Below are positions 1-64,000 of a stretch of DNA of 64,000 bases, one piece after another (the first letter of the stretch is position 1; each line of letters starts with the position of its first letter). A model generated the notes under the pieces. The model was given only the letters and a program-made list of their open reading frames with translations, did no database searches and was not told where the DNA came from. The position numbers were made by a program, and so were the translations under genes. Source of the stretch: Microcoleus sp. FACHB-68 (GTDB taxonomy: Bacteria > Cyanobacteriota > Cyanobacteriia > Cyanobacteriales > Oscillatoriaceae); NCBI RefSeq assembly GCF_014695715.1, contig NZ_JACJOT010000013.1, forward strand, positions 124,001 through 188,000, in the 5' to 3' direction.

Positions 1-384
1 CTGAATCAAGTTTTTATGAATATTCTTGCTAACGCAATTGATGCTATAGATGAATCTAACCAACACAGGAGCGCGGAACAAATAAAAGCTTATCCAAGCT
101 GGATTTGGATTAACACCCAGGTAACAGAGGGTAATCGAGTAATTATCCGAATTAAAGATAATGGCTCTGGGATAACGCCTGAAGTCACTCAACACATCTT
201 TGACCCTTTCTATACAACTAAATCTCCAGGCAAAGGGACTGGAATTGGATTGTCAATTAGCTGGCAAATTGTTGTAGAAAAACATGGAGGAAGTTTGCAA
301 TGTAATTCAACACCGGCACAAGGTACAGAGTTTGTGATTGAACTGCCAATTGCTCAGGGATATCAAGCAATGATCGCCTCATAG
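1..384 (+). CDS. Sensor histidine kinase, C-terminal part (cut by window edge)
   Basis: Only the HATPase_c domain is visible; the reading frame is open from base 1, so the sensor and HisKA parts lie outside the window. The N box (NILANAIDAID), the G1 box (DNGSG) and the F/G2 region (FDPFYTTK followed by GKGTGIGLSI) are intact, so ATP binding should be functional. By family it autophosphorylates a histidine and passes the phosphate to a response regulator. The G2 region resembles kinases of the NtrB/hybrid type common in cyanobacteria. Signal and partner cannot be deduced. Confidence 0.9.
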   Translation: MNQVFMNILANAIDAIDESNQHRSAEQIKAYPSWIWINTQVTEGNRVIIRIKDNGSGITPEVTQHIFDPFYTTKSPGKGTGIGLSISWQIVVEKHGGSLQCNSTPAQGTEFVIELPIAQGYQAMIAS

Positions 385-920
385 ATGACTAGATTATTCA
401 TTGATTGTTTACAGCATCTAACTTTTGCAGAGCAATTAAGTTAGTTTGTGCTGAAAACAAACACGATGATGTGACAAAACTGAGGCATATTCAGGCCGGC
501 ATTACTTTTTATAATATTTCTGTGTGTCTGCCGGCTCGCTAAATCGTCATTCGAGCTTCTGTTAATCAGCGAAAAAATAATGCAAGACGGGTGTTAGCTG
601 AAGTTAAACTATGGATGGGTTTGGATCAAGACAGGCTGCCGGCAGAAAATGAGGCAACCGCTTGCTCTTAGCGCGGTTAAAATTCCACTAAAATAATCAT
701 ACAAAACTCTTCTTTAAAAAAACGTATGATTTGTTACAAAACCCTGATAACACACTTATTTGATTAAAGTTTTTGAGTTTTCAAATCAAACCTTAAAATT
801 TTAATTAAAATTAAAATATCCCAACTTGCTAAAATCCTGCATTTGTTTAAAAAACCCTTATTTTTTGTGCTAAAATTATTGGCGCTTTCCTAGCTCGAAA
901 CAAGGAAACAAGCAAAAACC
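385..920. other. Gene-free AT-rich spacer
   Basis: About 540 bases follow the kinase stop. I see no convincing coding frame. The right half (about 680-900) is very AT-rich and probably holds the promoter of the SLH-like reading frame at 921. No clear terminator or RNA gene was recognised. Confidence 0.5.
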
Positions 921-1259
921 ATGTTTCAAGAAAAAATACCGTGGAAGGGGCTGTTAGTCAGTTTAGCTGCCATTGCAACTGTATTGCTCTTAGCGGTCAG
1001 TGGTAGCATTTTTAAATTGCCGGCAGATGCCGGCCAATCTCCTACCATAATTGCTGAAATGGCACCTCAACCGATAGCAGATGTGTGACCAACAGATGAA
1101 TATTATCCTGCTGTCAAAAATTTGGTAGAGCGCTATGCTTGTCTAACAGGTTATCCAGATAACACTTTTCAACCTCGTCGTGTTGCAACGAGAGGGGAAG
1201 TGGCTCAAATGTTAAGCAACTGTCTAGATAGAATTGTTGAACTGATCGAGCAAAAATAA
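921..1259 (+). pseudogene. SLH-like small secreted protein, interrupted by in-frame TGA
   Basis: An ATG at 921 opens a frame with a positively charged start and hydrophobic signal-type segment (GLLVSLAAIATVLLLAVSGS), stopped by TGA at 1086-1088 (codon 56). The same frame continues to TAA at 1257-1259 and encodes a good SLH motif (residues from EYYPAVKNLVERY to NCLDRIVELI, with GYPDNTF in the middle). The whole 112-codon product lines up with the intact gene at 3813-4133, so this is a paralogue broken by one nonsense change. SLH motifs of this type sit at the N terminus of cyanobacterial outer-membrane porins. A sequencing error or an independent downstream start cannot be excluded. Confidence 0.75.
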
Positions 1260-1758
1260 TTTTAAAAGCTCAAGTTGGGTGCGAACACACCGGCATCTCC
1301 CCTAAATTCATAGATGTCATTGCCATAGAACACTTTTCCTATGTAGTAGGGAGATTGATTAGATGGCACTTAGCACTTTCTGTCATAGGGTGCATTTTTA
1401 TCTTTTTTTTGGAGTTTATAAGCCGAGGTTAAAATTTCTTCAATGCAATGCAAAATTTAATTTATCCAAGAATAACTAAAAAACTAAAACCTGATTGAAA
1501 TTTAATCAATTAAACGATTGAATAAATCCAAAAAACTTGAACAGAGTTAAAAAATTAATTTAGCTTACATTTAAAATCGCTAATTTAGTATCAGTAAAGC
1601 CATAATCCATCACAGCAGTGTAAATAAGCTCTAGTGATAGATTATGGCTTTAACTAAGGCGAACGCAGCAAGGTGCTAATTCAGCCGGCTGATATCATTG
1701 CTACAAATCGTGAGCAGACATTTAATAACAAAGCGCTCACGAGGAAAACCCAACTCAC
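1260..1758. other. Spacer between SLH pseudogene and amt
   Basis: No coding frame of note. It contains a strong inverted repeat at 1595-1652 (listed separately) and AT-rich sequence at 1430-1580. Confidence 0.5.
1595..1652. repeat. Long inverted repeat downstream of amt
   Basis: The arms 1595-1613 and 1634-1652 are complementary over 19 bp with one mismatch (core AAAGCCATAATC / GATTATGGCTTT), separated by a 20-base loop. It lies behind the amt stop (minus strand) and could end amt transcription or stabilise its 3' end. No T-run follows on either strand, so a classical intrinsic terminator is not proven. Confidence 0.6.
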
Positions 1759-3324
1759 TTACTCCTTAACCAAACTCAGCCCAGAACCAAACTCTTCACC
1801 ATAACCTTCTTCACCATGTTCGTTGATATCCACACCTTGGTCTTCAACGACCGGCTTAACTCGCAGTTCCATGAATGATCCTAGAACTTTTAGAATAATA
1901 AAGGTGCCAACACCGGCAAAAACATAGGTGGCGACGATAGCGATAATTTGTTCAACCAACTGCGACGGGTTGCCGAAAAACAAGCCATTATCACCAGCAG
2001 CGTTAACCGCTTTTGTGGCAAAAAGGCCGGTTAGAAGCGCCCCGACAGTCCCACCAACCCCGTGAATGGGAAAGGTGTCTAAAGAGTCATCAAACTGCCA
2101 TTTCGCGCGCAGGGTGACCGCGTAAAAACAGCAAATTGCAGTAATTGATCCGATGAGGAGAGCTCCTAGGGGAGCGACATATCCGGCTGCTGGGGTAATA
2201 CCGACTAATCCCGCTAGAAAGCCGCTGGCAATGCCGATGGCGGTTGGCTTGCCTCTCAATATCCATTCCCACAGCAGCCAAGTTAGACCACCGGCAGAGG
2301 CGGAAACCATTGTCGCCACAAAAGCAACGGTTGCTAAACCACCGGCTGCTAAAGCGCTGCCGGCATTAAACCCAAACCAGCCAAACCACAGCAACCCAAT
2401 TCCCAATAAGACATAAGGCACATTATGGGGGGCTGCCGGTCGCACCATAAAGCTTTTGCGTGGCCCAATCATCCAAGCGGCAACCACCGCAGAAACACCG
2501 GAACTGATGTGGACAACTGTGCCGCCGGCAAAGTCTAAATCTCCAATCGCACCGAGCCAGCCTTTACCCCAAACCCAGTGAGCCAAAGGAGAGTAGATTA
2601 AGGTTGACCACAGGAGGATAAACCAGAAATAGGCTTTAAAACTTATCCGCTCCACAATTGCCCCAGAGATCAGCGCCGGGGTGATGATGGCAAACATCAT
2701 CTGGTAAACCATGAACACCTGATGCGGAATCGTTGGCGCATAGCCGACTGGATCGGGTTGGTCGAATGCCACGTTATTCAAGCCAAGCCAGTTTAAGCTC
2801 CCAATAATGGGATTGGCATTGACTGTAGCGGCATCTCCGGGGTTCACACCAGGTATGACTGAAGTTGGGGCGAAGGCAAGACTGTAACCCCACAGCGTCC
2901 AAGTCACTCCAACGACGGCCATTAGGAGCAGGCTCATCATCATGGTGTTGAGTACGTTGCGAGAGCGTACCAGTCCTCCATAGAAAAACGCCAGTCCAGG
3001 CGTCATCAGCAGGACTAGGGCTGAGCAGATTAACATAAAGGCGGTATCGCCTGTGTCAAGAGGAGACTCTGCGGTTGCTGGAGCCGTTTCTTGTTGGCGA
3101 GTCGCATCTGCTGGAGCGATCGGCGGCTCGGTAGACGTTGCCGGCGCGGATATTGCCGGTGTGGGAGTGGCGGGAACGGTTTGTTCCGCAGAAGGGCTGG
3201 CAGGAGTGAGCAGTTCTGTTGCCTCCGGCTCTGGAGTTGGTTCATCTTGGGAAAGGACATTTCCCATCAGGGGAATAACGAGTATCCACAGGGCGATGAT
3301 GCCGGTTAGTACCTTTTTAAACAC
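1759..3324 (-). CDS. amt: Ammonium transporter Amt with Pro/Ala/Thr-rich N-terminal linker
   Basis: A 521-residue Amt/MEP/Rh channel that conducts ammonium across the plasma membrane. Residues 1-25 look like a signal peptide, 26-90 form a low-complexity Pro/Thr/Ala/Glu linker, and the Amt core starts about residue 92 (DTAFMLICSALVLL...FFYGGLVRSRN). The pore histidine pair is present as H272 (GGTVVHISSG) and H421 (FPIHGVGG). The start is a GTG preceded by AAAGGTAAG. An NtcA-type box lies upstream at 3383-3396, which fits nitrogen-limitation control. The linker is much longer than the N terminus of E. coli AmtB. Family assignment is secure; which Amt paralogue it is cannot be said. Confidence 0.96.
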   Translation of the reverse strand: MFKKVLTGIIALWILVIPLMGNVLSQDEPTPEPEATELLTPASPSAEQTVPATPTPAISAPATSTEPPIAPADATRQQETAPATAESPLDTGDTAFMLICSALVLLMTPGLAFFYGGLVRSRNVLNTMMMSLLLMAVVGVTWTLWGYSLAFAPTSVIPGVNPGDAATVNANPIIGSLNWLGLNNVAFDQPDPVGYAPTIPHQVFMVYQMMFAIITPALISGAIVERISFKAYFWFILLWSTLIYSPLAHWVWGKGWLGAIGDLDFAGGTVVHISSGVSAVVAAWMIGPRKSFMVRPAAPHNVPYVLLGIGLLWFGWFGFNAGSALAAGGLATVAFVATMVSASAGGLTWLLWEWILRGKPTAIGIASGFLAGLVGITPAAGYVAPLGALLIGSITAICCFYAVTLRAKWQFDDSLDTFPIHGVGGTVGALLTGLFATKAVNAAGDNGLFFGNPSQLVEQIIAIVATYVFAGVGTFIILKVLGSFMELRVKPVVEDQGVDINEHGEEGYGEEFGSGLSLVKE

Positions 3325-3812
3325 GTTCTTACCTTTTGAAGCGATGACTTAGAATTTCACCAATTTTTCACTGGGTAATTCCGTATTAAAGGATACATAT
3401 GCTACGTTTACAAGTTTATATAATCGCAAAATTTTACTTTTGCACATCTAAATCTCTTGTCGCTCTATCAAGCACTGCATTTGCATTTAGTTTTTGAATG
3501 ATTTATGAATGTTCTCTCAAAGCCGGTGTGCAGCAAGGTATCTGCACCATACAAGATCGCTGCATAAAATAGCAATTTTTGCAAGCCAAAAATATTTTCA
3601 AGATAGTGCGGCTGTGCGAACACAAGAAATTTATTTAAAAAGTTTTCTGAATCAATTTAGCTCAGCTCATTTTGAAAAATGACAGCAACTTGTGAAGGCT
3701 GGGCAATTTTCAGTCCTAAGAGTTTTAAACTCTTATAATTTCAAAGAGCATTAATAAGTTTGTGCTAATTTAAAAGAATTTAAAGTTTTCTGCTAAAGTT
3801 ATAGGCAATTTC
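3325..3812. promoter_or_regulatory. Divergent promoter region of amt and the SLH-like gene
   Basis: About 490 AT-rich bases between two divergent genes, holding the NtcA-type box and presumably promoters in both directions. No further coding frame is supported. Confidence 0.5.
3383..3396. promoter_or_regulatory. NtcA-type binding site upstream of amt
   Basis: The sequence GTA-N8-TAC (GTATTAAAGGATAC) lies about 60 bases before the amt start. NtcA, the cyanobacterial nitrogen regulator, binds GTAN8TAC and typically activates amt genes from about -40. On the minus strand a weak -10-like TGAAAT follows after 23 bases, near the expected spacing. The match is exact; function is inference. Confidence 0.65.
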
Positions 3813-4133
3813 ATGCCCCAAAAAACAGTGTTCCTTGAAAAAGTAAAAAGAAACCGGCTGTGGCTGGGTTTAGTTGCAATTGCGACGGTGTTGCTGTTAG
3901 CAGTAAGTAGTAGCATTTTTAACTCGCCGGCTACTGCTAGCCAACCCCCCAGCATCTTGGCTGAGGTTTCACCGGCTGACCCCTCTTTTGTAGCAGTGCA
4001 AAATTTAGGAGAACGCTACGGTTGCTATTCTTTGGGCAATGGCAGTTTTAATGGCAGCGAACCTGTGACAAAAGCTGAATTTTTCCAAACTCTGAGTGCT
4101 TGCCTAGACAGCATCGCTCAATTGGCTAAATAA
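3813..4133 (+). CDS. Small secreted protein with degenerate SLH motif
   Basis: A 106-residue protein. After a basic start (PQKTVFLEKVKRNR) comes a hydrophobic export segment (WLGLVAIATVLLLAVSSSIF), then a single SLH-like unit (FVAVQNLGERYGC ... EFFQTLSACLDSIAQL). In the middle of the motif the usual GYPDGTF-like stretch is changed to LGNGSFNG. It is a close paralogue of the interrupted frame at 921-1259, placed on the other side of amt. Cyanobacterial SLH units anchor porins to peptidoglycan, so this protein may sit in the cell wall, but with one unit and no barrel its job is unknown. Confidence 0.7.
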   Translation: MPQKTVFLEKVKRNRLWLGLVAIATVLLLAVSSSIFNSPATASQPPSILAEVSPADPSFVAVQNLGERYGCYSLGNGSFNGSEPVTKAEFFQTLSACLDSIAQLAK

Positions 4134-4164
4134 TAAAAAAATTTCAGGGGCTAAAATTCTACCA

Positions 4165-4202
4165 AAATGGCTGTACTCATTCGAGACAGCCATATTTTTT
4201 TG
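4165..4202 (+). terminator. Intrinsic terminator after the SLH-like gene
   Basis: Stem ATGGCTGT (4167-4174) pairs with ACAGCCAT (4186-4193), followed by ATTTTTTT. It lies 30 bases behind the stop of the preceding gene. Confidence 0.85.
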
Positions 4203-4290
4203 ACTTTAAATTTTTTTGTGACAAATTAGAGAATTCTCTAATCCCGGCATCTCTCAAAAAAATTAACAAGTGGGATGTTTTGAAACCGTT

Positions 4291-5220
4291 CTAGGCAGAC
4301 GTGCTGATTACTTGTTCTAATGCTTGCTTCACGCCAGAATATTGATAATTAAAACCGGCATCTAAAGTACGTTTAGGCAAAACCTTTTGGCCCTCTAAAA
4401 CCACTTGGGCAGCATCGCCTAAAAGCGCTTCTAAAGCAAAATTGGGCACCGGCAGCCAAGAAGGCCGGTTCATGACTTGGCCCAAAGTTTCGCAAAATTC
4501 ATTCATGCGAACCGGGTTGGGTGCGGTGGCGTTGAGAACCCCTTCAATTTCAGGACGGGTTAGCGCTTGCACGATTAGGTTCACCAAGTCCTCCCGGTGA
4601 ACCCAAGAAAACCATTGCCGGCCTGATCCAATTGGCCCACCGGCATACAATTTAAACGGAAGTAGCATTTTCGCAACTGCGCCACCCATGCCTAAAACAA
4701 TGCCGGTGCGAAGAATAACGAGGCGGGTGCCGGCATCCTTCACCTTCTGCGCTTCCGCTTCCCAAGCTTGACAAACTTCTGCCAGAAAATCGTTGCCGGC
4801 ACCACTATTTTCATCAAAGGTTGCCGTTTCGCTGGTTCCGTAATAGCCAATGGCAGAGGAATTCACCAAAACCGAGGGTTTCGGGTTTGCCTTAGCGATC
4901 GCTTCCACAATTTTTTGTGTGCCTAGCTGCCGGCTATCCAGTATTTCCTGTTTGCGTGCCGGTGTCCAGCGTTCATCTGCAATCGGTGCGCCGGCAAGGT
5001 TTACCACGCCATCGCATCCTGAAATCGACTCTTGCCACTTTCCCGACTGGGTTGGCGTGTAGGCAACGATTTCAACATTTGGGTACGCATCAGATGGAAA
5101 CACGCGCCGCGCGCGATCTTGGCTGCGCGTCAGTACCAGAATTTGATGTCTGTCTGCGTGAAGTTTTTCGACAAGACGACTGCCGACAAAGCCGGTTGCG
5201 CCGGTGATGGCTACTTTCAT
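4291..5220 (-). CDS. thyD: TIGR01777 family NAD(P)-binding epimerase (ThyD/SulA-like)
   Basis: An extended short-chain dehydrogenase-fold protein of 309 residues. The N-terminal nucleotide-binding motif GATGFVGSRLVEKL is intact, as are SSAIGYYG (active-site Tyr region) and a C-terminal DUF1731-like end with PNPVRMNEFC and LGDAAQVVLEGQKVLPKR. Cyanobacterial members are annotated as thylakoid membrane protein ThyD or as SulA homologues linked to cell division; the substrate is not known. I chose the ATG at 5220 (MKVAITGATG); an upstream GTG at 5262 would add 14 residues unlike the family. Confidence 0.85.
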   Translation of the reverse strand: MKVAITGATGFVGSRLVEKLHADRHQILVLTRSQDRARRVFPSDAYPNVEIVAYTPTQSGKWQESISGCDGVVNLAGAPIADERWTPARKQEILDSRQLGTQKIVEAIAKANPKPSVLVNSSAIGYYGTSETATFDENSGAGNDFLAEVCQAWEAEAQKVKDAGTRLVILRTGIVLGMGGAVAKMLLPFKLYAGGPIGSGRQWFSWVHREDLVNLIVQALTRPEIEGVLNATAPNPVRMNEFCETLGQVMNRPSWLPVPNFALEALLGDAAQVVLEGQKVLPKRTLDAGFNYQYSGVKQALEQVISTSA

Positions 5221-5496
5221 AAGTGGAAGCGTTAACTTTTGTATGTTCTCTGCTAACCCCACAGTTTACGTCAGCCGGCAACACTTGCAAAATCCGGTTT
5301 ACTGTAGCGCCGGCTGCTGATGGTTTCAAGATCAGGGTGCTTGACGGGAGCTGTTAATGTTGTTATTACGGATTGGCAAGGGTGCCGGTAAGTCAAACAA
5401 TCCGGATTTTGGCAAGTTTTCAATGAAATTCCCCAGAGCCGAGGGGAATCAAAGTATTTTTTTGTAACAAACTTCTATTTCTGTGGGGTAATCGCA

Positions 5497-6012
5497 ATGC
5501 CAAAGTACACTGTAGACGAAGTTCTCGACATTATTAAAAGCTTGACTGCTGAAGAAAAAACTGCCCTGCAATCTCAGCTATCTGTAATTTTGGGTGCAGG
5601 CGCAACATCCAATCTTCAAGCACAGACTCAACAATCCCAATCCTTTGGCAACATTACGATGGGAGATGGCAATGAAGTTAAAGCTGAACAGTTTTCAGCG
5701 GAAGGTTCTGTGAATATCTCTGAAACGAATGCCAACATTCAAGGGGGAAAAGCAGACATAAAAGAAGCTTTTGAATTGTTGCATTTTATGAAGCAAGAAC
5801 TCAGCCAGACTGAAAAACTTAACGCCTTAGAAAAGAAAGACGCGCAAAGCAAAATTGAGTTTGTCGAAGAAGAACTCAAAAAATCGAAACCGGATAAAGA
5901 TTTAATCACTCAAGCGGTTGATGCGCTGGAAAAAGGTTTGAAAGGGGTTGAAAAATTAATTGAACCGACCATTAAAGTCGCTAAATTGGTTGGTTCGGCT
6001 ATTTTTATTTGA
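5497..6012 (+). CDS. Unknown protein with GDGN motif, paired with STAND ATPase
   Basis: A 171-residue protein of no recognised family. The first 30 residues (VDEVLDIIKSLTAEEKTALQSQL) look like a short helical module. Residues 46-60 carry QSQSFGNITMGDGN, nearly the same as residues 8-20 of the STAND protein encoded next door (QVQTFGDISMGDGN). Then come short polar strand-like repeats (SAEGSVNISETNANIQGG), a charged helical region and a C-terminal hydrophobic helix (VEKLIEPTIKVAKLVGSAIFI) that might contact a membrane. The shared tag and the same orientation suggest that the two proteins work together, this one as adaptor or effector. This is inference from sequence alone. Confidence 0.75.
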   Translation: MPKYTVDEVLDIIKSLTAEEKTALQSQLSVILGAGATSNLQAQTQQSQSFGNITMGDGNEVKAEQFSAEGSVNISETNANIQGGKADIKEAFELLHFMKQELSQTEKLNALEKKDAQSKIEFVEEELKKSKPDKDLITQAVDALEKGLKGVEKLIEPTIKVAKLVGSAIFI

Positions 6013-6046
6013 AGCAATTTAGCCTTATCGATTAGAAATTACTTTC

Positions 6047-6095
6047 AACCTTGGATTTTAAGGTAGTGTTTCGCCCGTCCTTAAAATCCAAGGTT
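6047..6095. terminator. Perfect 17-bp hairpin between the paired genes
   Basis: Arms 6047-6063 and 6079-6095 are exactly complementary (17 bp, 15-base loop). The following bases (TATCTAC) are not a T-run. It may act as a partial terminator or processing site that sets the ratio of the two products. Confidence 0.6.
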
Positions 6096-6149
6096 TATCT
6101 ACATCAAAAAATGTATTTACGGCTTTAAGTAAAAATTTTAAGGTCATTC

Positions 6150-6156
6150 AAGGAGG
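6150..6156 (+). promoter_or_regulatory. Strong Shine-Dalgarno of the STAND gene
   Basis: AAGGAGG stands 8 bases before the ATG at 6165. It is unusually complete and fixes the start of the large protein so that the GDGN motif is included. Confidence 0.85.
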
Positions 6157-6164
6157 TTAGATAA

Positions 6165-9100
6165 ATGCTAGGCAATCAACAGCAAGTGCAAACCTTCGGT
6201 GACATTTCAATGGGGGATGGAAATGTCTTTACGATTAATCAAATCATTCAAGTTACAGCCTCAGAAATTCAGACTCGTCCCCTGAACCGAACTTCACCTT
6301 ATCGAGGATTAAAAAGATTCGAGTCTTCAGATAAAGACTTGTTTTTCGGTCGAGATCAATTAATTGCTAGTTTGATTAAAGCCATAAGTCAAAGTAATCT
6401 AATTTTACTATTGGGTGCATCTGGAAGTGGGAAATCATCCGTTGTGCGTGCCGGCTTGATTCCGCAACTGGCAGAAAGACTTGGCTCCAATTTTCAAGAT
6501 TTTACCCTCACACCCGACAGAGATCCCTTTGAATCACTGCGAATTAGCCTGATTAGTAAAGGTTACAAACAAGCTGAGGCAGAAATTGCAACTAAAAATG
6601 ACTCAGAAAGCTTAATACAAGTTATCAAAACTCTCAAAAATGATCAGTGTCAGTGGCTTATTTTTGTTGATCAGTTTGAAGAGATTTTTACCCTGTGTCA
6701 CGATTTAGAAAAACGTCAAAAATTTATTAATAGAATTGTCCATGTCGCTGAAAGTGAGGATCAATCTGTCAAAGTTGTTTTGGCAATGCGGGCGGATTTT
6801 CTTGATCGATTCAGTCCTTATCCAGCACTGGGGAAAATTGCCGAGAAAAATATTCACCTCGTTACGGATATGCACACCGATGAGTTGCGCCTAGCCATTG
6901 AGCAACCGGCAGCTAATCATGGGGTGGTATTCCAGCAGGGATTAGTTGAAGAAATTATCCAAAACGTTCAAGGACAAGCCGGCTCTTTGCCTTTATTACA
7001 ATATACGCTTGATTTACTTTGGAAAAATGATGATATTCAAGACCGAACATTGAACACTCAAACCTATTGGAATTTGGGTGGGGTTCGGGGTGCATTGCAG
7101 CGTCATGTGGATGAGATTTACAAGAAGTTGACTCCAGAAGAACAGGAGACAACGAAGCAAATATTTCTGAGATTAGTGAATATTGCCAGCACCACTGAAC
7201 AAATCGATGTGGGGGGAAAAGCCGTAAGCCGGCGGGCGAATCTTTCAGAGTTTAGTGAGAATTCCCAAAAGCTGCTGAATCAGTTCATTGACAATAAGCT
7301 CTTAGTCAGTAATCGCCAAGAACAATCGACGGTAGAAATTGCCCATGAAACGCTGATTAATTCCTGGGATACCTTGAAAAAATGGATAGAAGATAGCCAA
7401 GAAATTATTCTAATTAGAAATCGCTTGTGTGAAGATGCCAAAAACTGGAAAAAAGCGCTGGCTGACTCCAAGGTGAAGGCTGAGGATGAACTCTGGAGTG
7501 GCTCGAAATTAGCCCAAGTGGCCGAACTGCGAGAGAAAAAAGAGTTTGATAGACTCGGTGGGTTAAGTGAAGAAGAAAATCAATTTATTGATGCTGGGAT
7601 TCAGAAGCGCGATCGCATACGTCGGCAAGAAAAACAACGCATACAGCGCCTGCTCTCAGCCGCTTCCATAACCACCCTATTCTTTGCAGGGTTTGCCATT
7701 TTTGCAGGAGTGCAGTGGAGAAAAGCAGAACTTGAGCAAATTCGGGCTTTGAGCATCACCTCAGAAACGCTCTTTTTGTCCGATAAACCGCTAGACGGAC
7801 TCATGAAAAGTTTAGAGGCAAGAAAAAAGCTTAATTCAGCATTGTGGCCAGATGCAGAACTGCAAAATCAAGTGAGACGAACACTGCAAAAGATAGTTTA
7901 TGAGGTGCGAGAGCAAAACCGTCTCGAAGGCCATCAAGGCACGGTCTACAGCGTCATATTTAGCCCCGACGGCAAGCAACTGGCGACTGCATCAGGGGAC
8001 GGCACTGTTAAATTGTGGGATTTATCGGGAAAGCAACTGGCCACGTTTACAGCCCATAAAGTCGCGGTCACCAGCGTCATATTTAGCCCCGACGGTAAAC
8101 AACTGGCGACTGCTTCCTTTGACGACAGCACGGCTCGCTTGTGGGATTTATCGGGAAAGCAACTGGCTACATTTACAGGCCATGAAAGCTCGGTCAGCAG
8201 CGTCATATTTAGCCCAGACGGCAAGCAACTGGCGACTGCTTCCTTTGACGACACGGCTCGCTTGTGGGATTTATCGGGAAAGCAACTCGCCACATTCACC
8301 GGCCATCAAGACGTGGTCAACAGCGTCATATTTAGCCCCAACGGCAAGCAACTAGCGACTGTGTCACGGGACGAAACAGCTCGCTTGTGGGATTTATCGG
8401 GAAAGCAACTAGCCACATTTACAGGCCATGAAAACTTTGTCAACAGCGTCATATTTAGCCCCGACGGTAAACAACTGGCCACCGCTTCCTCGGACGGCAC
8501 GGCTCGCTTGTGGGATGTATCGGGAAAGCAACTGGCCACATTTACAGGCGATCAAGGCCCGGTCAACAGCGTCATATTTAGCCCAGACGGCAAGCAACTG
8601 GCGACGGCTTCCTTCGACGGCACGGCTCGCTTGTGGGATTTATCGGGAACCCAACTGGCCAGATTCACCGGCCATGAAAGCTCGGTCAGCAGCGTCATAT
8701 TTAGCCCAGACGGCAAGCAACTGGCGACTGCGTCCTGGGACAACACGGCTCGCTTGTGGGATTTATCGGGAAAGCAACTCACCACATTCACGGGCCATGA
8801 AAGCTCGGTCAGCAGCGTCATATTTAGCCCAGACGGCAAGCAACTGGCGACTGCGTCCTGGGACAACACGGCTCGCTTGTGGGATTTATCGAGAAAGCAA
8901 CTAGCCACATTCACCGGCCATCTAAGCTTCGTCAACAGCGTCACATTTAGCCCAGACGGCAAGCAACTGGCGACGGCTTCCTTCGACAAAACGGCTCGCT
9001 TGTGGGATTTATCGGGAAAGCAACTCACCACATTTACAGGCCATCAAGAAAGTGTCCGCAGCGTCATATTTAGCCCAGACGGCAAGCAACTGGCGACGGC

Positions 9101-9560
9101 TTCCGATGACAACACGGCTCGCTTGTGGGATTTATCGGGAAAGCAACTGGCCACATTTACAGGCCATCAAGAAGGAGTCAACAGCGTCATATTTAGCCCA
9201 GACGGCAAGCAACTGGCGACGGCTTCCGATGACAACACGGCTCGCTTGTGGGATTTATCGGGAAAGCAACTGGCTACATTTACAGGCCATAAAAGCGTGG
9301 TCAACAGCGTCATATTTAGCCCAGACGGTAAGCAACTGGTGACTGCTTTATGGGACGGCACTGCTCGCTTGTGGCAAATTGAAGATATCGATGAGCTGAT
9401 GGTGCGGGGTTGCAATTGGGTGCGCGACTATCTCAACAACCCAACTGCCAATCTCACCCCAGAACACCGGCACCTTTGCGATCATATTCCCACTTCCCCC
9501 TCATCTACCCCCGTTGAGAAAATCCCAACTTCCCAAACCACAAGCCACAATAAACAGTAG
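6165..9560 (+). CDS. nSTAND-type NTPase with 12 near-identical WD40 repeats
   Basis: An 1131-residue signal-sensing ATPase. Residues 1-30 hold the QVQTFGDISMGDGN tag shared with the upstream gene. The NTPase follows: SPYRGLKRFE lead-in, Walker A GASGSGKS at 84-91, Walker B WLIFVDQFEE at about 164-173, AMRADFLDR at about 207-215, and a helical region to about 480. A basic stretch and one membrane helix (about 497-516) come next. Residues 588-1075 form 12 WD40 units of 41 residues, nearly identical, so recently amplified. The tail (VRGCNWVRDYLNN...HRHLCD) is typical of cyanobacterial STAND-WD40 proteins. STAND proteins oligomerise on ligand binding and switch on an effector, often in immunity or cell death. 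The ligand is unknown. Confidence 0.9.
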   Translation: MLGNQQQVQTFGDISMGDGNVFTINQIIQVTASEIQTRPLNRTSPYRGLKRFESSDKDLFFGRDQLIASLIKAISQSNLILLLGASGSGKSSVVRAGLIPQLAERLGSNFQDFTLTPDRDPFESLRISLISKGYKQAEAEIATKNDSESLIQVIKTLKNDQCQWLIFVDQFEEIFTLCHDLEKRQKFINRIVHVAESEDQSVKVVLAMRADFLDRFSPYPALGKIAEKNIHLVTDMHTDELRLAIEQPAANHGVVFQQGLVEEIIQNVQGQAGSLPLLQYTLDLLWKNDDIQDRTLNTQTYWNLGGVRGALQRHVDEIYKKLTPEEQETTKQIFLRLVNIASTTEQIDVGGKAVSRRANLSEFSENSQKLLNQFIDNKLLVSNRQEQSTVEIAHETLINSWDTLKKWIEDSQEIILIRNRLCEDAKNWKKALADSKVKAEDELWSGSKLAQVAELREKKEFDRLGGLSEEENQFIDAGIQKRDRIRRQEKQRIQRLLSAASITTLFFAGFAIFAGVQWRKAELEQIRALSITSETLFLSDKPLDGLMKSLEARKKLNSALWPDAELQNQVRRTLQKIVYEVREQNRLEGHQGTVYSVIFSPDGKQLATASGDGTVKLWDLSGKQLATFTAHKVAVTSVIFSPDGKQLATASFDDSTARLWDLSGKQLATFTGHESSVSSVIFSPDGKQLATASFDDTARLWDLSGKQLATFTGHQDVVNSVIFSPNGKQLATVSRDETARLWDLSGKQLATFTGHENFVNSVIFSPDGKQLATASSDGTARLWDVSGKQLATFTGDQGPVNSVIFSPDGKQLATASFDGTARLWDLSGTQLARFTGHESSVSSVIFSPDGKQLATASWDNTARLWDLSGKQLTTFTGHESSVSSVIFSPDGKQLATASWDNTARLWDLSRKQLATFTGHLSFVNSVTFSPDGKQLATASFDKTARLWDLSGKQLTTFTGHQESVRSVIFSPDGKQLATASDDNTARLWDLSGKQLATFTGHQEGVNSVIFSPDGKQLATASDDNTARLWDLSGKQLATFTGHKSVVNSVIFSPDGKQLVTALWDGTARLWQIEDIDELMVRGCNWVRDYLNNPTANLTPEHRHLCDHIPTSPSSTPVEKIPTSQTTSHNKQ
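7915..9375 (+). repeat. 123-bp coding tandem repeat (WD40 array)
   Basis: Twelve head-to-tail units of about 123 bp inside the STAND gene. Units 7 and 8 (about 8665-8910) differ at only a few bases, and unit 2 has one extra codon. Variation concentrates in the codons after TGH and after TAS, the positions that form loops on the propeller face. Confidence 0.9.
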
Positions 9561-9584
9561 CGTCAAAATTTTGAGGGAAAATCT

Positions 9585-10667
9585 ATGACCGCAACTCTAG
9601 ATGCACCCAAAACCATCGAGTCTTATCTCGGTGCAGAAGCAGAAGACCTTCTCACGCACAAAGCCAAGGTTTCTCAAGATTTACTCCATCTTCCCGGCCC
9701 AGATTTTATCGACCGCATCTGGGCATACAGCGATCGCTCTCCCCAAGTGCTGCGGAGTCTCCAGCAGCTTTACTCCAACGGGCGCTTGGCAAACACCGGC
9801 TATCTTTCTATCCTGCCGGTGGATCAAGGCATCGAACACTCTGCCGGCGCGTCTTTTGCCCCCAACCCCATCTACTTCGACCCGGAAAACATTATTAAGC
9901 TGGCGATGGCTGCCGGCTGCAATGCCGTCGCCACCACCTTGGGCGTTTTGGGCAGTGTTTCTCGCAAATACGCCCACAAAATCCCCTTCATTGTCAAACT
10001 CAACCACAACGAACTGCTCACCTATCCCAACCAATACGATCAGGTGATGTTTGCCTCGGTTGAGCAAGCTTGGAATCTGGGGGCAACCGCCGTGGGGGCA
10101 ACGATTTACTTCGGTTCCGATCAATCAACTCGCCAAATTCAAGAAGTCAGCGAAGCCTTTGCCTTAGCCCACGAATACGGCATGGCAACGATTCTCTGGT
10201 GCTATCTCCGCAACAACGCTTTCAAGCAAGACAAAGACTATCACATTGCCGCTGACCTCACCGGCCAAGCCAACCATCTCGGCGTCACCATTGAGGCAGA
10301 CATCATCAAGCAAAAGCTGCCAGAAGTCAACAACGGCTATAAAGCTGTCTCCGACGCTGCCGGCAAGAAATACGGTATGACGCATGATCGGGTTTACTCA
10401 GATTTAACCACGGATCACCCGATTGATTTAACCCGCTATCAGTTACTCAACTGCTACTGCGGGCGTGCCGGCTTGATCAACTCAGGTGGCGCATCCGGTA
10501 AAAGCGACTTTGCCGAAGTCGTTCGCACTGCGGTGATTAACAAACGTGCTGGAGGTTCTGGCTTAATTTCCGGTCGCAAAACCTTCCAACGTCCCTTCGA
10601 GGAAGGCGTCAAGCTGTTTCACACCATCCAAGATGTCTATCTCTCACCCGATGTCACGATTGCTTGA
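9585..10667 (+). CDS. fbaB: Class I fructose-bisphosphate aldolase (DhnA/FbaB type)
   Basis: A 360-residue class I (Schiff-base) aldolase that interconverts fructose 1,6-bisphosphate with dihydroxyacetone phosphate and glyceraldehyde 3-phosphate in glycolysis and the Calvin cycle. The family pattern is clear: [15 protein letters not shown], the segment [13 protein letters not shown], and the C-terminal phosphate-binding stretch around [12 protein letters not shown] and [15 protein letters not shown]. Cyanobacteria usually also have a class II enzyme. It begins 24 bases after the STAND stop but is metabolically unrelated, so co-function is unlikely. A MITE-like element abuts its stop codon. 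Confidence 0.93.
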
Positions 10668-10678
10668 GCAAGCGTGAT

Positions 10679-10890
10679 CTACGGTGTACACACAAGTCTT
10701 CTCTACTGACGTTTGAGGTTGATATGCCCCCTAAATCCCCCAATTCTGGGGGACTTTTGAGATTGATATGCCCCCTAAATCCCCCATAATTGGGGGACTT
10801 TGTATTCCGGTTCCCCCCAGAATTGGGGGGTTAGGGGGGCGAAATCCAGCAGCGTTTTGAGGTTGCTCACCAGATGTGTGTACACCGTAG
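10679..10890. mobile_element. MITE-like element with 16-bp terminal inverted repeats
   Basis: The ends CTACGGTGTACACACA (10679-10694) and its exact reverse complement (10875-10890) bound 212 bp with no coding capacity. The element is flanked by an 11-bp imperfect direct repeat, GCAAGCGTGAT (10668-10678) and GCAAGGGTGAT (10891-10901), directly abutting both ends like a target-site duplication. The interior has two direct copies of a CCCCCTAAATCCCCC-type palindromic unit (about 10721-10800) and an inverted partial copy (about 10806-10845). It needs a transposase in trans; none is in this window. Confidence 0.75.
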
Positions 10891-10901
10891 GCAAGGGTGA
10901 T

Positions 10902-11055
10902 GGGGGCGCACACGCCGGTGCGTCCCTACTAAATGTCAGGCGATCAAAACATTGCAACCGTAAAAAAACATAAACCTCGCACGCAATGTTGAGATAGTCT
11001 GAGAAACTAGAAGTCTGATAGTTGTAGTGCTTAAGTTAAATTTTTAGGGGTAACG
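10902..11055. other. Spacer before aspartate aminotransferase
   Basis: Contains a short palindrome at about 10904-10926 (GGGCGCAC...GTGCGTCCC), a sequence type often dispersed in cyanobacterial genomes, then presumably the promoter of the gene at 11056. Confidence 0.45.
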
Positions 11056-12222
11056 ATGAAGCTGGCAGCACGGGTGGGTCAGGTCGCGCCTTCGCTTACA
11101 TTGGCAATCGCGGCTAAGGCAAAGGCGATGAAGGCTGAAGGCATCGACATTTGCAGTTTTAGCGCCGGCGAACCGGATTTCGACACGCCGGCACATATCA
11201 AAGCCGCTGCCAAACAAGCGCTAGATGCCGGTAAAACTAAATATGGCCCTGCTGCCGGTGAACCCAAGTTGCGAGAAGCAATCGCCCGGAAGCTCAAGAA
11301 AGATAATGGACTCGACTACGCCCCAGAGAACGTCGTCGTAACCAATGGCGGCAAGCATTCTCTTTATAACTTGATGATGGCGCTGCTCGATCCGGGAGAA
11401 GAGGTTATCATCCCGGCTCCCTATTGGTTGAGTTATCCAGAGATGGTGAAACTTGCCAGTGGTGTGCCGGTGATTATTCACGCAACCGCCGAAAGTAACT
11501 ACAAAATCACGCCGGCTCAACTGCGAGAAGCGATCACCCCAAAAACGCGATTATTTATCCTGAATTCGCCTTCCAATCCCACCGGCATGGTTTACACGCC
11601 GGATGAAATTCGCGCACTGGCAGAGGTGGTGGTTGAAAAAGATATCTTAGTCGTTTCTGATGAAATCTACGAGAAGATTATCTATGCCGGTGTAGAACAT
11701 CTCAGCATTGGATCGATTGGCAAAGAAATCTTTGATCGCACAATCATTAGTAGTGGCTTTGCTAAAGCTTACTCCATGACCGGCTGGCGATTGGGTTATT
11801 TAGCCGGCCCATTAGATTTAATTAAAGCAGTGACAACCCTTCAAAGTCACAGTACATCGAACGTCTGTACTTTTGCTCAGTATGGAGCAATTGCAGCATT
11901 AGAAGAATCGCAAGATTGTGTAGAAGAAATGCGCCAAGCTTTTGCCGAACGCCGGCAAGTTATGTATGAACTTCTCAATGCAATTCCCGGATTAAATTGT
12001 CCGAAACCAGATGGTGCTTTTTACCTGTTACCGAATATCAGCAAAACAGGTTTAAAATCTCTAGAATTTTGTGATGGCTTACTTGAATCTCAGCAAGTCG
12101 CCGTCATTCCAGGAATTGCGTTTGGTGCAGATGATTGCATCCGGTTATCTTACGCAACCGATATGGCAACCATTGAAACGGGAATGAGCCGGCTTGAAGC
12201 ATTTGTCAGATCGCAAATCTAG
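11056..12222 (+). CDS. aspC: Class I/II pyridoxal-phosphate aminotransferase (aspartate type)
   Basis: A 388-residue fold-type I aminotransferase, most like the Iγ aspartate/prephenate aminotransferases found in cyanobacteria. It moves the amino group between aspartate or glutamate and 2-oxo acids. The PLP lysine is K237 in [27 protein letters not shown] (substrate/cofactor loop), NSPSNPTG and SDEIYE are all present. Length is normal. Prephenate as alternative substrate cannot be ruled out from sequence. Confidence 0.9.
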
Positions 12223-12399
12223 GCGAGTGCTTCGCAACAGGGTAAAGGGTACACCCCAAACATCTCTACTGATCACCGGCTTGCTTATAGACGCACTCCT
12301 CCTAGGGAGAAACCCCTACCTCCCTCCTGCTGCAACCACCGGCAGATTAAACCTACAATTGGTTATAACTAAGATAAATTGCGTCAACAGGCAGGCTCC

Positions 12400-13005
12400 A
12401 TGATTCCTATCGTTATCGAACAGTCAGGTCGTGGCGAACGCGCTTTCGACATCTATTCGCGACTCCTGCGTGAGCGCATCATCTTCCTCGGATCGCAAAT
12501 TGATTCCGACTTGGCAAACTTGATTGTTGCTCAACTGCTTTTTCTAGAAGCTGAAGATCCAGACAAGGATATTTACCTCTACATCAACTCTCCAGGCGGT
12601 TCGGTGACAGCCGGCATGGGCATTTTTGACACCATGAACCACATTCGCTCGGATGTGTCTACAATTTGCGTCGGCCTAGCTGCCAGTATGGGAGCCTTCT
12701 TGCTCAGTGCCGGCACAAAGGGTAAGCGGATGAGTCTGCCCCATTCTCGGATTATGATTCACCAACCCCTCGGTGGCGCTCAGGGGCAAGCAACGGATAT
12801 CGAAATTCAAGCCAAGGAAATATTATACCACAAACGGCGACTGAATGAGCATCTAGCCGCCCACACCGGCCAACCCATAGAGAAAATTGCAGAAGATACC
12901 GAACGGGATTTCTTCATGTCTCCCGAAGAATCCAGACAATACGGTTTAATCGATCAAGTGATTGATCGGCGTCCTTCTGCAACCCGTCCAGTTGCTGTCG
13001 GCTAA
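12400..13005 (+). CDS. clpP: ATP-dependent Clp protease proteolytic subunit
   Basis: A 201-residue serine peptidase that forms the Clp barrel with ClpX or ClpC. The catalytic Ser is S96 in GLAASMGAF, His is H121 in [10 protein letters not shown], and the Asp is in the [14 protein letters not shown] region. I start at the ATG at 12400 ([23 protein letters not shown]), the usual ClpP N terminus; a TTG at 12379 would add seven residues. Cyanobacteria carry several clpP paralogues; the triad marks this as an active ClpP, not ClpR. Confidence 0.95.
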
Positions 13006-13035
13006 GAAAATTGAAACCCGATTTAGCGGGAATTG

Positions 13036-13097
13036 AAGGGTGAGAGTAAAGGCGTGATAGGATTCATGCCCCTACTCTCACCCTTTACCTTTTTTTG
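13036..13097 (+). terminator. Intrinsic terminator after clpP
   Basis: A 13-bp stem, 13036-13048 with 13073-13085 (AAGGGTGAGAGTA), followed by TACCTTTTTTTG. It lies in the gap between convergent genes and points forward. Confidence 0.85.
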
Positions 13098-13898
13098 TTA
13101 CTTTGCTGCCGGCAGAGATTCTAAATAGTGCAAGAAATCAAGCAATTCATCATCAGTTAGTAGTTTGCTAGATGACTTGCCATAAGTTAGAGTTAAATGA
13201 TTTTTTCCCTGCTCAGGACTCCAGTGCAAACGCTCAAGTTCAACTTTGATTTTGGCAATTTCATTCGATAAATCCTTCTTCTTGTCTACACCGGCACTCC
13301 CAGTTTCAGCAACGGCAGGCACCGGCTTCGCAACACCCTCACGGTGAAACTGTGAACCCTGCAATAGCGGTTCAGTCGCAGCCGGCTCGATTTCTGGAAG
13401 ATTAAAAGATGGCGTCGGTGCCGGCATCGCATCCTCCTCTCCCCAATCGCCATTTGAATCAGATAACCACTCATCCGAAGCCGGCGCAGGGGAAGTGGGA
13501 GGAATAGAAGGACGAGTTGGCGCAGCTAGCGGGGGAGAGGTTCTGGAAAAAGCCATATCTGAGTTAGCCGGCACCAAAGGATCTGGCGAAAACCCTTTTT
13601 GCGATTGAAAATTCGTTGTCAAAGGTGCCGGTAAAGGTGAAGTTGCAGCCGGTTGAGACGAAACAGAATGCGTCTGTGCCGGCTGTGGCATTCCCACTTC
13701 AATTCCCAAAACATTCAAAGCACGGGTTTTAGCTCGATCTTCCGCCACTTCCACCGTTTCTGCCGCCGCCATCCCCGAAGACAGCGTCACGCCTTCCACA
13801 ACAACCAAAGCGCGGACAACATATTTGCCGTGATCAATCGTCAGTAACTCAGAAATTAAACCGCCGGCTGGATAACGAGCGAAAAATTGAGAAAACAT
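13098..13898 (-). CDS. Conserved cyanobacterial protein, possible DNA-annealing type
   Basis: A 266-residue protein with three parts. Residues 1-70 form a small strand-helix domain ending in AAETVEVAEDRAKTRALNVLGI, which is reminiscent of the helix of Rad52/Erf-type annealing proteins. Residues 70-200 are a Pro/Ser/Ala-rich linker. The end (ELERLHWSPEQGKNHLTLTYGKSSSKLLTDDELLDFLHYL) is a small helical module seen at the C terminus of many cyanobacterial proteins of phage or recombination type. The function is not established; the annealing suggestion rests on pattern only. Confidence 0.65.
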   Translation of the reverse strand: MFSQFFARYPAGGLISELLTIDHGKYVVRALVVVEGVTLSSGMAAAETVEVAEDRAKTRALNVLGIEVGMPQPAQTHSVSSQPAATSPLPAPLTTNFQSQKGFSPDPLVPANSDMAFSRTSPPLAAPTRPSIPPTSPAPASDEWLSDSNGDWGEEDAMPAPTPSFNLPEIEPAATEPLLQGSQFHREGVAKPVPAVAETGSAGVDKKKDLSNEIAKIKVELERLHWSPEQGKNHLTLTYGKSSSKLLTDDELLDFLHYLESLPAAK

Positions 13899-14941
13899 AG
13901 TATTCCCATCAAAAATATCAGAAGTTCAGAAGATAGCGCTATTTTAAATTTTAGACTTTACTTATTAAATTGGGTATTCGCTTTCAAATCAGGGCATCCC
14001 GAAATAGACTCGCTGAAGCGTTGAAACCTTTTTTACGCAATCTTAAAGGAGCCAGGTTTCAGGCAAGGTAGAATAATTTCTAAATTAATCAGCATTTAAC
14101 TTAGAAATTTGCCTCCCCAAGAACGCTATCTATCCTGATTGAAAACATCCCGATTGAGTCAATCAGAAAAATTAAAGGCATAATTTTCTACTTTCCCTCT
14201 CGCCCAAGCAATGCTCTCCTGCCTTTCCCCAACACCCACTGATTAAAAACTGAATACCCCACCGGCAACCACGACAGCCCCTCTTAAACATAGTTTACAA
14301 ATGATCTACCCTCAATCCCTAACTTCAGGATAGTGTGCAAAAAACCGATGTACCAAAAGCACCCGCTAAAACTAAAATAGTTAAAAGACTACATCTGCGC
14401 GGCATTGCACCGCTCCATCCGACCTGTATATACCCTAAAGCTAGAGCAAAGTCGCTGCAAAGCGGTTGCTAAAACAGAAGCGCCGCAGCGTGTAAGAAAA
14501 CGAGAGTGCAAGAATACACGGTATTCAAGCCCCTCCGACACTCGCTCGAAGCCGGCTCAAGCTCCTGACCCTTGGTTGCATCACTGTGTTCTAAAACATG
14601 GCGGGGGCGAGAAAAACGGGTTTATTCAAAGTCGGAGGTGCCTGACGATGTCACCCTGATGCCCAAACAGATGCGCTTAGCGCAACTGAGAGGTTCTGCC
14701 ATCGGATTGCCTGTTTCCAGCGTTCTCGGCGCGAGCACTTCCTTAAAAGTTGTTCGCGAGGAAAGGGGGAGTGAAGCCTGGAAAAGGTACGGACAGACGA
14801 TTTTAGATTGACGTTCGCGTAGCGCATTGAATCTAAAATCCAAATTTCCAAATCCGGGCATCCAAGGCTAATAGCTACCGCCGCGTGGAGTGATAGTGCC
14901 GGGGAGAGAATCGAATAGAGACCACAAGGATTGAGCGCTGC
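13899..14941. other. 1-kb gene-free region with structured GC-rich core
   Basis: The left half (13899-14330) is AT-rich without features I can name. The core 14400-14860 is GC-rich and full of inverted repeats: 14529-14539 with 14631-14641 (10 of 11 paired), an inner CTCGC/GCGAG pair, and a perfect hairpin at 14799-14840. The short open frames in it have no protein-like character. I looked for rnpB, tmRNA and SRP RNA signatures and found none. It may encode an unrecognised structured RNA or the long leader of the gene at 14942. Confidence 0.45.
14799..14840. repeat. Hairpin upstream of RNase-family gene
   Basis: Perfect 11-bp arms GATTTTAGATT (14799-14809) and its complement (14830-14840), loop containing GTTCGCGTAGCGC. 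This TTTTAGATT palindrome is a common cyanobacterial intergenic repeat. Confidence 0.7.
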
Positions 14942-17293
14942 ATGGAATTTTCAATCGCTACATTACTGGCAAACTTTACGGATGATAAATTGGTCGCGCC
15001 TAAGGTCTTGGAGAAGAAACTGGGTTGCCAGGACAAGACAAGTCTGCGTAAATTCCAAATTGTCCTAGACGCTTTAGAGAAAATTGGCATTTTAGTCAAA
15101 GATCGCGGCAAGTATCGCCGGGTGATTGAAGAAGGTGTCGTAGAAGCCAAACTCCGTTGCTCTAGCAAAGGGTTTTGTTTTGCCATTCAAGATGCGGAAG
15201 GATCAGAAGATATTTACATTCGGGAATGCCATCTCAGTTCCGCTTGGAATGGCGATCGAGTGCTGGTCAAAATCATTAAAGAAGGCAGCCGCCGGCGCAG
15301 TCCAGAAGGGGAAGTGCGGTTAGTTCTCGAACGAGCCAACCCCAGCGTCTTAGCGCGATTGAAACAAGCCAAGAACCAAACCGGCCTCGCTGCATATAAA
15401 GCCGTTCCCTTAGACGACCGGCTGTTGTTTGAACTTGAAGTTAACTCAAATGGCATCGCCCTAGAAGAAGCCATTGATTATCTTGTCCATGTCGAAGTTA
15501 TGCGCTATCCCCTCGGTTCCTATCCGCCGGTGGGACGCGTTGCTCAGATTCTCGGTAGTGATGCCGAAGATGCTAACGACCTAGACATTGTTTGCTGCAA
15601 GCACGATCTGCCGCGTTCTTTTAGCGAAAATGTGATGAAGGCGGCGAAAGCCTTGCCCAAACAGCTACGAAAAGCCGACTTGAAAAACCGGCTCGATCTG
15701 CGTGAGCTGCTGACTCTCACTTTCAAAGCTGAATCCTTACAACGTGAGCAAGAAGAACCAGAAACTGAAGAAGAAGGCTTAAGCACCGGCGCTTCTCCGG
15801 TAGAACACGCCTTCTCCCTAGAAACCCTGGAAGATGGGCAGTGGCGGCTAGGTGTTCATGTTGCGGATGTGGCCTATCATGTCCCCCCAGACTCGCCCCT
15901 CGACCGGGAAGCCCGCAAGCGCGGCATCGCCGTGTTTTTGGGAGAAACGGCAATTCCTATGTTGCCAGAAATTTTGGCAGAAAATCGCTGTTCTCTGTTA
16001 CCCGAAGAAGAACGGCTTGCTATTTCCGTGCTGATCACCTTGAACGCTCAAGGAGAAGTGCTGGAATTTGAAATTCAACCCAGTATCATTCAAGTTGACC
16101 ACCAGCTGAGTCCCCAACAAGCTCAAGAAATTTTGGATCGTAATGAAGACTCGGCGCTCAGTCCAGTCCTCGACCAAATGTTAGCGCTCTCCCGTGCAGT
16201 CAAGCAACAGGGGCAGCAACGGGGCGCGATTGAACTAAATCTGCCGGCAACTCAGTACGGTGTCGGCCAATTTCCCTTTGATGATGAGGGGTTGTTAGGG
16301 GTTATTGTTGCCTCACCTCGCCTCAGTGCCGGTGCAATGGTGACAGAATTAATACTTCTGACTAACCAAATCGTAGCCGGCCATTTACAGGCGCTCATGG
16401 TGCCAGGAATTTATCGAGTACAGCCAAAGCCCGATTTCGATGATGTTCAAGAGTTAATTAAACTGGCTGACAATCTGGGGATGAACTTGCAGCTACAAAA
16501 TGAGGAAGATGTCCGCCCTCAAGATTATCAAGGTTTTACCCAACAGTTTGCCGGCTCCTCTGCTGAACGCGTGCTGACTTACCTGCTACAGGAAACCTTA
16601 AAACCGGCTACTTATAGCACCACGCCTGGGCCGCACTTTGGCCTATCCTTAGACACTGGATACACCCACTGCACTTCGCCGGTGCAGCGTTACGCAGATT
16701 TGCTAGTGCAGCGCATCCTCCATGCTGTATTTGAACATGGGCGTGATCGCCGCACGACTCGTGTCAAAGAAAGCGTTAATTTGCGTCACAGTAGCGCTAA
16801 AGGCCAAATTAACTGGAACGTCTTGCCCCCAGAAGTGCAGCACGAACTCGAAGAACAGCTCTCTACCATCGTGGGGCATCTCGGTGATCGAGAGAAAGTC
16901 TCCCAGGAAGCTGAGGAGGATCTGGCAGGGTTAAAGAAAGCCGGTGCAATGAAAGAGCGCACCGGCGAAACGTTTCCAGGATTGATCACCGGCGTCCAGT
17001 CTTACGGGTTCTTTGTGGAAATTGAAGAATTGCTGGTGGAAGGATTGGTTCATGTCTCTTCTTTGAAAGATGACTGGTATGAATACCGCTCTCGCCAACA
17101 AACCCTAGTGGGGCGCAAGAACCGCAAGCAATACCGGCTCGGCGATCGCGTGGAAGTTCAAGTCAAGAGTGTGGATTACTACCGGCAACAAATAGACTTG
17201 GTTGCGGTTGGTGGCGGCAGTGAAGCTACAAATGGAGATGACGAGGAGCCTGAGCGTTCCACTTACAACCCTTATTTGGAGGTTGATCGTTAA
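14942..17293 (+). CDS. RNase II/R family protein lacking catalytic aspartates (Zam-like)
   Basis: A 783-residue protein with the RNase II/R layout: an N-terminal helix-turn-helix/cold-shock region, the RNB core (HVADVAYHVPPDSPLDREARKRG, then AIPMLPEILAENRCSLLPEEERLA) and a C-terminal S1 domain (GETFPGLITGVQSYGFFVEIEE...GLVHVSSL). Active enzymes carry a TxDxxxxxDFDDA block just before the ADV motif. Here that stretch is a Glu-rich linker ending SPVEHAFSL (E288, H289 where DD is expected). The usual SPIRRYADL arginine is glutamine (SPVQRYADL, Q582). It therefore probably binds RNA but does not degrade it. Synechocystis Zam (sll1910) belongs to this family; whether it shares these changes I cannot verify. 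Confidence 0.88.
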   Translation: MEFSIATLLANFTDDKLVAPKVLEKKLGCQDKTSLRKFQIVLDALEKIGILVKDRGKYRRVIEEGVVEAKLRCSSKGFCFAIQDAEGSEDIYIRECHLSSAWNGDRVLVKIIKEGSRRRSPEGEVRLVLERANPSVLARLKQAKNQTGLAAYKAVPLDDRLLFELEVNSNGIALEEAIDYLVHVEVMRYPLGSYPPVGRVAQILGSDAEDANDLDIVCCKHDLPRSFSENVMKAAKALPKQLRKADLKNRLDLRELLTLTFKAESLQREQEEPETEEEGLSTGASPVEHAFSLETLEDGQWRLGVHVADVAYHVPPDSPLDREARKRGIAVFLGETAIPMLPEILAENRCSLLPEEERLAISVLITLNAQGEVLEFEIQPSIIQVDHQLSPQQAQEILDRNEDSALSPVLDQMLALSRAVKQQGQQRGAIELNLPATQYGVGQFPFDDEGLLGVIVASPRLSAGAMVTELILLTNQIVAGHLQALMVPGIYRVQPKPDFDDVQELIKLADNLGMNLQLQNEEDVRPQDYQGFTQQFAGSSAERVLTYLLQETLKPATYSTTPGPHFGLSLDTGYTHCTSPVQRYADLLVQRILHAVFEHGRDRRTTRVKESVNLRHSSAKGQINWNVLPPEVQHELEEQLSTIVGHLGDREKVSQEAEEDLAGLKKAGAMKERTGETFPGLITGVQSYGFFVEIEELLVEGLVHVSSLKDDWYEYRSRQQTLVGRKNRKQYRLGDRVEVQVKSVDYYRQQIDLVAVGGGSEATNGDDEEPERSTYNPYLEVDR

Positions 17294-17305
17294 TGAAGAA
17301 TCAGA

Positions 17306-17348
17306 GCCGGGATAAGGGGATAAAGAATTCTTTATACTCTATCCCGGC
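17306..17348. terminator. Hairpin between RNase-family gene and ubiX
   Basis: Arms GCCGGGATA (17306-17314) and TATCCCGGC (17340-17348) pair perfectly, with an AAAGAATTCTTT palindrome inside. T-richness after it is modest (TTCTTTATT), so it is a weak terminator candidate. Confidence 0.5.
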
Positions 17349-17375
17349 AGTCTATTCTTTATTCGCAATGAACTG

Positions 17376-17999
17376 ATGACACAGGATAACAAAACACGCC
17401 CTCTGATTTTGGGTGTTTCAGGCGCATCTGGGCTAATTTATGCAGTGCGAGCGATTAAGTTTTTATTAGAGGCAGACTGGGCAATTGAGCTGGTGGCTTC
17501 TAAGTCTACTTATATGGTTTGGCAGGCAGAGCAAAATATTCGGATGCCTGCTGAGCCGGTGCAACAGGAGCTATTTTGGCGTGAGCAAGCTGGGGATGTG
17601 ACGGGTGGCAAGCTGAGATGTCATGCTTGGCAAGATGTGGGCGCGAATATTGCCAGCGGCTCGTTTCGGACTTTGGGGATGATCGTGATGCCGTGCAGTA
17701 TGAGTACGGTGGCAAAGTTGGCTGCCGGTTTGAGTTCGGATCTTTTGGAGCGGGCGGCTGATGTGCAGATCAAGGAAGGACGTAAACTGGTGATAGTGCC
17801 CCGCGAGACGCCTTTGAGTTTGATTCACTTGCGGAATTTGACGGCTTTGGCGGAAGCGGGGGTAAGAATTGTGCCGGCGATTCCTGCTTGGTATCACAAC
17901 CCGCAAACGATTGAGGATTTGGTTGATTTTGTGGTGGCTCGCGCTCTCGATCAGCTTGATATTGATTGCATTCCAATAAGCCGGTGGGAGGGACATTAG
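17376..17999 (+). CDS. ubiX: Flavin prenyltransferase UbiX
   Basis: A 207-residue flavin-binding enzyme that attaches a dimethylallyl group to FMN, making the prenyl-FMN cofactor of UbiD-type decarboxylases. The N-terminal GVSGASGLIYAVRAIKFLL, the middle MIVMPCSMSTVAKLAAGLSSDLLERAADVQIKEGRKLVIVPRETPLSLIHLRNL and the C-terminal PAIPAWYHNPQTIEDLVDFVVARALD are typical. In cyanobacteria this supports plastoquinone-type quinone synthesis. It follows the RNase-family gene on the same strand. Confidence 0.95.
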   Translation: MTQDNKTRPLILGVSGASGLIYAVRAIKFLLEADWAIELVASKSTYMVWQAEQNIRMPAEPVQQELFWREQAGDVTGGKLRCHAWQDVGANIASGSFRTLGMIVMPCSMSTVAKLAAGLSSDLLERAADVQIKEGRKLVIVPRETPLSLIHLRNLTALAEAGVRIVPAIPAWYHNPQTIEDLVDFVVARALDQLDIDCIPISRWEGH

Positions 18000-18076
18000 A
18001 AGCGTGAATTGAGCTGAGATTTCTGTGTCTGCCGGTGCAAGAGTCAAGGGTGAAGAATGATTGTTTTTAAGATTTT

Positions 18077-18110
18077 TTAACCACAGATGCACACAGATAA
18101 ACACAGATGA
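18077..18110 (+). repeat. Dispersed CACAGATGCACACAGATAAA repeat, copy 1
   Basis: TTAACCACAGATGCACACAG and the following ATAAACACAGATGA. Related copies lie at 19159-19182 (reverse) and 29758-29790. It is an intergenic repeat of unknown role. Confidence 0.75.
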
Positions 18111-18250
18111 TAGCGCAGCGTACCGTTAGGCGTATACCGATGAATCTGAGTGTTTTGTGGATCATTTAGATAAGGGGTGAATTTTTGCCAATGGTTTAAT
18201 ATTTTTGACTAAAAACTCTTCGAGATACTCAACACTGTGGAGGATTAATT

Positions 18251-19075
18251 ATGCGTGAATTTCGCGGTTTACTGCTACTGGTGGTATTCGGAGGAGTGGG
18301 AATTTTTGCTTGGCAAAACGCGTCGCCTGTTCTGCCGGTGGTCTTTTTGGGGACGCAATCATTCGCGCTACCGCTTTCTGTGCTGATGTTGAGTGCTGTG
18401 GCGGCAGGTGTGCTGACATCCTTTGCGATTGCTGCTTTATATCAGCTGTCAAATTATTTGTTTGAGCGAGAATTGCTAACTCGCCGGCAGATCCCTTTAC
18501 CGCATATCCCGCGTGACTATATGCCTCAAACGCCACGCCGGCAACCAGAACCGGCTCCCCAGGCTAATACAGTTTTGCAGAATAACTGGGGCACACCAAC
18601 GGCTTCTCCGAGTGCCGGCATTTCCGAGGGGGCGGTTGATCGCCGTGCTGGTATTGAAGATCGAGATGATTATGACGAGCCGGTTAATCGCCGTGCCGGT
18701 GTTGAGGAGCGAGATGATTATGACGAGCCGGCTGAGGATTATGACGAGTTTGATGAGGATTGGGAGGAGAATGAGCAACCCGCAGATCCTCGTGCCGGTG
18801 AGCGCGATTTGGGCAGAGATCCCACAACTTATGAAGTGCCGCAGGAACCGAAAACAGTTTCCCGCTATGGCTCAACTTATTCGATCGGCTATCGCGAGCC
18901 GGCTGAGTCTGAAGTGGGAAAAACGGAATCTGTTTATGATGCAGATTACCGGGTGATTAATGCAACGTCTTCTGGTGAGCCGGCACCCAGGCAAGATGAT
19001 GGAAGCAAGAAACAAAATCAAGATGATGATTGGGATTGGGATGATGATAAACGCAAACCTTCAAAAGATTGGTAG
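18251..19075 (+). CDS. LapA-domain membrane protein with acidic repeat tail
   Basis: A 274-residue protein. Residues 5-75 contain two membrane helices (FRGLLLLVVFGGVGIFAWQN; LPLSVLMLSAVAAGVLTSFAIAALY) in the LapA/DUF1049 arrangement. The rest is a disordered, very acidic cytosolic tail that includes a 16-residue tandem repeat (DRRAGIEDRDDYDEPV / NRRAGVEERDDYDEPA) and ends DDDWDWDDDKRKPSKDW. In enterobacteria LapA helps tune lipopolysaccharide synthesis; cyanobacterial members are uncharacterised. A GGAGG stands 9 bases before the ATG. Confidence 0.75.
   Translation: MREFRGLLLLVVFGGVGIFAWQNASPVLPVVFLGTQSFALPLSVLMLSAVAAGVLTSFAIAALYQLSNYLFERELLTRRQIPLPHIPRDYMPQTPRRQPEPAPQANTVLQNNWGTPTASPSAGISEGAVDRRAGIEDRDDYDEPVNRRAGVEERDDYDEPAEDYDEFDEDWEENEQPADPRAGERDLGRDPTTYEVPQEPKTVSRYGSTYSIGYREPAESEVGKTESVYDADYRVINATSSGEPAPRQDDGSKKQNQDDDWDWDDDKRKPSKDW
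18640..18735 (+). repeat. 48-bp tandem duplication in LapA-like tail
   Basis: Two adjacent copies encoding xRRAGxExRDDYDEP; it keeps frame and so lengthens the acidic tail. Confidence 0.75.
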
Positions 19076-19158
19076 TTGAGAAAGTTGAATTTGCAGCTAT
19101 AGCGATTCTCACTCCCACATACAGAGAATCGCAAAATCTGCAACACCAACCCGTAACC

Positions 19159-19182
19159 CATCTGCGTTTATCTGCGGTTAAA
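19159..19182 (-). repeat. Dispersed CAGATAAACGCAGATG repeat, copy 2 (reverse)
   Basis: Reverse complement of the repeat seen at 18077-18110 and 29758-29790, here shortened. Confidence 0.7.
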
Positions 19183-19245
19183 AAATATTAAATCTGCTGC
19201 CTCGCGTAATTTACTCAACAATAAACAGCCGGCACTCAGTAAAGC

Positions 19246-19287
19246 CATCAAAAAATTGGCACCCCCTTCTCAAAAGAAGAGAGTGCC
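19246..19287 (-). terminator. Terminator of the ndhC-ndhK-ndhJ operon
   Basis: On the minus strand, GGCACTCTCTTC...GGGGGTGCC forms an imperfect stem followed by AATTTTTTG. It lies about 50 bases behind the ndhJ stop. Confidence 0.75.
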
Positions 19288-19334
19288 GGCACTTAAATTC
19301 AACACAACTAAGTTGCGATAAATTGCCCTAAATC

Positions 19335-19838
19335 TTAATAGGCATCCTGCAACTCAAAAAAGTCTGGAGAGACATAATCCTTACGCAGCGGCCAACCTAC
19401 CCAATCTTCTGGCATCAAAATCCGTTTTAAATTCGGATGTCCTTCATAAATGATGCCATACATATCGTAAGCTTCCCGCTCTTGCCAGTCTACCGTCTTC
19501 CAAATCCAGTACAGGGAAGGCAGCCTCGGATCTTCCCGTGACACAAATACCTTCACCCGCACTTCTTCAGGGCGATCCGCATTATCACTTAGTTTAATTA
19601 AGTGATAGAAACTAACCAAATCTTCACCGGGACCGGCATCATAACCGCCTTGACATTGCAGGTAATTAAATCCGTAAGCGTAGAGGGCAGTTGCTAGGGG
19701 AATTAAAAACTCCCGCTCAACTTTGATAATCTCCACACCCGAATGATCTACCGGCAGCGACTCATGGGCAAACTCATTTTGTGTCAGCCACTGAGAAATT
19801 TTGCCGGCTTCAACGATTTGCGTTCCTTCTTCAGCCAC
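19335..19838 (-). CDS. ndhJ: NAD(P)H-quinone oxidoreductase subunit J
   Basis: A 167-residue peripheral-arm subunit of the photosynthetic NDH-1 complex, which takes electrons from ferredoxin to plastoquinone in respiration and cyclic electron flow. The Complex I 30-kDa signature is present ([41 protein letters not shown] in outline, ending [20 protein letters not shown]). It starts with GTG, overlapping the end of ndhK by 8 bases, which implies translational coupling. Last gene of ndhC-ndhK-ndhJ. Confidence 0.97.
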
Positions 19839-20565
19839 GGCTTTCCTCCTTCTGAGCAGATTGAAGGGCTGGCGGCACCGGCATCCCCATCGCTTCTGTC
19901 AGTTCCTTCGGCGGTGCTTGGCGAGTGGGGGAGGCAAGATAGGTGCCGTTTAAAATCTCCGGCACCGGCTTCATATTGTGTGCCTTGCTGTAGAAACGGT
20001 GGCTTTGCTGTAACCGGCCCCGTTCCTGTAGCGAATCATTAGAAACCTTTTTACGCAACTTAATAATTGCATCCATGATCGCTTCCGGACGCGGCGGACA
20101 TCCTGGGATATACACATCCACCGGCATCAGCTTATCGATTCCACGCACTGCGGTGGGAGAATCGGCACTGAACATCCCGCCGGTAATCGTACAGGCACCC
20201 ATTGCAATCACGTATTTGGGTTCCGGCATTTGTTCGTATAAGCGAACCAAAGCCGGCGCATATTTCATGGTGATCGTGCCTGCTGTAATAATCAAATCGG
20301 CTTGGCGCGGACTAGCACGCGGCACCAGACCAAAACGGTCAAAGTCAAACCGGCTGCCGATCATGCCGGCAAACTCAATAAAGCAGCAAGCCGTCCCATA
20401 CATCAGGGGCCACAAGCTAGACAGTCGTGCCCAGTTGTAGAGGTCATCAACCGACGTCAGAATCACATTTTCCGATAGCTCTTTTGTGATCTCTGGCCGG
20501 CCTACCGGGTTAATCAGTTGCCCCGATTCCCCTGAAGTGTTCGGCGATGTAAGATTAGTGTTCAT
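19831..20565 (-). CDS. ndhK: NAD(P)H-quinone oxidoreductase subunit K
   Basis: A 244-residue subunit that holds the terminal 4Fe-4S cluster (N2-type) passing electrons to quinone. The cluster cysteines are visible in [11 protein letters not shown], the central MGACTITGG and GCPPRPE. I start at the ATG at 20565 because it forms an ATGA overlap with the ndhC stop; a GTG at 20592 would add nine residues inside ndhC. The C-terminal tail beyond PEIL is the usual variable extension. Confidence 0.96.
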
Positions 20566-20924
20566 GACCATTCTAAGGCTCCTTTGCGCCACGCATACAC
20601 GAGTGCAATCACCAGAATTGCGATAAAGATCAGGGCTTCAATAAAAGCCAACAACCCCAGCCGGTGGAACGCGACAGCCCACGGATAGAGGAAAACAGTT
20701 TCAACATCAAAGATCACGAAGACCAACGCAAACATATAGTACCGGATGTTGAACTGAATCCAAGCGCCTCCAATGGGTTCCATGCCGGACTCATAAGTGG
20801 TACGCCGTTCTGGGCCAAGACCTTTGGGCCGCAGCACTGCCGACGCCGTCAGCGCCAATGCGGGTACAAGGCTGCTAATTAGCAGAAAGCCCAGGAAATA
20901 TTCATAGCCTCTTAGGACAAACAC
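20562..20924 (-). CDS. ndhC: NAD(P)H-quinone oxidoreductase subunit 3
   Basis: A 120-residue membrane subunit of NDH-1 with three membrane helices. [24 protein letters not shown] begins the protein and the conserved loop [37 protein letters not shown] is unmistakable. The start is GTG. First gene of the ndhC-ndhK-ndhJ operon, an order kept in chloroplast genomes. Confidence 0.97.
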
Positions 20925-21280
20925 GATTAATAATGACCGCTTCGCTGAAGGTACGTTTGTTTCTACTTCTTTACATTACAGTATATAGGGCTAAGGCTTG
21001 CAGTGGCAGGATGCGAATCCCCGCACCATGCCCAGCTAAATGCCTTGTGTCTGAGAAGCTTCATTTCTAACCTTTCCGATAGCAGTCGTCGTAAGGCTTG
21101 CCGGCTCAGCAATTCAGCCGAAAGCTTAATTTTTTAGCAGATTCGTTGACAATCTTTAACAAAATTATGCGACATTTTAATATTATTACTATCAACGATC
21201 GTTATGCTGCAAGCAGACGTGGCGGGGACTGGAGCCTCGGTCACGCTCTCAACCCCCCAACCCTCTATTCGTCCTGAGCC
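20925..21280. promoter_or_regulatory. Divergent promoter region of ndhC and rubA
   Basis: 356 bases between two divergent photosynthesis operons. An AT-rich stretch at 21130-21200 suits promoters in both directions; no individual box was assigned and no coding frame is supported. Confidence 0.5.
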
Positions 21281-21616
21281 ATGAGTCCCGAAGCCATTGA
21301 TTCCCAAACGTTAGACAGATACGAATGCCGAGCCTGTGGCTACGTTTACGAACCAACCAAGGGAGACGATGGGCGTCAGGTTCCGCCCGGAACGCCGTTT
21401 ACAGAGTTGCCAACTGATTGGCGCTGCCCGGTGTGTGGGGTGCGAACCTCGCAGTTTCACAATATTGGCGCTGCCGGCACTGCATCTGGATTTAAGGAAA
21501 ATCTCGGTTACGGGCTAGGTGTTAATACACTCACTCCCGCCCAGAAAAGTTTGCTGATTTTTGGCGGACTGGCCCTTGGCTTGCTATTCTTTCTCAGCCT
21601 CTATGGCTTACAGTGA
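21281..21616 (+). CDS. rubA: Membrane-anchored rubredoxin RubA
   Basis: A 111-residue rubredoxin with two iron-binding CxxC pairs (YECRACGYVYEP and WRCPVCGV) and a C-terminal membrane helix (SLLIFGGLALGLLFFLSLYGL). In cyanobacteria, algae and plants RubA is needed for photosystem assembly. It leads the rubA-ycf48-psbEFLJ cluster, whose order supports the call. Confidence 0.96.
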   Translation: MSPEAIDSQTLDRYECRACGYVYEPTKGDDGRQVPPGTPFTELPTDWRCPVCGVRTSQFHNIGAAGTASGFKENLGYGLGVNTLTPAQKSLLIFGGLALGLLFFLSLYGLQ

Positions 21617-21719
21617 GACGGCTTCAAGATTCTACTCGAATGATGAAGTCTTGATCCACTGGAGAAAGCGTTGGATCGCATTCGCGTTTGAGCTGAAACT
21701 GAAAGACTGCCGGTTCTAA

Positions 21720-22766
21720 ATGCAACAAAAAACGATTAACAGATATATAGATTGGACTGTGATAGACTCGCTCATCAAACCTTTGAAACCCCTTGTTTTA
21801 TTACTAGCAGCCGTCCTGCTTTGTGTGGGATGTTCTCAAGTCCCCTCTCTCAGTTCCAGCCCCTGGCAAGTGATCAACCTGCCCAGTGAAGCGAATTTAC
21901 AAGATATTGCCTTTACTTCTGACCCCAACCACGGTTGGATCGTTGGCAGCAATGCCACCTTACTAGAAACCACCGATGCCGGCCAAACTTGGCAAGAACA
22001 ACGTTTGGATCTGGATGAGGAAAAAGCTTTATTGACATCGGTTAGCTTTTCTGGTAAGGAAGGATGGATTGTGGGACAGCCGTCCGTCTTGCTGCATACC
22101 GATGATGAGGGCAAGTCTTGGAATCGTATTCTCTTAAGCGAGAAGCTACCAGGTGCTCCTAACACGATTTTGGCACTTGGCCCGAAATCCGCTGAAATGA
22201 CCACGAATGTGGGAGCAATTTACCGCACCTCAGATGCCGGCCAGAACTGGAAAGCGATGGTGCAAGAAGCAGTCGGCGTCGTGCGGAATATTCAGCGTTC
22301 CTCGAATGGGGAATATGTTGCCGTGTCGGCGAAGGGGAACTTCTACTCGACTTGGGAACCGGGTCAGAATGCTTGGATGCCGCACAATCGCAACAGTTCC
22401 CGACGCGTCCAGAATATGGGATTTTCCCAAGATGGCCGGTTGTGGATGTTAGCCAGAGGTGGTCAGGTACAATTTAGCAGTGCCCAAAACTGGGAAGAGT
22501 GGGAGGAACCGCTGCATCCAGAGGTGTCCACAAGCTGGGGATTGCTGGATTTAGCCTACAGAACACCTGATGAAGTTTGGGTAGCCGGCGGCAGTGGCAA
22601 TTTGCTGTGCAGTTTTGATGGGGGTAAAACCTGGCAAAAAGACCGTGAGGTGGAAAATGTCCCCTCTAATTTTTACAAGATTGTCTTTTTGTCGCCCCAG
22701 CAAGGATTTATTATTGGTCAACAAGGTATTCTCTTGAAGTATCAAGCCAATGCCGCATCTGCCTGA
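21720..22766 (+). CDS. ycf48: Photosystem II assembly factor Ycf48/Hcf136
   Basis: A 348-residue lumenal lipoprotein. The export segment ends in a lipobox (LLCVGC), followed by a seven-bladed propeller whose blades show the HGWIVG...LLETTDAGQTWQ pattern repeatedly (GWIVGQPSVLLHTDDEGKSW, VGAIYRTSDAGQNW, GFIIGQQGILLKY). It assists early D1/reaction-centre assembly. It lies between rubA and psbE, as usual. Confidence 0.97.
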   Translation: MQQKTINRYIDWTVIDSLIKPLKPLVLLLAAVLLCVGCSQVPSLSSSPWQVINLPSEANLQDIAFTSDPNHGWIVGSNATLLETTDAGQTWQEQRLDLDEEKALLTSVSFSGKEGWIVGQPSVLLHTDDEGKSWNRILLSEKLPGAPNTILALGPKSAEMTTNVGAIYRTSDAGQNWKAMVQEAVGVVRNIQRSSNGEYVAVSAKGNFYSTWEPGQNAWMPHNRNSSRRVQNMGFSQDGRLWMLARGGQVQFSSAQNWEEWEEPLHPEVSTSWGLLDLAYRTPDEVWVAGGSGNLLCSFDGGKTWQKDREVENVPSNFYKIVFLSPQQGFIIGQQGILLKYQANAASA

Positions 22767-22884
22767 TGCTAATAAAAATCGCCAGTAGTCTTGCCGGTGG
22801 TTAAAATTACTTGCTTGTGAGTGTTGTGCAAGTTTCGTATCATAGAGATTGAGTTTTTAACAGTAGTCTGCAGGAGGAATCTGA

Positions 22885-23133
22885 ATGTCTGGCTCAACAG
22901 GAGAACGTCCGTTTTCGGACATTATTACCAGTGTCCGCTATTGGGTGATTCACAGTATCACCATCCCCATGCTGTTTGTCGCCGGCTGGTTGTTTGTGAG
23001 TACAGGTTTGGCTTATGACGTATTCGGTACGCCTCGGCCTAATGAGTATTTCACCCAAACTCGCCAGGAATTGCCAATTGTGCAAGACCGCTTTGAGTCG
23101 AAGCAACAAATTGATCAATTTATCGGTAAGTAG
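22885..23133 (+). CDS. psbE: Cytochrome b559 subunit alpha
   Basis: An 82-residue photosystem II subunit. It has the haem-ligand His in [11 protein letters not shown], one membrane helix and a long lumenal tail. AGGAGG lies upstream. It pairs with PsbF to form cytochrome b559, which protects the reaction centre. First of psbE-psbF-psbL-psbJ. Confidence 0.98.
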
Positions 23134-23154
23134 TTCCTAACGGAGTTCTAAATT

Positions 23155-23289
23155 ATGACGACCAATCGAGCAAATGAGCCAGTTTCTTATCCCATTTTTA
23201 CGGTTCGCTGGCTGGCAGTGCATACCCTAGGAGTGCCGACGATCTTCTTTTTGGGCGCGATCGCCGCCATGCAATTTATTCAACGATAG
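23155..23289 (+). CDS. psbF: Cytochrome b559 subunit beta
   Basis: A 44-residue protein ([19 protein letters not shown]...AAMQFIQR). The haem His lies in [11 protein letters not shown]. It is 21 bases behind psbE. Confidence 0.97.
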
Positions 23290-23301
23290 GAGTAATTTCT
23301 C

Positions 23302-23424
23302 ATGCCGACTCGCTCTCCCAACCCGAATAATCAGCCGGTAGAGTTAAACCGGACATCCCTATACTTGGGCCTGTTACTGATTTTTTGCCTGGGTATCTTG
23401 TTTTCCAGTTATTTCTTTAACTAA
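23302..23424 (+). CDS. psbL: Photosystem II protein L
   Basis: A 40-residue single-helix subunit ([28 protein letters not shown] at its end, in outline). GGAGTAATTTC precedes the ATG. PsbL supports the plastoquinone sites of photosystem II. Confidence 0.97.
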
Positions 23425-23500
23425 CTGGCGATAAATCTCGATTTTTCGATTTAACGATCTAACGATCTTCAGCTGTGTTTTTAATGGAGAGGTAAAAGCT

Positions 23501-23620
23501 GTGTCTGAAAGTGGCAGAATTCCTTTGTGGGTTGTCGCAACGGTCGCCGGCCTGGGTGTGATTACGATTGTAGGTATTTTCTTCTACGGTGCCTACGCTG
23601 GATTAGGTTCCTCTTTGTAG
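23501..23620 (+). CDS. psbJ: Photosystem II protein J
   Basis: A 39-residue single-helix subunit with GTG start ([19 protein letters not shown], ending [11 protein letters not shown]), preceded by GGAGAGG. Last gene of the psbEFLJ operon. Confidence 0.97.
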
Positions 23621-23758
23621 TATTTCGTTTTTGTTTAGTGAATAAGGACGGGTGCGATCGAGAGAGTTGGTCTGTCTGCGAGGAAAGACTAACCGCTCTC
23701 ACCGGCCTTAAAATAGTCAGTTTTTTCTGTTACTAATCACTGAGCGATTGTAAAAGAA

Positions 23759-23790
23759 CCGCCTATCTAAAGTTAGCTAGGCGGCTTTTT
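23759..23790 (+). terminator. Terminator of the psbEFLJ operon
   Basis: CCGCCTA (23759-23765) pairs with TAGGCGG (23778-23784), followed by CTTTTTC. Confidence 0.88.
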
Positions 23791-24089
23791 CATATTTAGG
23801 AAAATCTAATGGGTGCTGAGGCATTGCTGAGTCAATGTATTTCTAGCAGGCAAGATGCCGGCATCTTAAGCCGGTGCATCTCATATTTGCAAAAACATGG
23901 GAGTGGGAGCATCTTGCTCCCTAAGATTACAGCAAGCCTGCAATATGCCGGCACTACTAAAAATTTTCAAAAATGAGATGCTCCCTTTAGAATTGCTATA
24001 GATGAGTCATCAGGATAGGAATAGCGGTAGACCTTTGCGATTGATTCTGGATTTTGAGCAAATGCTTAGATCACTTAAACAACTCTCGT
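23791..24089. other. Repeat-bearing spacer before the NACHT gene
   Basis: Contains the palindromic GGGAGCATCTTGCTCCC repeat at about 23903-23922 and GCCGGC-rich stretches. No coding frame is supported. Confidence 0.5.
23898..23924. repeat. Dispersed GGAGCATCTTGCTCC repeat, copy 1
   Basis: GGGAGTGGGAGCATCTTGCT and following CCCT; the inverse form stands at about 52855-52876. A palindromic intergenic repeat familiar from filamentous cyanobacteria. Confidence 0.75.
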
Positions 24090-27000
24090 TTAATTGGGGA
24101 GAGGAACTCGCTGCCAAATTTTAATCGTTTTATCCTCACTCCCACTGACGATAAACTGCCCATCTTGACTAAAAGCAATAGACGTTACATCGGCAGAATG
24201 TTCGTTGAGTACACAACTTAACTTACCCGCAGGAAAGTGATGTAATCGCATCGCTCCATTTTCTCCGATACCTGCGATAATTTGCCAGTCTGGACTAAGA
24301 GCAACCTGCCATTGACGCTTGAAATGTACTGGCAGGGTGCGAAGGCGTTTACCTGTGTCTAAATCCCAAAATTCAACCGCTTCTCCTGCACTACTGCTTA
24401 CCAGGGTTTTACCATTAGGATTAATAGCAATGCTATAGACTGCTGATGAATACCAAAACCTAATGATGAACCATTGCCACAACTTGGTTAAATTAGGTGC
24501 AAGAGTCTGAAGCAGTTGACCTGTAGCTGTTTCCCAAACTTTAATACTTCTATCGCTACTACCGCTAACCAAAATTTGACCATCAGGAGTAAAAGCTAAA
24601 CCAGGCACTCCTAATGAATGTGCGGAAATACTGCGAATTAACTGCCGTTTAGGTAGATCCCAAATTTTCACAACCCCATCTCGACTGCCACTTGCTAGGT
24701 CTGTGCCGTCCGCAGTAATCGCCACACACCAAACTTTGTCTGAGTGCCCCGGCAGCGTGTCGCATTTCCCCGTCTTGATATCCCAAATTTTTAGGGTACT
24801 GTCATCGCTACCACTGACGAGCGTTTGACTGTCGGGAGTGAAGGCAACGCAACCTACAGGGGCAGCGTGTTCTGTGTAAGTCCGGATTAGAGAGGCTTGA
24901 CCATCAGCCGATAAACGCCACAGTTTCACGGTTTTGTCATAGCTGGCGCTAGCAATCGTTTTGCCATCGGGACTGAGGGCAACGTCAATTACAATATCAG
25001 CATGATCCGTGAGAGTAGAGGTACATCGCCAAGGTTGTCCGCCGGCTAAATGTTCGCGCAGTAAGTCGTGAATAAAGCGATAGCGCCCCCCCACTTGTTG
25101 GATGAGACGACGTTCTGCTGCGTAGCTAAGAAAGTCAACGTAATTGAGGGCAATAGCGCCACTACGCCATAATAAAAACCGTAAGGTGTAGTGTTCAATA
25201 ACAGCACGGCCACCCCCTAGAAGAATGCCGAAAAATAGCGCATAACTAAAGCCGGTGATTAAAGGTAAACTCCAAGCTATCTGGAATCTTATCAGGTTGC
25301 TTAACGACAATAACAACACAGTGAAAGGAAATGTAACTAAACTCAAAAATACGGCACTTTTTGCTGATTCAATTATGCCTTGATTGGGTTGATTCCTAAC
25401 TCTTATTTCATCTCCAATCAGCCCTCCAATCAGCCCTATCATCAGCCCAAAAATCAACCATATCATCAGATTTCTAATTAGCCCGAAAATCAGCCCTCCA
25501 ATCAGCCCTACAATCAGCCCTCCAATCAGCCCTCCAATAAGATTTTTAGTAAATTTTTGAGTGTTCCAGCTAATCGTTTCCGCAGGTTCTATTTTTTGCT
25601 CTAGCCCAAAAATCAGCCCAACAATCAGCCCAAAAATCAGCCCTCCAATCAGCCCTCCAATCAGCCCAACAATCAGCCCAAAAATTAGCCCTCCAATCAA
25701 CCCAAAAATCAGCCCTCCAATCAGCCGATAAAGTAGTTTGTATTTGGGCGATTCGAGTAAATCTGGCTGCATTTTTTCCAGGAGAAACTCAGTTTCCTTG
25801 CGTTCTCTCAGTTTTCGTGCTAACCACTGCAACCACCGTTTAGTATCTTTATCCGAATAGCGACTATGAGGCTTTTCTTTTAATTTTTTATCAATATATG
25901 CCGCAAATAATTGATTGCGGCTTTCTTCTAAATATTGTTGATTGGGTCGCTGTCTCCCTGAATTTACCTGTAAAGATCCTTCTGGATAAGCAATGGGAAT
26001 TAAATGCAGTAATAGGGGAACTCTTGCTAATGTCAATAAACCTTCCGGGTCACTTTTAACGGATGACCATAAATCGGCGCGTTGCAGTTCTTTCAAGTAA
26101 TTTTCAATTTGGGCATCTGTCAACGGCTGTATGCAAATTGCCCAGCCTAATTTCTGAAGTTTTGACTCACCCGTTTGATATTCTTGCACCCGGCAACAAA
26201 CCGCAACTTGTAAATCTGGATACTCTTGTAAACATTGATCAATCTTAGTAATACACTGAGTTTGCCGAACTAAGCCCAATTCATCTAAACCATCCAGCAG
26301 CGGCAATAACTGACCCGCTTCCAGCCAATTTTTAGTTTCATTTTCAGATATATTGAACCGATTTTTTAAGTCAGCCGCCAACCAATCTGCAATAGATAAC
26401 TTATCGTCTTTCCAGTTAGAAAGTTCAAATAGAAACGGAATAGTTTTATTCTCAGGTTGTTTAGCCTCAGCCAATAACTCCTCAGCCAATTCTAATAAAG
26501 TCGTAGTTTTGCCGGAACCAGGTTCTCCCAAAATTAACAGTCTGCCGTCGATGTCAGGGCGCTTAAAAATATTAATAACTTTTTCATTTTCTGGTACTTC
26601 CGTCTTAGGTTTTCCAAAAAATGATAATAAATTAAATCTTGGTTTATCCTGAAGTTTTGATTGCTTTTTTAATGGCTCTGTTCGGTTAACAGCTTGTGGT
26701 TGATCTTCTTTTATCAAGTCAATTCGAGTTTGATCATGGAGATTATCTTTTAACCGTTTCGCTACTTCCCTTTCCATTTCCTTTAGTAAAACTCGGCGCG
26801 AGTCTTTCACCACTTTTTCTGATGGCGTTGATTGATTACCCCGCCAAGCATCAAAAAATATTATGAATACTGGTAAAATAGTACCTGCAACAAATAGGAA
26901 TAAAGAAGCGATGCCGACATATTGAATTAATTTTGTAGGTAAATAACTACTTTTGAGTAAGCCAAACAATACAAAACTCCCGATCATCGGTAATAAACCC

Positions 27001-27221
27001 ACTAACCAAGGAAGATTATTTGTTTCGGCAGAAGAAGATGAGTTACTTGATTGACTGCTAACAACCCCAATGAGAATAATTGATATGATCGTTACAACCA
27101 AAACTATATTAAGATCAACATTTAGGTCAGATTTTCCCGGAAACTGGTTAATCCCCCAACACATCAAAGCATTAAGGGCGGTGACAGAGATACTTGGTAA
27201 AGATACTTTAATTTTTTGCAT
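24090..27221 (-). CDS. NACHT NTPase with Gly-Leu-Ile membrane repeats and WD40 domain
   Basis: A 1043-residue NLR-like protein. Residues 1-125 hold about three membrane helices. The NACHT domain follows, with Walker A GEPGSGKTT at 232-240 and Walker B LLPLLDGLDEL at 305-315. Residues 500-540 and 561-603 are built almost only from GLIG, GLIF and GLIV units, a glycine-zipper-like membrane region, followed by two ordinary helices (about 625-670). FIHDLLREHLAG ends the NACHT-associated part. Seven WD40 repeats (about 735-1040) make one propeller. NACHT proteins sense a signal, oligomerise and trigger an effector; several protect bacteria from phage. A membrane-permeabilising role is inference. 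Neighbours on the same strand are a toxin/antitoxin pair. Confidence 0.88.
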   Translation of the reverse strand: MQKIKVSLPSISVTALNALMCWGINQFPGKSDLNVDLNIVLVVTIISIILIGVVSSQSSNSSSSAETNNLPWLVGLLPMIGSFVLFGLLKSSYLPTKLIQYVGIASLFLFVAGTILPVFIIFFDAWRGNQSTPSEKVVKDSRRVLLKEMEREVAKRLKDNLHDQTRIDLIKEDQPQAVNRTEPLKKQSKLQDKPRFNLLSFFGKPKTEVPENEKVINIFKRPDIDGRLLILGEPGSGKTTTLLELAEELLAEAKQPENKTIPFLFELSNWKDDKLSIADWLAADLKNRFNISENETKNWLEAGQLLPLLDGLDELGLVRQTQCITKIDQCLQEYPDLQVAVCCRVQEYQTGESKLQKLGWAICIQPLTDAQIENYLKELQRADLWSSVKSDPEGLLTLARVPLLLHLIPIAYPEGSLQVNSGRQRPNQQYLEESRNQLFAAYIDKKLKEKPHSRYSDKDTKRWLQWLARKLRERKETEFLLEKMQPDLLESPKYKLLYRLIGGLIFGLIGGLIFGLIVGLIGGLIGGLIFGLIVGLIFGLEQKIEPAETISWNTQKFTKNLIGGLIGGLIVGLIGGLIFGLIRNLMIWLIFGLMIGLIGGLIGDEIRVRNQPNQGIIESAKSAVFLSLVTFPFTVLLLSLSNLIRFQIAWSLPLITGFSYALFFGILLGGGRAVIEHYTLRFLLWRSGAIALNYVDFLSYAAERRLIQQVGGRYRFIHDLLREHLAGGQPWRCTSTLTDHADIVIDVALSPDGKTIASASYDKTVKLWRLSADGQASLIRTYTEHAAPVGCVAFTPDSQTLVSGSDDSTLKIWDIKTGKCDTLPGHSDKVWCVAITADGTDLASGSRDGVVKIWDLPKRQLIRSISAHSLGVPGLAFTPDGQILVSGSSDRSIKVWETATGQLLQTLAPNLTKLWQWFIIRFWYSSAVYSIAINPNGKTLVSSSAGEAVEFWDLDTGKRLRTLPVHFKRQWQVALSPDWQIIAGIGENGAMRLHHFPAGKLSCVLNEHSADVTSIAFSQDGQFIVSGSEDKTIKIWQRVPLPN
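25413..25540. repeat. 12-bp coding minisatellite, block 1
   Basis: Repeats of CCAATCAGCCCT and close variants, encoding GLIG units on the minus strand. A change in copy number by whole units keeps frame. Confidence 0.85.
25603..25728. repeat. 12-bp coding minisatellite, block 2
   Basis: Same CCAATCAGCCCT/CAACAATCAGCC-type units as block 1, encoding residues about 499-540 of the NACHT protein. Confidence 0.85.
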
Positions 27222-27497
27222 GAGAAGTGTTTAAATAATCTAAAAAGTGTTGCTCCCATCCGCCGCATTAGCCGCCGAAACAAGAGCTAAAGCAGCCATG
27301 ATAATTTTCAAGTAATCCCTAGTGATCGCCTTTACCTCGTACATTCGCAAGACTATCCTAATTCTACTTCATCAAATTCCCAGCAAACTTCCCCAAAAGC
27401 GCTAGTCACCCACCGCAAAGCATCTGCCGGCATCCCAAGTGCAAACCCTTCTTAAAACCTAGCCAATATCTCCCGATCCTTCCGCTCTAAAGTGTTG

Positions 27498-27956
27498 TTA
27501 AGTGGTTGTCTCGCCGGCACTTTCTGGTGAAACTGCTACGATTCCTTCAGAGATGTATCGTTTAAAGTCCTCTACATTCAACGTAAGAATATGCGAAATA
27601 GCATTAACTTTCATTGATGCAACTAGCCGAGCATCGTGAACTTGAACTCCTGAAACACCAAATATAACAACTAGCCTACGCCATTCCTCATAAACCTTGG
27701 AACTATCAGGCAACACAGGAAAAAGCCGTTCAATTAACTGCAACAGTCGTTCGGCATTAGAAGGAGTTAATCCAAATCCATTTTTCGCCATAGGACGAGT
27801 TGCAACATTCCAAAACTCAACGCAATTTTGAGACGTGACTTGTAGCTTGTGTCCGTCTTGACGAAACTTTCGGATGGCAGTTCTAATTGAAGGATAGAGA
27901 GGATGAGAGCGATCTGCAAATCGCAATAGTATGTTTGTATCTATTAAGTAAACCAC
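27498..27956 (-). CDS. PIN-domain ribonuclease toxin (VapC-like)
   Basis: A 152-residue PIN protein. The acidic residues expected for metal binding are seen in VYLIDTNILLRFAD (D), NCVEFWNVATRP (E), VHDARLVASM (D) and LNVEDFKRY (D). It begins with GTG just behind the antitoxin stop, so the pair is translationally linked. VapC-type toxins cut tRNA or rRNA when freed from the antitoxin. It lies downstream of no other gene and next to the NACHT gene. Confidence 0.88.
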   Translation of the reverse strand: MVYLIDTNILLRFADRSHPLYPSIRTAIRKFRQDGHKLQVTSQNCVEFWNVATRPMAKNGFGLTPSNAERLLQLIERLFPVLPDSSKVYEEWRRLVVIFGVSGVQVHDARLVASMKVNAISHILTLNVEDFKRYISEGIVAVSPESAGETTT

Positions 27957-27958
27957 AC

Positions 27959-28231
27959 TCAGGGATGCTCCTCATAGATTCCCGCTCGACTAACAGCATC
28001 GTCTGATAAAACAGGTACAATATCTCCAGCGTACCTTTTAAATTCATCAGCCAAATGATCAGCCAGCGCTTCAAACGCTTCATCTCCTTGAACCGCATCA
28101 TCTTCTAATTGTTGTAAATTTAAACGCTCTTTGTTCCAAGCCAAGAATTCAACAAAATCTAGAACCTCCAGAATCTTAACTTTGGGTAAAGAGTGGAGCT
28201 TTTGTACAATTTCTTTGATCAAGGCTTCCAT
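27959..28231 (-). CDS. Antitoxin of the PIN toxin, DUF2281-like
   Basis: A 90-residue protein. The N terminus EALIKEIVQKLHSLPKVKILEVLDFVEFLAWNKERL matches the DUF2281 antitoxin pattern, and the acidic C-terminal part (DDAVQGDEAFEALADHLADEF) would wrap the toxin. I start at the ATG at 28231, which has GGAGG five bases upstream. The frame stays open to a GTG at 28330 and would add a hydrophobic 33-residue segment (see findings). Confidence 0.75.
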   Translation of the reverse strand: MEALIKEIVQKLHSLPKVKILEVLDFVEFLAWNKERLNLQQLEDDAVQGDEAFEALADHLADEFKRYAGDIVPVLSDDAVSRAGIYEEHP

Positions 28232-28409
28232 AGTTCCTCCGACCTTAGCGATCCATCCCATTAAAGCACCGGCACCCAAAGTCAGCAACAAAATACCCCC
28301 AGCAGCTACCAAATAATCGGCAGATGTCACGCCTCATATAAACTCTGTCTGACTAAGGGATTTTTATCTAAAACTATTAAAATTCATCAACACTGTTGTA
28401 GCTAAACCA

Positions 28410-28443
28410 ATGCCCCATGCCCCATGCCCCATGCCCCATGCCC
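28410..28443. repeat. CCCATGC heptamer array 1
   Basis: Nearly five tandem units of ATGCCCC just behind the M20 hydrolase gene. Related arrays stand at 41542-41604 and 43919-43950. Such short tandemly repeated heptamers are typical of filamentous cyanobacteria. Confidence 0.9.
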
Positions 28444-28447
28444 AATT

Positions 28448-29626
28448 TTAATGCTGCTGCCAATATTTATAAACAGCATAGGCTAAAGTAACAACGCCGG
28501 TGACAATTGACGATTCATCTACTTCAAATAAGGGATGATGTAAAGGATAATTATGTTTATCTGGATAACCGACTCCCAACCGAAACATCGTGCCTGGGGC
28601 GTGTTCCAAATACATCGAAAAATCTTCGGCACCGAGGGAGGGTTCGGGTAGAATTTGAACGTGAGTGGAACCCCACGCCTCTAGGGCGGCTAACTCCACG
28701 ATTTGAGTCAGAATCGGATCGTTTTGTACCGAAGGCACTCCACGCCTATAGTTGAGTTGATAGCGTGCCCCAAACGCACTACAAACATTGGCGACAATCC
28801 GCTCAATCCACGCCGGCAAATCGGCGCGAGTTTCTGGATGAAGCGATCGCACGGTTCCCAGCAATTTCACCTGATCGGCAATCACATTCGGTGCTCTGCC
28901 TCCGGAAATTTGGCCAATGGTTAACACCAAAGGGCGCAAAGGATTTTGGGTGCGGCTAATGGCTTGCTGCAAAGTGGTAATTACTTGCGAAGCAATCCAA
29001 ATCGCGTCAACCGCCTCATGGGGACGCGCCCCGTGCCCAGATTCGCCGATAATAATGAGTTCAATATCATCGGCGGCTGCTGTCAATGCGCCATGCCGAA
29101 TTCCTACTGAACCGGCAGGAATTGAGGGAAAAACGTGCAGGCTGAAAATACTGGTGACGTTTTCCATCACGCCATCTTTCACCATCCACTCGGCACCTTG
29201 GGCAATTTCTTCTGCCGGCTGAAATAAAAAGCGCACGGTTCCTGGCAGATGAATTCCTAGCTGAGAGAGCACCATTGCCGTTCCTAGCCCAACGGTTGTA
29301 TGCACATCGTGACCACAGGCGTGCATAATTCCCGACTGGCGAGAGGCATAATCTAAGCCGGTGCGTTCGATAATCGGCAAAGCGTCCATATCTGTGCGAA
29401 TCGCTAGCAGCCGGCTATCTGTGCCCTCACCTTGCAGTTCCCCAACCACGCCGGTTTTCCCCACAGCTTCGCGCACATGGATGCCGCAGGAAGAGAGTAC
29501 GCCGGCAACATAAGCGGCTGTCTGGTATTCTTGGCCACTTAATTCTGGATGAGAATGGATGTGACGCCGAATTTCAATGAGGCGAGGCGCTAAGGTTTTT
29601 GCTAAGTCTTTAATTTGTGGGAGCAT
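28448..29626 (-). CDS. M20 family amidohydrolase
   Basis: A 392-residue zinc peptidase-like amidohydrolase of the N-acyl-amino acid / indole-acetyl-amino acid hydrolase group. It shows RRHIHSHPELSGQE, RTDMDALPI, HACGHDVHTTVGLG and FLFQPAEEIAQGAEWM, which supply the metal ligands, and a central dimerisation domain. Substrate not determinable; hippurate or N-acyl amino acids are usual. Confidence 0.9.
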   Translation of the reverse strand: MLPQIKDLAKTLAPRLIEIRRHIHSHPELSGQEYQTAAYVAGVLSSCGIHVREAVGKTGVVGELQGEGTDSRLLAIRTDMDALPIIERTGLDYASRQSGIMHACGHDVHTTVGLGTAMVLSQLGIHLPGTVRFLFQPAEEIAQGAEWMVKDGVMENVTSIFSLHVFPSIPAGSVGIRHGALTAAADDIELIIIGESGHGARPHEAVDAIWIASQVITTLQQAISRTQNPLRPLVLTIGQISGGRAPNVIADQVKLLGTVRSLHPETRADLPAWIERIVANVCSAFGARYQLNYRRGVPSVQNDPILTQIVELAALEAWGSTHVQILPEPSLGAEDFSMYLEHAPGTMFRLGVGYPDKHNYPLHHPLFEVDESSIVTGVVTLAYAVYKYWQQH

Positions 29627-29757
29627 TTTTATTTAACTGTGGAGTTTTGAGTTATGAGTTTAACGGTTTAACTCATAATTCGGCTACCCATCGCGGTTGC
29701 CGGATGGGATGACGGCATCTATAAGTCTGGCAGGATAAGTAGATTTATATTGATTTA

Positions 29758-29790
29758 TTAACCGCAGATGCACGCAGATAAACGCAGATG
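29758..29790 (+). repeat. Dispersed CGCAGATGCACGCAGATAAA repeat, copy 3
   Basis: Same element as at 18077-18110, with C/G variants, followed by a CACTGAGCACTCAGCACTCA low-complexity stretch (29803-29826) that also occurs at about 42177-42198. Confidence 0.75.
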
Positions 29791-29823
29791 ATAAGCGCAG
29801 ATTCAGCACTGAGCACTCAGCAC

Positions 29824-31755
29824 TCACTTCGCCGGCGCTATGACGAGTAAAATATCTGACTGTTCTTTTTCTGGGGTGGCGGAATTGCTAGCACTGAAGC
29901 TGCGGATCATTCCTAAACCTTGTTTGATAAAGCGGGATGCGTCGCTGTCGTCAAGCGGAAAGAACGTATAGATAAATGAAAGTGTAGCGCCCCAGTTGAG
30001 ATAAAAGTAGCCTTCATTCGGACGTGGGAAAGATTGTGTGGCAGTTTGGAAGATGTAGGCGTTGGCGAGAGGCTGGCTGGGTTCGGGAGTTAGCAAGCTC
30101 ATCGGGCCGCTGCCGGTGGTGAGGATGAGGGTGTTGTCATCTGTCCAGCGATAAGCAAAAAAGCTTTGAGGTGCTTTTCCTGGCATGGGTGATTCCCAAC
30201 TGGTGAGGGGGGACGATCCCTCCCGACGGGTAATGCTGACGTTGCCACCTGATGATGTTGTTACAGATTCTTCCAGCCGGTTTAACATTCTCTCGGCGGC
30301 TGGGCGATCGCTGGTTTGTACCATTAATCCCATTCCTAGCTTGAACCCTGGTAATGCTTGGGGAAATAATCCTTGGGTTGTGGGAAAGGAAAACAGGGAG
30401 AATTCTCCATCCATCCAAGAAATAATATCTTCTTCGAGATCTAGCCCAGTCGCATTGCGGATGCCGTTTCTGAATATATCTAGAAATGATTGTCCTTCTT
30501 CACCATATAGCTTTACCATCCTGCTCCACTGCTTTTGGAAATTGCGGCTGCTGCTTGACATATAAGTGGAGGCGGGTAATTTTGCCAGAATTCCATCGCC
30601 ATTGAGTGTGAGTTCTGTGGCATTCTCTAGCTTGGGTGTGGTGTAATAAGCAGCAGATTGAGCGCGAATTCCTTCGGGTTGCACCCAAACAAAGCCTTCT
30701 AAAGTGTCGTAAGTTTCTGCTAAATTTTTTAGCAATGCTGTGTAGAATTCGCCTGAAGGCAGAGGCACTGGGGGAGTTCCCTCTGGGGGTGTTGGAAGGC
30801 TGATGGTGGGGACAATCTGGACGGCGGCGGCGATATTGCTATATCCCACCATTAATGAGGTTGAAAACTGCGGGTGCTTGAGGGTGCGCTGAAACTTTGC
30901 GGCTTCCGCGAGGGGTTTGATACCGGCTTGAGAATCGATAAATTGTTCGATGGCTTTGCCGCTTGTGGATGTTGCGAAATATCCGGGTAAGACGGCAATG
31001 GCTATACCGGCTCTCCCAGGCGGTGCAGGGATAGGCGTTGGGGGGACTGGGACTTCCACCGGCTCACTTCCGACTGCGATTTGCTGGTTTTGCGCCGGCA
31101 GAAATCGCGCTAAAGGCAGGGGTAAACTACTGCTAGGTAAAAATCGACTGAAGAACGATAAGGATTGCGGTGGGTTCGTTGCCGGTGGCGATTGTTCTTG
31201 CGGCAGGGGTTCCGGTGATTCTGTGGGGACGGGTTCTTGTACCGGCTCCTCTAAAACAGGGGCTTCTTGTGCCGGCCACTCTAAAATTGTAATGCCATTG
31301 TGCTGTCGCTCAATCGGGGGTTCTCCCTGAGTTTCTCTAACTTTCGCCACGTATGCATTGACGCCTTCCACATCAACCACCGGCGCAACGGTTAAGGTGC
31401 TGTCGGCAAAATTGGGCAATTGTCCTTCTGCTGGCGGTTGGGGGATCATCAGTGCGACTGCTGCCCATTCGCCCACCCAAGGTTGGACATCTGCGAAAAA
31501 GTTAGTGCCTGCCGGCAAAAAGGGTAAAAAACCTGGCCCAGAAAGCTCGAAGGGCAGGGGATTAAATCGATTTAAGGTGCCCCAGTTGTCTTTGGTGGTA
31601 TTGAGTAGCAGCACGCCGGCAATATCCGCCGGCAAGACTTTGGTTACCGCCGGCGCAGGGATAGCGGGTGCTTCGAGGGTTGCCGGTTGAGCGAGGGCTG
31701 CGGTGGGGACAATTGCCAGAACGGAAAGCAGGGGTAATGCAATGCGCTGTAACAC
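29824..31755 (-). CDS. DUF3352 secreted protein
   Basis: A 643-residue protein with a signal peptide (ALPLLSVLAIVPTAALAQPA, from residue 6) and DUF3352 features: VTKVLPADIAGVLLLNTTKDNWGTLNRF near the start and a C-terminal FFAYRWTDDNTLILTTGSG region. A Pro/Glu-rich insertion (about 163-245) divides the domain. The start is GTG with GGGAGAG upstream. Function unknown; conserved in cyanobacteria, probably periplasmic. Confidence 0.8.
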   Translation of the reverse strand: MLQRIALPLLSVLAIVPTAALAQPATLEAPAIPAPAVTKVLPADIAGVLLLNTTKDNWGTLNRFNPLPFELSGPGFLPFLPAGTNFFADVQPWVGEWAAVALMIPQPPAEGQLPNFADSTLTVAPVVDVEGVNAYVAKVRETQGEPPIERQHNGITILEWPAQEAPVLEEPVQEPVPTESPEPLPQEQSPPATNPPQSLSFFSRFLPSSSLPLPLARFLPAQNQQIAVGSEPVEVPVPPTPIPAPPGRAGIAIAVLPGYFATSTSGKAIEQFIDSQAGIKPLAEAAKFQRTLKHPQFSTSLMVGYSNIAAAVQIVPTISLPTPPEGTPPVPLPSGEFYTALLKNLAETYDTLEGFVWVQPEGIRAQSAAYYTTPKLENATELTLNGDGILAKLPASTYMSSSSRNFQKQWSRMVKLYGEEGQSFLDIFRNGIRNATGLDLEEDIISWMDGEFSLFSFPTTQGLFPQALPGFKLGMGLMVQTSDRPAAERMLNRLEESVTTSSGGNVSITRREGSSPLTSWESPMPGKAPQSFFAYRWTDDNTLILTTGSGPMSLLTPEPSQPLANAYIFQTATQSFPRPNEGYFYLNWGATLSFIYTFFPLDDSDASRFIKQGLGMIRSFSASNSATPEKEQSDILLVIAPAK

Positions 31756-31897
31756 AGTCTGTACTCTCCCGATGAGTGAAAACTGGGGATGGGTTGTATG
31801 GGGAAAGCATTCGGGAAATCATAACTGCTTTAAGCGCAAAAATTTCTCACCGAATGCTTTGTTACACCAGTAACTATGGATTTTGTTTTTACAAATA

Positions 31898-32566
31898 TCA
31901 ATCGCAAACGCTGGTTCTTTCTAGTTTCCCATTCACAAAATAAAAAATATCCGAACAGTACGCAAGGGTGCTGACTTCTAAATTTTTTGGCAGGCCATTT
32001 TCAGTAGGATCTAGCGCCCGCCATAATTCTATTGCCGGTTGTGCTTCAAAGCTTTTTCTTTCGGGTGTTCCAGCTTTGAGGGGAAAATATTCTCGCTGGG
32101 CTGGGCCACTTTCTCCTGCCGGCTTGAAGTTCATGGAGGTGTAAACGACGCCTTCCTCTAATTTGGTTGCCGGTTGGAAGGTTTTGACGACTGCGGTGCC
32201 AAACTTGCCGGTGCCTCGATTTACCAACAGCTCAAACCGAAAGTTTGATGTTTTAGGATCGACGAGCAACAGGGCGTATTCTCTGGCTCCATCATTGTTA
32301 AAGTCAGCCGTGAAGATGCTACAGGTAAAATTCCTTTCGGTTTGTTCGTCATACTCACGAATTGACGGTACAAAGTCGGCTTCTTGCGCTAGCCGATAAT
32401 TTTCTGTCTTCTCTTTGAGCGCTTCGGGGAGTTGTCCTTGACACTGGATATCGGGCAGTTGGGGTGGTGGTGCTGCCGGTCCAAGGTCTTTGGTACGATA
32501 AGGCGGTTGGCGACAAGCGACTAGCAGCAGCAACAACAGTGCCGGCAGGGAAATCTTTTTGAGCAT
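31898..32566 (-). CDS. Lipoprotein with FG-GAP-like motif
   Basis: A 222-residue protein with a clear lipobox (LLLLLVAC) and mature domain of unknown family. FTADFNNDGAREYALLLVD resembles the calcium-loop motif of FG-GAP/VCBS repeats, though only one is seen. Two cysteines near the C terminus (YCSDIFYF, TSVCD) may form a disulfide. It lies upstream of the DUF3352 gene on the same strand. Confidence 0.65.
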   Translation of the reverse strand: MLKKISLPALLLLLLVACRQPPYRTKDLGPAAPPPQLPDIQCQGQLPEALKEKTENYRLAQEADFVPSIREYDEQTERNFTCSIFTADFNNDGAREYALLLVDPKTSNFRFELLVNRGTGKFGTAVVKTFQPATKLEEGVVYTSMNFKPAGESGPAQREYFPLKAGTPERKSFEAQPAIELWRALDPTENGLPKNLEVSTLAYCSDIFYFVNGKLERTSVCD

Positions 32567-32701
32567 CTTTGCAGGGTGAAATCAACCAAAAATAAACGAT
32601 GAAACTGGCATGAAGCCCAGACGCAAAGAAAATGGCGGCTGTGGCAGGACAGGCACCCATCAAACTTAACTTTAGCTCAACCTGTCGGTGAGCTAAGATT
32701 T

Positions 32702-33988
32702 TTACTTTGGCACGCCGGCAGTTAAATTTTCCTGCCCATTTGATGTTACTAAAACATCATCTTCGATGCGAATACCAATGCCGCGCCACCGGCTCTCAAC
32801 TTCAGGTTGTCCTTCTGCCGGTTTGATATTCGGGTTGATATAAATTCCCGGTTCAACTGTCAGCACTTGTCCGGGTTGCAATATTTGCGCCTGTTCCCCA
32901 TGCTGGTAAACACCGGCATCATGAACATCTAACCCTAACCAGTGTCCTGTGCGGTGCATATAAAAGGGTTTGTATTTCTCCTCTTTGATAATTTCCTCTA
33001 TATCGCCATCCAGTAATCCTAATTCCATCAATCCTTCTACGATCACTCGCACGGCTGCATCGTGCATTTGGTTCCAAGGATTTCCCGGTTTAACTTGCTC
33101 CATTGCTTGCGATTGCGCTTCTAAGACAATCTCATAAATCGCCTTTTGTTCGGGTGTAAATTTGCCGCTAACTGGAAATGTGCGGGTAATATCGGCGTTG
33201 TAATAACCATAAGCGCAGCCGGCATCGATTAGCAGTAAATCGTTCTCTTGTAGCTGCCGGTTATTTTCGATATAATGCAGAACACACGCATTTTCTCCCG
33301 ATGCAACAATTGAGGGATAAGCCGGCCCGTTGCCACCGCGCAAGCGAAAAATGTGTTCCATTTCTGCCTGAATTTCGTATTCATAGCGTCCCGGTTTCGC
33401 AATTTCTCGTGCATAGTTATGCGCTTCAATCGAGATTACTGCAGCTTTCCGCATCAAATCTAATTCTGCAGGGCTTTTAATCTGCCGCATTGCGTGTAAA
33501 ATCGGGCTGGTATCTTCAATCGCAATTGGCCCTTTACCGCGCTTAGGATACATCGCCATCAAGCGCTGCCAGTGTTTAAGAATTGTTTCATTAAAACCGC
33601 GATCTCGCCCTAAACGATAATAAATTTTGTCTGCATTTTGTATATACTGAGGCAGTTTTTCCTCTAATTCTGCAATGGAAAATGCCTCATCAGCACCATA
33701 AAGTTCTTTTGCGCCTTCGACACCGGCACGATATCCTGTCCAGACTTCTTTCTCCGGATCTTTGGGTTGGACGAATAGCACAAACTTGTGTTCTTCGTGA
33801 TGGGGGGCTAAAACTGCAATCGCTTCCGGTTCATTAAACCCTGTTAAATAGAAAAAATCACTTTCCTGCCGGTAAACATATTCCACATCATTGTGCATCA
33901 CGGCGGTTGGTGCACTGCGAAAGATTGCGGTGCCGGTGCCTATCTTCGCCATCAACTGCTCACGACGCTGCCGGTATTCTGCTTGCAT
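32702..33988 (-). CDS. pepP: Xaa-Pro aminopeptidase
   Basis: A 428-residue M24 metallopeptidase that removes the first residue before proline. An aminopeptidase-P N-terminal domain (about 1-130) precedes the pita-bread fold. Metal ligands are visible in LLIDAGCAYGYYNADITRTF (two Asp), HRTGHWLGLDVHD (His), LTVEPGIY (Glu) and GIGIRIEDDVLVT (Glu). Confidence 0.94.
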   Translation of the reverse strand: MQAEYRQRREQLMAKIGTGTAIFRSAPTAVMHNDVEYVYRQESDFFYLTGFNEPEAIAVLAPHHEEHKFVLFVQPKDPEKEVWTGYRAGVEGAKELYGADEAFSIAELEEKLPQYIQNADKIYYRLGRDRGFNETILKHWQRLMAMYPKRGKGPIAIEDTSPILHAMRQIKSPAELDLMRKAAVISIEAHNYAREIAKPGRYEYEIQAEMEHIFRLRGGNGPAYPSIVASGENACVLHYIENNRQLQENDLLLIDAGCAYGYYNADITRTFPVSGKFTPEQKAIYEIVLEAQSQAMEQVKPGNPWNQMHDAAVRVIVEGLMELGLLDGDIEEIIKEEKYKPFYMHRTGHWLGLDVHDAGVYQHGEQAQILQPGQVLTVEPGIYINPNIKPAEGQPEVESRWRGIGIRIEDDVLVTSNGQENLTAGVPK

Positions 33989-34113
33989 AACGACTCATAT
34001 TTTTCAACTTCTTGTGATATCTTAACCTTTGGATAGCCCTAAATAAGATAAGGCATTAAAAAATTACCACTGCTTGATAAAATTTTAGTTTCCCTTTCTT
34101 TACAAATTTCCTA

Positions 34114-35382
34114 ATGGCGCAACCCGTAGCAGCACCCTCTGCCGCACAATTTCAAAATAACTCTAATCACTTAGATGCACTTCAAGCGCTTCGAGGTTTT
34201 GCTTGTTTAGCGATTGTGGTTTTTCATTGTGCTGCGCCTAGAAATGCCATTGTTTATAAAAACTATGATTTTAGTTGGCTGTTATTTAGTCACGGAATTG
34301 TAGCGGTTTGGATTTTTTTTGGGATTTCTGGGTACTTGATGGGGAAAGTTTTTTATACAGAGCGTTATACCACAGATGTTGCTGGAGTGTTGAGCTTTTG
34401 GCGTAACCGGCTGCTGAGAATTTGTCCGCTTTATTATTTTGCACTTTTAATTTCATGTATTTTTGTTTACCCAGTCATTCTTAAATTAGAAAATTGGGGT
34501 TCTCTGGTCAGAATTTTAACCTTTACTTATAACCAAGTTTTACCGCCGGCAGACTTTAATATTACTTTCTGGGCAATTTCCTCAGAAGTGCAGTTTTATC
34601 TGATTGTGCCTTTTATTTATAACTTACTCAGATATCGTTTACTAAATAAAAAGCAAATTCTGCTGGCTGCCGGTGCAATTATTGCTCTAGCATTCTTTTT
34701 GAGGCTGGGTGTTTGGGTTGCTTTGAAAGAACCGCTGCAAACTAAAAGTTTTTATTATTATAAATATACTTACAATCCAGTTCTAGCTAACTTAGATGTT
34801 TTTTTATTAGGGTTTCTAGTCAATGCCTGGATTTACTCTCAGAGGCAAGCCGGTTCCAATTTATTAATTTTGCCTAAGTTGAGGAAAAAACTGAGGTTAG
34901 ATCGATTACCTTTAAAAACGATTGCCATTGGGTTAATGAGCTTTCTCTATTTATTTACCGCCCATCATATTTACTTTCAAGAACTTTGGAGGCTGCCAGG
35001 GAGAGGTGGTGGAATTAGAACTTCTACCTTCTTTTTTGTGTTGCCGGTTTTAACGGCTGTTCTTACCGCTTTCTTCATTTATGCCTTTGAATCTGGGAAT
35101 TCTTACTTGGCATATCAAAACAATGAAAAACTTTCATTTTATGCTTGCCTGAAAAACCCCTTAAGAATTTTAGAAATTTTTGGTCATTTATCCTACGGCG
35201 TTTATATCTGGCATACGCCCATTAATAAAAATATCGCCCCTATTTTTACCTCAGAGATTCCCATAGAAGCCTTTTATTCAAGATTAACGGCAACACTGAT
35301 TTTATCCACCGTACTTGCAGCCGTCACCTACTATCTCGTAGAAATTCCTGCCGGCAGACTGAAAACTTACAAAAAACCTTAA
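34114..35382 (+). CDS. Acyltransferase 3 family membrane protein, copy A
   Basis: A 422-residue multi-helix protein of the OafA/acyltransferase-3 family, which adds acetyl or other acyl groups to sugars at the membrane. It has the start LDALQALRGFACLAIVVFHC with the catalytic-type His, RNRLLRICPLYYF, and a C-terminal SYGVYIWHTPI. AT-rich compared with neighbours. The next gene is its paralogue. The acceptor is unknown; surface polysaccharide is likely. Confidence 0.88.
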   Translation: MAQPVAAPSAAQFQNNSNHLDALQALRGFACLAIVVFHCAAPRNAIVYKNYDFSWLLFSHGIVAVWIFFGISGYLMGKVFYTERYTTDVAGVLSFWRNRLLRICPLYYFALLISCIFVYPVILKLENWGSLVRILTFTYNQVLPPADFNITFWAISSEVQFYLIVPFIYNLLRYRLLNKKQILLAAGAIIALAFFLRLGVWVALKEPLQTKSFYYYKYTYNPVLANLDVFLLGFLVNAWIYSQRQAGSNLLILPKLRKKLRLDRLPLKTIAIGLMSFLYLFTAHHIYFQELWRLPGRGGGIRTSTFFFVLPVLTAVLTAFFIYAFESGNSYLAYQNNEKLSFYACLKNPLRILEIFGHLSYGVYIWHTPINKNIAPIFTSEIPIEAFYSRLTATLILSTVLAAVTYYLVEIPAGRLKTYKKP

Positions 35383-35388
35383 AAAATA

Positions 35389-36594
35389 GTGAGTTTCTCT
35401 AACCCAAGCAAAAAAACCTCCAACCGCTTAGATGCGCTGCTTTCGCTGCGAGGGGTTGCCTGCTTAATGGTTGTCATCGCCCACTGCGATCCGCCCAGAT
35501 CCTCAATATTTTATCAAAATTATGATCTAAGCTGGCTAATGTTCAGTGCCGGCGGCGTGGCGGTTCGGATTTTCTTTTGTCTGTCAGGATATCTGATGGG
35601 TAAAGCCTTTTACACGGATCGTTACTCAACAGATACGCCAGGATTAATTAAGTTTTTCCGCAACCGAGTGCTGAGAATTTTTCCACTTTATTATTTTACC
35701 GTATTCATTTTAATTTTGTTTGTTTATCCAGAACTTTTAAAACATGAAAGTTGGGGTTATTTAGTTAGAATTTGCACCTTTACTTACAATCAAGCTTTAC
35801 CCATAACCTTTAACGGTGCGTTTTGGTCTTTGTCCACTGAAGTTCAATTTTATTTAATTATTCCGTTTATCTTTACTTATTTCAAACATCGCTTAATCAG
35901 CCAAAACAAAGTATTAGTGAGTATTTTCATAACGCTTGTTTTATCTTTTTGTTTAAGATATGCCATTTGGATAATTATCGTTGCTCAATCTCAAACACCA
36001 GAAGCTCAATCTGCTGATTTTGTTAGATATATTTACACGCCATTAGTAACGAACTTAGATTCATTTTTGTGTGGATTTTTCATTAATGCTTTAATTTATA
36101 GTGAAAAAATTGCTCAAAATTTTTCAGAAAAAGTGGATTTCAGAAGGAATTTAAAAACCATCAAAATCCCAATCGCAGTCATTCTGATGGTTCTGCTTTA
36201 TGTATCCACCGCTTATTGCAAATATTATAACCAAAAACTTTTATTATTTATTGCGCCGGCTCTAAGCGCCTCGCTGACATCTTTTTTTATCTTTGCCTTT
36301 GAATCTGGTGCAAATTATCAAGAATTTTATCGCAATGAAAAGCTTTCATTCAAAGCTTGCTTGAGAAATCCCTTGAGAGTATTTGAAGTTTTTGGAAACT
36401 TATCTTATGGGGTTTATCTGTGGCATCTTCCCATTATTGCCAATTTCAACCCGATTTTTACGTCCGAAATTCCCCTAGAAGCCTATTTTAAAAGATTGGG
36501 AGCAACCCTGATCGCTTCAGGATTGCTCGCCACTGTCACTTATTACTTTGTTGAAATTCCGGCAGTTAAATTCAAAACTTATAAAAAGTCTTAA
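35389..36594 (+). CDS. Acyltransferase 3 family membrane protein, copy B
   Basis: A 401-residue paralogue of the preceding gene. It starts with GTG six bases behind its stop, so the two are cotranscribed. LDALLSLRGVACLMVVIAHC, FFRNRVLRIFPLYYF and NLSYGVYLWHLPI match copy A position by position. A tandem duplication followed by divergence is the simplest explanation. Substrate unknown. Confidence 0.87.
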   Translation: MSFSNPSKKTSNRLDALLSLRGVACLMVVIAHCDPPRSSIFYQNYDLSWLMFSAGGVAVRIFFCLSGYLMGKAFYTDRYSTDTPGLIKFFRNRVLRIFPLYYFTVFILILFVYPELLKHESWGYLVRICTFTYNQALPITFNGAFWSLSTEVQFYLIIPFIFTYFKHRLISQNKVLVSIFITLVLSFCLRYAIWIIIVAQSQTPEAQSADFVRYIYTPLVTNLDSFLCGFFINALIYSEKIAQNFSEKVDFRRNLKTIKIPIAVILMVLLYVSTAYCKYYNQKLLLFIAPALSASLTSFFIFAFESGANYQEFYRNEKLSFKACLRNPLRVFEVFGNLSYGVYLWHLPIIANFNPIFTSEIPLEAYFKRLGATLIASGLLATVTYYFVEIPAVKFKTYKKS

Positions 36595-36628
36595 ATCTCA
36601 CCGATGCCGGCCATTCTTTTAGACTTGC

Positions 36629-37408
36629 CTAAAAGTTATAACTTAAAACTGAAATCACCGACCCAGTTGCCGGTAAATCCGCAGAACTGATGGTCATCGT
36701 ATCGCTGCTAATTCGGCGAATTGAAGCTTCATTCATCAAGCTTAAAAATTCTTCTATAGCCACAAGATCGCAACTATTCGCATCAGCCGCTTGGGTGCGA
36801 TAATGGGTAGGAATTACCATTTTAGGATTCAGCGCCAGCATCGCCTGTCTAGCTTCTTGAGGCGTATAAGCTTTAGGCCCACCCCCCACCGGCAGAAACA
36901 GTAAATCGGGGCGTGCCAAGAGGATTTTTTGCTCTACACTGATCGGTGACGCTGCGCCTCCCAAGTGTAAAATATTGATTCCTCCTTGAGTCCAGCGCCA
37001 AGCCGTATTCGTACCAAATCGTCGGCCACCCTCGCGATCATGAGGGGTTTGAATGCCTTGAACTTGGTTACCATTGAGTTGATAAACCCCCGATTCATAC
37101 AGCAGGCGAGGGTTTCCAGGTAATTGTTCGGTTGCCCCTTCATCTAATAGCTGAGAGCTAATTAATACTAGATCAGAAGCAACAGTAGGCGGACGATATC
37201 CTGCCGTGCAACCTTGAGTGCGGAAGGGATTTACTAACACCTTTTGACCGGCACTCGTAAACAAAAAGCAAGTATGACCCAGCCATTGGACAGAAAGCGT
37301 ATCGTTGGTTTGAGCCTGATAGGTTTGCAATCCAGACGCTAAACCAGTTGCTAGCGTCGCCAAAAAACCTGTCCGCGCATAGCGCATTAACTGTCGCCGC
37401 TTCATCAT
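36629..37408 (-). CDS. MBL-fold protein without the HxHxDH motif
   Basis: A 259-residue protein with an N-terminal basic/hydrophobic export segment (KRRQLMRYARTGFLATLATG) and UlaG-type metallo-β-lactamase fold: SVQWLGHTCFLFTSAGQKVLVNPF, later HLGGAASP and VIPTHYRTQ. At the place of the usual SHxHxDH the sequence reads ISSQLLDEGA, so most zinc ligands are missing. It is probably not a standard hydrolase. It follows trpG on the same strand. Confidence 0.75.
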   Translation of the reverse strand: MMKRRQLMRYARTGFLATLATGLASGLQTYQAQTNDTLSVQWLGHTCFLFTSAGQKVLVNPFRTQGCTAGYRPPTVASDLVLISSQLLDEGATEQLPGNPRLLYESGVYQLNGNQVQGIQTPHDREGGRRFGTNTAWRWTQGGINILHLGGAASPISVEQKILLARPDLLFLPVGGGPKAYTPQEARQAMLALNPKMVIPTHYRTQAADANSCDLVAIEEFLSLMNEASIRRISSDTMTISSADLPATGSVISVLSYNF

Positions 37409-37518
37409 TAATTGCTAATTGTCGTGGGTGAGTTTGTGGTTGGTTAATTTGTCATTCGTCGTTTGTCAGTTGGGAATCATAACTATATGACAAATGACTG
37501 ATGACAAATAACCAATGA
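37409..37518. other. GACAAATGAC-type low-complexity spacer
   Basis: Short gap with repeated TTTGTCATT/GACAAATGA words on both strands that can fold back on themselves (about 37448-37505). Confidence 0.5.
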
Positions 37519-38118
37519 TTATGACAGCTGTTCGAGGAAATTTCTCAACAACTGTTTGCCGGCATTCGTGAGAATACTTTCTGGATGAAATTGGACACCC
37601 TCGATGTGCGGATAGTTCCGGTGTCGCACACCCATAATTGTGCCATCATCCACCCAAGCAGTAATTTCCAGCACATCTGGACAACTGGGCCGGTCAATCA
37701 CCAAACTATGATACCGGGTTGCGGTCATGGGTGTTTCTAATCCCCGGAAAACTCCGACGCCGGTGTGTGTCACCTGGGAGGTTTTGCCATGCATTAACTC
37801 TGGCGCAGAGACAATGTTGCCCCCAAACACTTGACCGATGCTTTGATGACCCAGGCAAACGCCTAAAATCGGCATGGTGGGGCCAAGCTGTTCGATGGTT
37901 TCTAGAGAAATCCCGGCATCTTCCGGGCGACCTGGGCCAGGGGAAATAACGACTCCAGCAGCACCAGAGTTGCGAATTTCCTCTACAGAAATTTGGTCGT
38001 TGCGATAAACTTGAATTTCCGCAGCCACCGGCAACTCTATGCCGATTTCGCCAAGATACTGCACCAGGTTGTAGGTAAAACTATCGTAGTTATCAATGAC
38101 AATAATCAAAACTTGCAC
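37519..38118 (-). CDS. trpG: Anthranilate synthase component II (glutamine amidotransferase)
   Basis: A 199-residue class I amidotransferase. The nucleophile Cys lies in PILGVCLGHQSIGQVFGG, and the His-Glu pair in EGVQFHPESILT. It supplies ammonia for anthranilate and, in many bacteria, for aminodeoxychorismate synthesis. The track start is GTG; a TTG three codons later (giving MIIVIDNYDSFTYNLVQYLG) fits the family equally well. It follows dgkA closely. Confidence 0.92.
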   Translation of the reverse strand: MQVLIIVIDNYDSFTYNLVQYLGEIGIELPVAAEIQVYRNDQISVEEIRNSGAAGVVISPGPGRPEDAGISLETIEQLGPTMPILGVCLGHQSIGQVFGGNIVSAPELMHGKTSQVTHTGVGVFRGLETPMTATRYHSLVIDRPSCPDVLEITAWVDDGTIMGVRHRNYPHIEGVQFHPESILTNAGKQLLRNFLEQLS

Positions 38119-38129
38119 TCCTCTCGCAA

Positions 38130-38669
38130 TTAGCTCATGGCTAATTCTTGAACCAAGGCTATGAGTGGCGGCAGCAAAATTGAGCCGGCCACGAGTACGG
38201 CAGCAAATGCTGCAACCAGCACTGCCCCAGCCGCACAGTCTTTGGCTATTTTAGCGAGATCGTGGTAAGCCTGCTGAACTGTTAAGTCAACGACCGATTC
38301 AATTGCAGTATTTAACAATTCCATTGCCAAGACTGCCCCAACTGTTAGACCAATCACGGCCATTTCCACTGCATTTCGATCTAAAAAAATCCCCAAAGCA
38401 ATGGCCAAACTGCCAATAATCACATGGATGCGAAAGTTGCGTTGAGTGCGGAAGGCGTAATAAAGGCCGGCCCAGGCGTATTTAAAACTAATCAGTAAGT
38501 TCGGCGCAACCCGCCAGGCCAATTCCCGCTTGATTTTCCCCACCTGATTCGATTTGTTGACAGCCGGGGTGGAAATATCTTGAGGCATAGGCAGGGGAGT
38601 TGGAGGTAAAGGTTGATCGCAGATAGAGTGGGCCGTTGCGGATGAGATGGGCCGTTCATTTAATTGCAT
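38130..38669 (-). CDS. dgkA: Diacylglycerol/undecaprenol kinase family protein
   Basis: A 179-residue membrane kinase. After a 55-residue disordered N terminus comes the DgkA core: FKYAWAGLYYAFRTQRNFRIHVIIG, then MELLNTAIESVVDLTV with the catalytic Glu, and AKIAKDCAAGAVLVAA. Members from Gram-positives phosphorylate undecaprenol; the cyanobacterial substrate is open. It lies between ybeY and trpG. Confidence 0.92.
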   Translation of the reverse strand: MQLNERPISSATAHSICDQPLPPTPLPMPQDISTPAVNKSNQVGKIKRELAWRVAPNLLISFKYAWAGLYYAFRTQRNFRIHVIIGSLAIALGIFLDRNAVEMAVIGLTVGAVLAMELLNTAIESVVDLTVQQAYHDLAKIAKDCAAGAVLVAAFAAVLVAGSILLPPLIALVQELAMS

Positions 38670-38731
38670 AACGATTAAGCTTAACGCGCCTCCGACGGAT
38701 TACTCATTGAAAGTTTGGTACGCCTGCACTC

Positions 38732-39259
38732 TTAGGACTGAACGTCTTTTGCGCTTTCAGTGATAAGACCTATTTTCTGCAGTAAAGTTGCTTGCTGGTT
38801 TAACATTTCAGTTAAACTTTCTTCGTCTGGGTGATCCCAGCCCAAAAGATGCAGAAGACCGTGGGCAGCCAGCCATGCCAGCTCGGTTTTTAAGCTGTGC
38901 CCCTGCTGTTGGGCTTGCCGGCTTGCCGTATCGACAGAAATGACGATATCACCCAAATATAAGGGCAGCTCCTCAATTACCATAGCTGCTTGAGGACATT
39001 CTACCTCCAATGCCGCAAACGCTAAAACATCTGTGGCTTGATCTCGATGCCGGTACTGAGCGTTGAGGCTTTGGATTTCAGCGTCGTCACTCAGGCGCAA
39101 GCTTAGTTCATAAGCCGGTGCCGCCGGCATATCCGGGTGCAAGATTTCTAACCAATCGCAGAACCAATCCTGCCAGGTTTCCTCGCTAATCGGGCTGGCT
39201 GACGGGTCATCGCCATAGAAATAATCCTGCACACTGACTTCAAATTCTACGCTTCCCAT
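38732..39259 (-). CDS. ybeY: Endoribonuclease YbeY
   Basis: A 175-residue metal-dependent RNase for 16S rRNA maturation and ribosome quality control. The zinc motif [11 protein letters not shown] is intact. Cotranscription with the kinase gene downstream is a widespread arrangement. Confidence 0.95.
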
Positions 39260-39276
39260 GCCGCCTCGCTTTGTTA

Positions 39277-39468
39277 TTAACGAGTCAGGTAAGCCAAACC
39301 AACCAAGACAGCCAATAGGCCGGCACTGGTCATCACAAAATGCTTCACAGAGGTGCCGCGCTTACGCACCATGTTTCGCATTGCTAGCTTGACATAACTA
39401 TCTTTTTGTGCATTTTGTTCTAAGACCGGCTGCTCAGAAGTTGGGGACGGTGAAGAGGGTTGGCTCAT
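39277..39468 (-). CDS. DUF3285 small membrane protein
   Basis: A 63-residue protein with a polar Ser/Pro N terminus, a conserved [23 protein letters not shown] block and one C-terminal membrane helix. DUF3285 is restricted to cyanobacteria. It heads the minus-strand run toward ybeY. Function unknown. Confidence 0.8.
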
Positions 39469-39927
39469 AGGGATGTGTCTTTAGGGTTTAAATTCAGCTA
39501 TTCCCGCTGGAAATCGCTTTAATTGTAAAGATAAACTGACAAAACTACCTTATAAATCTAACAAGTTATCTGGCAAAGAGTTGCCAATTTGCTCAATTCT
39601 TAAAGAGTATGCCGGCAGCACTTGCGCTCGCTCCTCAAATAGTACAGGCCGGCGGCTTGGGGCTGCCGGTTGGGATCGTTTCTAAAGCCTTGTTGCAGTG
39701 CTCGCCCGACTATAACTCACCCGCAATCGCACAGTTGAGCAACTGATCGAGCGGAGCAACAAGCGTGTTGTTTTAATTTGGGATATTTATCAAAATCTGT
39801 TAAAAATAACCGAGTTAATACAGCTCAATATAACAACCGTGTAAAGTTTTATAAAAACGGGCGTTAAACTTCTAGCGAACGCAACGCCTTTACTAAACTT
39901 GAGCCTAACTAGGAGAACAAACAGACC
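39469..39927. other. Spacer between DUF3285 and universal stress genes
   Basis: About 460 bases holding the divergent promoters. A GCCGGC-rich patch lies at 39610-39680. No coding frame is supported. Confidence 0.5.
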
Positions 39928-40452
39928 ATGAGCTTTAAAAAAATGCTGGTTGCCATTGATCGCTTAAACCTAAGTGAAACAGTGTTTGAGGAAGCCCTGG
40001 AGCTTGCCCAAACACAAGGTGCTAGCCTGATGGTGTTTCACTGCATCAACTGGCAAAACGAGGGACAGATCACGCCGCTAACGGGGTCTTCTATCGGGTT
40101 TGATGTTGGCAGTGGTATGGGTCTCGATCCAACCGGCGGAGTCATGGAACAAACGTTGCAGCAGGAGCGTTTGCAACAGGAACTCCAGCAAGTGCAAGGA
40201 TGGATAGACACCTACGGCCAAAAAGCGGCAAAGTTGGGAATTGCCACCGAATCTTATTACAAAGTCGGCGATGCCGGTGAGAGCATTTGCGAAGTGGCTC
40301 GAAACTGGGGTGCGGACTTAATTGTGATCGGGCGTCAAGGCCATACAGCCCTAACGGAAATGTTGATGGGAAGTGTGAGCAATCATGTTTTGCATCACGC
40401 TCCCTGTTCTGTGCTTGTGGTGCAAAGACCGAAGCCGGCAGCACAGGTGTAA
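39928..40452 (+). CDS. Universal stress protein, ATP-binding type
   Basis: A 174-residue UspA-fold protein. The ATP loop GRQGHTALTEMLMGSVSNHV fits the G-x2-G-x9-G-S/T pattern. Between strands 2 and 3 there is a long Gln-rich insertion (EQTLQQERLQQELQQVQGW). Role in stress response is by family only. Confidence 0.9.
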   Translation: MSFKKMLVAIDRLNLSETVFEEALELAQTQGASLMVFHCINWQNEGQITPLTGSSIGFDVGSGMGLDPTGGVMEQTLQQERLQQELQQVQGWIDTYGQKAAKLGIATESYYKVGDAGESICEVARNWGADLIVIGRQGHTALTEMLMGSVSNHVLHHAPCSVLVVQRPKPAAQV

Positions 40453-40460
40453 AAGCGAAA

Positions 40461-40683
40461 GCATTGGTGTCAACTGTAAGCATCTGGGCGAAGAGAATAT
40501 TGCGCTTCGCTACGCGACCGGGGAGACGATACCCACCCCGGCTGACGCCCCTACAGCCAGAAAATCACACATCGCTCGCGCAACTTGGCAGGAGAAAGCA
40601 TCAAGGGTTTTTTACCCTACGCTGCGAGGGTTTGGGCTGTGTGAGTGCGGTTTCAACCGCCCAACTTCAATTGACACCAATGC
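40461..40683. mobile_element. MITE-like element with 13-bp inverted ends
   Basis: GCATTGGTGTCAA (40461-40473) and its exact complement (40671-40683) enclose about 220 bp without a gene. A few more bases inside also pair (16 of 18). No clear target duplication was found, so mobility is less certain than for the element at 10679. Confidence 0.5.
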
Positions 40684-40738
40684 CGGAATTCGCCCCTACA
40701 GCCGGTAAAACTCGTAGTTGCTGGTGCTGGGTAGCTAC

Positions 40739-40870
40739 CTACATATCGCCGCCGCGAGCAGCCAGCAAAAAGATAACGATCGGCCCAGAAAGCATGATCA
40801 TCGCAACAAATGTTAGCTGAACAATTGCTTCCCAATTAACGTTGCTGACAAAACTCGTTAAAAAGTCCAT
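40739..40870 (-). CDS. psb30: Photosystem II protein Psb30 (Ycf12)
   Basis: A 43-residue single-helix subunit. The C-terminal block QLTFVAMIMLSGPIVIFLLA and following ARGGDM is typical of Ycf12. I start at the ATG at 40870, preceded by GGGAGGAAGA; a longer frame upstream is not supported. The protein stabilises photosystem II near cytochrome b559. Confidence 0.93.
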   Translation of the reverse strand: MDFLTSFVSNVNWEAIVQLTFVAMIMLSGPIVIFLLAARGGDM

Positions 40871-41053
40871 TCTTCCTCCCGACTTGACCCAACAGATTTG
40901 GATGGCTAAGCTGAAAAATCCGCTTTTGATCTTACCTGTTGGGCGCTCATTTTTTTTAATTAAGTTTACAAAAATCAATAAAATGCAAAAAATGGAACTT
41001 TGCAATCCCACCTGTTAAGCTCAAATGACAAGGCATAAAAGTGAGTTTTGACA

Positions 41054-41404
41054 ATGGCCACTTGGCGATGTGTAAAGCAATGTGGGGCGTGCTGCTACCT
41101 CGATCCCTCAGAGCGTCCGGATTTGGATGAGTATTTATCGCCAGAAGAGCTAGAGCGTTACCTCAGCATGGTGGGTGAGGATGGGTGGTGCGTTAATTTT
41201 GATCGGGCGACGCGAGAATGTCGCATTTACGAAGATCGGCCTCGCTTCTGCCGTGTCCAAGTTAATGTTTTTCAAGATTTATACGGCATTGAGCCTGAAG
41301 AATTAAACGAGTTTGCCATTGACTGCTGCCGGGAACATATTGAGGATATGTACGGTGAGCGCAGCTTGGAAATGCACCGATTTGACCAGGCTGTGGGGAT
41401 TTAA
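41054..41404 (+). CDS. YkgJ-family CxxCxxCC metal-binding protein
   Basis: A 116-residue protein with cysteines at CVKQCGACCYLDP, CVNFD, CRIYEDRPRFCR and DCCREH, the pattern of the zinc/iron-chelating CxxCxxCC (UPF0153) family. I start at the ATG at 41054; a TTG lies two codons before. Function unknown. Confidence 0.88.
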   Translation: MATWRCVKQCGACCYLDPSERPDLDEYLSPEELERYLSMVGEDGWCVNFDRATRECRIYEDRPRFCRVQVNVFQDLYGIEPEELNEFAIDCCREHIEDMYGERSLEMHRFDQAVGI

Positions 41405-41444
41405 AGCAATCTTCTGGCGTTGCCGGCCTTTTTACTCTTACCAT

Positions 41445-41488
41445 CAAACGCTTACTACCCTATACCTGACGAGGGTAGTAAGCGTTTG
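41445..41488. terminator. 17-bp hairpin after the CxxCxxCC gene
   Basis: Arms 41445-41461 and 41472-41488 pair exactly (CAAACGCTTACTACCCT), loop of 10. No T-run follows, so it may be a repeat that works as a transcript end. Confidence 0.6.
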
Positions 41489-41541
41489 GCCTGCCGGCAA
41501 CACAGAAGTGCCTGAATAAAACTCCGAGATTTTCACTCTCT

Positions 41542-41604
41542 ATGTCCCATGCCCCATGCCCCATGCCCCATGCCCTATGCCCCATGCCCCATGCCCTATG
41601 CCCC
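41542..41604. repeat. CCCATGC heptamer array 2
   Basis: About nine ATGCCCC/ATGCCCT units in tandem; same family as 28410-28443 and 43919-43950. Confidence 0.92.
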
Positions 41605-41699
41605 ACATCAGCAATCTCTGCCGGCAGGCTTGATATTTGATCCCCTTTTCTGAGAAAATGAAAGGAATATGAAATTAATAGCGGTGAGCAAAATTGCTT

Positions 41700-42155
41700 G
41701 TGAAACTTTTATCTGCGCCTTCAACCTTGCCGGCTCCTGAGTTCCAGGTTTCTGGACTGGATAGCCCCCAACACTCAAGCAAGCGAGTATTGAACGATAG
41801 TGGTGAGGCATTGCCGGCTGAACGTAGCGAAATTAAAAGTTTTCAGACAGCAGAACGGGCGGCAAAACCGAAGACGCGCAAGGGATTATCCGTTTTTTGG
41901 TCTACGTTTATAACTATTTTCCTAGCTGAACTTGGAGATAAAACCCAAGTCACAACATTGCTAATGAGTGCCGAATCTCACTCGCCTTGGCTAGTGTTTG
42001 CCGGTGCCGGCACAGCACTTGTTGCTACCAGCTTAGTCGGTGTTCTATTAGGTCAGTGGCTAGCAAAGCGGCTTTCTCCGAAAACTTTGGAAACCTCAGC
42101 CGGTGTGAGTATGCTCCTGATTTCCGCACTGCTGTTTTGGGATGTATTGCGATAA
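41700..42155 (+). CDS. Half-size UPF0016/GDT1 cation transporter, subunit 1
   Basis: A 151-residue protein with one GDT1 unit after a 60-residue polar N terminus. The signature ELGDKTQ lies in the first helix (FITIFLAELGDKTQVTTLLM) and two more helices follow. GDT1 proteins export Mn or Ca with a two-unit fold; here the two units are separate neighbouring genes that should form a heterodimer. The start is unsure: GTG at 41700 or TTG at 41694. Confidence 0.82.
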   Translation: MKLLSAPSTLPAPEFQVSGLDSPQHSSKRVLNDSGEALPAERSEIKSFQTAERAAKPKTRKGLSVFWSTFITIFLAELGDKTQVTTLLMSAESHSPWLVFAGAGTALVATSLVGVLLGQWLAKRLSPKTLETSAGVSMLLISALLFWDVLR

Positions 42156-42206
42156 AAGCTCGTTCCATTAAATATACTCAGCACTCAGCACTCAGGACTA
42201 CTTATC

Positions 42207-42515
42207 ATGGACTGGCAACTAATCGGATTAAGTTTTATCACGGTATTTTTGTCTGAATTAGGAGACAAAAGTCAACTAGCAGCAATTGCACTCAGTGGCA
42301 GTTCTAAATCGCCTTGGACAGTATTTTGGGGAAGCGTTGCCGCCTTGTTATTAGCTAGTTTTCTGGGTGTGATTGTTGGCGAAGGCGCAGCTCAACTTTT
42401 ACCGGCTCGTTTAGTGAAGACAGTTGCCGCAGTTGGCTTTGCACTTATGGCTTTGCGCCTGCTGTGGCCCAAGAAAGATTCGCCTGAAAGTTTGGAAGAA
42501 GGGGTTGGGGATTAG
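42207..42515 (+). CDS. Half-size UPF0016/GDT1 cation transporter, subunit 2
   Basis: A 102-residue protein with the second unit: LSFITVFLSELGDKSQLAAIAL carries ELGDKS, then two helices and an acidic tail. It starts 51 bases behind its partner. Pairs of half-size members act as manganese exporters in other cyanobacteria (recollection, not checked). Confidence 0.85.
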   Translation: MDWQLIGLSFITVFLSELGDKSQLAAIALSGSSKSPWTVFWGSVAALLLASFLGVIVGEGAAQLLPARLVKTVAAVGFALMALRLLWPKKDSPESLEEGVGD

Positions 42516-42550
42516 GGAAGAGCGTGTGCCTCCTCTTTTGCCCCACAAAA

Positions 42551-42582
42551 AGCAAAAGCCCCTAGAATCGGAGGGGCTTTAA
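42551..42582. terminator. Bidirectional terminator between convergent genes
   Basis: AAAGCCCCT (42555-42563) pairs with AGGGGCTTT (42572-42580). On the minus strand it is followed by TGCTTTTTG, so it best serves the gene at 42602-43117, and it may also stop the transporter pair. Confidence 0.8.
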
Positions 42583-42601
42583 ACATTATCAAATGAGACG
42601 A

Positions 42602-43117
42602 TTAACTGATTGCTTCAGCCGGTGATTGCCGGTAGCACAAGCTCAACAGCATCCCTGCTGATGCTAGCTTGAGCGCTTCTAAAACCCAATAACTGCCGTG
42701 CATCTGATTCATTGCGGTGGGAACTTCAGTTGCCGGCTCAAACAAATTTAGCTGCATTCCCAAAGCGCTCATGTGAGGGGTTAGGCCATAAGTATCCACC
42801 AAAGCAACCGCCAACAGGAGCAGAGATAAAATAATTGCTGTGCGCCCCCGCGAGATCGGTAGATAGTGGGTGTTGAGAAGAACTAATGACCCCGTCAGTG
42901 CTAAAGCTGCACCAACTAACTCTAGGCGATTAAACACCCAGAAAATTGAATAGCCTGCCGAAGCAAACCCCGGTTGAGTGAGCATCCCTGCCGTATAAAG
43001 ACCGGGCATCATTACGAAATCAACAAGCAAGCTGGCACCAAGCCAGAATGCCAGCGTAAAAATGACAACGGTTTGCCAGGAGGGTCGCTTGAATTCATTT
43101 TGAGACATAGCCGCCAT
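42602..43117 (-). CDS. Four-helix membrane protein, DUF4149-like
   Basis: A 171-residue protein with about four membrane helices (TVVIFTLAFWLGASLLVDFV; LVGAALALTGSLVLL; TAIILSLLLLAVALVDTYGL; a last one at ALKLASAGMLLSLCY). The pattern resembles DUF4149 proteins. An AGAGGAAA precedes the ATG. Function unknown. Confidence 0.7.
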   Translation of the reverse strand: MAAMSQNEFKRPSWQTVVIFTLAFWLGASLLVDFVMMPGLYTAGMLTQPGFASAGYSIFWVFNRLELVGAALALTGSLVLLNTHYLPISRGRTAIILSLLLLAVALVDTYGLTPHMSALGMQLNLFEPATEVPTAMNQMHGSYWVLEALKLASAGMLLSLCYRQSPAEAIS

Positions 43118-43356
43118 AGAATTTCCTCTTGCTGCCTTATCTTTAGCTTAGCCAAGATTCGACCGAACAAGTATGAAGTATTTTTACGAATAAAGCTGCA
43201 ATTTATTTAAAAAAAATTGTGTTAATTTCTGCTGATTTATTCTAGGAATTCTTAAGACATTTTTGCAGCGCCGGCTTGCCGAAAAGTATAATTGATAAAA
43301 ATCCGGTTTAAATTTGTTAGGGACAATCGCATTGAAACCCGATGGGGAATTGAAAT

Positions 43357-43917
43357 ATGCGTGTTGTAGCGAGATTAGGAGCAAGCTTAGCAATTTCGGC
43401 AGCAACTTGGGCAATAACCGGCCCGCCCTTGCCGGCAGTTCAGCTGGCAGATGGCACCGTTTATTTTGTTCAGCCACCCCGCTTGGTTGAAGCAACCACA
43501 ACCCAAAAAGGCACCTATGTTTGGGGCGCAACTTATTATTTCACCCTAAGTGTGCCAGAAAATGCCGGCGAACCGCTTCAGCAGGTAACATTCAACCAAG
43601 CTGAAGGCACAGATCAAGTGCGATTTGAGCTGGAAGACACCCGCTCATTTGAAGGAACGCGCTGGGACAAAGGCACGAAATTAGCCCTAGGGCCGGTTGC
43701 GAAAGACCCGCAAACGGGCAGTATTTCGGTCAGGTTTGATCCGCCTATTCCTCCCGGCAAAACCGTCACAATCGGCCTGCGTCCCTACCAAAACCCACGT
43801 TATAGCGGCATCTATCTTTTTGGCGTCACCGCTTTTCCTGCCGGCGAAAAAGCGCACGCTCAATTTCTTGGATATGGCCGGCTTCACTTCTACAGCAGCA
43901 GTGATTCTGGGTTTTAA
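43357..43917 (+). CDS. DUF2808 secreted protein
   Basis: A 186-residue protein with signal peptide (residues about 1-27) and DUF2808 features: VQLADGTVYFVQPPRLVEA, YYFTLSVPENAGEPLQQVTF and GKTVTIGLRPYQNPRYSGIYLFGVTAFP in outline. Conserved in cyanobacteria, probably periplasmic, function unknown. Confidence 0.85.
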   Translation: MRVVARLGASLAISAATWAITGPPLPAVQLADGTVYFVQPPRLVEATTTQKGTYVWGATYYFTLSVPENAGEPLQQVTFNQAEGTDQVRFELEDTRSFEGTRWDKGTKLALGPVAKDPQTGSISVRFDPPIPPGKTVTIGLRPYQNPRYSGIYLFGVTAFPAGEKAHAQFLGYGRLHFYSSSDSGF

Positions 43918-43918
43918 A

Positions 43919-43950
43919 ATGGGCATGGGGCATGGGGCATGGGGCATGGG
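43919..43950. repeat. GCATGGG heptamer array 3
   Basis: About four GGGGCAT units, the reverse-complement orientation of the arrays at 28410 and 41542. It directly follows the DUF2808 stop. Confidence 0.9.
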
Positions 43951-43983
43951 TCAAGGCTTTGCCAACAAGAACGGTATGGGCAC

Positions 43984-44053
43984 TCAAAACTCAAAACTTC
44001 TCTTCCCAACTCAAAACTCAAAACTCCTTCAGCTCAAAACTCAAAACTCCTTA
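43984..44053. repeat. ACTCAAAACTCAAAACT low-complexity repeat
   Basis: Several AACTCAAAACTC units before queC. Such strings are common between genes of filamentous cyanobacteria. Confidence 0.8.
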
Positions 44054-44060
44054 AACCTGA

Positions 44061-44765
44061 ATGAAAGCCGTTGTCTTATTATCTGGGGGATTAGATTCCT
44101 CGACAGTTTTGTATCAAGCCAAAGCTGATGGTTGTGAGTGTTATGCCCTTTCTTTTGATTACCGGCAGCGACACTGGCGAGAGTTAGAATCCGCTGCACA
44201 AATCGCCCACTGTGCCGGTGTTGTAGAACATCAAATTGTCAGCTTTGACTTGCGCCAGTGGGGCGGATCTGCCTTGACGGACGACCGGCTGGATTTACCA
44301 AGTGAACGCAGTTTGGCAGAGATGGCTGTAAATATTCCCATCACTTATGTTCCCGCCCGCAATACAATCTTTTTAAGTTTTGCCGTCGCCTATGCTGAGG
44401 CAATTAATGCCGAGCGCGTTTATATTGGCGTTAATGCTTTGGATTATTCCGGCTATCCGGACTGCCGGCCTGACTATATCCAAGCCATGCAGGAAGTGTA
44501 CCGCTTGGGAACTAAACAGGGGCGAGAAGGACAGGCAATTACTATTGTGACGCCCCTAATAGACCTTAAGAAAACTGAAATTATCGAACTGGGTAATCAA
44601 TTGGGAGTGCCTTGGCAGCAAACTTGGTCTTGCTATGCCGGCGCAGAAGAAGCTTGTGGCGTGTGTGACTCGTGCCGGTTGCGTCTAGCAGCCTTTGAAG
44701 AATTAGGCTTAACAGACCCCTTGCCCTACGCCCCACCACTGGATGGAAGCAACAGCCTAGTTTGA
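44061..44765 (+). CDS. queC: 7-cyano-7-deazaguanine synthase
   Basis: A 234-residue ATP-dependent enzyme that makes preQ0, the precursor of queuosine in tRNA. The PP-loop SGGLDSSTV is at the N terminus and the zinc cysteines are in SCYAGAEEACGVCDSCRLR. Length is normal. No other queuosine gene is near. Confidence 0.96.
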   Translation: MKAVVLLSGGLDSSTVLYQAKADGCECYALSFDYRQRHWRELESAAQIAHCAGVVEHQIVSFDLRQWGGSALTDDRLDLPSERSLAEMAVNIPITYVPARNTIFLSFAVAYAEAINAERVYIGVNALDYSGYPDCRPDYIQAMQEVYRLGTKQGREGQAITIVTPLIDLKKTEIIELGNQLGVPWQQTWSCYAGAEEACGVCDSCRLRLAAFEELGLTDPLPYAPPLDGSNSLV

Positions 44766-44777
44766 GACAATGCCGGT

Positions 44778-45374
44778 TTAGTAGTAAATACTTCCATTTG
44801 GCATCACCAACCCCTTCAGCTTTGCCACCGTTAAATCTGTATCTGTCAAATCGACCTCTAGCAAATTCGCCCCTCTGAGATCCGCTTCTGTCAGGTTAAC
44901 CCTCACTAGGATTGATGCCACCAGAATTGCCTCAACCAAGATAGCCCCGATGAGGATCGCTTTGGTCAAGTTGGCCCCAGCTAGCATTGCTTCGGTCAAA
45001 TTTGCCATAAACAAATCTGCCTCAAACATCAATGCTGAAGTCAAGTTTGCCTGAGTCAAGTTTGTTTCAATCAATGTTGCTCCAGATAAATCGGCATTGG
45101 TCAAGTCTGCCCCAACCAGGTTAGCCCTCGTTAAAGTTGCCCCTCTCAGGTTGGCCCCCCGCAGATCCGCCCGCCATAAATCCGCCCCAGTCAAATTGGC
45201 CCGTCGCAGATCCGCCCCAGCTAGATTGGCCCGTCGCAGATCCGCCTCAACTAGCTTCACCCCGCGCAAGTCTGCTTTCTCTAGGTTAAGGTTGTAAAAA
45301 CTCCTTTCCCCTGTTTCATACTGCTTCAGAAGTTCTTCAGCCGTCATATTATCTAGCTTAGCCTTCATAATCAT
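44778..45374 (-). CDS. Pentapeptide-repeat protein
   Basis: A 198-residue protein. A short N-terminal helix (TAEELLKQYETGERSF) precedes about 28 A(D/N)LxX units that form a right-handed β-helix (for example ADLRRANLAGADLRRANLTG). Role unknown; such proteins are abundant in cyanobacteria. Convergent with queC, 12 bases apart. Confidence 0.9.
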   Translation of the reverse strand: MIMKAKLDNMTAEELLKQYETGERSFYNLNLEKADLRGVKLVEADLRRANLAGADLRRANLTGADLWRADLRGANLRGATLTRANLVGADLTNADLSGATLIETNLTQANLTSALMFEADLFMANLTEAMLAGANLTKAILIGAILVEAILVASILVRVNLTEADLRGANLLEVDLTDTDLTVAKLKGLVMPNGSIYY

Positions 45375-45584
45375 CTAACTTTGTGTCTTTTTTGTGAGTG
45401 GCTTTACCCAACCGATTGAGAAAGGCATTTTAGCTGTTGAGCATCAGGACGCCTTCAATTGGGTTTGCACGCTATGTTTCAAAGATAGATGGTGCAAGTA
45501 AAAAAACCGGGCAGGAAATCGGGAAGATTTCGGGAAGATACCAATCGGCTGAAAATAAAGCGTTCCTTTCTAACAAAGGCCAGA

Positions 45585-46259
45585 CTAAGGAACTTGTTTG
45601 AGCCGGTAACCCACGCTGTGGACGGTCTCTATTAAATCATTCGGCGCTCCCACAGCCTTGAGTTTGTGCCGTAGGCTTTTGATATGAGCTTTAACCGTTT
45701 CTTCTTCTGGAAGATCGCGATCATCCCAAACTTGTTCGAGTAGTACCCGCCGGCTCAGTACCCGCCGGCCATTACGAATAAAAGTTTCTAGCAGAGAATA
45801 TTCTATAGGGGTCAAGTGCAGAGGTTGGCCTGCGTAGGTGACTTCATAGGTACTCGGCTCAAGGCGCAAGTCCCCCCAGATCAAAATTGCCGGGATTGAA
45901 GGCCCCCGGCGCAGCAAAGCGCGTATCCGCGCCAACAACTCTGCCAGATCGATTGGTTTAACGACATAATCATCAGCACCGGCATCCAAGCCTCTAACTT
46001 TATCAGTGCTGGTGTCACGAGCCGTAATCAGGAGGATAGGGAGGTCATATCCATGAGAGCGCAGGCGCTGGCAAAGAGCGATTCCATCTAACTTAGGAAG
46101 CATGACATCTAGCAAAATCAAGTCATAATCCACCCCTGTGACTTGCTGCCAACCGGCTTCCCCATCCGTTACAACATCTACTGTATATCGCTGATCTCCG
46201 ATGGCTTCAGCTAAAGCCTCAGCAAGACGCACATCATCTTCTACCAGAAGAATTTTCAT
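45585..46259 (-). CDS. OmpR-family response regulator
   Basis: A 224-residue two-component regulator. The receiver has DD near LVEDD, the phospho-acceptor Asp in DLILLDVMLP, and K in YVVKPIDLAELLARI; the C-terminal winged helix ends ETVHSVGYRLKQV. It is divergent from the sensor kinase at 46347 and is its likely partner. Confidence 0.93.
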   Translation of the reverse strand: MKILLVEDDVRLAEALAEAIGDQRYTVDVVTDGEAGWQQVTGVDYDLILLDVMLPKLDGIALCQRLRSHGYDLPILLITARDTSTDKVRGLDAGADDYVVKPIDLAELLARIRALLRRGPSIPAILIWGDLRLEPSTYEVTYAGQPLHLTPIEYSLLETFIRNGRRVLSRRVLLEQVWDDRDLPEEETVKAHIKSLRHKLKAVGAPNDLIETVHSVGYRLKQVP

Positions 46260-46346
46260 CGTTAAATTTGTGTTGAAATTTGAAAGCGCTCACACTTTCT
46301 CCTGCTACAGGATGGAAGAATATTAGTTTTAAAGAGGATAACTTTC
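46260..46346. promoter_or_regulatory. Divergent promoter of the two-component pair
   Basis: An 87-base gap between the regulator and kinase starts; both promoters must be here. GAGGATAACTTTC precedes the kinase ATG. Confidence 0.6.
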
Positions 46347-48359
46347 ATGAAAAAGTTGATTTCAAAAAACATTATTCCAAGCGGGTTTAGTTTAGCGTTG
46401 CTCATTTTGAGTGGCGTTAGTGCGATTTCATATCAAAGTATGGCTCGACTGATTGACACTTTTAAATGGGTGCAGCACACCTACGAGGTTCAGGTAACCC
46501 TAGAAGGTTTGCTTTCTACTATCAAAGATGCAGAGACGGGGCGGCGGGGCTACATTATCACAAGTGATAAGAATCTGCTCAAACCCTACAATGCAGCAAT
46601 TGAAACAATTAACCCACGAATCCAAAATCTGCGAGAGTTAACTGCGGATAACCCCAACCAGCAGCGCCGGCTCGATATCCTTGAACCCTTAATTGCCGAG
46701 AAAGTGGCTGGTTTGAAGGAGTCGATCGCCTTGTCGCAAAGCCAACGCAATAGCGCTTCGTTGCAGATTGCCCTAACAGAAGAGGGCACAAGGATTATGG
46801 ATGAGATCCGCCAGAAGATCCGGCAGATGCAAAACGAGGAGCAACAGTTGTTAAAACAACGCTCAGCTGCCGCCGCAGCTAGCGTCAGACAGGCAATGCT
46901 CACCGGCTCCATTGGCACCGGCCTTAGTTTTGCGCTGCTGTTATTAGTTTACTCTCTCCTTCATCGCGAGAACAAAAAACGCCGGCAGGCAGAAGAGGCG
47001 CTCCGCATGGCGAATGAAAAATTAGAAATTAGAGTGGGAGAACGAACCGCAGAATTAGCGGCAACGAATCAATCACTTCAAGCTGAAATTATCGAGCGCC
47101 AACGAGCTGAAATGGCTGTGCGGGAGAGCGAAGAACGCTTCCGTTCCTTGATTGAAAATGCTTTAGATATTATTACGGTTCTGGACGAACGCGGCACAGT
47201 GCGCTATGAAAGTCCATCCGTTGAAAAAGTTTTAGGATACAAACCAGAAAGCTTGGTGAATCAAGACTTTTTTGGATATATTCACCCGGATGATGTGGGG
47301 ACTGCCCTTAAGACTTTCACTCATGCCATCGAAAATTCGGGGGTTGCTCTATCTATTGAGTTTCGCTTTCAACATCAAGACGGTTCTTGGCTTATTCTGG
47401 AAGCTATCGGTCAGAAATTTTTGGATTTGTCGGGAACGATTAATGTTGTTGTTAATTCTCGCGATATCACCGAACGCAAGCGAGCTGAAGAAACTCGCAT
47501 GGCGCTAGAAAAAGAACAAGAATTAAGCGAACTCAAACTCCGCTTCTTTTCAATGACTTCTCACGAGTTTCGCACGCCTATTAGCACAATTTTGATTTCA
47601 GCTCAAATTCTTGAAAGTTGTCAGGATGAATGGATGGATGAGAAAAAACTTAGAAATATCCTGCGAATTCAATCAGCCGCCAAAAGCTTAACGCAACTTT
47701 TAGCGGATATTATGACAATTACTAGGGCAGAAGCTGGAAAACTTGAGTTCAACCCTGCGCCGCTAAATTTAGAAAACTTTTGTGCAAATTTAGTGGAAGA
47801 AATGCAGTTAGCGGATAACAATCAGCACCGGCTCGTTTTTGTCAGTCATGGCAGAGAGACTTTGGATGCTGGGGATGTTTCTTTGCCGCGTACCCTCGCA
47901 CCCTCAACTGTGCAAGACAAATCACGTCTTGAAGGTGGCAAAGGATTTGGAATGCCTCGCATGGATGAAAAGTTGCTGCATTCTATTTTGACAAATTTGC
48001 TGTCAAATGCGATTAAGTATTCTCCTGCCGGCAGCACGGTTTGGTTTAAATTGTCTTATCAATTGCCTGAACGAAAAAGCAATTTAGGACAAAATCAAGA
48101 GGCTGCCGGTGACAATTTCCAACCTTCTGAAGTTGCTGTTTTTCGCATCCAAGATGAAGGCATCGGAATTCTTTTAAAAGACCAGCAACGACTGTTTGAG
48201 TTGTTTCATCGGGGAGAAAATGTGGGCAAAGTTTCCGGTGCCGGCTTGGGATTGGGGGTTGCAAAAAAGTGTGTGGAATTACACGGCGGCAGCATCACAA
48301 TGAGTAGTGAAGCCGGAGCCGGCACTACATTCACGGTGACGATTCCTTTAAATTATTGA
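46347..48359 (+). CDS. CHASE3-PAS sensor histidine kinase
   Basis: A 670-residue membrane kinase. Two helices (about 9-28 and 184-204) flank a CHASE3 sensor domain (DAETGRRGYIITSD...). A coiled coil, a PAS domain (about 262-380) and HisKA with H406 (SMTSHEFRTPIS) follow, then HATPase_c (LTNLLSNAIKYSP, FRIQDEGIGIL, GAGLGLGVAKKCVELHGG). Between HisKA and the N box there is a Ser/Arg/Gly-rich insertion of about 35 residues. The ligand is unknown. Confidence 0.94.
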   Translation: MKKLISKNIIPSGFSLALLILSGVSAISYQSMARLIDTFKWVQHTYEVQVTLEGLLSTIKDAETGRRGYIITSDKNLLKPYNAAIETINPRIQNLRELTADNPNQQRRLDILEPLIAEKVAGLKESIALSQSQRNSASLQIALTEEGTRIMDEIRQKIRQMQNEEQQLLKQRSAAAAASVRQAMLTGSIGTGLSFALLLLVYSLLHRENKKRRQAEEALRMANEKLEIRVGERTAELAATNQSLQAEIIERQRAEMAVRESEERFRSLIENALDIITVLDERGTVRYESPSVEKVLGYKPESLVNQDFFGYIHPDDVGTALKTFTHAIENSGVALSIEFRFQHQDGSWLILEAIGQKFLDLSGTINVVVNSRDITERKRAEETRMALEKEQELSELKLRFFSMTSHEFRTPISTILISAQILESCQDEWMDEKKLRNILRIQSAAKSLTQLLADIMTITRAEAGKLEFNPAPLNLENFCANLVEEMQLADNNQHRLVFVSHGRETLDAGDVSLPRTLAPSTVQDKSRLEGGKGFGMPRMDEKLLHSILTNLLSNAIKYSPAGSTVWFKLSYQLPERKSNLGQNQEAAGDNFQPSEVAVFRIQDEGIGILLKDQQRLFELFHRGENVGKVSGAGLGLGVAKKCVELHGGSITMSSEAGAGTTFTVTIPLNY

Positions 48360-48369
48360 AACAAAATTT

Positions 48370-49899
48370 TTAAGGATTTCCTGGATCGTCAAATTCAGAG
48401 TGTTCAGGCTGCACTTCTACGATGTCTTCGATTGCATATTGATTAAGCTGTTTGCTTTCTGGTGAAGACTCCAGGCGATGAATTTGAATTTTATGTAAGC
48501 GCGGGCCTTCGGCTGAGATGACGGTGAGTTCCAAATCTTGATATTTTAATATCTCCCCAACTGTCGGAATTTTCTGCATTTCATAAATCAGGAAACCTCC
48601 GAGAGTTTGGTATTCATCGGTTAGGGGCAACTCTAAATTGAGCAGATCGTTGACTTCTTCTAAGTCTAGTTGAGCCTGCACAATAAATGTTTGGTCGTCT
48701 AAAATTTCTACGTTCAACTCTTCTGTGTCTGCCGGCTCTACGCTATCACCAATAATTTCAGCAATCACATCTTTAATCGTGACTAAACCGGCAGTGCCAC
48801 CAAATTCATCGACGATCATCACCATATAAGTGTTGGATCGCTGCATCAGCTGTAGCAGTTCGCGCAGAGGCGTGTATTCTGGCACAAACCGAGCCGGTCG
48901 CATCCAAGCCTGCACGGGCGTTTGTGGGGTGAGAATACCTTGAGATAAAGGCTCAGCCAACTCTTTGAAGTCAATAATGCCGCGAATATCGTCTAAGGAT
49001 TCTTCCATGACAGGATAACGGGAATAGCCGTTAGCCACCACTTCAGTCAGTAGCATTTGGAAGGTGGCTGTCGTGGGAAGGGCGGAAATACTGGTGCGAG
49101 GAACCATAATTTCCCCAGCTGATACGTCCCCAAACTCAAAGACATTATTGAGCAGTTCTCGCTCCTCTGCTTGCAAGCCGGTGGACTCGCTGGAGGTGGC
49201 GATAATCAGCTGTAACTCTTCTGGGGTGACTTGATGATACCAACCTTGGCCGGTGTAGCGAATTCCCACAAGCCGCAGCAGCCAGCGAGTTGATTGATTG
49301 AGAATCCAGATAAAGGGGTTGAAAATGCGGGCGATGGCTAAACTGGGCGATCCTAAGAAGCGGGCGAGCTGCTCTGAGTAGAGCAAGGCAACAGATTTGG
49401 GGCACAACTCGCCTAAAACAATTTGCAGGTAGGCAACTAGGAAAAAGGCAATGGGGATGGAGAGAGAATGGGCCATAACCTGCTTCATGGCCATTGGCAG
49501 GGGCAGGTGCACAATGGTGCCGGCAACGAGTCCAGACATTGTATTTTCACCGATCCAGCCCAAGGCGAGACTGGAGAGGGTGATTCCTAACTGAGTAGTG
49601 GACAGCAGCCGGTCTATACTGCGCTGCAAGTCTTGGACGGTTTTTGCTTGGACATCGCCGGCATCGACTAACTGGTTAATTCGTGATCGCCGAACCGACA
49701 CCATCGAAAACTCAGCGGTGACAAAAAAAGCATTGATTGCAATCAGCAGAAACACTGATAGCAATCGCAGCGCGACATCTGACGGCGTTAAGTCAACAGC
49801 GGGAGAGGTTCGATTCACTAAACTGCTGTTAGCTGCCTCCAAGACAGCGACAGCGGCAGTGTTCGTCCACCAAACAGAGAAAGGGTTTAAAGCAGGCAC
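48370..49899 (-). CDS. CNNM/CorC-type transporter with CBS domains
   Basis: A 509-residue protein: DUF21 membrane domain (about 45-250, with FVTAEFSMVSVRRSRI and LGELCPKSVALLYSE), two CBS domains (GEIMVPRTSISALP...; VQAWMRPARFVPEYTPL...) and a C-terminal CorC_HlyC domain (LNVEILDDQTFIVQAQLDLEEVNDLL). Relatives export Mg or Co; older names are hemolysin-like. The GTG start at 49899 is uncertain; the first 40 residues are not conserved. Confidence 0.9.
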   Translation of the reverse strand: MPALNPFSVWWTNTAAVAVLEAANSSLVNRTSPAVDLTPSDVALRLLSVFLLIAINAFFVTAEFSMVSVRRSRINQLVDAGDVQAKTVQDLQRSIDRLLSTTQLGITLSSLALGWIGENTMSGLVAGTIVHLPLPMAMKQVMAHSLSIPIAFFLVAYLQIVLGELCPKSVALLYSEQLARFLGSPSLAIARIFNPFIWILNQSTRWLLRLVGIRYTGQGWYHQVTPEELQLIIATSSESTGLQAEERELLNNVFEFGDVSAGEIMVPRTSISALPTTATFQMLLTEVVANGYSRYPVMEESLDDIRGIIDFKELAEPLSQGILTPQTPVQAWMRPARFVPEYTPLRELLQLMQRSNTYMVMIVDEFGGTAGLVTIKDVIAEIIGDSVEPADTEELNVEILDDQTFIVQAQLDLEEVNDLLNLELPLTDEYQTLGGFLIYEMQKIPTVGEILKYQDLELTVISAEGPRLHKIQIHRLESSPESKQLNQYAIEDIVEVQPEHSEFDDPGNP

Positions 49900-50133
49900 C
49901 GGCTTAATTAATGATTGGGGACTGAAACGTGAAAAGAGAAACTTAAAAAACGAGAAGTTGCAAGGGAGTTTCCCCAGGATAATTCTCGCTTCTCTCTTGT
50001 CTCTTTCGCTTCATTCCTATTGCTTAGCTCACCTCTAGGATGCCAGACATTTGCAAATGCCAGGGTTGATGAAACCCGGCTGTCAGCTTGAGCGAAAGCT
50101 GCGATGCCTGGTTCACTAGGGCTGTCGGAATCT

Positions 50134-50535
50134 TCAACTTACCAGAAAAGGACTCACCCTTTGGAGCGATTGTTCTGGCAACTCCTGGTTGTTGGCGCTC
50201 AGCAGTCGCCTCTGGGGATCTGCCGGTTTAGCAGACTGCTGATTTTTTTGATCTTCGCTCTCAGCCGGATTTTTTTGTGTGTTCGCCCCCTTGCCTTCCA
50301 TGTGGGCTTTAACATTTTTCAAGATATCTGGCTCTTTGAGAATGAGCATCTGATCCCGATTGGCCGGAGTTCCCTTGCGGTTCCCGACATTATTAGTTGG
50401 GCGGACATCCGGCTGCGTAATTCCTTTGAGTGCTTCACGACCTAAGGCAAATCCCCAGGTTCCGCTCACCATGCCGGCTGTAAACATCAGGGCTAGTAGA
50501 GTGAACGTGAGCGCCACAGTTGGATTCAATTTCAT
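50134..50535 (-). CDS. Secreted/anchored protein of unknown function
   Basis: A 133-residue protein with an N-terminal membrane or signal helix (VALTFTLLALMFTAGMVSG), a GTWGFALGREALKGITQPDVRP block and a polar Lys/Gln/Asn-rich tail. I recognise no family; the first 70 residues look conserved-type. Confidence 0.65.
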   Translation of the reverse strand: MKLNPTVALTFTLLALMFTAGMVSGTWGFALGREALKGITQPDVRPTNNVGNRKGTPANRDQMLILKEPDILKNVKAHMEGKGANTQKNPAESEDQKNQQSAKPADPQRRLLSANNQELPEQSLQRVSPFLVS

Positions 50536-50813
50536 GGTGTTGGTGAGGAAGTGACCAAATGGCTATGCTAAGGGCAACAATAAACTTTATTGTAGTTTCA
50601 AAGTTTTAGCACGACCTTCGGGAAATTTAAACGGTAGGACGTGCAGTCAACGATTGCGGCCTGCCCAGATAAGTGGACACCGGCAGCCGGTTTAGGTTAT
50701 AATTTTTTTTACGTTTGGTAAGATTAGAGGACTAGACTAGGAAAGTCGGCAAAAAAACTGCCCACTCATCCTTAAGTCCGATAGCAATCCGCTATACTAA
50801 TACCAATCTTTTC

Positions 50814-50886
50814 CGGCAGTTGGCCGAGCGGTTCAGGCAGCGAACTCATAATTCGCCATAGGCAGGTTCAACTCCTGCACTGCCGA
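50814..50886 (+). tRNA. tRNA-Met (CAU), elongator
   Basis: A complete cloverleaf of 73 nt: acceptor CGGCAGT with ACTGCCG, D stem GCC/GGC, anticodon stem GCGAA/TTCGC with loop CTCATAA (anticodon CAT), T stem GCAGG/CCTGC with TTCAACT loop, discriminator A. The paired first base and no GGG in the anticodon stem speak against initiator tRNA. tRNA-Ile(CAU) is less likely. CCA is not encoded. Confidence 0.92.
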
Positions 50887-51137
50887 TTTATTTTATGTTG
50901 AGATGAATGCGTCTGAATTAAATCAGGCAAGAGAGGATAGCCACTCGTTTCTCGTGGAGTCATTCAACAAATTGGCGGATTGTCGCTATCAGGCCGATTC
51001 TGGATCTGTGAAAAATACCAGACACGGCATGATAGAGATGAAAATTCAGCTATCCCAATCCGAGATTTCAGCGCCAGCCGAGTTGATCTGATCCGTTGCC
51101 GGTGCAAGTGTGGCGCGAGAACGAATCAGTGATAGTG
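50887..51137. other. Spacer after tRNA-Met
   Basis: A short open frame (50903-51091) shows no ribosome site or family; I see no supported gene here. Confidence 0.4.
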
Positions 51138-51545
51138 CTAGGGGTTCTGGATTGGCCCATTGTAGTCTACGGTGACTTGAAGAGTTTTTTGATCAACAGT
51201 AACGATGCTTTCCACTGTCGGAGTCATCGATCCAGGACTGCCGCCTTTAAACGTGAATGTCCAAGTGCCATCGCCGTTATCGACGAAGGGAGACTCGATA
51301 GAAGGGCCGTGCATGGAATTTTCAGCACGATATTCGTTTAAGCCGCCGTTCGCCATCTCTGCCGCTTGACGCGCGAGGTTTTTAGCGCGATTCAGTTCAG
51401 TTGGATTAATCGCCGGCGCAGAAGTGCTATCTATTGCTTGAGCGAAGGACGCGTTAAGGGGAATGGCCATTGCAGCTAAAGTTCGGGTTGCCGGTGCGAT
51501 AGCGGCCACGGCTACAGCAGAGAGAACGAGGATAACTGTTTTCAC
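51138..51545 (-). CDS. Secreted protein of unknown function
   Basis: A 135-residue protein. I start at the GTG at 51545 (KTVILVLSAVAVAAIAPATRTLAAMA = signal segment), with CAGGAG upstream; a TTG at 51587 gives a longer form. The mature part has GDGTWTFTFKGGSPGSM and a C-terminal strand region (ESIVTVDQKTLQVTVDYNGPI). No family recognised. Confidence 0.65.
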   Translation of the reverse strand: MKTVILVLSAVAVAAIAPATRTLAAMAIPLNASFAQAIDSTSAPAINPTELNRAKNLARQAAEMANGGLNEYRAENSMHGPSIESPFVDNGDGTWTFTFKGGSPGSMTPTVESIVTVDQKTLQVTVDYNGPIQNP

Positions 51546-52080
51546 GTTTGATACACTCCTGAGACGGGACAGTTTTTTCTCAGCCAACTCATTTTAAAAT
51601 GGTCAAATCAGAGCCGGTAAAGAAAGTCGTAAAATGAATTAATACATCAACCCAGAACATCTCTTGATTATCAAGCTCATGCAGGAAGTATTTTATAATC
51701 ATATATTAAAAGTTGAGGCACTTCACTTTTTAACGACCGAGTCTTAAATTTATTCAATGTTTAAGCGGTTAAGATTAATCGCTTTCAGGCTCCTGTCGAG
51801 TCAGCAATGATTGGTTGATGCGCCCATCGTAAATGGCTAACATTTCTTTAAGTGTTTTAGAATGTAAACTAGCCGTGAGGCGAGGATATAGTAATTTACT
51901 ATATTCAAGGGGTAGGCAAGAAGAGTTGACATTGTTCTGGCGATCAATTGCTTTCACGCTCTTTTCTCTCGTCTAGGCCGGCAGTTGGCAAACCTAGCCT
52001 CTGTACTGGTGTGAGATGTCAGAGGTTTGTCGTCTCCAATTTTTCCATTATCCAGCTCCCGTACATGGAGGGAAGGCATT
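51546..52080. other. Spacer with a doubtful small frame
   Basis: An AT-rich gap. A 60-codon minus frame at 51775-51957 (contains LEYSKLLYPRLTASLHSKTLKEMLAIYD, in part) may be a small gene but lacks a ribosome site and a recognised family. No RNA gene seen. Confidence 0.35.
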
Positions 52081-52539
52081 ATGACTGAACCATTAAATGA
52101 AATGCTTTCGAGAGAAATTGCAAAGCGCTTCAAGAGCAAAGCTAAAACCTGCTTTGACAATGCTTGTAAGGCAGCACTAGCAACCGAGGGAGCCATCTAT
52201 GTTCAAGGCTTTTTGGCGATAGCTGGAGGGCCGTACAAACCGATTGAGTATAGCTGGATAGAGATAGATGGGCAGATTGTCGATCCCACCTTTCCCCACC
52301 TTGGCCAAAGTGCTGAAAACCTCTATTACTTTCCCGCACAGCGTTTGAAAGTCAAGCAACTCAAAGCAATTCTAGAAGAATCAAAAGAAGATTATCCAGA
52401 GGACGACCCGCTGCCGATTCATGGCGATCCCCCTTACGAGTATTATGGCGATGTCATGTTAGGGGGAAATGATTACCAAACTGCTTATAATTTAGCAGCG
52501 GCGAAGTGCACAGAATTGAACAAACCAAGAAAGCCGTAA
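52081..52539 (+). CDS. Unknown cytosolic protein
   Basis: A 152-residue soluble protein (TEPLNEMLSREIAKRF... YVQGFLAIAGGPYKPIEYSWIEIDG). I start at the ATG at 52081 with GGAGGGAAGG upstream; a longer frame starts 18 codons earlier without support. The middle (EYSWIEIDGQIVDPTFPHLG) is like proteins that carry a transglutaminase-like or phage-type small fold, but the match is not strong enough to name. Confidence 0.6.
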   Translation: MTEPLNEMLSREIAKRFKSKAKTCFDNACKAALATEGAIYVQGFLAIAGGPYKPIEYSWIEIDGQIVDPTFPHLGQSAENLYYFPAQRLKVKQLKAILEESKEDYPEDDPLPIHGDPPYEYYGDVMLGGNDYQTAYNLAAAKCTELNKPRKP

Positions 52540-53127
52540 GCGAACTGCTCCAGCCGTTTTATTGCATTTCAACGCGCACTCACCCCTTAACTTTTTGTGA
52601 ATCAGCCGGTTGTGAATGTGGAAATGACGAGCGCTATCGCAGCTTCGGATCATACGGGTTTACCTGTAGTTCCGATGCGTTGAATGTTAGTCTGTGACAT
52701 AGGGTAAGTTTGAATTGTTGGCGCTTCTCCGAGGCAAATTTTTGACGGGTTTGTGCTGAGTAGGAGGCTGGGAAAGTTTACAAGAAAAGGTTTTTGGGAT
52801 CATCCCATTTTTGTAAATTTGTAATGCGGGCATCTTGCCCGCTTGTCGTCTCAGGGAGCAAGATGCTCCCACTCCAATAATATTTTGACTGAGATGCACT
52901 CTGGTTTTTTGTATTGCCTGCCGGCAGCGCCGAAGCGACAGGCTAAAACTTTCATATTTTTGTTCTCTGTTTTCTTCTCACCCTTAATTTCCATACAAAA
53001 AAGAAATAGATAGCAGGTGATAGGGTGCCGGCTCACGGAGAAGTTAGGCTAGGATTAAAGTTTTAGGGTAATTGCATTTATGTAAAGATAGATTCGTGAT
53101 TATTTACGGCGTCAAAAAATCATTAAT
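52540..53127. other. Spacer with palindromic repeat
   Basis: 588 bases. It holds a GCGGGCATCTTGCCCGC palindrome (about 52827-52843) next to GGGAGCAAGATGCTCCC (about 52855-52871). The rest shows no gene. Confidence 0.55.
52827..52876. repeat. Dispersed CATCTTGC palindrome repeat, copy 2
   Basis: Two adjacent palindromes with the same CATCTTGC/GCAAGATG core as the copy at 23898-23924. Confidence 0.75.
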
Positions 53128-56100
53128 ATGCTTACCATTCCTGGCATTTCTGTTACAGCGCAAATCTATGAAAGCGCCAACTCCATTGTATATCGAGGAA
53201 TTCGACAGTCAGATGCTCAACCCCTGATCCTCAAAGTTCTTAAACAAGATTATCCGACGCCGGCTCAACTCAGTCGCTATCGCACAGAGTATCACATTAC
53301 CCAATCTCTGGATCTGGCAGGAGTGGTTAAGGCTTATGACTTACGGAAATATCAAAATACCCTGGTGATGTTTCTCGAAGATTTTGGCGGAATATCTTTG
53401 AAGCATTGGCTGCAGCAATGCCAATTTCCTTTAGAGGAATTTCTCAAAATTGCGATTGCAACAGTAGACGCATTAGGGCACATTCATGCCGCGAATATTA
53501 TTCACAAAGATATTAATCCATCTAACGTTGTTTTCAACAAAGAAACCAACCAATTAAAAATTATTGACTTCGGAATCTCCACCAAGTTAACGCGGGAAAC
53601 ACCGGCTTTAAAAAATCCTAACGTTTTAGAAGGTACTTTAGCTTATATGTCGCCGGAACAAACCGGCAGGATGAACCGAGCTTTAGATTATCGCACAGAT
53701 TTTTACTCGCTTGGGGTTACCTTTTACGAACTGCTGACGAATCAATTACCTTTTGAAACGGATGATGCGCTGGAATTAGTTCACTACCATATTGCTAAGG
53801 TGCCGGTGTCGCCATCTGAGTTAAATCCAGAAATTTCCCCCATTCTCTCAGATATCGTCATGAAACTTTTAGCAAAAACTGCTGAGGAAAGATATCAAAG
53901 TGCCTGGGGACTTAAAGCGGATTTAGAAAAATGTTTAAACCAGTTAAATTTAACGAGGAAAATAGCAAGTTTTGAACTAGCCGGTGAAGATATTTCAGAG
54001 CGATTTCAAACTTCGCAAAAACTCTATGGAAGAGAACAAGAAGTTGCCACCTTATTAACCGCTTTTGAGCGCGTCACTCACGCCCAGAGCGAACTAATGC
54101 TGATTGCCGGCTATTCTGGAATCGGTAAATCAGTCTTAGTACAAGAACTTTATAAACCCATTACCCAAAAACGCGGCTATTTCATTTCCGGTAAATTCGA
54201 CCAATATCAGCGTAATATTCCCTATAGCGCCCTTGTTATCGCTTTTCAAGAATTAATCAAAAACCTGTTAACTGAAAGTGAAGCGCAACTAAATCTATGG
54301 CGAGAAAAGTTATTAACAGCTTTGGGAATTAACGGGCAAGTCATTACCGATGTCATTCCAGAAATCGAATTAATTATCGGCAAGCAACCCCCTGTCCCAG
54401 AAGTCGGCCCAAATGAATCTCAAAATCGGTTTAATTTAGTTTTTCAAAACTTTATTAAAGTCTTTACGAAACCTGAACATCCCCTCGCATTATTTATCGA
54501 TGATTTGCAGTGGGCAGATGGCGCATCGTTAAAATTAATGCAGCTTTTAATGAGTGCCGCCTCCCCTGGATTATTTTTAATCGGTGCCTATCGGGACAAC
54601 GAAGTTTCCGCAGCACATCCGGTTATGTTAACTTTAGATGAAATTACCAAAGCCGGCGCAATTATCGAGCGCATTTTTCTATCGCCCTTAGACTTACCAA
54701 CTATCACACACCTAATTGGCGATACCCTCAAGTGTGAAACGGAAAGAGTTCAGCATTTAGCTGAGTTAGTGAAGTTTAAAACCGGCGGCAATCCCTTCTT
54801 TATGAATGAATTTTTGAAATCACTTTATACAGAAGAATTGTTAAAATTTGATATTGAAATTCGCCAGTGGCAGTGGAGTTTAGAGCAAATTCAATCGCGC
54901 GGCTTCACCGATAACGTCGTTGAACTCATGGCCGACAAGATTCAAAAGTTGCCAAAAAATACGCAAGATTTGTTAAAGCAAGCTGCCTGCATGGGTAATC
55001 AATTTAACTTAAATACCCTTGCCTTGATTGACGCTAAACTTTTGCGAGAAACGGTTGACGATTTATATCCAGCCGTCGCTGAGAATTTAGTGGTTCCTAT
55101 TGGCAATATGGGAGAAATAGAATTAGCAATTGATGCAACTGAACTCACCACTCGCTCATTACCAACAGTCTCATCCCAATCCCTGGAATATAAATTTGTT
55201 CACGATAGAATTCAGCAGGCTGCTTATTCCCTAATTGTCGAACAAGATAAGCCTGTTATCCACCGGCACATCGGGCAACTGCTGCTAAAAAATCTTCCTG
55301 AAAGCAAACGAGAAGAGAAAATCTTTGACATTGTTAATCAACTAAATTTTGGCATTAAACTGATCTCTAACCAGCTAGAAAGAAATGAACTAGCACAGTT
55401 AAACTTAGTTGTCGGCAAGAAAGCAAAATTATCCGCAGCCTATCAGCCGGCTTTAAGTTATTTGCAAACCGGCATCAACCTCTTAGCAACCAATTGCTGG
55501 CAGCAACAGTATGAACTCACCCTCTCACTGCACACAGAAGCAGCTGAAATTGCCTATCTCAACGCTGACTTTGTCTTAATGGAGAAATTTTTTGAGGCAG
55601 TCGTGTCCCAAGCAAAAACAGTCTTAGACACAGTGAAAGTGTATGAGGTAAAAATTCTGGTAGAGACTGTACAAAGCAAGTTTAATGAAGCCATCAATAT
55701 TGGACTAGAAGTGTTAAATTTACTAGGAGTAAAGTTGCCTAAACAACCTAATAAAGTAGATGTTTTAAGGGGACTGCTGCAAACAAAGTTTAGGATCGGG
55801 TTTAAATCAATTGCAAGCTTAGTGGACTTGCCGGTGATGAGTGATCCTTACCCAAAAGCAGCGATGCGTATCCTCACAAGAATTGCCCCCGCCACCTACT
55901 TTGCTGCAACGCTTCTATTGCCAGTTATTGTGTTTCAACAAATTCACTTATCTATTAAGTGGGGAAACACGAGTGACTCTGCTTTTAGCTATAGTTTATA
56001 TGGAATGATTCTCTGTGGGGTAGTTGGAGATATTCAGAGTGGCAGTCAATTTGGTAAACTCGCTCTTAATGTGATCTCCCGACTTGATGCAAGGGCTTTT

Positions 56101-58503
56101 AGAACCATGACGGGATATACTGTCTCTACCTTTATCACGCACTGGGTAGAGCCTCTCAAGGAAGTAGTAAATTTACTGCGGGAAGTTTACACGTTTGGAC
56201 TGCAAACAGGAGATTTGCAATTCGGTAGCTATGCAATCCACGTCTACTGCTCCATGAGCTTTCTGAGCGGCTCGGAATTGGTGAAATTGGAACCAGAGAT
56301 GGAAATTTATGCTCAGAATCTGCGTCAAATGGGACAAGAAACAGCTTTTAATATGCAAGACGTAGTGCATCAAGTTGTTTTAAATTTGCTAAGTAAAATT
56401 GAAAACCCTTGTAATTTAATTGGCAAAGCTTTCGACGAGCAGGTGATGCTGCCAAGACTAAACAGCCAAAATGATCGCACCACACTTGGTATTTTTTACT
56501 TCAATAAATTGATGCTTTGCGTTATGTTTTGTGAACTAGATCTGGCAATTAAAAATGTTGAATTAGGTGAACAATACCTTGATGGCAACACATCTACTTG
56601 CACAGTTGTTCACTTCTATTTTTATGAATCTTTAGCGCGTCTAGCCGTGGCAACAGATGCTCAGCAGTCAGAACAAAGTCGCCAAATACAGAAGGTTGTT
56701 AGCAACCAGAAAAAAATGAAAAAATGGGCACACCATGCCCCAGCTAATAACCTGCATAAATATTATTTGGTAGAGGCTGAGATTTGTCGAATTAGGGGAA
56801 AATATGCCTTAGCCATAGAATTTTATGATCGCGCGATTTCCCTTGCGAAAGAACACGAATACATCCACGAAGCCGCTCTTGCTTACGAACTTGCTGCCAA
56901 GTTTTATCTATTCCAAGGAAAAGAATTAACAGCTAAAGCTTATATGCAGGAGGCTCGGTACTGCTATCAGCTTTGGGGAGCAACGGCCAAGGTCAAGCAT
57001 TTAGAAATGCGACACGGCAACTTATTGGCTGCAAATCAAGAGAGTAGTCAAAATACTAAAGCGACCACAACACCGACTACCGGGTCAAAACACAGTCTTG
57101 ATATTGGCACAGTGATGAAGGCTTCTCAGGCAATTTCAGGTGAAATTGTGCTGGATAAGTTACTGTCTAGCTTGATGAAAATTTTGATTGAAAATGCCGG
57201 CGCACAAAAAGGCTATCTCATTTTAGAAAATCGAGGAAAGCTGCTAATTGAAGCGGAAGGGGCAATCGATTCTGAGCAGGTGAACGTACTTCAATCAATG
57301 CCGTTTGAGAAGTTCCAAAGCGCTTCTCAAGCAATTATCAATTATGTCTGCCGTACTCAAGAAAGTGTGGTTTTGAATGATGCGGCTCGTGAGGGGCAAT
57401 TTACCAAAGATCAGTACATCCAAGAACATCAGCCGAAATCGGTTCTCTGCGTACCCCTGATTAATCAAGGAAAACTGGTGAGTATTGTTTATCTGGAAAA
57501 TAATCTCACAGCCGGCGCGTTTACTGCTGAACGCGTGGAAGTGATTAAACTATTATCTTCTCAAGCGGCAGTTTCTATAGAAAATGCTAAGCTTTATACG
57601 GAAGTTAGGGAAAATGAGAGCCGGCTTGCTCAACTTAACTTGGATTTAGAGCAAGCTTTAGAAGCAGAATTAGAACTCTCTAGATCAGCAAGTCTCTTTG
57701 TTCCCAATCAATTCTTATCTTTGCTGGGTTATCAAAAGTTGACAGAAGCAAAGTTAGGAGATTCTGTCCAATTAGAAATGTCGATTCTATTTTCCGATAT
57801 CCGCGATTTTACAACGATTTCGGAAGGGATTACTCCGCCGGAGAATTTCAAGTTTATTAATTCTTATCTGTCTTGCATGGAACCGGCAATCGTTGAAAAT
57901 AATGGTTTTATCGATAAATATATCGGGGATGCAATTATGGCATTATTTAGCGGCGAGGCAGATAATGCCGTGAAAGCCGGCATTTCTATGCTCCACCGGC
58001 TTGCCCAATACAACCAATATCGCACCAGTTCTGGCTATCATCCCATTCAAATTGGCATCGGTATCAACACTGGCACCTTAATGTTAGGAACCGTTGGCGG
58101 ACAAAATCGCATGGATGGCACCGTAATTAGTGATGCGGTAAATCTAGCTTCGCGCGTAGAAGGTTTAACCAAAAATTATGGCCTGCCCTTATTAATAACC
58201 CAACAAACTTATGAACGATTGACGAAGCCGGCAGACTATGCAATTCGCACGATTGACACCGTAAATGTTAAAGGCAAATCCCAAGCCGTCACAGTTTATG
58301 AAATCTTTGAAGCTGACCCGCCGGCACTTAAAGCTGGTAAATTAAATACCCTACAATCATTTACAGAAGCCCTATCGCTCTACAATCTGAAACAGTTCAA
58401 TAAGGCGGCGCAACTGTTTGAAGAGTGCCTGAGTATCAATCCAGGCGATAAAGTCGCTCAAATTTATCGGCAACGCTGCTATCAGAATCGGCCCGAAATA
58501 TAG
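53128..58503 (+). CDS. Ser/Thr kinase - AAA ATPase - GAF - adenylate cyclase fusion
   Basis: A 1791-residue signalling protein. Residues 10-270 are a protein kinase with HAANIIHKDINPSNVVF (HKD for HRD) and KIIDFGIS. The AAA/STAND ATPase has Walker A GYSGIGKS at 328-335 and LALFIDDLQWAD as Walker B. A long helical (TPR-like) region follows to about 1310, then a GAF domain (about 1340-1490) and a class III cyclase (about 1550-1720) with both metal Asp in SILFSDIRDFT, GDAIMALF, and the N-R pair in NLASRVE. It is like the large cyanobacterial STHK proteins, but with a cyclase instead of a histidine kinase. Its product should be cAMP. Signal unknown. Confidence 0.93.
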   Translation: MLTIPGISVTAQIYESANSIVYRGIRQSDAQPLILKVLKQDYPTPAQLSRYRTEYHITQSLDLAGVVKAYDLRKYQNTLVMFLEDFGGISLKHWLQQCQFPLEEFLKIAIATVDALGHIHAANIIHKDINPSNVVFNKETNQLKIIDFGISTKLTRETPALKNPNVLEGTLAYMSPEQTGRMNRALDYRTDFYSLGVTFYELLTNQLPFETDDALELVHYHIAKVPVSPSELNPEISPILSDIVMKLLAKTAEERYQSAWGLKADLEKCLNQLNLTRKIASFELAGEDISERFQTSQKLYGREQEVATLLTAFERVTHAQSELMLIAGYSGIGKSVLVQELYKPITQKRGYFISGKFDQYQRNIPYSALVIAFQELIKNLLTESEAQLNLWREKLLTALGINGQVITDVIPEIELIIGKQPPVPEVGPNESQNRFNLVFQNFIKVFTKPEHPLALFIDDLQWADGASLKLMQLLMSAASPGLFLIGAYRDNEVSAAHPVMLTLDEITKAGAIIERIFLSPLDLPTITHLIGDTLKCETERVQHLAELVKFKTGGNPFFMNEFLKSLYTEELLKFDIEIRQWQWSLEQIQSRGFTDNVVELMADKIQKLPKNTQDLLKQAACMGNQFNLNTLALIDAKLLRETVDDLYPAVAENLVVPIGNMGEIELAIDATELTTRSLPTVSSQSLEYKFVHDRIQQAAYSLIVEQDKPVIHRHIGQLLLKNLPESKREEKIFDIVNQLNFGIKLISNQLERNELAQLNLVVGKKAKLSAAYQPALSYLQTGINLLATNCWQQQYELTLSLHTEAAEIAYLNADFVLMEKFFEAVVSQAKTVLDTVKVYEVKILVETVQSKFNEAINIGLEVLNLLGVKLPKQPNKVDVLRGLLQTKFRIGFKSIASLVDLPVMSDPYPKAAMRILTRIAPATYFAATLLLPVIVFQQIHLSIKWGNTSDSAFSYSLYGMILCGVVGDIQSGSQFGKLALNVISRLDARAFRTMTGYTVSTFITHWVEPLKEVVNLLREVYTFGLQTGDLQFGSYAIHVYCSMSFLSGSELVKLEPEMEIYAQNLRQMGQETAFNMQDVVHQVVLNLLSKIENPCNLIGKAFDEQVMLPRLNSQNDRTTLGIFYFNKLMLCVMFCELDLAIKNVELGEQYLDGNTSTCTVVHFYFYESLARLAVATDAQQSEQSRQIQKVVSNQKKMKKWAHHAPANNLHKYYLVEAEICRIRGKYALAIEFYDRAISLAKEHEYIHEAALAYELAAKFYLFQGKELTAKAYMQEARYCYQLWGATAKVKHLEMRHGNLLAANQESSQNTKATTTPTTGSKHSLDIGTVMKASQAISGEIVLDKLLSSLMKILIENAGAQKGYLILENRGKLLIEAEGAIDSEQVNVLQSMPFEKFQSASQAIINYVCRTQESVVLNDAAREGQFTKDQYIQEHQPKSVLCVPLINQGKLVSIVYLENNLTAGAFTAERVEVIKLLSSQAAVSIENAKLYTEVRENESRLAQLNLDLEQALEAELELSRSASLFVPNQFLSLLGYQKLTEAKLGDSVQLEMSILFSDIRDFTTISEGITPPENFKFINSYLSCMEPAIVENNGFIDKYIGDAIMALFSGEADNAVKAGISMLHRLAQYNQYRTSSGYHPIQIGIGINTGTLMLGTVGGQNRMDGTVISDAVNLASRVEGLTKNYGLPLLITQQTYERLTKPADYAIRTIDTVNVKGKSQAVTVYEIFEADPPALKAGKLNTLQSFTEALSLYNLKQFNKAAQLFEECLSINPGDKVAQIYRQRCYQNRPEI

Positions 58504-58679
58504 CGTTAGCTGCTAATAACTATCTATAAGTAATTGTAAATCGTTGCTAAGAAGATAATGAACCAGTTGGTTGTAACGTACAACGATTAGGCGAGAGAAA
58601 CTGTCGTAGTGAACGGAATGGGAACCCAAGTAAAGTAAAATTTTCTTTACATCCGCCCTTCGCACACCTGTTGACCCTC

Positions 58680-60191
58680 ATGTATTGCGACTACCTGGTA
58701 CAAATCCTCACTGCCCGTGTCTATGATGTTGCCCAGGAATCGCCCCTGGAGTATGCCCCAAATTTATCTACACGGCTGAATAACAAACTCCTGCTGAAGC
58801 GGGAGGATATGCAGTCTGTGTTTTCCTTCAAGCTGCGGGGGGCTTATAACAAAATGGTGAATTTGTCACCGGCACAACTCGCACAGGGAGTCATTGCCGC
58901 ATCCGCCGGCAACCATGCCCAAGGCGTCGCCCTCGGTGCGAGTCGGCTAGGAACCCGCGCGATCATCGTCATGCCCGTAACCACGCCCCAGGTGAAAGTA
59001 GATGCAGTTAAAGCCCGTGGGGGAGAGGTGGTATTGCATGGGGATACTTACGATGATGCCTACGCGTTTGCCCGTCAACTGGAAGCAGAAAAGGGCTTAA
59101 CTTTTATTCATCCCTTTGACGATCCCCACGTTATTGCCGGCCAGGGTACAATCGGCATGGAAATTTTGCGGCAATGCCAGCAACCGATTCATGCGATTTT
59201 TGTGGCGATTGGCGGGGGCGGATTAATTTCTGGGATTGCAGCCTACGTGAAGCGAATTCGTCCCGATATTAAAATTATTGGCGTAGAACCTGTCGATGCC
59301 GATGCCATGTATCGATCCCTCAAAGCCGGCAAACGAGTGAGATTACCCCAGGTTGGCTTATTTGCGGATGGGGTAGCAGTACGGGAAGTTGGAGAAGAAA
59401 CCTTTTGGCTGTGTCAGCAGTATGTCGATGAAATCATTCTGGTCGATACAGATGCCACCTGCGCTGCGATTAAAGACGTATTTGAAGATACGCGCTCAAT
59501 TTTAGAGCCGGCAGGTGCTTTAGCGATCGCCGGTGCCAAAGCATACGTTGAACGGGAGCAAATTGAAGGGCAAACTTTAATTGCTATTGCCTGCGGTGCC
59601 AATATGAACTTTGATCGCCTCCGTTTCGTAGCAGAAAGAGCAGAATTTGGTGAACGCCGCGAAGCCATTTATGCTGTCACAATTCCCGAAGAACCGGGCA
59701 GTCTTCGCAAGTTTTGTGAATGTCTTGGCAGACGCAATCTGACTGAATTTAGCTATCGCATTGCGGATGAAACAGAAGCTCATATTTTTGTCGGCGTGCA
59801 AATTCAAAACCGTGCCGATGCTGCAAAAATGGCAGAAAGTTTTGAAGCTTACGGATTCAAAACGCTTGACTTAACGGATGACGAACTCACGAAATTGCAC
59901 CTGCGTCACATGGTTGGTGGACGTTCTCGCCTCGCTCATCATGAATTACTCTACCGTTTCGAGTTCCCCGAACGTCCCGGTGCATTAATGAAATTTGTCA
60001 GTTCTATGAGTCCCGATTGGAATATTAGTATGTTCCACTATCGCAACAACGGTGCCGACTACGGGCGAATTGTTGTTGGGATGCAAGTTCCTCCTCATGA
60101 AATGGAAGAGTGGCAGGCATTTCTTGAAACCCTTGGCTATCGCTATTGGGATGAAAGTCAAAATCCGGCTTACAAATTGTTTTTGGGATAG
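58680..60191 (+). CDS. ilvA: Threonine ammonia-lyase, biosynthetic
   Basis: A 503-residue PLP enzyme that makes 2-oxobutanoate, the first step to isoleucine. The PLP lysine lies in SVFSFKLRGAYNK; the glycine loop IGGGGLISGIA is present; two ACT-like regulatory units (about 325-500) bind isoleucine/valine. I start at the ATG at 58680; a TTG at 58671 adds three residues. Confidence 0.95.
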   Translation: MYCDYLVQILTARVYDVAQESPLEYAPNLSTRLNNKLLLKREDMQSVFSFKLRGAYNKMVNLSPAQLAQGVIAASAGNHAQGVALGASRLGTRAIIVMPVTTPQVKVDAVKARGGEVVLHGDTYDDAYAFARQLEAEKGLTFIHPFDDPHVIAGQGTIGMEILRQCQQPIHAIFVAIGGGGLISGIAAYVKRIRPDIKIIGVEPVDADAMYRSLKAGKRVRLPQVGLFADGVAVREVGEETFWLCQQYVDEIILVDTDATCAAIKDVFEDTRSILEPAGALAIAGAKAYVEREQIEGQTLIAIACGANMNFDRLRFVAERAEFGERREAIYAVTIPEEPGSLRKFCECLGRRNLTEFSYRIADETEAHIFVGVQIQNRADAAKMAESFEAYGFKTLDLTDDELTKLHLRHMVGGRSRLAHHELLYRFEFPERPGALMKFVSSMSPDWNISMFHYRNNGADYGRIVVGMQVPPHEMEEWQAFLETLGYRYWDESQNPAYKLFLG

Positions 60192-60259
60192 GGTGATTTT
60201 ACCAGCAGCGAATCTAATTTTTTAGAATTAAGGAAAGAACGCTAGGTTTTCACCTTTTT

Positions 60260-60757
60260 ATGCAAACACCTCAAACCGAACAAACAGCGAAAACCTCAAT
60301 GCACAGTCTCTATGAAACTGACTTTTATGCCTGGACGCAGGAACAAGCAAAACTCCTTAAAGATCAGCAATGGAGCCGGCTCGATCTGTCTAATTTAATC
60401 GAGGAAATTGAGTCGTTGGGAAAACAACAACGCGCGGAATTAAGAAATCGCTTGAGTATTTTGATTGGGCATTTGCTTAAATGGGAATACCAAATCTCAA
60501 AACGAAGTCGTAGCTGGTTGAATACAATTCGCATCCAGCGTATGGACGTATTAGAGTTGCTCAAAGAAAATCCGAGTCTTAAGCCTTATCTGCAAGAAGC
60601 TCTCCAAACAGCCTACGCCAAAGGACTGGCATTAGCTTCGGGAGAAACAAACCTGCCTCTAAAAACCTTCCCGACAAATTGCCCTTATCCTTTAGAAGAT
60701 ATTTTGAGTGATTGCTTTTATCCAGGCGAACCGGCGACGGATGACGTGATGCAATAA
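60260..60757 (+). CDS. DUF29 family protein
   Basis: A 165-residue helical protein with the DUF29 signature: SLYETDFYAWTQEQAKLL, DLSNLIEEIESLGKQQRAEL, LLKWEYQ and PYPLEDILSDCFYPG. A cyanobacterial and proteobacterial family of unknown role, often in many copies. Confidence 0.92.
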   Translation: MQTPQTEQTAKTSMHSLYETDFYAWTQEQAKLLKDQQWSRLDLSNLIEEIESLGKQQRAELRNRLSILIGHLLKWEYQISKRSRSWLNTIRIQRMDVLELLKENPSLKPYLQEALQTAYAKGLALASGETNLPLKTFPTNCPYPLEDILSDCFYPGEPATDDVMQ

Positions 60758-60805
60758 TCGCGACTCAAACTTTATGAGATCATTCCTGGCGACTGCAAGA
60801 ATATA

Positions 60806-60840
60806 GAAAAGGCCCAAGCATCGCTGCTTGAGCCTTTCTA
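60806..60840. terminator. Bidirectional terminator between DUF29 gene and rbp
   Basis: An imperfect stem AAAGGCCCAAGCA / TGCTTGAGCCTTT around TCGC. On the minus strand it ends CCTTTTCTAT, which suits the rbp transcript. Confidence 0.75.
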
Positions 60841-60938
60841 GATAACTATTCAGTGAATAAGATTAACAAAGCTCAGACAGCGACAAGTGATTTATAATCA
60901 GCTAGGACTGAGGAGCTAAAAGTGATTAATCTTAGAGC

Positions 60939-61244
60939 TTAGTACCGGCGAGAAAAGCTGTCGTTACGACGACCGCCGCCACCACCACCAGAACCACGAT
61001 CTTCACGGGGCTTAGCCTTGTTCACTTTCATGTCACGGCCCATCCACTCAGCACCGTCAAGTGCTTCAATAGCTGCCGTTTCTTCAGCATCGCTACTCAT
61101 TTCCACAAAACCAAAGCCACGGAGTCTGCCAGTTTCCCGGTCAGTAGGTAGCTGAACGCGCTTTACAGAACCGTATTCTGCAAAAACGGCGCTCAGGTCT
61201 TCTTGAGTAACTTCGTAAGAAAGATTGCCTACATAAATAGACAT
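60939..61244 (-). CDS. rbp: Gly-rich RRM RNA-binding protein
   Basis: A 101-residue protein with one RRM (RNP2 IYVGNL, RNP1 RGFGFVEM) and a Gly/Arg tail (RGSGGGGGGRRNDSFSRRY). Cyanobacterial Rbp proteins with this tail are typically cold-induced. I start at the ATG at 61244 (MSIYVGNLSYEV); the longer frame to 61349 has no support and leaves room for a leader that could carry cold regulation. Confidence 0.94.
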   Translation of the reverse strand: MSIYVGNLSYEVTQEDLSAVFAEYGSVKRVQLPTDRETGRLRGFGFVEMSSDAEETAAIEALDGAEWMGRDMKVNKAKPREDRGSGGGGGGRRNDSFSRRY

Positions 61245-61646
61245 GTGTTGTCTCCAAAATCTAAGAGGTGTGGAGGGTGAGATTTCGGAGAGGAGCCTGC
61301 CAATACCAAAAGGAAAATGCCTGTCAATACTAAAAACAAACGCTGCCACCGAATTTCATTCCTATCCATTACTTTAACACAGGCTTGGAATTTTAGGAAA
61401 ACACGGAGATAATAATCATATAACTTAACATTGGAAGAAGACGAGCTTAACAAGTGTTGCTGTGGCTGGTGAATATCGCAAAGCATTTTGTGAGTTACAT
61501 TATTTTCTCCGCCAAAAATAATCAGGGAGTCTTGAGATCGAATGGCAGAATGACCCTGTCTAGGTTGAGGAGGGTTGCCCCCAGTTTTGGAAGATTTCCA
61601 GATGCGGGGAATCTGCCGGCTCATTGAGGACTCCTTTTAATGGTTG
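61245..61646. other. Leader/upstream region of rbp
   Basis: About 400 bases. A 131-codon minus frame (61229-61624) overlaps the rbp start and shows no family or ribosome site, so I treat it as chance. The region likely holds the rbp promoter and leader. Confidence 0.5.
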
Positions 61647-63335
61647 TCAAAACGGCGTATTTGCTTGTAGATGTAGAGTTTGCCCAGATTGGGGATGTCC
61701 AAAGCTGATTTCTCTGGCGTGCAAATGTAGCCGGCTGGCAACCGCATCGCATCCATAAAGGCGATCACCTAAAATAGGCATTCCCAGTCCTCGTGCATCA
61801 GCCGCGTGAACCCTTAGCTGATGGGTGCGTCCCGTCACCGGCACAAACTCCACACGAGTGTAGCCACCTTCCCTCGCTATCACCTGAAACCGAGTCAAAC
61901 TAGGTTTACCCCGCGTTTGATCCACTTTCTGATAGGGGCGATTTCCTGGATCTCCCCACAGTGGCAAATCAATGAAACCTTCTTCCACCGGCACCACACC
62001 CGAAAGGATCGCTTCATAAACTTTATTAATCTGCCGGTGTTGAAACTGCCGGCTCAATTGACGATAAGTGTCGAGATCGCGTGCTAACAGAAGAATTCCA
62101 GAGGTTTCTTGATCTAGACGATGTGCAGCCGCCAATGTCATACCATCCGGCAACAGATGACGCAGCCGGCTGAGGACACTATCTTGGTTATCACGATAAC
62201 GCCCAGGCACCGATAGTAATCCTGCCGGCTTGTTTACCGCAATCAGGTATTCATCTTCATAAATAATGGGGATCTCAGCAGAGAAAGCAGTGAGTCGAGG
62301 ATCGAGTGATAAAGTGAATTTCTCCCTCTCTCCCACTTTCCCTAATCCGGACAACAAAAACCCCATCAATGGCTGACAGCGTTCCGCACAGGCTCCATAG
62401 TATTGTCCCTGAATTTTGTCCTGACTGACAGACGCCGAACCCCACCAAAACTCCGCCATTGCAAGGGGTTTTAAACCTTGGGTTGCCGCATAGTGAAGTA
62501 GCTTCGGGGCGCAACAATCTCCTGTGCCGGTGGGCATCAAGCCTCCTGGCATCAATTGTTGCAACGATAAAGATTGCCCTGAAAAATTCGTCAGGCTGTA
62601 GGCAGCGTGCATCTGAGCCTGCAATTTCCGGGAAAGTGCTTTACGCTGTTGTTTCAGTTCCCTCATCTGCGTATCCGCCTGTTCAATCTCCTGCTTGATC
62701 GGCTGCAACGCTTCATCTCGCAGGCGTTTGAGTCTTCGTCGCTCAATTCCTTGCCGGCGGCTTTCTTCATCAAGTTGTTCGAGAGCATCAGTGAGTGTTT
62801 CTCCGGTCAGCGTTTCACTGAGTCTCTGCCGTTGTTCCTGTCGTTGCTGTTTACAATCTTGATGATGAGCGCTCATTTCTTGCAACTGCCGGTCAAACTC
62901 ACGACATAGTATTTCGTATTGTTGCCGTTGTGGAAGTTGCTTAAGGGTAATCAGTTGCTGTTTGATAGCCTCCAATTCAGCCAATGTGCCGGCTTCTTCT
63001 AGGGCAACTTGATCGCGTCCTGGAATGGGCGGAACCCAGCCATCCACAAGACTTTGACCATTCAGAAGCCCGGAGAAGGCTTTTAACACCCGTTGTTCGC
63101 CTGCCGGCAGTTCAACCAGCAATACCCCATACATCTTGCCCTCACCAGAGTAAGACTCATTGCCGGCAAGGTATTGCATTAAACCTCTGGAGATCGCTTC
63201 TACCAAAGGAGTGCGGGGCAGTCTCAGGATCTCACCACTTTGAGGACAGCGCCCTTCATAGTAATAGCGAGGCGATAAGCCGGCGGTTGCAGCATTACAG
63301 CCAATAAAATCTGAAAGCTGATGAAGAATTACCAT
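61647..63335 (-). CDS. RluA-family pseudouridine synthase with long N-terminal extension
   Basis: A 562-residue protein. The C-terminal 210 residues are a complete RluA-type synthase with the catalytic Asp in AHRLDQETSGILLLAR and GRTHQLRVHA. The first 350 residues are extra: a region with SPRYYYEGRCPQSGEILRLPRTP and a long Gln/Arg-rich coiled coil (about 145-245). Typical RluA proteins have about 220-330 residues. Start ATG at 63335; a GTG at 63368 adds 11 residues. It modifies rRNA or tRNA uridines; target unknown. Confidence 0.9.
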   Translation of the reverse strand: MVILHQLSDFIGCNAATAGLSPRYYYEGRCPQSGEILRLPRTPLVEAISRGLMQYLAGNESYSGEGKMYGVLLVELPAGEQRVLKAFSGLLNGQSLVDGWVPPIPGRDQVALEEAGTLAELEAIKQQLITLKQLPQRQQYEILCREFDRQLQEMSAHHQDCKQQRQEQRQRLSETLTGETLTDALEQLDEESRRQGIERRRLKRLRDEALQPIKQEIEQADTQMRELKQQRKALSRKLQAQMHAAYSLTNFSGQSLSLQQLMPGGLMPTGTGDCCAPKLLHYAATQGLKPLAMAEFWWGSASVSQDKIQGQYYGACAERCQPLMGFLLSGLGKVGEREKFTLSLDPRLTAFSAEIPIIYEDEYLIAVNKPAGLLSVPGRYRDNQDSVLSRLRHLLPDGMTLAAAHRLDQETSGILLLARDLDTYRQLSRQFQHRQINKVYEAILSGVVPVEEGFIDLPLWGDPGNRPYQKVDQTRGKPSLTRFQVIAREGGYTRVEFVPVTGRTHQLRVHAADARGLGMPILGDRLYGCDAVASRLHLHAREISFGHPQSGQTLHLQANTPF

Positions 63336-63421
63336 ACAAGGCTCGATCACAAATCTGGCTGATACCACTACCTGAGATTATTGTGTTCGAGCCTACTACT
63401 TTAAGGCATCTGGTGAATCAA

Positions 63422-63452
63422 CAAAAAAAAACTCAGCCAACCGACTGAGTTT
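63422..63452 (-). terminator. Terminator of the Psb34-like gene
   Basis: On the minus strand AAACTCAG...CTGAGTTT followed by TTTTTTG, about 90 bases behind the gene stop. Confidence 0.9.
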
Positions 63453-63539
63453 AGGAGACAGAGTCTACAGAGACTTCTTAAAAAAGAATTTAAACAAGAA
63501 TTTAAAGAAGAATTGACAAGAAAACAGAAAACCTCGCGT

Positions 63540-63707
63540 TTAGCCGGCAGAGAAAGCAACTAACACCAACAAACTGACAAACAAAGTCGCAAACCCGCCC
63601 ACAAAGGCGTATTGACGCTGCTGCTCTGGGGAAGGGAACTCAGCATAGTACAGATCAGGCTCAGTGGCGTAGTTGTTGAGAATGCCATTGTCGTCGGTGG
63701 TGTACAT
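63540..63707 (-). CDS. psb34: Psb34/ssl1498-type light-harvesting-like protein
   Basis: A 55-residue protein read directly from the minus strand: it begins MYTTDDNGILNNYATEPDLY, continues YAEFPSPEQQRQYAFVGGF, and ends with one membrane helix (TLFVSLLVLVAFSAG). The N-terminal ILNNYATEP block and the YAEFPSPEQQ motif are those of the ssl1498 family, of which Psb34 binds a photosystem II assembly intermediate. GGAG lies about nine bases before the ATG. Confidence 0.85.
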   Translation of the reverse strand: MYTTDDNGILNNYATEPDLYYAEFPSPEQQRQYAFVGGFATLFVSLLVLVAFSAG

Positions 63708-63742
63708 TTGTTTGCTCCGGTTTGTTACGTTATGTAAATAAA

Positions 63743-63760
63743 TGTAACGAAATCGTTACA
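63743..63760. promoter_or_regulatory. Palindrome upstream of the Psb34-like gene
   Basis: TGTAACGAAATCGTTACA, with 7-bp arms, about 36 bases before the start. It may be an operator; the regulator is unknown. Confidence 0.45.
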
Positions 63761-64000
63761 AAGTGTCAACCCCTTGCCGGCTTCGTAAGATAGAAAATAC
63801 TTTGGCAGTAGATTAGCCCTGCCTATCGAAGCACAATAAATGATTATCATTATTTATTTAAGTAAGATGGCATAGGCGGATAGAGTTATAAAAGCTCTGA
63901 GCGTGCCGGCTGTGGCTCTGTAGGGTTTGAGTTTCACCCTAACCCTCTTTATTAAATGCCGTCACAGTAAAGTAGTTCTGCCCGTTCAATGGGGGAGTCA
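63761..64000. other. Gene-free end of the window
   Basis: Contains the Fur-like box and GCCGGC words; I see no coding frame that is clearly real. Confidence 0.4.
63832..63862. promoter_or_regulatory. Candidate Fur-type iron box
   Basis: AATAAATGATTATCATTATT is AT-rich, near-palindromic and resembles Fur boxes (GATAATGATAATCATTATC). The gene it serves would lie beyond the window. From pattern only. Confidence 0.35.

Follow-up and report, generated by a model that had tools for sequence, protein, structure and literature searches.

A cyanobacterial NACHT/STAND protein with a predicted membrane module, partly written by a 12-bp repeat, within its winged-helix part

The window analyzed here is a stretch of 64,000 nucleotides (64 kb) from Microcoleus sp. 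FACHB-68. P0001, the product of the ORF at 24090..27221 on the minus strand, is a NACHT/STAND NTPase with a WD40 propeller, carrying the Walker A and B motifs and a winged-helix element (Table 1). The NACHT domain matched PF05729 in Pfam with 39.4 bits (cut-off 26.7) and was the best of the 23 families matching at E ≤1, NB-ARC not being among them. The motifs G.PG.GKTT and DGLDE are invariant in 14 aligned sequences. The winged-helix half, assigned by topology and motif and not by a profile, has the arrangement helix-helix-beta hairpin-helix in both AlphaFold models, with an F-H-LL motif; a spacing of 38 residues within it is found in 93/96 and 83/87 aligned relatives, and a membrane insert separates it from the helical part. 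At the other end of the protein, four helices were modeled with low confidence for aa 8-126 (block pLDDT 41-67). This N-terminal hydrophobic region, as well as a third membrane hairpin (aa 614-668), had been absent from an earlier note on this DNA.

Table 1. Features of the P0001 gene and of its surroundings in the 64-kb window
Feature	Position	Strand	Residues	Description
Variable block	23797..28409	.		Bounded by a conserved left flank (genes of ycf48/psb type, identified by eye) and the amidohydrolase-type gene
Two small genes	27498..28330	-		Upstream of the NACHT ORF, same variable block; PIN-domain protein and partner with sub-cut-off DUF2281 match
Whole ORF	24090..27221	-	1043 aa	ATG start; N-terminal TM region, linker helix, NACHT, TM module with GLI zipper, winged-helix half, WD40 propeller
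N-terminal hydrophobic region	26844..27200	-	8-126	Hydrophobic segments 31-60, 70-91, 97-127
Linker helix	26739..26819	-	135-161	Family motif EVxxRLxxSLH; EVAKRLKDNLH in P0001
NACHT NTPase	26085..26540	-	228-379	PF05729; Walker A GEPGSGKTT at 232, Walker B DGLDE at 310
Hairpin 1	25611..25748	-	492-537	Zipper block 1; two modeled helices, 492-518 and 520-537
12-bp minisatellite array 1	25603..25726	-		Coding-strand unit GGG CTG ATT NNN; Tandem Repeats Finder score 150, 185 at period 24
Loop 1	25563..25595	-	543-553	Relatives' majority pattern IxPVETLxWSW; IEPAETISWNT in P0001; modeled strand 549-552
Hairpin 2	25428..25562	-	554-598	Modeled; holds most of zipper block 2
12-bp minisatellite array 2	25412..25538	-		Tandem Repeats Finder score 114
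Loop 2	25362..25421	-	601-620	NQGI motif; N613 invariant in 62 sequences
Hairpin 3	25218..25382	-	614-668	Non-repeat; modeled
Winged-helix half	25041..25211	-	671-727	HYTLRF...RFIHDLLREHLA (aa 677-727)
WD40 beta-propeller	24108..25031	-	731-1038	WD40 repeats matched at about aa 736-1037, C-terminal third

Two blocks of P0001, together about 84 residues long, consist of GLIx tetrads and are encoded by a tandem repeat of 12 bp. The first block (aa 500-539) holds ten LIxG tetrads and the second (aa 561-604) eleven, partly degenerate. The 64-kb window has 13 copies of AATCAGCCC, every one of them within the two arrays; outside, where 0.72 were expected from dinucleotides in both orientations, there is none, and the clustering is therefore not a matter of chance. 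The match to PF05729 and the Tandem Repeats Finder arrays confirm the earlier note in its description of a NACHT protein with a two-block GLI zipper coded by a 12-bp minisatellite and with WD40 repeats. The zipper, which it had placed between NACHT and WD40, does precede the WD40 repeats, but it does not follow a finished NACHT: both fall within the NACHT/STAND core and precede the winged-helix half, block 1 as well as block 2. The nine letters GGG-CTG-ATT are conserved as a word of DNA in 69 zipper-rich family members, and the codon of the first glycine is GGG in 87% of their 819 tetrads, compared to 22% at P-loop glycines. None of five hits read in less expected places showed the zipper repeat to have spread, as mobile DNA, into other gene classes: one is a non-coding remnant of five units (L237), one a partial NACHT-type ORF (L240), and three look like unrelated repeats or sequences (L242, L248, L252).

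The zipper belongs to a membrane module of about 180 residues that lies within the winged-helix portion of the STAND core. Its six helices agree between two AlphaFold models (block pLDDT 78-95), and as modeled the module is a set of three hairpins inserted within the winged-helix part, two of them written by the 12-bp repeat. The GxxxGxxxG pattern of the modeled membrane helices comprises 16 GLI units, with hydropathies of 2.65 and 2.41. The membrane region that had been proposed is thus strongly hydrophobic and modeled as membrane hairpins, and it is not predicted to be soluble. The insertion point is visible from relatives with inserts of only 21-57 aa. Mean hydropathy dips midway in both zipper segments of 37 low-zipper relatives, so that a hairpin is the natural reading of each segment. 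In 24-residue windows from 123 full-size relatives, loops 1 and 2 hold 3.6 and 3.2 K/R against 1.9 D/E and are for this reason probably cytosolic. The hairpins contain few polar residues, and hence no conduction path is evident. A Foldseek search with the module returned no known fold at E 0.001. The best VIA match was Tim22 (Z 8.0 over 110 residues), where a Z below about 13 may reflect merely a common arrangement of helical bundles. With the full model, propellers lead the 50 Foldseek matches listed, so that the NACHT part was hardly probed by structure, and in the sequence search with the core no relative of solved structure scored below E 0.2.

Several known systems resemble P0001 in part. 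The bacterial NACHT/Avs anti-phage STAND proteins (PMC10907252) share the NACHT NTPase with Walker A/B, the STAND-type core, the variable N- and C-terminal parts and the defence-like location. In P0001, unlike these, the winged-helix part is interrupted by a six-helix membrane module. Apaf-1 shares the order NTPase, winged helix, WD40, and ranked fourth among the 50 Foldseek matches listed for the full model (918 columns), but with a TM of 0.28 and an rmsd of 24. Apaf-1 is a soluble AP-ATPase/NB-ARC protein devoid of a membrane insert, whereas P0001 has the insert and lacks NB-ARC among the families listed. GxxxG-rich hairpins are also found in the glycine-zipper proteins Tim17/Tim22/Tim23 and Romo1. 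Weak Pfam matches (E ≤0.1) to Tim17 occurred in 10 and to Romo1 in 13 of 60 family members, P0001 being in neither group, and the likeness is likely convergence. In the fungal HeLo/HELLP cell-death domains a glycine-zipper membrane helix is likewise linked to an NLR; there it is the N-terminal effector, whereas the hairpins of P0001 lie within the STAND core.

The family set comprises 163 non-redundant proteins, 161 cyanobacterial and two on viral contigs (two loci, about 30% identity). Their N-termini are short, transmembrane, or of kinase, CHAT or cyclase type; their C-termini are mostly absent, and otherwise WD40, S26-like or TPR-ClpS. WD40 is thus an optional add-on, and the proposed fixed design with WD40 as its sensor is not supported, as 130/163 proteins have no C-terminal tail above 50 aa. 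Fewer than 180 aa precede the P-loop in 87/163, and 77 of these 87 have no N-terminal hydrophobic segment; with N-termini so short and C-terminal tails missing, the minimal form offers no other visible candidate for an output than the membrane module. The insert measures 170-230 aa in 129/163 proteins, so its size and hydrophobicity seem to be kept. At E 0.001 the core was matched in 123 of the 148 genomes of the host's order, in which the module need not always be present. Plasmid-borne relatives account for 27 records, 26 of them cyanobacterial, and one Streptomyces plasmid matches part of the query (26.7%). Phage records gave no match. The search for non-cyanobacterial relatives used a cyanobacterial query and covered the best 80 of 241 matches. 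None of the searches made revealed a housekeeping transport role of homologues. Among the nearest relatives, a Planktothrix protein (L157) is without zipper block 2 and the greater part of WD40, and two others (L040 and L148) have a degenerate zipper, L040 being the nearest with a full WD40 tail. A tie of the zipper to the lack of an N-terminal enzyme was unsupported once ancestry was counted (median p 1; supported branches gave two independent pairs). In raw counts, 12 or more tetrad links occur in 2/25 members with a long N-terminus versus 62/131 others (p 1e-4), an association that probably reflects one clade.

Comparison of sister pairs revealed that in many of them divergence is much faster in the module than in its flanks, with zipper identity below NACHT identity in 39/45. 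Zipper-poor pairs, which are closer overall, have in most cases conserved the module no less than NACHT (medians 91 and 92), so fast change is not universal. At least 27 switches between zipper-rich and zipper-poor states were counted on the family tree. Slippage in 12-bp units, as the earlier note had envisaged, is moderately supported for the family. Relatives do differ in block length, and in zipper-rich pairs (18 pairs, at least 80% in NACHT, one of four thresholds tabulated) 10/22 length changes are multiples of four residues (p 0.03), or 7/12 for the second block alone (p 0.014). The excess is modest and is particular to zipper-rich pairs: low-zipper pairs, classed by their lower member and including mixed pairs, gave 5/18 (p 0.48). 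Length change itself is not confined to zipper-rich pairs, as 9/17 low-zipper pairs change in each block. Together, the relatives suggest that the module is gained, lost and rewritten quickly.

Other cargo fills the variable-block site in both congeners, where the NACHT gene is absent: AriAB-like genes (E 8e-55) and an LmuA-like gene matched by its end only (E 5e-12). The best matches to P0001 in these congeners are paralog-type proteins, 42-43% identical, with no ortholog. The site thus holds defence-like genes in two congeners, in keeping with the defence setting that had seemed plausible from the DNA. The two small genes beside the NACHT ORF are likely a toxin-antitoxin pair. The best PADLOC matches were HEAT-ARM_XIII for P0001, over the WD40 part only (E 1.4e-18), and PDC-S60 for its NACHT part (aa 212-349, E 3e-9). 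No PADLOC or NCBIfam defence model matched P0001 at full length (NCBIfam scores fell far short of the cut-off, as for EruA with 16.9 bits vs 1000), and at 1e-5 PADLOC matched 0/10 other window proteins tested. The NACHT switch probably has a defence role, although this is drawn from one site in three genomes.

The reading that we favor, tentatively and at a little short of an even chance, makes P0001 a NACHT/STAND switch that is embedded in the membrane, belongs to a large cyanobacterial family and, on infection-triggered oligomerization, disturbs the membrane. At rest, the winged helix and WD40 propeller would keep the ADP-bound NACHT shut, by analogy with Apaf-1. An infection cue, received via WD40 or the membrane itself, would lead to nucleotide exchange and oligomerization. 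The hairpins sit in the rotating part of the switch, so oligomerization would cluster them; the oligomer would gather many glycine-faced hairpins and N-terminal helices, disturb the membrane and stop the infected cell. The 12-bp repeat would let hairpins lengthen, shorten or be homogenized free of frameshift, and we propose that the module for this reason changes faster than the rest. Membrane disruption as the output is what we infer, since the same module accompanies kinase, CHAT and cyclase domains, and in view of these relatives the function it has in common among them may be to anchor or to sense.

That second reading, which we regard as somewhat doubtful, has the module hold the switch at the membrane and feel membrane stress or a phage membrane protein, the output coming from the N-terminal part (the TM region in P0001; kinase, CHAT or cyclase in examples examined) or from a WD40-bound partner. 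It accords with a module that stays constant while N-terminal enzymes vary, with its location in the regulatory winged-helix region and with the separate N-terminal hydrophobic region of P0001, and a recognition surface would fit the fast divergence. Yet the 77/163 proteins with a short, non-hydrophobic N-terminus would then lack any visible part for the output, barring a partner protein that provides it. A non-defence switch for signaling or membrane homeostasis in filamentous cyanobacteria (development, stress, control of proteolysis) is unlikely: the defence-like genes at the site in both congeners without the gene, the plasmid-borne relatives and the rapid turnover of the module speak against it, although the core is widespread in the order (the module not necessarily so) and fusions to kinases, ClpS and S26 peptidase would suit such a role. 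That the zipper is a by-product of a neutrally spreading slippage tract, any hydrophobic hairpin sufficing and function not being indicated, is very improbable given the seemingly retained insert size and hydrophobicity, even with the conserved DNA word, the glycine codon set by repeat position, the many changes of state on the tree and the degenerate zipper of L040 in its favor.

In the membrane-embedded switch that we favor, the membrane part lies in the moving hinge. The usual description of STAND switches is of soluble proteins that have an effector at one end and a sensor at the other. No title or opening of an abstract found in the literature describes such a membrane module. In zipper-rich lineages it changes faster than its surroundings, with the DNA repeat as the apparent engine. 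It is conceivable, again at less than even confidence, that these are NLR-like switches whose sensing or output module in the winged helix is generated and rewritten by slippage and exchange of GGGCTGATTNNN, a DNA word conserved in dozens of genera. If true, such an immune receptor would carry within itself the engine that alters its membrane-spanning part, and the family would show how an immune-like receptor can be wired directly into the membrane, its diversity supplied by simple repeats.

P0001 is encoded in a 6.5-Mb genome, taken to be cyanobacterial from its named relatives and from ndh-, ycf48- and psb-type genes identified by eye. Behind its hydrophobic N-terminal region come a linker helix, NACHT and a helical part; next is the zipper, then a winged-helix half and finally a WD40 propeller, the structure matches being led by propellers. 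Both zipper blocks are coded by 12-bp tandem arrays, as the earlier note had read them, and all 13 copies of AATCAGCCC in the window lie inside these two arrays. That note had also put the zipper after NACHT and before WD40; the order holds, but, more exactly, the STAND core itself is interrupted. Downstream of the zipper, the stretch from HYTLRF to RFIHDLL keeps the same spacing, 38 residues, in 93 of the 96 proteins aligned in one set and in 83 of 87 of a second (named genomes and two viral contigs). Four complete proteins hold just 21–57 residues at the insertion point: 21 in L007, a locus of the same genome, and 41–57, about one hairpin's worth, in the other three. Among 163 family proteins, the insert measures 170–230 residues in 129, is larger in 20 and spans 60–169 in 10. 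The kept spacing, the short-insert proteins and the insert sizes together indicate that the membrane module, as judged from sequence, grew inside the winged-helix part.

Coordinates of the features discussed (aa, residues of P0001; other positions in the window or the locus named)
Feature	Position	Strand	Remarks
P0001, whole ORF	24090-27221	minus	1043 aa
N-terminal hydrophobic region	aa 8-126		first in order, before linker helix
NACHT	aa 228-379		39.4 bits; cut-off 26.7
Zipper block 1	aa 500-539		ten LIxG tetrads
Zipper block 2	aa 561-604		eleven tetrads, several degenerate
Modelled hairpins 1, 2, 3	aa 492-518/520-537, 554-579/581-598, 614-644/651-668
Second STAND protein	6165-9560	plus	nSTAND1 (PF20703, E 1.8e-116) plus WD40 array
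WD40 array of the latter	7928-9374		123-bp tandem repeat, 11.7 copies, 86% matches
1791-aa protein	53128-58503	plus	kinase, AAA_16, GAF, guanylate cyclase domains plus TPR
Heptamer repeats	28410-28443, 41542-41605, 43921-43950		ATGCCCC / GGGCATG
L157, Planktothrix relative	5629-7626		79% in NACHT
L237 (G054:C47)	~1501-1562		five 12-bp units
L265	2789-6867		same site in a congener; ORFs of 885 and 500 aa

The AlphaFold model of P0001 (62 sequences; mean pLDDT 83.6, pTM 0.73) gave three hairpins followed by the winged helix and propeller, and the module modelled alone (60 sequences; pLDDT 87.2, pTM 0.77) returned the same six helices. The N-terminal helices were of low confidence (41–67). Mean hydropathy dips mid-segment in both zipper segments of 37 low-zipper relatives, and therefore each segment reads as a hairpin; the dip is shallow in 35 high-zipper relatives. 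K/R exceed D/E in loops 1 and 2, which follow hairpins 1 and 2 (3.6 and 3.2 versus 1.9; n = 123), a charge excess that would fit the cytosol. No solved structure matched the module fold at E 0.001.

Family members came from genomes of the order (an initial 60, then the full 148), with the better part of the matches fetched, from a scan of viral contigs and from a named-genome scan with a cyanobacterial query, in which all 79 loci kept from the best 80 of 241 matches bore cyanobacterial titles. The non-redundant set of 163, P0001 included, comprises 161 cyanobacterial proteins and two on viral contigs; it leaves out proteins with no recognised P-loop, weak matches, identical cores, spacings other than exactly 38 residues and ORFs running off the 3' end. 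Counted from stop to stop, with a few proteins open at the 5' end, fewer than 180 residues precede the P-loop in 87, 180–279 in 51 and more in 25. Scanned examples of this long class carry kinase (L027, L092), CHAT (L086) or cyclase (L081) domains; L113 gave no clear domain. No C-terminal tail over 50 aa is present in 130 of the 163; nine have tails of WD40 size (320–350 aa) and 24 have other tails above 50 aa. The WD40 region of P0001 (to aa 821–902) is matched by L012, L013, L014, L016, L017 and L019, and the tails of L040 and L088 are WD40 by eye. The L030 tail is ClpS with TPR, and that of L168 a sub-cut-off zinc ribbon. In L018, L060 and L137, the NACHT-TM core is fused to S26 signal peptidase-like domains. 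S26-type peptidases usually have a catalytic Lys where L018 reads IRR by eye, and its domain is perhaps inactive. A FastTree tree built from the conserved parts, with 51 of its 160 inner branches weak, shows at least 13 changes of the C-terminal state and at least 27 between zipper-rich and zipper-poor, with 27 intermediate rows uncounted for the latter.

The repeat is also a word at the DNA level. Zipper-rich proteins, defined by 6 or more GLI, number 69 and come under 43 genus names or group codes that may overlap. In their 819 GLIxG tetrads, the first Gly is GGG in 87%, Leu is CTG in 80% and Ile is ATT in 96%. The fourth-position Gly (n = 115) is GGA in 68% but GGG in just 4%, and among the 25 proteins having two or more of these units, GGG is commoner at the first position in 24; P0001 itself has GGG at 14/14 first and GGA at 6/6 fourth positions. 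Controls were lower: P-loop Gly, GGG 22%; conserved Leu, CTG 10%; hairpin 3 of zipper-rich proteins, GGG 24%, CTG 17%, ATT 60%; and, for the same codons, the zipper blocks in 49 zipper-poor proteins, 33%, 21% and 57%. Thus, codon choice is set by repeat position, and by neither the amino acid nor the membrane setting. The 124-bp array of P0001 matches arrays in genomes of other families (G016, G040) at 85–87% identity, with protein cores 45% identical. This likeness and the codon pattern are best accounted for by ongoing slippage together with exchange between genes; the word could conceivably serve a DNA-level use.

Turnover was followed in 45 sister pairs (at least 70% in NACHT by BLASTP, each protein used once), and in 39 of them the zipper blocks were less similar than NACHT. 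Where one member or both had 10 or more tetrad links (33 pairs), the medians were 87 for NACHT, 65 for zipper, 68 for hairpin 3 and 92 for winged helix; the extreme pair, L011 and L045, gave 89 for NACHT, 38 for zipper and 94 for winged helix. The 11 zipper-poor pairs had medians of 92 and 91 (NACHT, zipper), though they are generally closer pairs, and the most distant three among them do diverge (76/31, 75/62, 69/25). Block length changed in 22 of 36 comparisons within 18 zipper-rich pairs (at least 80%), 10 of the changes being multiples of four (p 0.03), and in 18 of 34 within 17 low-zipper pairs, with 5 such multiples. The slippage without frameshift suggested earlier is consistent with these steps, but is too little alone: because the non-repeat hairpin 3 changes as well, cassette exchange or relaxed constraint must contribute. 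Blocks also vary more widely. The first block reaches 191 aa in L105; in L172, L185, L211 and L218 (Nostoc and allies) it has 111–127 aa with an extra polar stretch mid-block, suggesting whole hairpins added. L157 is without the second block and most of WD40, read as natural deletion or decay, and the L237 units, where the DNA has no intact ORF, are probably the remnant of a lost family member.

The genomic site is variable. Two congeners share its flanks (DNA identity 96% left, 93% and 91% right) with different cargo. G002 carries a 546-aa AriAB-like (PARIS) ORF (PADLOC E 8e-55) and a DUF433/PIN-like pair (by eye); G001 carries a 500-aa ORF with an LmuA-like end (E 5e-12) and an 885-aa ORF with no PADLOC match. 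These last two ORFs (L265), of which only the end of the 500-aa one is LmuA-like, are a possible new defence pair. One heptamer-repeat array borders the variable block on its right side. Ten other window proteins gave no PADLOC match at 1e-5. The core matched 27 plasmid records, 26 of them cyanobacterial and 16 mobilizable or conjugative, and no phage records.

NACHT and STAND-WD40 proteins are already known, and the open-access literature searched, with most subscription journals outside it, gave no evident description of a winged helix with a membrane module set into it, or of the module's repeat. The module might anchor or sense while the N-terminal part acts. This main rival, only slightly less likely than the reading preferred here, draws on the module's retention in relatives with enzyme domains, yet many relatives have no visible output part besides the module, and for that reason we favour a membrane output. 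The architecture, the insertion point, the modelled hairpins, the DNA word, the turnover and the variable site are what the analysis shows, whereas oligomerisation, trigger and membrane effect are inferred. Tentatively, and short of calling it probable, we read P0001 as a membrane-embedded NACHT switch, likely defensive, which on meeting its trigger would oligomerise, so that activation gathers the hairpins and the gathered hairpins may act on the membrane.
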